Virus record (IMG/VR): IMGVR_UViG_3300044616_001788 | Span: 1-22,567 of that record | DNA from: a virus | Length of the DNA stretch: 22,567 nucleotides | Direction: 5' to 3' (one strand) | Part shown: positions 1 to 22,567 of the stretch, one piece after another | How the letters are laid out: each line of letters begins with the position of its first letter | How positions within the stretch are numbered: position 1 is the first letter of the stretch | Translations under genes and position numbers: made by a program | The notes under the pieces: model-generated | The model's database searches: none | The model's input: the letters and a program-made list of their open reading frames with translations, nothing else | Told to the model about the DNA's origin: nothing

Positions 1-82
1 TCGTTTGAGCTAGCATTGCCAAACTTGTCCTTGTAGAGAATGCAACTTACGAGGACAAGTTTGGCAATGCTAGCTCAAACGA
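1..82. repeat. 30-bp perfect inverted repeat at the window edge
   Basis: Bases 1-30 are the exact reverse complement of bases 53-82, with a 22-base spacer (31-52). The right arm is plainly coding: it reads in frame as part of the tail protein that follows. The left arm introduces an in-frame stop (6-8). This is what a fold-back or chimera at a contig end looks like, so the true sequence probably begins near base 31. A genuine hairpin cannot be excluded from sequence alone. Confidence 0.9.
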
Positions 83-1916
83 ATGGAACTTTGGCGGCTC
101 GTTTGTCCTAAGCAACCGCTCATCTGGGCCATACGGCTACGGCTATGCCGCTACGTGCGCTGGGTCAACGGAGTCAACTGCTAGATCGCAATACTTTACC
201 GTTGCAGCAAATGAAGTGTACTTTGCCTCGGCTCTAATGAAGACGTCAAACTCAGAAAAAAGCCGTTTGAAAATTCGTTTTTACGATGTTTCTGATGCGC
301 AAGTTGGGTCAGATAAAACTATTGGTGCTGGAGTAAACCTTAATAACTCCTGGCAGAAGATGTGGGGGATGGTTAAGGTTCCTGGAACTGCAGGAATCGT
401 AAAGGCCGCCTTGATCTTCCACCACACAAGCCACAGCAGCTCTTATACCGACTTCTACGCAGACCCAAAGGTTGTAAAGATTACCGCAGAGTACGGATTT
501 GCTGACTATGGTATTGCGCCTGGATCAAGTGTTGAGATGCTGTTTGATCCTGACCTTAATGCCATCTTGCCAATGAAAACATATGAATCGCCAGAAAACA
601 TTAGCCAGGGCGGAACGCAGGCTAACAGGCTTTATCTTTACGGCAAGGCCACAACAGTTGACCAATCTAACAGCGTTATCACCCCGTACGTCAAGAGTGG
701 TCAAGTTATCCGGTACACCTTTGACTATGTTCAAGGGGTTTGGGACACACACGGGAAAATTGTTGAAGCCTCTAAGGCAGATACCGCGCCAGAAAGCGTG
801 GAGGATGCCGTCTTGTCTGCCAGCTCTTTCTGGGCAGAGAATGGCCAAAGCATCGAGTCATACGAATTCTCTCACTCAAATAACGCTTCAGCCGGCAGGC
901 TTACCGTTGGGTCGATTATTCCATACCTTTGGAGTGAGGTCGGAATCGTTGAGCCTCTTGTGGTAAAGAGCCAGACCGTTACCATTATTGGCGGGGAAAT
1001 CTACTACAGCGTGCAACTTGCAGGGGAGCCAGCGTTCCAAAAGAACGCCATTATCCTTGTGCAAAAAGAATATCTCACAGAAAATCTTGGCACCGGCAAA
1101 ATTAAATTTATGGCCCCGACTAAACTTCGTAACCTGGTTGTTCAAACAGTAGATAACGACGGAAAAATAACAACTATAGATCAAAATGTTCAGCTTTCAT
1201 GGTCTATTGACACTACAAACCCAAGCAACAAAAGCATTACGGGCTACGAGATTGAGCGGCGAAGGCAAGAGCTAAAAAAGACCTCTTTTAGCAAAACGAA
1301 CATGAAAGCTGGTGTCACTGTTCTGACGCGAACTCCCGCTGTGGCTGGTGGAATTTCTGTTGTTTCATTGACGTTTGCTAGCTCAACGGGTATTGACGTT
1401 GGTGCATATATTCAAATTAAAGGTGGGCAAATTGGCAAGCAAACAACAAAAGGCCCTAAGAACCCCTCATTGGCCGGATCACACGAAGTAATCAGCGTAA
1501 CAAACTCTGGCAAGACTATTAAATTTAACCAATATGCTTCGGCAACTCATGGCATTACAGAACTTAAAGCAAAGCAAACAAAGGATATTCCGTCTATAGT
1601 TGTCTCCTGGTACGAGAACGTGGCCAAAACCGCTGAAGCTTGGGCACCGCTTGTTACAACAAGGTCGCAGACTTATACTGATGACGGCGACACCAACACG
1701 GCACAGGTTAAAGGCCCTGGCCTTGGCATTAACTACCGATATCAGTATCGCGTAAGGGCCGTTTCCTCAGACATAACTACTGGCGTTAAGCTTTCTGGTC
1801 CTTGGTCGTATGTTCCACCTGGATACATTAACGCCTCAGCGCAGTCCGGATGGATCTATATTACCGACAGCCTCATGCTTTCGGGTGTCGTTGAGCCAAT
1901 AATTGGAGATCAATAA
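9..1916 (+). CDS. Tail/fibre protein with carbohydrate-binding-like and FN3-like domains, 5'-truncated
   Basis: The frame is open from base 9. The first in-frame start codon is a GTG at 216, but the residues before it are well-formed domain sequence (LVENATYED then a Trp/Gly-rich strand), so the gene is cut by the window edge. The stop at 6-8 lies inside the suspect inverted repeat. The first ~160 codons (to about 510) resemble a CBM4/9-type jelly roll. From about 1120 to 1830 there is a fibronectin-III-like domain (QLSWSID, YEIERRR, YRVRAVSS) interrupted at about 1318-1560 by a small beta module with a VGAYIQIKGG turn. Such modular proteins sit at the tail tip or fibre of phages and bind glycans; the exact role is inferred. 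Its stop overlaps the next start by one base (TAATG), so the two are co-translated. Confidence 0.8.
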   Translation, partial: ASIAKLVLVENATYEDKFGNASSNEWNFGGSFVLSNRSSGPYGYGYAATCAGSTESTARSQYFTVAANEVYFASALMKTSNSEKSRLKIRFYDVSDAQVGSDKTIGAGVNLNNSWQKMWGMVKVPGTAGIVKAALIFHHTSHSSSYTDFYADPKVVKITAEYGFADYGIAPGSSVEMLFDPDLNAILPMKTYESPENISQGGTQANRLYLYGKATTVDQSNSVITPYVKSGQVIRYTFDYVQGVWDTHGKIVEASKADTAPESVEDAVLSASSFWAENGQSIESYEFSHSNNASAGRLTVGSIIPYLWSEVGIVEPLVVKSQTVTIIGGEIYYSVQLAGEPAFQKNAIILVQKEYLTENLGTGKIKFMAPTKLRNLVVQTVDNDGKITTIDQNVQLSWSIDTTNPSNKSITGYEIERRRQELKKTSFSKTNMKAGVTVLTRTPAVAGGISVVSLTFASSTGIDVGAYIQIKGGQIGKQTTKGPKNPSLAGSHEVISVTNSGKTIKFNQYASATHGITELKAKQTKDIPSIVVSWYENVAKTAEAWAPLVTTRSQTYTDDGDTNTAQVKGPGLGINYRYQYRVRAVSSDITTGVKLSGPWSYVPPGYINASAQSGWIYITDSLMLSGVVEPIIGDQ

Positions 1917-4906
1917 TGTTTGACAAGATTTCTAGCGGCAAGATTTACGGGAATACTGGGAATCAATTTTCTGCTATTGAGATTGACGGAGACGGCGTTC
2001 TTATTAGGAATGCTGCCGACGAGATAGACTCGTCTGGAAATCTTGTGTCGGCTGGCAGCGACGAGGTGCTTTCCGCTAGCCGATCTACCGGTACTACAAT
2101 TAATGCCAGCTACATAAAAACAGGCGTGATTGACGCCAACCTTATGCGCGCCGGCCTTATCCAGACCGTCCCTTCCTGGAACACCAAGTGGTATGGGGCC
2201 CCAGAAGACCATGCCGCAGTGCAGATGGGCTTTACCGGCGGCTCAATTGCGGCAACTGCCGTCTCAACCGGCACTGGCACCGTTAGCCTTACGCTCCCTG
2301 GCGGGCATGGCCTAATCACCGGCGACTACGTCCGGGTATCCGGCCTGTACTTCACTACCGGCACCCTGCTAGGCGGCGTTGGCCTTAACCTACCGACCAA
2401 TGGCCCACTTGACTACGCCGCAGCAACAGTCGCCACAAACACCCTGACCTACAGCAAGGCCGACATCACCAGCGGCCTCACTGCCTCTACCGCCTCCATT
2501 GTCTATGTTGGCAAGGCGCACACAATCACTGGCGTTGTTCGCTCCTTTGACGAGCCTGAGAACCCAGCAGAGCTTAGCACTGTGGTCGTGACTACGAGCG
2601 CGGCACATGGCTTTTCCGTAGGAGAATATGTCGAGCTAGTAAATGTCGCCCCGACCATCGACGGCGTGGCATACATTACCGCAGTCACCAGCACCACCTT
2701 TACCTTTAAGCAGCGCTTTGGTGCGGACATTGAGCTTGACCTTGCGGAAGTTGACCCGGTGCTTCCGGACCTTGGCGCCCCAGTGGCCATCAAGGTGCTG
2801 AAGTCCTACACCCAGAATGCCGACGGCTCTATTCACATTACCTCCGGCACGGTTGACTCCACGCTCATCGTCGGCGAGATTGCAGCCACAGAAATTACAA
2901 TTGGCTCCGGAGAAGGAGTTGTGCGCGTTGGCAGCTACCCAGATGCTATCACCCCAACCTTCCAGGGAATTTGGGCAGGAAGTGCCAATCCGTCTACGGC
3001 TGAGTTCTCAGCCAATACATCCGGAGCCGTAACAGCAAGCAACCTCACGGTCACTGGTGGCAGCATCACCATTGGAGATTTTAGTCTTAGCACGGGCGGC
3101 CAACTGACTGATGACCTGGTGCTGCAGCAAACACGAATTACCAACGATAGCGGCGTAACCATTATTGACACGGATAGCGATGGGGAGAAATCAACGCTAT
3201 TTGGCGGCGCTGCTTTAAGGGAAATACAAGCTGGCGTAGCAAATGGCTCATTTGCAGAACCTCCGCCAAGCCCGTATGCAAACGTTGGCGGCGCAAACAA
3301 GCTGCCGTATTGGACATTCACCGACGTGAATAGTGCTGGCGCAATTACCGCCGCGATTGTTGCGGATGCTGGAGCAGCGTCTGGAAATGTGCTGCGATTC
3401 ACGGTCGCTAGTGGCACGCTGACTGGTAAGAGCGCAACGCTGACGCGCTATGTGCCTGTCGCATCATCTGCATCTCGCTCCTTCTCGTTTTACGCTGAGG
3501 CAACCTTTGACAACGCCACCAACAGCACCCAAGCCAATGCCAAACTAACTTGCGAGTTCTACAAGTCAGACGGAGTGACAGCAACAGGCACTCCCTTCGA
3601 GTCTCTCCTATACGGATTTAATCTGCTGCAAACACCGACAGGAATTACTGCTCCAGATTTGTGGGAGACCAGCCCTGACCTTACAGATAGCACCGCCCCT
3701 GCCGATGCTGCATATCTGAAGGTCACTATCACTATTGCCACGGTTGCAACGCAGTCCGCGAATCGCGTTGTGGACTTGACAGAAGTTCGCGTTGGCAACG
3801 GCTTGCCGGAGTTGATCTTGACCGACAAGAGCACACCAACAAACTTGCCTGCTTACATCATCAACGACAACAACGAACTCTCAATGTACAACGGCAGCCA
3901 AAGCGGATATGTCATTGTTGGAGACGAGACGCTTGTGGCTGGGGCTATCAGCGCGACGGTCACAAGCCTAGAAGACGTAATTATTGAGGGTTATGTTGCA
4001 ACTTCAATCAATTCTGTAATTGGACCAGTCAACATTACTGCCGCAACAGCAGTCGACATTACTGCGCCAAGCGGTGTTGACGTCAGCAACAACCTAAACG
4101 TTGATGGAACAATCGGCGTTCTTGGCAGCATCAACATCGGTGTATCCGACACAAGCACGGTAGGAGACATTACCTTCAAGGGCGGCAACGGCGGCTCCAT
4201 CCGTGCGTTCAGCGCGACGGCGGGAAACGATAGCCTAGGAATCTACAACACCGCAGGAACAGACTTCACCAACCTTGTCGCCGAAAGTTTTTTCCCAGGC
4301 GGGCAGGGATCATTCCGACTCACGCATGACGGCAACTTCGACTTCAACGATACGGTCGACGTGACGGGAAGTATCACCGCTTCGTCCAGCATCGTCGGCT
4401 CAAGCTTCCAATCAACAGGTTCCTTGACGGCTCTGAACGCTTCAGGCGGTGGCGATATTACATTAACTGGAGCAGACACGAGCGTACCCATCAGCGGCAA
4501 CGGCGAGCTGTTGGCGATTGCGAACACCACTACCGCAACAACGAACAGCGCACGATGGGTGCTGACCAGCGGCAGCACATACGCGCTGCGCCGCGACTCA
4601 TCAACTCGCCGCGTAAAAACAAATATTGTTCAGGCTGATTCAGCAGTGCTGGCGGCAGCTAAAAACCTGCGAGCGGTTCACTACGAAGCACTTGAAAAGG
4701 ACAATGAGGGGAATGTGGTTCCGAGTGGCAAGCACACGCTTGGACTCATCGCCGAAGAAATCGCTGAGGCTGGGCTTGGCTGCGCCGTTACATATGATGG
4801 GGAAGGATTGCCGGACGGATACGACGAGCGCGTCATTATCGCGGCCCTCCTACACCGGCTCAATGACCTTGAAGCGCGCCTCGCAGAACTCGAAGGCAAT
4901 GCCTAA
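1916..4906 (+). CDS. Large tail fibre/spike protein with C-terminal S74 intramolecular chaperone
   Basis: A 996-aa structural protein. Residues 112-182 and 203-268 are two copies of a small beta module with an HGL/F-x-x-G-(D/E)-YV signature. Residues about 440-632 look like a carbohydrate-binding jelly roll. Residues about 690-880 are Gly/Ser/Thr/Asp-rich and beta-repetitive, as in trimeric fibre shafts. The C-terminus (about 890-996) matches the peptidase S74 chaperone: the STRRVKTNI motif gives Ser896 and Lys901 at the five-residue spacing of the known Ser-Lys dyad, followed by the LGLIAEEIAE motif and a coiled-coil end (LNDLEARLAELE). In this family the domain drives trimer folding and then cuts itself off, here predicted between Ser895 and Ser896. 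It is translationally coupled to the upstream tail gene. Confidence 0.88.
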   Translation: MFDKISSGKIYGNTGNQFSAIEIDGDGVLIRNAADEIDSSGNLVSAGSDEVLSASRSTGTTINASYIKTGVIDANLMRAGLIQTVPSWNTKWYGAPEDHAAVQMGFTGGSIAATAVSTGTGTVSLTLPGGHGLITGDYVRVSGLYFTTGTLLGGVGLNLPTNGPLDYAAATVATNTLTYSKADITSGLTASTASIVYVGKAHTITGVVRSFDEPENPAELSTVVVTTSAAHGFSVGEYVELVNVAPTIDGVAYITAVTSTTFTFKQRFGADIELDLAEVDPVLPDLGAPVAIKVLKSYTQNADGSIHITSGTVDSTLIVGEIAATEITIGSGEGVVRVGSYPDAITPTFQGIWAGSANPSTAEFSANTSGAVTASNLTVTGGSITIGDFSLSTGGQLTDDLVLQQTRITNDSGVTIIDTDSDGEKSTLFGGAALREIQAGVANGSFAEPPPSPYANVGGANKLPYWTFTDVNSAGAITAAIVADAGAASGNVLRFTVASGTLTGKSATLTRYVPVASSASRSFSFYAEATFDNATNSTQANAKLTCEFYKSDGVTATGTPFESLLYGFNLLQTPTGITAPDLWETSPDLTDSTAPADAAYLKVTITIATVATQSANRVVDLTEVRVGNGLPELILTDKSTPTNLPAYIINDNNELSMYNGSQSGYVIVGDETLVAGAISATVTSLEDVIIEGYVATSINSVIGPVNITAATAVDITAPSGVDVSNNLNVDGTIGVLGSINIGVSDTSTVGDITFKGGNGGSIRAFSATAGNDSLGIYNTAGTDFTNLVAESFFPGGQGSFRLTHDGNFDFNDTVDVTGSITASSSIVGSSFQSTGSLTALNASGGGDITLTGADTSVPISGNGELLAIANTTTATTNSARWVLTSGSTYALRRDSSTRRVKTNIVQADSAVLAAAKNLRAVHYEALEKDNEGNVVPSGKHTLGLIAEEIAEAGLGCAVTYDGEGLPDGYDERVIIAALLHRLNDLEARLAELEGNA

Positions 4907-4965
4907 CCTTGCCCTATTCCGTATGATGTGCTAGCCGAGAGGCACATATATGAAAGGGGTACCCC

Positions 4966-5700
4966 ATGAAATTTAAGGTTAAGTCCCAGCTTGATCACGA
5001 GGAAAAAGGTGGGATTCTCGACGATTGCGGCCCGTCTTCTATGGCTGCAGCAGTGTCTTGGGCGTTTAAGTACGCTCCGGGCAAAGATTTTTCCGCCGCA
5101 GACGGCATTGCCGCCAAGGCAAAGGCTACCGGCTTTGTTGAAAAGCAAGGCGTTAGCGATAACGGCTCAACGCTTGCGGACCTTATTAAGACCGCACGGG
5201 TTCTTGGTGCCGAAGCCCGCTGGGCAACGGACTGGAACGACGTCATCAACTCCGCCAAGGCCGGTGCGGCTCTAGGCGTGTGGGTTGAGCAGCCTGCCGG
5301 CTATCCTAAGGGCCTAGAAGTTTCCGCGTGGCATGCCAAGTGGCAGCGCTGGTGGTGGGTCAAGCAGAAGCAACCTACTCGAACGTACGGCCACATGACT
5401 GCGGCTGTCTACGACCCAATCGATGGCTGGCAGTGGGCGTGCCCAACGCGCTCCGGCAAGGGTGCCGAGCAGTTTGGCGTCAAGATTGATGAGGCAACCC
5501 TCAAGATCCTTGCCGACTCAAAGCGCGTAAGCAAAAAGCACGTTGCACCACCGCATAAGCATGTTATTATCATTTCAGCACCAAAGGGTTGGGTCGCGCC
5601 TAAGCCTGCGGCAGCTCCTGTAGCCCCAGCGGCACCAGTAGCACCAGCGCCCGTAACGGCGCCCGTCAGTCCGGCAAAGTGCCCGACTTGCGGTAAGTAA
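4966..5700 (+). CDS. C39/papain-like cysteine peptidase, putative endolysin
   Basis: A 244-aa protein with a papain-fold, C39-like active site: Gln8 as possible oxyanion residue, Cys21 in DDCGPSSMAAAV, His143 in YGHMTAAVYD and Asp150. Proteins of this type next to a holin are usually phage endolysins that cleave peptidoglycan cross-bridges; the cleavage itself is inferred. The catalytic part ends near residue 205. An Ala/Pro-rich linker (213-236) leads to a terminal KCPTCGK with two cysteines, which could bind metal or dimerise. The linker plus tail resembles a spacer to a cell-wall module, but no such module is left. The start follows an AAAGGGG ribosome site; a perfect palindrome GGGGTACCCC (4956-4965) joins that site to the ATG. 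A TATGAT box at 4922-4927 is a weak promoter candidate in the 59-base gap upstream. Confidence 0.75.
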   Translation: MKFKVKSQLDHEEKGGILDDCGPSSMAAAVSWAFKYAPGKDFSAADGIAAKAKATGFVEKQGVSDNGSTLADLIKTARVLGAEARWATDWNDVINSAKAGAALGVWVEQPAGYPKGLEVSAWHAKWQRWWWVKQKQPTRTYGHMTAAVYDPIDGWQWACPTRSGKGAEQFGVKIDEATLKILADSKRVSKKHVAPPHKHVIIISAPKGWVAPKPAAAPVAPAAPVAPAPVTAPVSPAKCPTCGK

Positions 5701-5714
5701 TAGAAGGAGTACAC

Positions 5715-6110
5715 ATGAGCGCCATTAAGAACGCAGTTCTATGGATCATGGCTAACACGGGTATCGACGAGATGCTCCTGGAGGCCGCACGCGCCTTTAT
5801 CGCAACGTCGATTGCCGTTGCGCTTGGTCTTGGCATCCCGCTGCTTGATATTTCAGGCGGGGATTTCCGAACCGTAGTATCGGCTGGTCTGGCCGCCTGC
5901 TTGCAGGTTGTCGTCCGCGCCCTGAACCCTGAAGATGCCAAGTTTGGCGTTGGCAAGGCAAAGGTCGCCCGAGCTGATGAGAAGGCTGCTGCCGAGAGCA
6001 CGGCTCACATTACCGGTAGCGCAATTGACACTGACGGAGATGGAATCGCAGACGAGCTTGCTGGCAGCCTTGCCGGTGAGAACTTTGAGGATGACAGCCG
6101 CCAGGGATAA
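5715..6110 (+). CDS. Holin, r1t-like
   Basis: A 131-aa membrane protein directly downstream of the endolysin, with a clear AAGGAG site five bases before the ATG. Two hydrophobic stretches (about 26-44 and 51-69) form a hairpin, followed by ALNPEDAKFGVGK, a pattern I associate with r1t-type holins. These oligomerise in the cytoplasmic membrane and release or activate the endolysin. The C-terminal half is charged. It contains DTDGDGIADE (105-114), a calcium-loop-like motif of the dockerin/thrombospondin-3 kind that is unusual in a holin and could sense divalent cations; this is speculative. The gene is the last of the plus-strand late operon, ending 17 bases before the terminator. Confidence 0.75.
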   Translation: MSAIKNAVLWIMANTGIDEMLLEAARAFIATSIAVALGLGIPLLDISGGDFRTVVSAGLAACLQVVVRALNPEDAKFGVGKAKVARADEKAAAESTAHITGSAIDTDGDGIADELAGSLAGENFEDDSRQG

Positions 6111-6127
6111 TCGTTATAGGGTAAAAT

Positions 6128-6164
6128 AAAAGAGGAGGGGCCCCGTGAGGCCCCTCCTCTTTTT
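6128..6164. terminator. Bidirectional intrinsic terminator between convergent lysis operons
   Basis: A perfect 15-bp stem (6128-6142 with 6149-6163) with a six-base loop, GC-rich at its core. It is flanked by A on the left and T on the right, so it gives a U-tract in both directions. It ends the holin operon on the plus strand and the 6181-8005 operon on the minus strand. Confidence 0.93.
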
Positions 6165-6180
6165 ATTTGCTAGAAATTAC

Positions 6181-6357
6181 TTAGTCGTCTTCGCGCCAGC
6201 GAAGCGGTCCGGTAACAAGCCATGCACCGGAAAGGGCAAGCAGGATCGAGCCCACTACGTCGCGGGTCTCGCCCTCTGGAAGCACTGCCCAAGCAATGGC
6301 CAAGCCAAAGATTGTCCAGCCGCCAGCGATCACATCGTTGATTGCGTTTTTAAGCAT
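6181..6357 (-). CDS. Small two-span membrane protein (holin/antiholin candidate)
   Basis: A 58-aa open frame (MLKNAINDVIAGGW... ending RWREDD) starting two bases after the stop of the mucin-like gene, with a GAGGGAGAA ribosome site inside the end of that gene. Two hydrophobic helices (about 8-26 and 33-50) are joined by a short charged turn (PEGETRD), with a charged C-terminus. Size and topology fit class II holins, antiholins or other small phage membrane proteins; no family was recognised. It is the last gene before the shared terminator and faces the plus-strand holin. It falls below a 60-aa cut-off and is easily missed. Confidence 0.72.
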   Translation of the reverse strand: MLKNAINDVIAGGWTIFGLAIAWAVLPEGETRDVVGSILLALSGAWLVTGPLRWREDD

Positions 6358-6359
6358 GT

Positions 6360-7823
6360 TTAGTTTCTCCCTCTTTTTCCATTAGAAGACGAGCCACTTG
6401 CGCCGCCTCCACCTGAACTACCCGCGCTTGCGGCCGCCGCAGCTGCGGCTGCAGCTTGGGCTACTTGTGTCACCACGACAGCTGCAACCACGACTGGCGC
6501 AGCCTTCTCCCTCTCCTCTGAGCTGAGATCCTTGCCGAGATTGGTAACCGCAGTGACGGCTTTACCGACGTTTTCTACAGTATCACCGATAGTGCTGGCA
6601 ATAGCTTCCGCAGCTTCTCCGATTGCCTCGCTTACTGCCTCTACTGCAGCGCCCGGATCAATTGGTCCAGGTGTGTCAGTAGGTACAGGGCTGGGATCAA
6701 CAGAAGGGGCAGGAGAGTCCGTAGGGGTGGCCGTCGGTTCGGGTGTTGGCTCGGGTGTTGGTTCATTGGTTACCTCCGGGCTAGGGCTGGGACGCGGGGT
6801 CGGGGACGGCGTCACAGAAGGCTCTGGCGTGGGTGTAGGAGCCACGCTAGGGCTTGGTGTTGGTGGTTCTGGTGTCGGCGTAGGGGTTGGCGTAGGCGTT
6901 GGCTCTGGGGTCGGCGTTGGGGTTGGCTCAGGTGTAGGGCTCGGGCTTGGCGGTGGCGGGGCCGGAACAAACACGGAAACCGTTGTTGAGATGGGGGAAT
7001 AAATGCCTAGCGTGTCGTTGTCAGCCCTGATCCAAAATGTGTAGGTTTGATCAGTGCCGCCGGTAATGGCAAAGACGTTGCTGCTAATGCCCATATTGGT
7101 TTCGCTGGAAGCGGCAGCCCAGCCCGCAAGGTCCCCGGTGGTCCAGAACACTCCGTACCGCTCAATGTCGGTGCCGCTTGCTTCTGGAGCATTCCACGTC
7201 AGATAAACATTCCCATCGGTGTAAACGGTCACCATAAGACCGGTTGGCGCGTTCAAATACGGGTCAGGTACCGGGGTAGGGGTTGGCTCCGGAGTCGGGG
7301 TTGGCGTTGGCTCCGGAGTTGGCGTTGGTGTGGGGGTGGGGGTGGGCTGCGGGGTTGGCGTCCATGTTGCTGATGGTGTTCCCGGCGCAAGCTCGGCTGC
7401 AAAGTTGCTGATTAGGTAGTAGTGGTTGCCACCAAAACGGTCGGCCGCTGGGTCGCCGCAGCAGACGCCAGCACGGACTCGATACTCGCCAGCGGGCAGG
7501 GAGATGCGAATTGTTGAAGCAAGAGAGTAGCCGCCAGTGTGCTCGGTAAACGAGTCATCGTTGGCAGTAAGGAGCGTTCCAGTGCCGTCATAAAGCCAGA
7601 GCATTGAGTCAACTGTTCCGGGGCACCAGGGTGCAGTGGTGTCGTCGCACAAGTCGGTCCACAGGTGAAGCTCGCCCTGCTCTGGAAGATTAATCCAGAA
7701 ATCTTGCGTTCGGTCGACATAGTTGTTTTGACTTCCAGATGCCGGGCCGGCAACCAGGCCATATGCAAGCGTCGCCAAGATAAGCCACAAAGTGGCGATG
7801 GTGGTCATTAGCTTAGTGTTCAT
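6360..7823 (-). CDS. Exported mucin-like protein: PPC-like and FN3 domains on Pro/Thr-rich stalks
   Basis: A 487-aa protein with a signal peptide or N-terminal anchor (1-30, [20 protein letters not shown]). Residues about 36-145 form a beta-sandwich like the bacterial pre-peptidase C-terminal (PPC) domain, with signature pieces [16 protein letters not shown] and [11 protein letters not shown] and four cysteines (59, 67, 121, 122) that may pair outside the cell. Then come a Pro/Thr/Glu repeat stalk (about 148-189), an FN3 domain (about 191-287) and a longer Pro/Thr/Ser stalk (288-386). An Ala-rich amphipathic region (391-440), a hydrophobic Val/Ala helix (441-466) and a Gly/Ser tail ending in GKRGRN complete it. 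It is probably surface-exposed and tethered at the C-terminus. It overlaps the upstream gene by four bases (ATGA). Function unknown; superinfection exclusion, adhesion or lysis timing are possibilities only. Confidence 0.8.
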
Positions 7824-8005
7824 TTTGCCTGCCCTGACATCCAGGCCATAAGGCCGCTAATGCCGGTTAGCCCAAGAATGCCAAGGACAAACTTGGCAAG
7901 TCGATATGCGCCACGAGTCTCTGCCATTTCAACGCGCATAGCAGTGATCTCTTCTTCAATTTTTTCAAGACGCTGGAGAATTTGTTGGGATTGGTTGGCA
8001 GTCAC
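7820..8005 (-). CDS. XhlA-like coiled-coil membrane protein
   Basis: A 61-aa protein: a heptad-rich coiled coil (about 5-31, [18 protein letters not shown]) followed by one membrane helix (about 37-56) with a short basic C-terminus. This layout matches XhlA/haemolysin-like small proteins that accompany holins in Gram-positive phages. Translation starts at GTG (8005-8003): the adjacent ATG is immediately followed by a stop, while a GAGGT site sits six bases before the GTG. First gene of the three-gene operon, translationally coupled to the mucin-like gene by ATGA. Confidence 0.72.
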
Positions 8006-8049
8006 ATCTGTACCTCAAACATTTAGCGCAAGCAGGGGTTGACGTACAC

Positions 8050-8078
8050 AATATACATAATGAAAACGTAACGAACAA
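8050..8078 (-). promoter_or_regulatory. Candidate sigma70-type promoter for the 8005-6181 operon
   Basis: On the minus strand TTGTTC (8078-8073) is followed by a 17-base spacer and TATATT (8055-8050; five of six consensus -10 bases). It lies between the terminator of the previous operon and the XhlA-like gene, where a promoter is required. The -35 match is poor. Confidence 0.4.
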
Positions 8079-8080
8079 CA

Positions 8081-8113
8081 AATAAAAAGTCTGCCGGCAA
8101 AAACCGACAGACT
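8081..8113 (-). terminator. Intrinsic terminator of the tail-fibre operon
   Basis: Read on the minus strand, a ten-pair RNA stem (8113-8104 with 8097-8088, one U-G pair) with a U-rich six-base loop is followed by a T-rich run (8087-8081). It lies 25 bases past the last gene of the 12215-8138 operon. Confidence 0.85.
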
Positions 8114-8137
8114 CTTTAATACAAAACGATGAACTAA

Positions 8138-8314
8138 TTAATCGCTGATGCTGTTAAAGCTCACCGTTGTTGTTGGATGAACATGTTCTTCTGGCTTTGG
8201 AAGAGCTGCGACTTGCTTCTGCAGCTGCTCGATCTGCGCGCGCAAGATATCGTTTTCTAGCGTGAGCGCGCCAATCTTGTAAATCAACTGCTCGGTTGTG
8301 ATTCGCTGGTCCAT
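8138..8314 (-). CDS. Small coiled-coil protein
   Basis: A 58-aa protein starting at MDQRITTEQL; an AGGAG site lies seven bases before this ATG. The longer in-frame reading further upstream overlaps the neighbouring zinc-ribbon gene and is rejected. Residues about 5-36 form a continuous coiled coil (LTLENDILRAQIEQLQKQV), followed by a Pro/Glu/His turn (PKPEEHVHP) and a Ser/Thr tail. Similar short LEN-type coiled-coil proteins occur in tail modules as chaperones or trimerisation factors, but no family was recognised. Last gene of the fibre operon. Confidence 0.7.
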   Translation of the reverse strand: MDQRITTEQLIYKIGALTLENDILRAQIEQLQKQVAALPKPEEHVHPTTTVSFNSISD

Positions 8315-8327
8315 AATTACTCCTTTA

Positions 8328-8468
8328 CTATTCTGGCTTTGCATACACTGTGTTGCAACCGCCGCACTCTGCTTCGTTTTCAGAAATAGGAAAACTGATT
8401 CCAGCAAGTTCGCAGCCATCCGTAGAGCAATTTACGTACCAGAAATTGATCTCAACAGCTTCACTCAT
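8328..8468 (-). CDS. 46-aa zinc-ribbon-like miniprotein
   Basis: An open frame MSEAVEINFWYVNC... with a strong TAAGGAGAG site before the ATG and its stop just before the next gene's ribosome site. Four cysteines are spaced C14-x4-C19-x15-C35-x2-C38, fitting one zinc site between two knuckles. Too short for the usual gene-calling cut-off. It sits between the C1q-like fibre protein and the coiled-coil protein. Function unknown; zinc-ribbon adaptor or a regulator that binds host proteins are plausible. Confidence 0.75.
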   Translation of the reverse strand: MSEAVEINFWYVNCSTDGCELAGISFPISENEAECGGCNTVYAKPE

Positions 8469-8477
8469 ATTCTCTCC

Positions 8478-9008
8478 TTAGGCGCTCATGTTGCCCATAT
8501 AGACTACCGAGCATCCAGAAATCCTTGATCCACCAATGGTCTTGGATGACGATGAGGCGGATACCCGGAAAATCAATGCGTCTGCTGCGGTTAGGTACTG
8601 AATTGTAGAGATTGCTGGGGTGTCGTTGTTAGTGTTTGCCTGTGCCTGGGTTTCATTCCTTGCAACCACGGTTCCGTTTACCAAGACATATAGCCTGAAT
8701 GCAAAACCAGTACCAAGACCGCCGCCGCTGGCCAGATGGCAGGTGATGCTGTACCAGCCGGTCAATGGGATGGTAATTGTTGACCCAGAGGACCAGTATG
8801 CATAGAGGGCAGTGTTCTTTACGGCGCTAGACCAGGTAATTGCCGTTGCAGATGCGTCAGTAGATGTGTTTACGGTTAGAGTTGTTGTTCTCTGAAGGGT
8901 AATTCCATGAACCAAATCGGTTGTGACCCCGTCTCCAGTAATTGCGCCAGCAACCGTTAGGTCGTCCGTTGTTGCCGGGAGCACAAGGTCGCTAAGAATT
9001 CTTACCAT
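8478..9008 (-). CDS. C1q/TNF-like receptor-binding or fibre tip protein
   Basis: A 176-aa protein. After a short N-terminal linker with a DLTVAGAITGDG motif common in phage fibre shafts, residues about 75-171 form a jelly-roll pattern typical of C1q-like domains: GWYSITCHLA, RLYVLVNG, ISTIQYLTAADALIFRV and a final strand CSVVYMG. These domains trimerise and often form the receptor-binding tip of phage fibres. It starts 9 bases after the repeat fibre gene; the ribosome site is weak, consistent with coupling. Family call from pattern only. Confidence 0.7.
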   Translation of the reverse strand: MVRILSDLVLPATTDDLTVAGAITGDGVTTDLVHGITLQRTTTLTVNTSTDASATAITWSSAVKNTALYAYWSSGSTITIPLTGWYSITCHLASGGGLGTGFAFRLYVLVNGTVVARNETQAQANTNNDTPAISTIQYLTAADALIFRVSASSSSKTIGGSRISGCSVVYMGNMSA

Positions 9009-9017
9009 GGGGGTATC

Positions 9018-10793
9018 TTACCCTAGAACGACGACTCGGTATGTCCCGGCCAGGCTGATTGTGACGGTCAGGGTGTTTGTGGTTGCTGTTACCACGTCAC
9101 AGAGCACCGCAGCATCGCCAGAATCGTACACGGAAACAACCACTGCCTTCGTCCCAAGGCTGTGGGTGACCGTCTTGGCCTCTCCGGCCGTCCAGGTAGC
9201 GCTGGTGTTATAGCGGAGTGCTCCACCGTAGGTTGAGGCAATAGCAGTGCCCTGCCAGGTGCCAGCAGAGATTGTGCCGACGGTTGTAATGCTGTCATCG
9301 CCGCTGTATGTTCCGCCAGCTACTGCGGCCAGGGTTGCGTTGTATGCCTGAACGTCCGTGCCAATCGCAAGTCCAAGGGCCGTGCGGGCATCGCCAGCGC
9401 TGGTCGAACCAGTACCACCGCTTGCAATAGCAATCGCGGTGCCGTTCCACACGCCGGTGGCGATTGTGCCAACCGAGGTCAGGCTTGATCCGGTGACTCC
9501 GCTGCCAAGGGTTGTTGCATTGAGGACGCTTGTTCCAGCAATCTTGTAGGCCTTGCCAGTAAGAAGGTTAAAGTCTTCTGACGAGGTCCATGCGTCTGTT
9601 GCGTCAACCCAGTTAAGCGTCTTGTCGGTGGTGCCTTTAAGAGTAATACCGCCGCCATCAGCGGTTGCGTCACTTGGCGTGGCTACCGATCCAAGCTCAA
9701 TGTTCTTGTCGTCTACCGTGAGGGTAGTTGAGTTGATGGTGGTGGTTGTTCCGTTGACCGTCAGGTCACCAGAAAGCACAAGGCTTGTACCAGTTGCTGC
9801 GCCAATGTTTGGCGTGACAAGGGTTGGCGTGTTCGCGAATACAAGTGCGCCACTGCCTGTCTCGTCAGAGATAACGCCAGCAAGTTCTGAGGATGACGTT
9901 GCGGCAAAAGCGCTAAGCTTGTTTCCAGTAAGCGCAACCGTGCCAGAAGCATCTGGAAGGTTAATTGACCTGTCGGCAGTTGGATCAACAACATTAAGGA
10001 ACGTTTCGAAGTCGTTAGCCGTTGTTCCTTCGAAATAAATTCCGTGCGTTTCTGGAAGGTAGATACCGTGAATTGTCGGCGTCTGCCCTGTGGCAGTGAT
10101 GGTTGCGCCGTTAAGTGTTGGCGTATTGGCAAAGACTAGGGCGCCGCTTCCGGTTTCTCCCGTTACAGCGCTGGCAAGATTTGCAGACGATGGGGTTGCA
10201 AGGAAATCTGCAACACCAGTTCCCAGGCCAGAGACGCCCGTGCTGATCGGAAGGCCGCTTGCATTTGTAAGGGTGGCGCTTGATGGCGTCCCAAGTGCGG
10301 GAGTAACAAGCGTTGGGCTGTTGGCAAACACCAGAGCGCCTGTGCCGGTCTCGTCAGAGATAACGCCAGCAAGCTCGGCAGAAGAGGTTGCCGCAAAATC
10401 ACCTAGCTTGTTTGAGGTGCTTGCCTTGCTTGCGGCCAGGTCGTAAGCAGACTTGACGGACGCTGGGACAGCGGCCGTAGTCGTTGAGGTGCTGGAGGTG
10501 GAGTTTTCAAGCTGTACGGCACCCTTTTGGCTGGTCGTGCCGTCCTGGATAGTAATGTTTGGCGTATTGCCGCCGGAAGAGGCGAGCGGGCTGGAGGCGG
10601 TTACAGAGGTAACGGTGCCACCGCCAGTTGCAAGCGTGACCCACGCAGCTCCGTCATAAACCTTGATGGCGTCAGAGACGGTGTTGTAATAAATCTGACC
10701 CTGAACTGGCGATGCCGGGTCGGTGGCAAGGTTCTGTAGCGTGGCGTTCTGCAGCTCATTTTTCTGAAGGTCAAGATTGGTTAAGAACTTCAT
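9018..10793 (-). CDS. Repetitive tail fibre protein
   Basis: A 591-aa protein very rich in Ala, Gly, Ser and Thr. The N-terminus (about 1-60; MKFLTNLDLQKNELQNATLQ and GQIYYNTVSDAIKVYDGAAWV) is a common phage fibre head. The shaft carries three copies of a 36-residue unit (133-168, 197-232, 296-331) with the core SDETGxGALVFAN, plus a beta stretch with GDLTVNGTTTTINST. Residues about 525-591 form a small beta domain (VTHSLGTKAVVVSVYDS) that resembles the C-terminus of the collagen-like neighbour. A ribosome site (AAGGGGGA) precedes the ATG. Expected role: host recognition or fibre stalk on the virion. Confidence 0.85.
   Translation of the reverse strand: MKFLTNLDLQKNELQNATLQNLATDPASPVQGQIYYNTVSDAIKVYDGAAWVTLATGGGTVTSVTASSPLASSGGNTPNITIQDGTTSQKGAVQLENSTSSTSTTTAAVPASVKSAYDLAASKASTSNKLGDFAATSSAELAGVISDETGTGALVFANSPTLVTPALGTPSSATLTNASGLPISTGVSGLGTGVADFLATPSSANLASAVTGETGSGALVFANTPTLNGATITATGQTPTIHGIYLPETHGIYFEGTTANDFETFLNVVDPTADRSINLPDASGTVALTGNKLSAFAATSSSELAGVISDETGSGALVFANTPTLVTPNIGAATGTSLVLSGDLTVNGTTTTINSTTLTVDDKNIELGSVATPSDATADGGGITLKGTTDKTLNWVDATDAWTSSEDFNLLTGKAYKIAGTSVLNATTLGSGVTGSSLTSVGTIATGVWNGTAIAIASGGTGSTSAGDARTALGLAIGTDVQAYNATLAAVAGGTYSGDDSITTVGTISAGTWQGTAIASTYGGALRYNTSATWTAGEAKTVTHSLGTKAVVVSVYDSGDAAVLCDVVTATTNTLTVTISLAGTYRVVVLG
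9801..9908 (-). repeat. Fibre shaft repeat, copy 3
   Basis: Codes for residues 296-331 of the repetitive fibre and is nearly identical in protein to copy 1. Such units allow length change by recombination. Confidence 0.8.
10098..10205 (-). repeat. Fibre shaft repeat, copy 2
   Basis: Codes for residues 197-232 of the repetitive fibre. It is the most diverged copy (FLATPSSANLASAVTGETG) but keeps GSGALVFANTPTL. Confidence 0.75.
10290..10397 (-). repeat. Fibre shaft repeat, copy 1
   Basis: Codes for residues 133-168 of the repetitive fibre. Shares the FAATSS(A/S)ELAGVISDETG core with copy 3 almost exactly. Confidence 0.8.
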
Positions 10794-10802
10794 GCTTCCC
10801 CC

Positions 10803-11255
10803 TTAGTTTAGGTATGCCTTACCGCCAAAGGCGGCAACGAACGTAAGCCGCAGGCTGTTGCTGTCAAGATACTCAATGTTGCCGTAAACGACACTACCAG
10901 CTGAATCTACAACCATGACAGACGGAAAACAATTCAAATTGTGCGTAACGCTCCAGGTAGACGAGGCAGTGTTTTGGCTGTGCGTATAGGTGGTGTGAGA
11001 AGCTCCGGTTCCCTGCGGACCTTGCGGTCCGGTTGCGCCCTGTGCGCCCTGTGGGCCCTGCGGGCCCTGTGGGCCGTCTGATCCAACAAAGCCATCATCG
11101 CCTTTTGGTCCCTGCAGCCCAAGGGTTCCTACCGTGACGCTATTGGTTGTCTGGTTGGCCGTAATTGAATTTGTTGACGGAGATACGGTAACAGTATTAT
11201 CTGTAGCCGCTGTAATCGTTAAATTTATGTCTACTACGTCGACGTCTGGGCTCAT
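10803..11255 (-). CDS. Collagen-like tail protein
   Basis: A 150-aa protein. Residues 1-45 are a Thr/Asn-rich beta segment, residues 46-84 contain 13 consecutive Gly-X-Y triplets ([13 protein letters not shown]...), which form a collagen-type triple helix, and residues about 87-150 form a beta domain ([20 protein letters not shown]). The last domain shares its layout with the C-terminus of the adjacent repetitive fibre. Phages use such collagen stalks as trimeric spacers in fibres. The ATG overlaps the upstream stop by four bases (ATGA). Confidence 0.82.
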
Positions 11256-11599
11256 CTCGTTACTTCTCCGGTGACAATAAAGTCTCCGGAGATAAGCCTG
11301 ACAACGACACCGGCTCCAGAGATAAGCTCAAGATCGTAAACGTAATTGCCTGCCGGTACCGAGGCAAGCGTCGCGGCAGAGATGGCAATCGCAACCGTTC
11401 CAGCAGCCCCACCAAGCGTGATGCCAGAGGCATTAGTCAGCGACAAATACGGAGTTTCAGAGCCAAGGGTCTTCCGCACCTGCATCCTGGCGGTATAGCC
11501 AGTAATGTTAATCAGCACGTTTGAGCTGTCCCTATAGGTCAGCGTAGCGTTGTAGTTTGCTCCCTGTTCAGCGGTGATGTCGTACACAGAACTTGCCAT
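11252..11599 (-). CDS. BppU-like baseplate/fibre attachment protein
   Basis: A 115-aa protein consisting of one beta domain. The order of motifs ([32 protein letters not shown], then [10 protein letters not shown] and [13 protein letters not shown]) is that of the BppU N-terminal-like domain, which anchors fibres to the baseplate in Gram-positive phages. An AATAGGA site precedes the ATG. It begins the fibre set proper and is coupled to the collagen-like gene by a four-base overlap. Confidence 0.7.
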
Positions 11600-11629
11600 G
11601 GTATATCCTATTGTTACACGATAACCGGA

Positions 11630-11971
11630 TTAGCCGGTAAGGCCAGACCGCAGCCTTTTGAGGTTTTCAACTGCATTTTCGAACGCCTTGACCTGGTTGT
11701 CAATAGCTTCCAGCAATTTCTTATTGGCAACCTGCACCCCAAGCATGGCCGTTGCCTCTTCTTGCTCCATTTGCATGAGGCGGGCACGGATCTTGTTATA
11801 TGCTTTACTGCGTCTTGGCACGCCTGAGGAGGCGTAGCACCGCATTGTCTCTGCGGTTAGGCCAAATACCGGCCCAGCAGCCGCGCAGGCGTCCTTAATA
11901 GACTTAAATTGCGGGTAGTCGCGTGCCAGCATACGCTGTAGGTCCCCGCCGTCAATCGGAACTCGATGCAT
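11630..11971 (-). CDS. HTH plus coiled-coil protein, putative DNA-binding regulator
   Basis: A 113-aa protein from the ATG at 11971, chosen because GAGGTGG lies just upstream; a longer reading would run into the zinc-finger gene before it. Residues about 22-66 (FKSIKDACAAAG, LTAETMRCYASSGVPRRS) look like a helix-turn-helix with a basic wing. Residues about 65-108 are a long amphipathic helix likely to dimerise. The family is not recognised; a regulator of the fibre operon or of terminase, whose promoter is divergent and adjacent, is a reasonable guess. Confidence 0.65.
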   Translation of the reverse strand: MHRVPIDGGDLQRMLARDYPQFKSIKDACAAAGPVFGLTAETMRCYASSGVPRRSKAYNKIRARLMQMEQEEATAMLGVQVANKKLLEAIDNQVKAFENAVENLKRLRSGLTG

Positions 11972-11978
11972 AGCCACC

Positions 11979-12215
11979 TCAATAATAGTCGGAACAGGAG
12001 GCAAAATAGCCACATTCACAAATAAGCTTGCACTTAAACTCTTGCATTCTTGCTCCACAGTTGGCGCATTGCAGCACTACAAGCTCAGAAGCCGTGTCGC
12101 AAGGATAGCAAAGTTCGGGCTCCGCTGCATGGTTTTGACAGCGTTTAAACGTAGTTTTACATAGCCTGCATGTACGTTCATTAGAAATCTCGCAGGTGTC
12201 GCAGATACTGATCAT
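11979..12215 (-). CDS. Cysteine-rich zinc-finger protein, 78 aa
   Basis: Starts at the ATG at 12215, preceded by AAAGGA; the longer reading would enter the terminase gene on the other strand. It has 13 cysteines and His29. C5xxC8, C16xxC19, C26xxH29 and C36xxC39 form a cross-brace-like first half (two zinc sites), and C50xxC53, C62, C66, C68 and C74 a zinc-ribbon second half ending CGYFASCSDYY. The CKxxCxCGYxxxCSDxY ending is a pattern I know from small bacterial and phage proteins of unknown function. First gene of the minus-strand fibre operon, divergent from terminase. Confidence 0.75.
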   Translation of the reverse strand: MISICDTCEISNERTCRLCKTTFKRCQNHAAEPELCYPCDTASELVVLQCANCGARMQEFKCKLICECGYFASCSDYY

Positions 12216-12227
12216 GCAGATTTCCTT

Positions 12228-12236
12228 TGGTATACT
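12228..12236 (+). promoter_or_regulatory. Extended -10 promoter of the terminase operon, leaderless
   Basis: TGG-TATACT (extended -10 TGn plus five of six -10 bases) ends exactly 6 nt before the ATG at 12243, so transcription would start at or next to the A of the start codon. No Shine-Dalgarno sequence lies upstream. The same box overlaps the leader of the divergent zinc-finger gene. Confidence 0.65.
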
Positions 12237-12242
12237 ACAACT

Positions 12243-12767
12243 ATGGCAAAGCGTGGGCGCGTTGGCGCTGAACAACTGGGCGTACTTCGAGAAAAGATTA
12301 AAGGCCTGCACCTGCAGGGGGTTCCGATGCCGGAAATCGCCACTGCCGTAGACCTTTCGCCCGAAACTGTCCGGAAACATATCTATGCTATCAGAAAACA
12401 ATGGTCTGAGGAAGGTCCGGACGCTGCTTCTAGCCGGATTGAGCTAATCCAGCGGGCAAACCTTATTGGCAAAATGGCCGCCGGAGGAGCCGCCCGCGCC
12501 CGTGGCTCAAAGGAGGAGGCAACTTTCCTTAAGCTGCAGCTTGAAGTGGTTGATCGACTTGCCAAACTTACGGGTGCCTATGCCCCAGAAACATCTTCCA
12601 GGCCAGGGCAGACAAACGTGGCCATTCAGATCAACACCGTTCACGAGATTGACAACCTTCCCCCAGCAGAGCTTGCAAAAAGGCTGCAAATGTGGGCAAG
12701 CGAAGTTACGGACAGCCTCAAGATAATTGAAGGGACGGCCACAGAAGATGACAGCGACGGTCAATAA
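12243..12767 (+). CDS. Terminase small subunit
   Basis: A 174-aa protein directly upstream of and overlapping the large terminase gene. The N-terminal helix-turn-helix (about 15-52; GVPMPEIATAVDLSPETVRKH) is the DNA-binding domain expected of TerS, which recognises the packaging site. The middle (about 60-115) is helical and would oligomerise into a ring. The C-terminus is acidic (TEDDSDGQ) and could contact the large subunit. No ribosome site precedes the ATG; instead the -10 box implies a leaderless mRNA. Confidence 0.78.
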   Translation: MAKRGRVGAEQLGVLREKIKGLHLQGVPMPEIATAVDLSPETVRKHIYAIRKQWSEEGPDAASSRIELIQRANLIGKMAAGGAARARGSKEEATFLKLQLEVVDRLAKLTGAYAPETSSRPGQTNVAIQINTVHEIDNLPPAELAKRLQMWASEVTDSLKIIEGTATEDDSDGQ

Positions 12768-14169
12768 CAACTACCGGGAGTGGCTTAGGGTCAAAGCCCA
12801 AACTTCCGACGCTGCCTTTGCTGAGTATGTTAGCGGGCTGGTCTTTCCAAGGCATCTGCGCGAGATGGAGCAGTTTCTTGACGAGAACGAGCGCGGACTG
12901 GTGCTCATGCCCCGTGGCCACGCTAAGACTACGCAGTTGATTCATCGCGCCGCCCGCATGGTTGGCGTAACAAAGGGCAAGGTGCGCATTGGCGTTCTTA
13001 CCGCAGTCATGTCTGACGCCCTGGCACGATCTAGGGCAATTAAGGTCATCATTGAGTCCCCGTACTTTGCCGAAGTTTTTCCCTGGGCGCAAGAAGGCGT
13101 TATTGGCTCCAAGTGGACCGACGAAGTGTGGACAGTGAAGGGGGCAAACCTGGGCAAGGACTCAACGTGCTTTGCCGACGGACTTGGCTCTATTAAGCCC
13201 GGAGCTCGACTTGACATTCTTTTTGCGGACGACATGGTGGGCATGAAGGAAAACGCTACTGCTGTTCAGCGCCAGAAGGCAAGTGAAACGTATTGGCAGG
13301 TTGTCGACCCCATGCTTGTGCCCAAGGCAAAGCGTTGGTACATCGGCACGCGCTGGCACGAAGATGACTTTTACGCCGAGCTTATTAAGAAGAACGTGCC
13401 GCACTATCAGCGACGAGCGCTCGAGGAAGACGCTGTTCTCTGGCCGGAAATGTACACCGTTGCCGACATGGAGCAAAAGAAGATGGAGCTTGGCACGCCA
13501 ATCTTTATGTTGCAGTTCCAAAACGATGTTACCTCAATGGGCGGCAACATCTTTAGGTATGAAAACTTTCAGCGTGTCGACAAGGTCCCAGAAGGATCAC
13601 GCCGCCTAGGCGTAGACCTTGCATCCTCAGCCTCCCAGAGAAGCGACTACACCGCTGCTGTGGAGATTGTGGTAGACGACCAGCACAACATTTACATCAT
13701 CGGCAGCTGGAAGTCTCGGTTGCAGGAAGGGCACAGGGCTTGGTTGACCGGCATTGACGGCCAGGGAAACCTTGACTACGACTCTGGGCCCCGCGCACTA
13801 TGGCCACAACGACTCGTTGGCCTCAAGGGGCTTGACCCGGAGCTCGACGATGCTCGCTTCTTTGAGTCGGTCAACATTGAGGCCGTTCAACATCAGAGTA
13901 CGTTCGTTCGAGAGATCTTGTCCACCACAACCCTGCCGGCAAGGCCGATTCGCCCGGACCGAGATAAGGTCACGCGCTCCAGGGCTCTTGCGGCAAGGTA
14001 TGAGGCCGGTAAGGTCTTCCACGTAAACAACGCCCCTGGCATTGATGACCTTGAGATGCAGCTGCTTGCATTCCCAAACGGGTCACACGACGACGTTGTT
14101 GATGCGCTAGTGTACGCAGCCGATCTTGGCGGAGACGGCTTTTACTTCACTGCAGCTAAGCGCTACTAG
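12748..14169 (+). CDS. terL: Terminase large subunit (packaging ATPase/nuclease)
   Basis: A 473-aa protein. Walker A is PRGHAKTT (55-62), Walker B LDILFADD (155-162) and a conserved IGTRWHEDD follows (199-207). The RNase-H-like nuclease has the first Asp in GVDLASSA (Asp290) and the closing DDVVDAL (448-454). It pumps DNA into the prohead and cuts it. The ATG at 12748 overlaps the terS end by 20 bases; an upstream TTG at 12727 would add seven residues and cannot be excluded. The gene overlaps its convergent subtilisin neighbour by four bases, with no terminator between them. Confidence 0.95.
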   Translation: MTATVNNNYREWLRVKAQTSDAAFAEYVSGLVFPRHLREMEQFLDENERGLVLMPRGHAKTTQLIHRAARMVGVTKGKVRIGVLTAVMSDALARSRAIKVIIESPYFAEVFPWAQEGVIGSKWTDEVWTVKGANLGKDSTCFADGLGSIKPGARLDILFADDMVGMKENATAVQRQKASETYWQVVDPMLVPKAKRWYIGTRWHEDDFYAELIKKNVPHYQRRALEEDAVLWPEMYTVADMEQKKMELGTPIFMLQFQNDVTSMGGNIFRYENFQRVDKVPEGSRRLGVDLASSASQRSDYTAAVEIVVDDQHNIYIIGSWKSRLQEGHRAWLTGIDGQGNLDYDSGPRALWPQRLVGLKGLDPELDDARFFESVNIEAVQHQSTFVREILSTTTLPARPIRPDRDKVTRSRALAARYEAGKVFHVNNAPGIDDLEMQLLAFPNGSHDDVVDALVYAADLGGDGFYFTAAKRY

Positions 14170-15128
14170 CACATCCACCAATCATCCGTGCAAAGATCCG
14201 GGGCAAACTCATCCCCTGAGAACATTTGCAGCAAAGCCTTGGTGGTCTTGAGCCTCTGGGCAATGGTCATGCTGCTAGAAGTCGCCTCCATCACCATATT
14301 CAATGCCTCTTCGGTAGTGACACCGTTTTCTGCTGCGTAGGCTGCAATTGCCCCCGACACATACGGAGCTGAGAACGACGTTCCGCTTACCAACCTCTCG
14401 TCGGTTGGGCCCATGGCCAATACGTTGGCGCCCGGGGCATACAGCCAGACGCAATCTCCGTAGTTTGACTTAGTCCACGGAAGATCCAGCCACGTGCTTG
14501 CGGCTACCGCAACCATCAGTCCGTCGCCACAGCCCATTCGGGATGGTGAATACTTAGCAGCGTTTGCTCCATAGTTGCCGGCGGCAATGATTACTGGAAT
14601 CCCAAGGTCGCTAATGGCCTCTACGGCCTTGTCTACTGCCTTGTCAGCCTTTCCGCCAAAACTAATATTTACAACAGAGGTGTCTGGGCTTGCATTAGTT
14701 GCAATCCACTTAAGTCCAGCCAGGATTGCCGCCCTCGTGCCACCTCCACTGCAATTAAGCACACGCACGGGAACAATGGTTGCAGCCTCGGCTACGCCAT
14801 AGCCGGCTCCGGCAATAAGAGACGCCACAGAAGTTCCGTGGCCCTTAGCGCAATCAAGGGTGTTCTTGCCAAAGCTATGAAAGCCAGGGGCAAGGTTTTC
14901 AATAAGCCCGTTGTCGGCAATACCAGTATCTACAACGTATACCGTGATTCCAGCACCCTTACCGGCACCGCTCCAGACAAAACCGTCACGAACGTAGCCG
15001 CCACGCCAAAAATTATCTGGCTCAAGGATGCGGTCTCGGGCCCAGTCGTCTTCTGCTTGCGCAAAATACTCTGGGGCCGGAGAGCAGGGGACAATAATGA
15101 GCGCTAGCGCAATAATGAAGTTAAGCAT
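14166..15128 (-). CDS. Secreted subtilisin-like serine protease (S8, proteinase K type)
   Basis: A 320-aa protein with a hydrophobic signal sequence (about 1-18) and the complete S8 catalytic set: Asp67 (VVDTG), His97 (KGHGTSVA), oxyanion Asn185 (AAGN) and Ser251 (GTSFSAP). Cysteines at 93, 126, 200 and 226 could form disulfides, fitting export. The mature domain begins almost at once after the signal (AQAEDDWARDRIL), so the I9-type inhibitory propeptide usual in the family is absent. It is the last gene of the eleven-gene operon, with a GAGG site near the start and a four-base overlap with the terminase stop. Roles such as virion maturation, host surface digestion or lysis are inference. Confidence 0.9.
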   Translation of the reverse strand: MLNFIIALALIIVPCSPAPEYFAQAEDDWARDRILEPDNFWRGGYVRDGFVWSGAGKGAGITVYVVDTGIADNGLIENLAPGFHSFGKNTLDCAKGHGTSVASLIAGAGYGVAEAATIVPVRVLNCSGGGTRAAILAGLKWIATNASPDTSVVNISFGGKADKAVDKAVEAISDLGIPVIIAAGNYGANAAKYSPSRMGCGDGLMVAVAASTWLDLPWTKSNYGDCVWLYAPGANVLAMGPTDERLVSGTSFSAPYVSGAIAAYAAENGVTTEEALNMVMEATSSSMTIAQRLKTTKALLQMFSGDEFAPDLCTDDWWMC

Positions 15129-15131
15129 TGG

Positions 15132-15452
15132 TTACGCCTCGATCTGTTCGGCGTTTTCCCCTAAGCTTGCATACACCGGCATGCCCGGCTGAAAGTACGC
15201 ACCTTCAACATTAAACGAGATGTACTCGTCAGCCTCAAGATACGGGTCAGAGTCTTCTGCCTGATCCTGATCGATGCTCTGCTCCTGCTCAATAATCTCT
15301 TGAGCCATCTTCTTGACCATCTTATCTCGGTCATAAATTGCTACCGTAAGCTGTCCGTCAGATCCATGAAAGATGTTTCCGTGTCCAATAAGGCAATCGT
15401 CCCATCCGTCGGCGTACAAAACGCCTTCGATCTTTTCAGTTACTGAGGCCAT
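15132..15452 (-). CDS. Conserved phage hypothetical protein
   Basis: A 106-aa protein starting at ATG 15452, six bases after AGGAG. A compact N-terminal part (GVLYADGWDDCLIGHG, VAIYDRDKMVKKM) and a C-terminal FNVEGAYFQPGMPVY are separated by an acidic Gln/Asp-rich stretch (about 54-75). This arrangement, with YDxxK(V/M) and F(N)xxGAYxxxGxPV, recurs in many phage hypothetical proteins of unknown function. No catalytic motif is visible. It lies between a winged-helix/zinc gene and the subtilisin. Confidence 0.75.
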   Translation of the reverse strand: MASVTEKIEGVLYADGWDDCLIGHGNIFHGSDGQLTVAIYDRDKMVKKMAQEIIEQEQSIDQDQAEDSDPYLEADEYISFNVEGAYFQPGMPVYASLGENAEQIEA

Positions 15453-15454
15453 TT

Positions 15455-15817
15455 TCAACTCCTAAATACAAAGACCTGCCTTTTCTTGCAGGAAATACAG
15501 TACGTTGAAGCATGTAGCTCTGACAACGTATTGGACCTGACTGAATCCTTAGCCTCAATCCTGCCACAGCGGGAACAAATCCATCCCCCGCTGATCGTTT
15601 TCTTATCTACAACAACGAGCTTGTACTGCCAAGACTTGCGCTTTGGGTCTACGTTCTGCTGGTGATCAATAACATGACCAGCAGTCCTGAGCTCTGCAAT
15701 CAGAGCACCAAATCGCTCCCCCTCAGGAAGCTCGTTCTGAACCAGCTTGGCATCAACCCAGCTGTTTTGATAGCGCTGCAAAATGGCCAGAACTGCTTTC
15801 GCGTTCTTGCTAATCAC
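15455..15817 (-). CDS. Winged-helix and zinc-ribbon protein
   Basis: A 120-aa protein. The N-terminal part (about 1-68; VDAKLVQNELPEGERFGALIAELR) looks like a small helix-turn-helix with a beta wing. The C-terminal part has C81xxC84 and C107xxC110, a zinc ribbon. Translation begins with GTG at 15817, coupled to the upstream stop by a GTGA overlap. The combination suggests a nucleic-acid-binding regulator; targets unknown. Confidence 0.72.
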   Translation of the reverse strand: MISKNAKAVLAILQRYQNSWVDAKLVQNELPEGERFGALIAELRTAGHVIDHQQNVDPKRKSWQYKLVVVDKKTISGGWICSRCGRIEAKDSVRSNTLSELHASTYCISCKKRQVFVFRS

Positions 15818-16146
15818 TTTGCACGAACCATCTTATTAATAAAGGTGTGGTTCGCCCAAGCGTATACAAAAAGCTGAAGGTCCTCCACATCACTGCCGTT
15901 GTAGGTCGTTGCAACGCGGTCGTTTGGGACGTGCATTGACACGTGGGCTCGAATCTTCTGCGTCTTGCGATCCCTGGCGATAAAGCAAAACCCTTCGTAG
16001 TCGGCGTCCTTGCCGCCAAGAACCGGCGCAAGCTTCTTGGAAACCGTAGTCAAGTACTCTGCCAGCTCGTCGGAAAGGTCAAGCATGATTGCGCGCTCGG
16101 CCAAGGGGCTAGGAGTACTCTTTGGCTTTGGCATCTTGCTGCTCAT
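15814..16146 (-). CDS. Hypothetical protein
   Basis: A 110-aa protein. A basic, Pro/Ser-rich N-terminal tail (about 1-16) precedes a mixed alpha/beta part with a FIARDRKTQKIRAHVSMHVP beta hairpin and an aromatic C-terminal helix (LQLFVYAWANHTFINKM). I do not recognise the family. It overlaps both neighbours by four bases (ATGA upstream, GTGA downstream), so its expression is tied to theirs. Confidence 0.7.
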   Translation of the reverse strand: MSSKMPKPKSTPSPLAERAIMLDLSDELAEYLTTVSKKLAPVLGGKDADYEGFCFIARDRKTQKIRAHVSMHVPNDRVATTYNGSDVEDLQLFVYAWANHTFINKMVRAK

Positions 16147-16322
16147 TCGGCACCCCCTACCAGCTTATTGACCAATTGTTCCGCATGCTCTGCGGCAGTA
16201 TCCGTCTGATTTGAAAGGCCTTGGCCGAGCACAACTCGTTGCACCCGGTCAATTACTGCCCAGAATACCACGCTATGCTCTCGGTCGTTTTCTAGGACGA
16301 TCCAGAGGTCATCCCTATTCAC
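16143..16322 (-). CDS. Small hypothetical protein, 59 aa
   Basis: The GTG at 16322 has a perfect AGGAGG six bases upstream and is chosen over longer readings, which lie inside the previous gene. The first half is beta-like (DDLWIVLENDREHSVVFWAVIDR) and the second is a helix (TAAEHAEQLVNKLVG). Not recognised. It overlaps the HTH/zinc gene by eight bases and the next gene by four. Confidence 0.68.
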   Translation of the reverse strand: MNRDDLWIVLENDREHSVVFWAVIDRVQRVVLGQGLSNQTDTAAEHAEQLVNKLVGGAE

Positions 16323-16767
16323 CTTTGGCCTCCTGCTTTGGCGGGTATTGGGTAAACTCAACAAGTGGGCAGCCGCTGTCCCAGCAGAATCCGCCCTCTT
16401 CAATTGTTGCTCCGGCGCAGTTTAGGCACATCATATCTACAGCCTTTTGCATCCTGGTGACCATCTTGCTTTCTGCAAGAACGACACGCTTTGCTCTCGT
16501 TGGGCTTTCGGTAATTGCTAACTTCTGCAGAAGCTCACTGCTATCTTTGCCGCTCTTTAGGCAATAGAAGTCAACAAACCTGGAAATGAACTGAGGCACA
16601 ATCCTGCGGTGCCCGTAGACGTAAGCTGCGATTGTCCGGTGACTGTACCCGCCCATCTCTTCAGCTAGCTTCTTGGCCGCTTCGCCTCGATTAAAGCCCG
16701 GGTACATCTTTTCAAGTTCGTCTTCGAGCTGACGGTACGTCATCACCACAGACTCGCGCAACGACAC
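16315..16767 (-). CDS. HTH regulator-like protein with C-terminal zinc motif
   Basis: A 150-aa protein starting at GTG 16767 with GGAGGA seven bases upstream. Residues about 9-70 are an HTH (GFNRGEAAKKLAEEMGGYSHRTIAAYVYGHRRIVPQF, second helix at SHRTIAAYV), like Cro/C1-type repressors. A basic middle (90-105) leads to C114xxC117 and C128x4C133, a probable zinc site. It resembles the 113-aa HTH protein of the fibre operon only in general plan. Confidence 0.72.
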   Translation of the reverse strand: MSLRESVVMTYRQLEDELEKMYPGFNRGEAAKKLAEEMGGYSHRTIAAYVYGHRRIVPQFISRFVDFYCLKSGKDSSELLQKLAITESPTRAKRVVLAESKMVTRMQKAVDMMCLNCAGATIEEGGFCWDSGCPLVEFTQYPPKQEAKGE

Positions 16768-17156
16768 TAACGGTCCTCCGCAAGCAAGCTTTCTTCAAGT
16801 GGCCTGCCCCAGAGCCCGCGCCGGAGCGCAACGGCAATCAAGGCGTAGTTTGCAATGTCGAGCAGGGTATCCTCAAGCGACTCCTCGGTGCTGTAGTCCA
16901 TGTCGCTAAGAACAACCTTCCCGTCAATCACCCTGCCATTCATAAACTTCAGGGCGCGAGAAACCTTGTCGAAGGAGATGCGGCCAATCACGCCGTACAG
17001 CCCCAGGTGCTGAATGTTTGCGTCTCCGTACCGGCGCTGCTTCTCAACCAAGAGAGAGAACGCCTCTGAGTAGATCCTTTGAAACTCGGACTCAAACGAT
17101 CCCTCTACAAAAAGATCTGGGATTGCGGTGAGCTGGTGGTCCTTTGTGTCGCTCAA
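16767..17156 (-). CDS. DUF1599/Nmad1-like all-alpha protein
   Basis: A 129-aa helical protein. The pattern KQRRYGD (39-45), ISFDKVSRALKF (60-71) and EESLEDTLLDIANYALIA (91-108) is that of the DUF1599 family (nucleotide-modification-associated domain 1), which is related to all-alpha nucleotide pyrophosphatases such as MazG. Glu92, Asp96 and Asp100 would be metal ligands. Proteins of this family occur in phages with modified DNA, possibly clearing or preparing nucleotides. Translation apparently begins at TTG with AAGGAGG four bases before it. Located next to a sugar-nucleotide enzyme and glycosyltransferases. Confidence 0.75.
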   Translation of the reverse strand: MSDTKDHQLTAIPDLFVEGSFESEFQRIYSEAFSLLVEKQRRYGDANIQHLGLYGVIGRISFDKVSRALKFMNGRVIDGKVVLSDMDYSTEESLEDTLLDIANYALIAVALRRGLWGRPLEESLLAEDR

Positions 17157-17157
17157 G

Positions 17158-18033
17158 TTACCTCCTTGCGTTTAGTGCTCGCTTGATTCCAGTCTCAAGA
17201 TCGACTTTCGGTGTGTATACCTTTAGCATAGAGGAAATGTCTGCTACGCGCCAGTTTACGCCCTCTGGCTTGTCTGTTAGAAACTGAAACTTCGGGAAGT
17301 ACCCTTCCGCCTTGGCAACCATTTCTCCCAGCTCGCGGAAGCTTGTACCGTGTCCGGTGCCAATGTTGAGCGGCCCACGGTAGTCTTGCTTCACTGCCGC
17401 GTCAACGCAGCCAACGACATCGCTAATGTGCACAAAGTCCCTGGTCTGGGTTCCGTCGCCCCAAATAACAAATGGGTTTTCTCGATTACGTCCCCGCTCG
17501 ATGAACGATGGGAACGGATAGTCTAGGGCCTGGTCTTCTCCGTACCCGGAGAATGGGCGGAACACGTGCGTGCGCACACCCTCTGCCTCGGCAAATTGCG
17601 CAAGGTACTCTCCCGTAAGCTTTGACCAGCCGTAGGTAAGGTCTGGGTTGCGGATATTACTAAGGTTAATGTCTGCCTCTGTAAGCTTCTTGTGTGACTG
17701 CTTGGTCTGCAGCTCGATTGGATATGCTGCCGAAGAAGAGAAGTAAACGACTCTTGGTTGCCTGGTGCGGATAGCCCACTGCCACATTTCCGCGTCGATA
17801 GAGAGGTCAACGGCCACAGAGAGGGGGTTCCCTTCAATCTTTGCCCGGCCACCGACTACGGCCGCTAAATGAATTACCAGGTCAAACTTCGTGTGATTTG
17901 CCAGGGAGAAGAATTTACGCACGTCCATTGAGTCAACGATGTCAACGCCAAGAATCGTGTGCCCCTGGCTTTCGTAAAACTTCTGAAAGTGCCGACCGAC
18001 AAACCCTCGGTGCCCAGTAATTAAAATGTTCAC
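17158..18033 (-). CDS. NAD-dependent sugar-nucleotide epimerase/dehydratase (extended SDR)
   Basis: A 291-aa Rossmann-fold enzyme: the nucleotide-binding GHRGFVG (7-13) with acidic Asp31 at the end of the second strand (NAD rather than NADP preference), Ser99-Ser101 region (FSSSAAYP) and the catalytic Tyr134-x3-Lys138 (YGWSK). The C-terminal part binds the sugar nucleotide (GDGTQTRDFVHISDVV). It is closest in style to UDP-glucose 4-epimerase or GDP-sugar epimerases/reductases; the substrate cannot be told. Starts at GTG with GGAGG upstream and overlaps the preceding glycosyltransferase stop by one base (TAGTG). Confidence 0.9.
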   Translation of the reverse strand: MNILITGHRGFVGRHFQKFYESQGHTILGVDIVDSMDVRKFFSLANHTKFDLVIHLAAVVGGRAKIEGNPLSVAVDLSIDAEMWQWAIRTRQPRVVYFSSSAAYPIELQTKQSHKKLTEADINLSNIRNPDLTYGWSKLTGEYLAQFAEAEGVRTHVFRPFSGYGEDQALDYPFPSFIERGRNRENPFVIWGDGTQTRDFVHISDVVGCVDAAVKQDYRGPLNIGTGHGTSFRELGEMVAKAEGYFPKFQFLTDKPEGVNWRVADISSMLKVYTPKVDLETGIKRALNARR

Positions 18034-18782
18034 TAGTAAGCCTCCAGTAGCTCAAGGTCATATTCAAACTTGCCAATTCCGCCATTCTTAACGGACAGGC
18101 TTTCATCTTCCCAGATGACAAAATAATCGTTCTCGTCTAGCGCTGCGCCGACGTGATTTGCAGGATTCTCAAGTTCAACTGGGAACTTCTTGGTAACGCT
18201 TGGCGCTGTTACCTTTGTGCCAAAAAAGCTGTCGTGAATCATGCAGCTTTTCTCCACCCTTACCCAAACCCTCCGTGACAAAAACTTTTGGTCGGATAGG
18301 TATGGGTCTCTGTCGGTTTCCTCCTGCATAAACATGCCCATCATTGTGGCAAGATTTCGAAGCTTATCTGCGTAGCCGCCCCACATCCCTGCGCTCATCG
18401 GCCATTTCTTGTGACCAATCTCGTGATCTTTCATTACATGGAAGTCTAGGCCGCTATCAAGCCATTCTTCGTAGGCTCGGCGCTCTCGGACGGTCAGGCG
18501 CGCATCAATATCCCTAATCAGTACAACATCGACTTCTCGGTCGGAAAACGCAAGAAATCTCCAGGCATTCGCAAACCATTGGTTTCCGGCTGGTGCAATC
18601 TTAATTTCCACATTGGAAAACTTCTTTAACTCTTCTACGGCCCATGCGGGAACTCCGTGCGCGATATAGATGCGCATTACAAAGTCCGGGTAAATCTTTT
18701 TTGCCAGGATTGCGTTAATAAACGCTCCGACAATGTATCGCCTGTTGTTTCCGTAGAGAACAAAGGAGAGAACGTTTTTCAC
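18033..18782 (-). CDS. GT-A-type glycosyltransferase-like protein
   Basis: A 249-aa protein with a DxD motif (RDIDARL; Asp91, Asp93) after a hydrophobic strand VDVVLI, as in GT-A glycosyltransferases that bind a metal-sugar-nucleotide. Other notable pieces are FVLYGNNRRYIVGA, RIYIAHGVP, WRFLAFS, VMKDHEIGHKKWPMSAGMWGG. The set LYG/Y..G/..RIY/WRFL/RDxDxR/DHxxH..P/AGMWG recurs in a poorly described transferase group. Acceptor unknown. GTG start, four-base overlap with the gene before. Confidence 0.72.
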   Translation of the reverse strand: MKNVLSFVLYGNNRRYIVGAFINAILAKKIYPDFVMRIYIAHGVPAWAVEELKKFSNVEIKIAPAGNQWFANAWRFLAFSDREVDVVLIRDIDARLTVRERRAYEEWLDSGLDFHVMKDHEIGHKKWPMSAGMWGGYADKLRNLATMMGMFMQEETDRDPYLSDQKFLSRRVWVRVEKSCMIHDSFFGTKVTAPSVTKKFPVELENPANHVGAALDENDYFVIWEDESLSVKNGGIGKFEYDLELLEAY

Positions 18783-19435
18783 TTGTTAAGGATTTTTTGG
18801 AGATCATGAGCAAACCGATCTCGAAGATATCGGTCAAAGGCAACTACGTCCTTGGTATAAATCTCTGGGCTATTGACCTCGATATACCCGGCATCATTCT
18901 GTGACTTCCCAGCCAGTGGGTGCAGGTGCTCAATGATGACGTCGCTACGGTAAATGAGGTGGCCAAGATCCTGTCCAAGCGCCTTCCAAAAATTATCCAT
19001 GTACATATGGATAAGCTCCGGCGGCGCCATGTACCCAATAGCCCGAACGATTGATGCCGACATCATTACGGCGGTAGGAAGATTCTGACCCTGGAAAAGG
19101 TCGTTTCCGTATGCCACGCCGTCCCGGTCGCCAATTTCTTTTGCAAGCTCTGTGTCCCAGCCCTTGGTCATGGGCCGGTGATCGTCGCCCATAAATGCAA
19201 GGTACTCATAGTCGTTGGCATGCTTGACGGCAAGAAGGTTCAGCGTTCCGCACATTCGCAGGCGCGGGTTCACAGACGCAAGGGCCATCACCTCGTCCGA
19301 GTACGGGGAGAAGTCGTCCTCGTCAATTCCGAACAAGATGTCGCAATCTTCAGACGTTTCACGAAATTGCTTTAGCAAAGCGTCGCACGATGCTGGCCGG
19401 TGCCTGGTCGGCACGATCAAGAGTGTCTTAGCCAT
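18779..19435 (-). CDS. GT2-like glycosyltransferase
   Basis: A 218-aa protein. The N-terminus (TLLIVPTRHRPASCDALLKQF) is the typical GT2 opening strand and helix. The acidic metal-binding motif is FMGDDHRP (Asp84, Asp85), where GT2 enzymes carry DxD or EDD. HLHPLAGKSQNDAGY near the C-terminus supplies the usual late His. Probably transfers a sugar from a nucleotide donor; donor and acceptor unknown. Overlaps the operon's first gene by eight bases. Confidence 0.75.
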   Translation of the reverse strand: MAKTLLIVPTRHRPASCDALLKQFRETSEDCDILFGIDEDDFSPYSDEVMALASVNPRLRMCGTLNLLAVKHANDYEYLAFMGDDHRPMTKGWDTELAKEIGDRDGVAYGNDLFQGQNLPTAVMMSASIVRAIGYMAPPELIHMYMDNFWKALGQDLGHLIYRSDVIIEHLHPLAGKSQNDAGYIEVNSPEIYTKDVVAFDRYLRDRFAHDLQKILNK

Positions 19436-19649
19436 TTTTCACCGCCGATTTCATGGTAATAAGCCACTGGGCCTCTTCTTCATTGAGTCTCACAAAATCC
19501 TCCGCTTGAATGTTTTCTGGAAAATGCACCGCGTATGGGTCGGTGTCGTTTGTCCACCTTGGAGAGTACGCCAAGGCAATGTTAAACGACGAAGACCATA
19601 GATACCAAATTGCCGCAACTTTAGGGCTTGGTGGCGGTGTTTTGCTCAT
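19428..19649 (-). CDS. Small hypothetical protein, first gene of the eleven-gene operon
   Basis: A 73-aa protein (MSKTPPPSPKVAAIWYLWSS...). Start chosen at ATG 19649 because a TATAGT -10 box ends six bases before it and no ribosome site is present; upstream in-frame starts lie inside or beyond the promoter. Aromatic, mildly hydrophobic N-terminal half and an acidic helical C-terminal half (NEEEAQWLITMKSAV). No family recognised. Confidence 0.65.
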   Translation of the reverse strand: MSKTPPPSPKVAAIWYLWSSSFNIALAYSPRWTNDTDPYAVHFPENIQAEDFVRLNEEEAQWLITMKSAVKNG

Positions 19650-19655
19650 GGCAGG

Positions 19656-19664
19656 ACTATAACA
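19656..19664 (-). promoter_or_regulatory. Extended -10 promoter of the eleven-gene operon, leaderless
   Basis: On the minus strand TGT-TATAGT (19664-19656) is followed by exactly six bases and the ATG at 19649, the same geometry as the terminase promoter. No Shine-Dalgarno sequence is seen, so the mRNA probably starts at the start codon. Confidence 0.62.
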
Positions 19665-19727
19665 CACCATGAGTAGATTTTCACAGGATTGCGCTTGTAA
19701 CCAAGTCGCCACTATCTTGTGTTACTG

Positions 19728-19762
19728 CCCCTTTATCCGGGGAGTGGCGCCCCCTGGGCGCC
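19728..19762 (+). other. Tandem hairpins in the leader of the zinc-finger operon
   Basis: A 4-bp C4/G4 stem (19728-19731 with 19739-19742) is followed directly by a 7-bp GC stem (19746-19752 with 19756-19762, three-base loop). They lie just upstream of the AAAGGAGG site of the gene at 19781. No T-run follows, so this is not a standard terminator; a structured leader or operator is possible. Confidence 0.45.
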
Positions 19763-19780
19763 TGGAAGAAAGGAGGCATT

Positions 19781-20005
19781 ATGGCAGGCAAAACGAACAC
19801 AAAGCTTACGCTTAAGGCAACCCCAAAGCCGGCGCACCTGACTGGCATAGCTTGCTATACATGTTCCAATAACATTATGTCAAATGAGATAAGCACCTGG
19901 AAGCACATCTGGTTCCCAGAAGGCGCAGCTAGGCGCTCAGTATTTCGACAGTATCACAAGAAGTGTGGCCCAACAATTTCCGCAGACGCAGGTAAAAAGA
20001 AATGA
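19781..20005 (+). CDS. Small zinc-finger protein, 74 aa
   Basis: Starts with a strong AAAGGAGG site six bases before the ATG. A basic N-terminal tail (about 1-20) leads to C25xxC28 and, thirty residues later, H59xxC62, a layout like treble-clef zinc fingers. The C-terminus is basic (DAGKKK). Probably binds nucleic acid; no family recognised. Its stop overlaps the next start by four bases (ATGA). Confidence 0.75.
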   Translation: MAGKTNTKLTLKATPKPAHLTGIACYTCSNNIMSNEISTWKHIWFPEGAARRSVFRQYHKKCGPTISADAGKKK

Positions 20006-20175
20006 TCGACCTGCTCGCCCCGTTCCCCGAAGATGAGAACACTGAGGAAGAGTGCGGTGATTTATGCGGGGCTGCGCTTGCTGAGCGGGTATGTGACGCA
20101 TGCGATGAAACATTCGTTGCATGCTATGACCACGAAACCTATGTGATGCTTTGCGAGATCTGTCGTGAAGTCTAG
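20002..20175 (+). CDS. Cysteine-rich zinc-binding miniprotein, 57 aa
   Basis: An open frame MIDLLAPFPEDENTEEEC... coupled to the previous gene by ATGA. C18, C22, C31xxC34, C41xxH44 and C51xxC54 form eight potential ligands, enough for two zinc ions in a cross-brace-like order. The first 20 residues are acidic, so it may contact protein rather than DNA. Below the common 60-aa cut-off. Overlaps the next gene's GTG by eleven bases. Confidence 0.78.
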   Translation: MIDLLAPFPEDENTEEECGDLCGAALAERVCDACDETFVACYDHETYVMLCEICREV

Positions 20176-20623
20176 AAAAAAGGATCGCAATGAAGAAATC
20201 GCACGTCTGTTCCTGGATGGCTACACGGCCAACGAAATCGGAAGGATGCATGGCATCAGCAAGCAGCGCGTCTCTTTTATCCTCCACAAGCTTGGCATCA
20301 GGGCTGAAGAGTCGTTTACAACAGTTACCCTTCCTGACCCCTACGTTGTTGCGTTGGATTTCGGGGATATTGCCAGTAGGGTGATGCTTGATTGGTCTGC
20401 CGCAAAAATATTGCCAAAGTTTGATTGCGTCATAACCTCAACCCCGGACACTGCTCATGTTGACTTGCGCCAATTTAGCAATCGAGAACACGTCTTGGCC
20501 TATGTTCCAAAGCTAGAAGGGGCAGAAATTCCAGGTAGGGAGATCCGTTCTAACTGGTTGATGTACGCCTACCCGCTTGAGGAGTCCCGGTTTAGTCCCT
20601 TTTCGCAGGCGGAACGTACTTAA
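20165..20623 (+). CDS. HTH protein, sigma region 4-like N-terminus
   Basis: A 152-aa protein beginning at GTG 20165 within the end of the zinc miniprotein gene. Residues about 10-43 (EEIARLFLDGYTANEIGRMHGISKQRVSFILHKL) are a clean helix-turn-helix of the sigma-70 region 4 or resolvase type. The rest (about 55-152) is mixed alpha/beta and not recognised. Probably a transcriptional regulator. Its 3' end overlaps the convergent glycosyltransferase by 32 bases. Confidence 0.78.
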   Translation: MKSRKKDRNEEIARLFLDGYTANEIGRMHGISKQRVSFILHKLGIRAEESFTTVTLPDPYVVALDFGDIASRVMLDWSAAKILPKFDCVITSTPDTAHVDLRQFSNREHVLAYVPKLEGAEIPGREIRSNWLMYAYPLEESRFSPFSQAERT

Positions 20624-21404
20624 GCTTACTGACGGCAGCAGCATCAAACCGGTAGTCCAAAAATCCAGCGTGTCCGGTCCTGGCGTCAATCTTTGCCTTG
20701 ACCTCGACCCCTGACTTTTTTGCCAGCCTGCAAAATGATACGTCTTCACCGGCGTATTGCGTGCACTTCACCCCATCAATGACAATCTGCTGATGCTCGT
20801 AGCGGAAAAATTGATGAATAGCCCTTTTGTCAAATTCAACCTTGTCTTCAGGGTTTGCTGCGATGATCTTCATAAGCGAAGCTCGTGATGCAAGCATTGC
20901 ACCGGTGCCAATCCAGTCGACAGTCGCAAGCCCGTAGTCATCGGTGTGCATAATTCCGCTTTCTGGGATAGAGAAGTTTGCGTCAGACAAAATTGCCGGA
21001 ATGTCTTTTGGGGCAAAGTCTGGGTTGTTTCGAACAGTTTCGGCAATCCGGTCCCATTTTGCAAACTTTTTGCAGCAAGGAAAGCCAACAATTGTGTTTT
21101 CAAGGTGCGGTAAGCACGCCAACACATCGCCTGGCTCGTAGTTAATGTCAGAGTCAACCATGAAGATCCAGTCTGCATCTGTCTCTAGGAAGCGATCCAC
21201 AAGATAGTTTCTTGCCGAGGGAAGAATCGAGTTGCCGGTAAGGAAGTCAACCTTGCAGTTGATCTTTTGCTGGAAAAGCGCAGACTTTAGATTGTCGTAT
21301 GAGTGCATGTACTCCGACGAGACTCGGCCATCTAGCGTTGGCGTCGAGACCCAAAGCTTTGGGAACCTCTTTGTCGGCGCTGATTGAATCCTTGGCTCTG
21401 GCAT
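20592..21404 (-). CDS. GT-A glycosyltransferase, paralogue of the 21630-22448 gene
   Basis: A 270-aa protein with the donor-metal motif FMVDSDI (Asp84, Asp86), preceded by TGNSILPSARNYLVDRF and followed by GFPCCKKFAKWDR and a C-terminal AGEDVSFC, where the Glu/Asp may act in catalysis. Almost every block has a counterpart in the gene two places upstream. Likely transfers a sugar to a virion, DNA or cell-surface acceptor; specificity unknown. Its ATG overlaps the upstream stop (TAATG). Confidence 0.82.
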   Translation of the reverse strand: MPEPRIQSAPTKRFPKLWVSTPTLDGRVSSEYMHSYDNLKSALFQQKINCKVDFLTGNSILPSARNYLVDRFLETDADWIFMVDSDINYEPGDVLACLPHLENTIVGFPCCKKFAKWDRIAETVRNNPDFAPKDIPAILSDANFSIPESGIMHTDDYGLATVDWIGTGAMLASRASLMKIIAANPEDKVEFDKRAIHQFFRYEHQQIVIDGVKCTQYAGEDVSFCRLAKKSGVEVKAKIDARTGHAGFLDYRFDAAAVSKLKYVPPAKRD

Positions 21405-21628
21405 TAGTTGGCCTTGCGCTTTGCGCCAATAGGTTCAGGCATCTTTCGCTTGTTCTCCTCTTCGTGCCACTTTGTATGCTCGCGCTGCAGGTTGATAAAG
21501 ACGCCAATAGCTTCCCCCCACGCCCTGCGCTCGCCCTCCGCGACTTTCATTGCCATTCCCCCGGCAAGCAAAAGCGCGCTGATCAAAAACCCAACAACAA
21601 ATCCAAGAAGCAATGCCGCAAAGTCCAT
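21404..21628 (-). CDS. Small single-span membrane protein
   Basis: A 74-aa protein starting at ATG 21628, with AAGGAG nine bases upstream inside the previous gene's end. One membrane helix (about 4-27, Gly/Leu/Ala-rich) is followed by a charged, helical, basic C-terminus (KWHEEENKRKMPEP...). It sits between two glycosyltransferases and could anchor them to the membrane. No family recognised. Confidence 0.7.
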   Translation of the reverse strand: MDFAALLLGFVVGFLISALLLAGGMAMKVAEGERRAWGEAIGVFINLQREHTKWHEEENKRKMPEPIGAKRKAN

Positions 21629-21629
21629 G

Positions 21630-22448
21630 TTACTTTTCTCCTTCAAGCGCGTGTAGCGCAGCTAGATCGTACTTCAGCGCAAGTGAGGCGCTGTGCCGAG
21701 TATGGCCATCAACCTTGACCCACACTTCTCCACCGATTGCTCGGAACTCATCGCAGAAGTTGTAATCCTCTCCGATAAAATAATTTTCCCTCCGACCGTA
21801 GCGAAAATACTCAACAGTTCTTATCTGCTTTTCATCCATTAGCTCAATATACCATCGGTCCGGATAGGCCTTCTGGAAGCGTTCGAAGGCGCTTCTCTGG
21901 ACAATCATACACCCCGTTCCGGCATGTGTGGCACGCATTAAGCCAAGAGCTGCTTCTTGCTCGTTGGGCGCCGGTGCCGAATTGTCTAAGACAAAGTTTG
22001 GCCTACCAAGCACGGCCTCAATGGCCTCCGCTGGAACCTCAGGGCGCTTTCTCACAAGATCTACTGCCCGGTCCCAACGAATTTGCCGCTTGATGCACGG
22101 CAATGCAACAATTTCTTTTCCTGCCGCAATGGCATACATCACGTCTTCCCAGTCAACCGTGATGTCGGCGTCAAGCATGAGGATGTGTGTTGCTGTGGAC
22201 TCTTGCATGAACTTGGCAACGCATCGGTTTCGCGCTACCGGGAGCATTGAGCTGCCAACAACAAAACTCCAATGAAAATCAATCCCTACTTGGAGACACG
22301 CCCGTTGGATGCTCAACAGCGAATGCGTATAGCCGTGGTCCACCTTACCGTCGATGATCGGCGTAATGGCAATCAGTGAAATTTTCTCCGGCTGGGGGGC
22401 CGTAGTTTTCACAAAGCTTGCCGCTCGACGCTGCTTTTTCTTGCTCAT
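21630..22448 (-). CDS. GT-A glycosyltransferase, paralogue of the 20592-21404 gene
   Basis: A 272-aa protein starting at ATG 22448 with GAAGGAGAA upstream; a ten-residue longer reading is less likely. A basic N-terminal tail (MSKKKQRR) precedes the transferase domain: ITPIIDGKVDHGYTHS, SSMLPVARNRCV, the DxD motif MLDADI (Asp93, Asp95), LPCIKRQIRWDR, a GTGCMIV strand and GEDYNFC. First gene of the three-gene operon at the window end. Confidence 0.83.
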   Translation of the reverse strand: MSKKKQRRAASFVKTTAPQPEKISLIAITPIIDGKVDHGYTHSLLSIQRACLQVGIDFHWSFVVGSSMLPVARNRCVAKFMQESTATHILMLDADITVDWEDVMYAIAAGKEIVALPCIKRQIRWDRAVDLVRKRPEVPAEAIEAVLGRPNFVLDNSAPAPNEQEAALGLMRATHAGTGCMIVQRSAFERFQKAYPDRWYIELMDEKQIRTVEYFRYGRRENYFIGEDYNFCDEFRAIGGEVWVKVDGHTRHSASLALKYDLAALHALEGEK

Positions 22449-22468
22449 GGGTTCTCCTTCGTGGATGG

Positions 22469-22477
22469 AAGATACCA
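22469..22477 (-). promoter_or_regulatory. Candidate extended -10 promoter
   Basis: On the minus strand TGG-TATCTT (22477-22469) carries the TGn extension and four of six -10 bases. Here a short leader with a ribosome site remains before the ATG at 22448, unlike the two leaderless promoters. Confidence 0.4.
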
Positions 22478-22505
22478 CACTTTTTGCCCGTTTGGTGACG
22501 ATTTT

Positions 22506-22547
22506 GGGGAAGGGGGGGAGAACCTTTATGGAGAGGGGGGGATGGGG
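22506..22547 (+). other. G-run cluster at the window end
   Basis: Four runs of 4, 7, 7 and 4 G lie within 42 bases, the middle two separated by 16 bases. No open frame covers it. Either a real G-rich intergenic segment upstream of the glycosyltransferase operon or low-quality contig-end sequence. Confidence 0.5.
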
Positions 22548-22567
22548 CTCCAGAGATCCGGGGGTCT

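Follow-up and report, generated by a model that had tools for sequence, protein, structure and literature searches.

The lambda cI gene is expressed from PRM as a leaderless message, and the middle promoters of phage T4 work by AsiA/MotA sigma appropriation. Translation of the leaderless cI message has been described (PMC9031893), and in Cluster O mycobacteriophages the SigA-like promoters PL1, PR2, and PL2 were predicted to be leaderless (PMC4351075). In bacteria, the leaderless genes of Deinococcus-Thermus and Actinobacteria carry a TANNNT motif 6-7 bp from the open reading frame (PMC12340547, PMC3160421). The promoters analyzed here resemble these bacterial ones in having TAnnnT 6-7 bp before the ORF, with T1, A2, and T6 nearly invariant and no Shine-Dalgarno (SD) sequence, beside genes that are SD-led; they differ in that they belong to a phage family, serve a minority of genes, frequently carry TGn, and have extra upstream blocks. 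The Cluster O predictions were made in five close relatives, whereas here conservation was traced for terS too, and as far as about 30-40% protein identity. With lambda cI, the likeness is a phage leaderless message made by a host sigma70 RNA polymerase, the sigma factor being deduced in our case; the gene and the phage, however, are unrelated, and PRM is an activated repressor promoter. The T4 middle promoters have an extended -10 box, as do the two window sites, no -35 element, where no clear -35 consensus was seen here, and a conserved element near -30, but the upstream blocks found here are promoter-specific, and no T4-type activator box near -30 common to all promoters was observed, those of g73 and terS being different. 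This way of working has precedents in other phages and in bacteria and is ordinary in kind.

The window, i.e., the whole stretch of DNA under analysis, is a linear IMG/VR fragment of 22,567 nt (IMGVR_UViG_3300044616_001788). An 80.8-kb record, G001, contains it at 99.996% identity, indicating that both come from the same phage. Upstream of the tail genes found at the window's left end, G001 has a single uninterrupted reading frame, about 4,464 codons long (G001:18624-32018, L082-L083). A search with TerL provided 80 IMG/VR relatives, the orthologous loci of g73 and of terS were lined up at the start codon, and the counts given below refer to distinct upstream loci, 28 for g73 and 35 for terS. 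The genome-wide test set was composed of ten larger records with 592 predicted genes, obtained by simple in-house gene calls. From the IMG record numbers, we take the source samples to be freshwater. When a host was searched for, megablast against phages and a TerL scan of 84,980 genomes gave no match, and neither TerS nor the lysin had relatives in named phages; the TerL relatives among named phages were about 25% identical, with mixed hosts. The phage tRNA-Arg pattern was discarded as a host clue, as it matched Alphaproteobacteria, Chloroflexota, Armatimonadota, and Campylobacterota, and was thus uninformative. The features are listed in Table 1.

Table 1. Coordinates of promoter elements and genes (positions in the window, unless another record is named).
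Feature	Position	Strand	Remarks
-10 box of g73 with TG extension, TGTTATAGT	19656..19664	-	hexamer TATAGT at 19656-19661
Discriminator/spacer CCTGCC, 6 nt	19650..19655	-	length kept, letters free
ATG of g73	19649-19647	-	start codon
Upstream block, -45..-24 of g73	19673..19694	-	conserved in window clade
Array of about eleven ORFs	14166..19649	-	tightly packed, overlaps or few-base gaps; ends against terL
Array member 1, g73	19428..19649	-	73-aa ORF, predicted leaderless; 44 tblastn relatives
Array member 2, glycosyltransferase	18779-19435	-	
Array member 3, ORF	18033-18782	-	
Array member 4, epimerase	17158-18033	-	
Array members 5-7, ORFs	16767-17156, 16315-16767, 16143-16322	-	
Array members 8-10, ORFs	15814-16146, 15455-15817, 15132-15452	-	
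Array member 11, S8 subtilase-like	14166-15128	-	PF00082; near terminase genes; tblastn relatives in 68 loci
-10 box of terS, TGGTATACT	12228..12236	+	TAnnnT exactly 6 nt before the start in 32/35 distinct loci
terS, putative small terminase, HTH	12243..12767	+	predicted leaderless; adjoins terL
terL	12751-14169		PF17289, phrog_38
-10 box TGGTATCTT	22469..22477	-	predicted 14-nt leader 22462-22449 with SD GAAGGAG
Glycosyltransferase-like gene behind the 22477 box	21630..22448	-	phrog_1574
TAAGAT, 6 nt before the ATG of 8478-9008	9015..9020	-	possible further leaderless promoter
Stand-alone sigma region 3.2-4 protein, 138 aa	L085:5989-6405 = G001:65989-66405	-	outside the window

The initial annotation had described a promoter box followed by six bases and an ATG at 19647-19664, and both letters and coordinates were right: the minus strand reads CATGGTG, TGTTATAGT, CCTGCC, and ATG AGC AAA. 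The g73 product had no match in PHROG. Among the 28 orthologous loci, a -10-like hexamer was found 6 nt before the start in 26 and 7 nt before it in the other two; this hexamer was TAnnnT, except for CATACT in three loci, and no SD sequence preceded any of the 28 starts. Pairwise identity was 0.93 at T-12/A-11/T-7 versus 0.37 across the spacer. The same geometry had been claimed for terS on the other strand, and it is indeed present, 7,406 bases away from start to start, as TGGTATACT, ACAACT, and ATG at 12228-12245 (+), and conserved in the relatives. The three loci that depart from the exact spacing (L070, L078, and L079) have a leader with an SD, and their TATAAT is located farther upstream. 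When the box was at 6 nt, SD was absent in 31 of 32 cases, the lone exception being an AGGA made by the -10 box itself. At terS, T-12, A-11, and T-7 were invariant (pairwise identity 1.00), while identity in the spacer was 0.32, slightly above random bases, and only 0.63 at the first and second codon positions of the N-terminus. These invariant positions, next to almost random spacer letters, suggest that selection keeps the hexamer and the spacer length.

Next, the motif was counted. TGnTATnnT-N6-ATG occurred three times in the window versus 0.10 ± 0.30 expected, and none of the 100 shuffles reached this number; TGnTATnnT alone was not enriched in the window (9 versus 6.2 ± 2.65). The third full site, at 21854-21837 (-), was rejected as a promoter: its ATG is an in-frame Met within the gene 21630-22448, and the match is probably due to chance. 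The refuting condition set in the initial annotation, a motif no more frequent before genes than elsewhere, was examined in the relatives: 12 of the 14 exact sites in the ten records opened real genes, which were terS and g73 plus two recognized by sequence as HNH-like and zinc-ribbon genes. A reversed control pattern gave no match versus 21 for the motif, over 13 records of which three are the same phage. With the relaxed pattern TAnnnT before an in-frame ATG, the ten records contained 42 cases at a distance of 6 nt versus about 11 at other distances, and TATAnT was found ten times at 6 nt and never at 0-5 or 7-13 nt. Upon collapsing to families, TAnnnT gave 22 cases at 6 nt and a mean of 9.7 elsewhere, with the highest other value of 19 at 22 nt; TATAnT gave five and at most two, respectively, a clean but small difference. 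The collapsed TAnnnT excess is modest, so the strength of the case rests on the strict motif and the orthologue footprints. As an internal negative, TAnnnT at 6 nt was absent from the orthologues of the lysin, holin, tail fibre, and p74, all of which are SD-led.

Collectively, 19647-19664 is very probably a sigma70-type, -10-dependent promoter that generates a leaderless mRNA for g73 and the array behind it, with an independent terS promoter of the same build. The leaderless reading given in the initial annotation agrees with this, because the -10-type box would place the A of the ATG at +1, with no SD; from the distance between the hexamer and the ATG, this A is the likely +1. We infer the transcription start, the leaderless translation, the sigma factor used, and the co-transcription of the array from sequence, and the steps could be as follows. 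Region 2 of a primary-type sigma factor, most likely that of the host, would read T-12, A-11, and T-7; the spacing would make the A of the ATG the first transcribed base, placing g73 and the array on a leaderless mRNA, and the ribosome would start on the 5'-terminal AUG without SD. The downstream genes of the array would be translated via SD sites or translational coupling. SD sites were found at several array starts, and the second gene overlaps g73 and has no SD, suggesting translational coupling. Within the array, terminator-like sites were not above chance. An eleven-gene operon, as had been proposed, is plausible from the gene packing, which is where the co-transcription is drawn from.

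Regarding the sigma factor, region 2 was not found in nine records in which the controls were positive; the host sigma is thus the simplest reading and is likely the one used. Searches for a single-subunit RNA polymerase (PF00940) gave no match, but the controls were silent too, and the Mor-like activator PF08765 gave only weak and partial matches, in G001, G003, and G004. However, a 138-aa protein of G001, which has orthologues in G003 and G005, resembles primary sigma factors in regions 3.2-4 only, and this makes a modified host enzyme a rival to be weighed. Under this alternative, which we regard as possible and rather unlikely, the host RNA polymerase would be modified by a phage factor, either the sigma 3.2-4 protein or an activator sitting on the upstream blocks, in a T4-middle-like fashion. 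It would fit the presence of that protein in the same phage and the lack of a -35 consensus, which was not clearly above the shuffled background; GTGAAA is found at 17 bp in the window and is not conserved in relatives. It would also fit the sequence blocks conserved upstream of both genes: that of g73 reads GGTCAATC...AAATCTAC in relatives and is GCAATCCTGTGAAAATCTAC-like in the window, and that of terS spans -44..-19 in clade C. These blocks suggest that the -10 box alone is perhaps insufficient. Nevertheless, the leaderless geometry is present in records, incomplete ones, where the sigma-4-like protein was not found (it was missing from the sequences available for G004, G006, G008-G010, and G012), and the two promoters have no upstream block in common. 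A more specific version, in which the sigma 3.2-4 protein would replace host sigma region 4, weaken -35 recognition, and steer the polymerase to -10-only leaderless promoters whose messages would be translatable by 70S ribosomes late in infection, is doubtful.

Neither the g73 block nor the terS block recurred at other promoters. GTCAAT-N8-AATCTAC was discarded as a shared co-timing operator, as four relatives each had a single copy of it, located at the g73 promoter, and CTTGCCGTCAAG-like sequences were found elsewhere and not at the g73 or terS promoters. With each promoter having its own unshared block, the sequence gives no support for co-timing, and the co-timed expression put forward in the initial annotation does not follow. 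The TG extension, regarded there as part of a shared logic, is not universal: TGn precedes the hexamer at both window sites, in 26 of the 35 terS loci and in 11 of the 28 g73 loci, and what remains invariant is T-12, A-11, and T-7 plus the 6-nt spacing. On its other strand, the g73 upstream block contains TAGATT, possibly the -10 box of a divergent promoter towards 19781.

We consider it very unlikely that the hexamer acts in translation, as a non-SD ribosome element, instead of being a promoter. Although it occupies the usual place of an SD and, at 8478-9008, lies directly behind the stop codon of the preceding gene, it fits the T-12/A-11/T-7 of sigma70 -10 boxes, it is best conserved at terS and g73, where it opens divergent arrays, and the box shifts upstream where an SD leader exists, as in L070, L078, L079, and at 22477. 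Least credible of all are true starts farther upstream, with the box belonging to coding sequence or matching by chance: the window does have two more in-frame starts, which precede the g73 ATG by 18 and 21 nt, but they have no SD and are missing in several orthologues, the leaderless ATG is the sole in-frame start of the g73 orthologue in L014, L017, and L029, and a fixed spacing with free spacer letters is unlike coding sequence.

The extended box was also said to recur at 22477. The box exists there; it precedes an SD leader, however, and not the leaderless geometry, since TGGTATCTT is followed by CCATCC, ACGAAGGAGAACCC, and ATG, with no ATG at 6 nt. The predicted leader with GAAGGAG behind this box makes 21630-22448 an SD-led gene in the window and rules out the box as a leaderless promoter there. 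In L014, L015, L017, and L021, the orthologues of this gene showed TATGAT-N6-ATG without a leader, and in L017 an SD-like match was also formed within the box region. The gene would then be leaderless in relatives and SD-led in the window clade, pointing to an interconversion of initiation modes, and these orthologues offer a natural test of the change between leaderless and short SD-led starts.

Moreover, further genes may be leaderless. In the orthologues of 8478-9008, TAAGAT or TAATAT was found at 6 nt in five of five distinct loci, with no SD; the TAAGAT in the window begins with TAA, which is also the stop codon that ends the tail-fibre gene 9018-10793. The orthologues of 11252-11599 showed a TATAAT-like box at 6 nt in 20 distinct loci, mostly of another clade, and the window copy is ambiguous, with either TAGGAT at five or an AGGA SD. 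The analysis provides a footprinted set of predicted leaderless promoters for a common, uncultured phage family, and helps to correct gene starts missed by SD-based callers. In G005, an HNH-like gene located between two tRNA genes also has the leaderless geometry, TGCTATACT-N6-ATG (L095:4786-4803).
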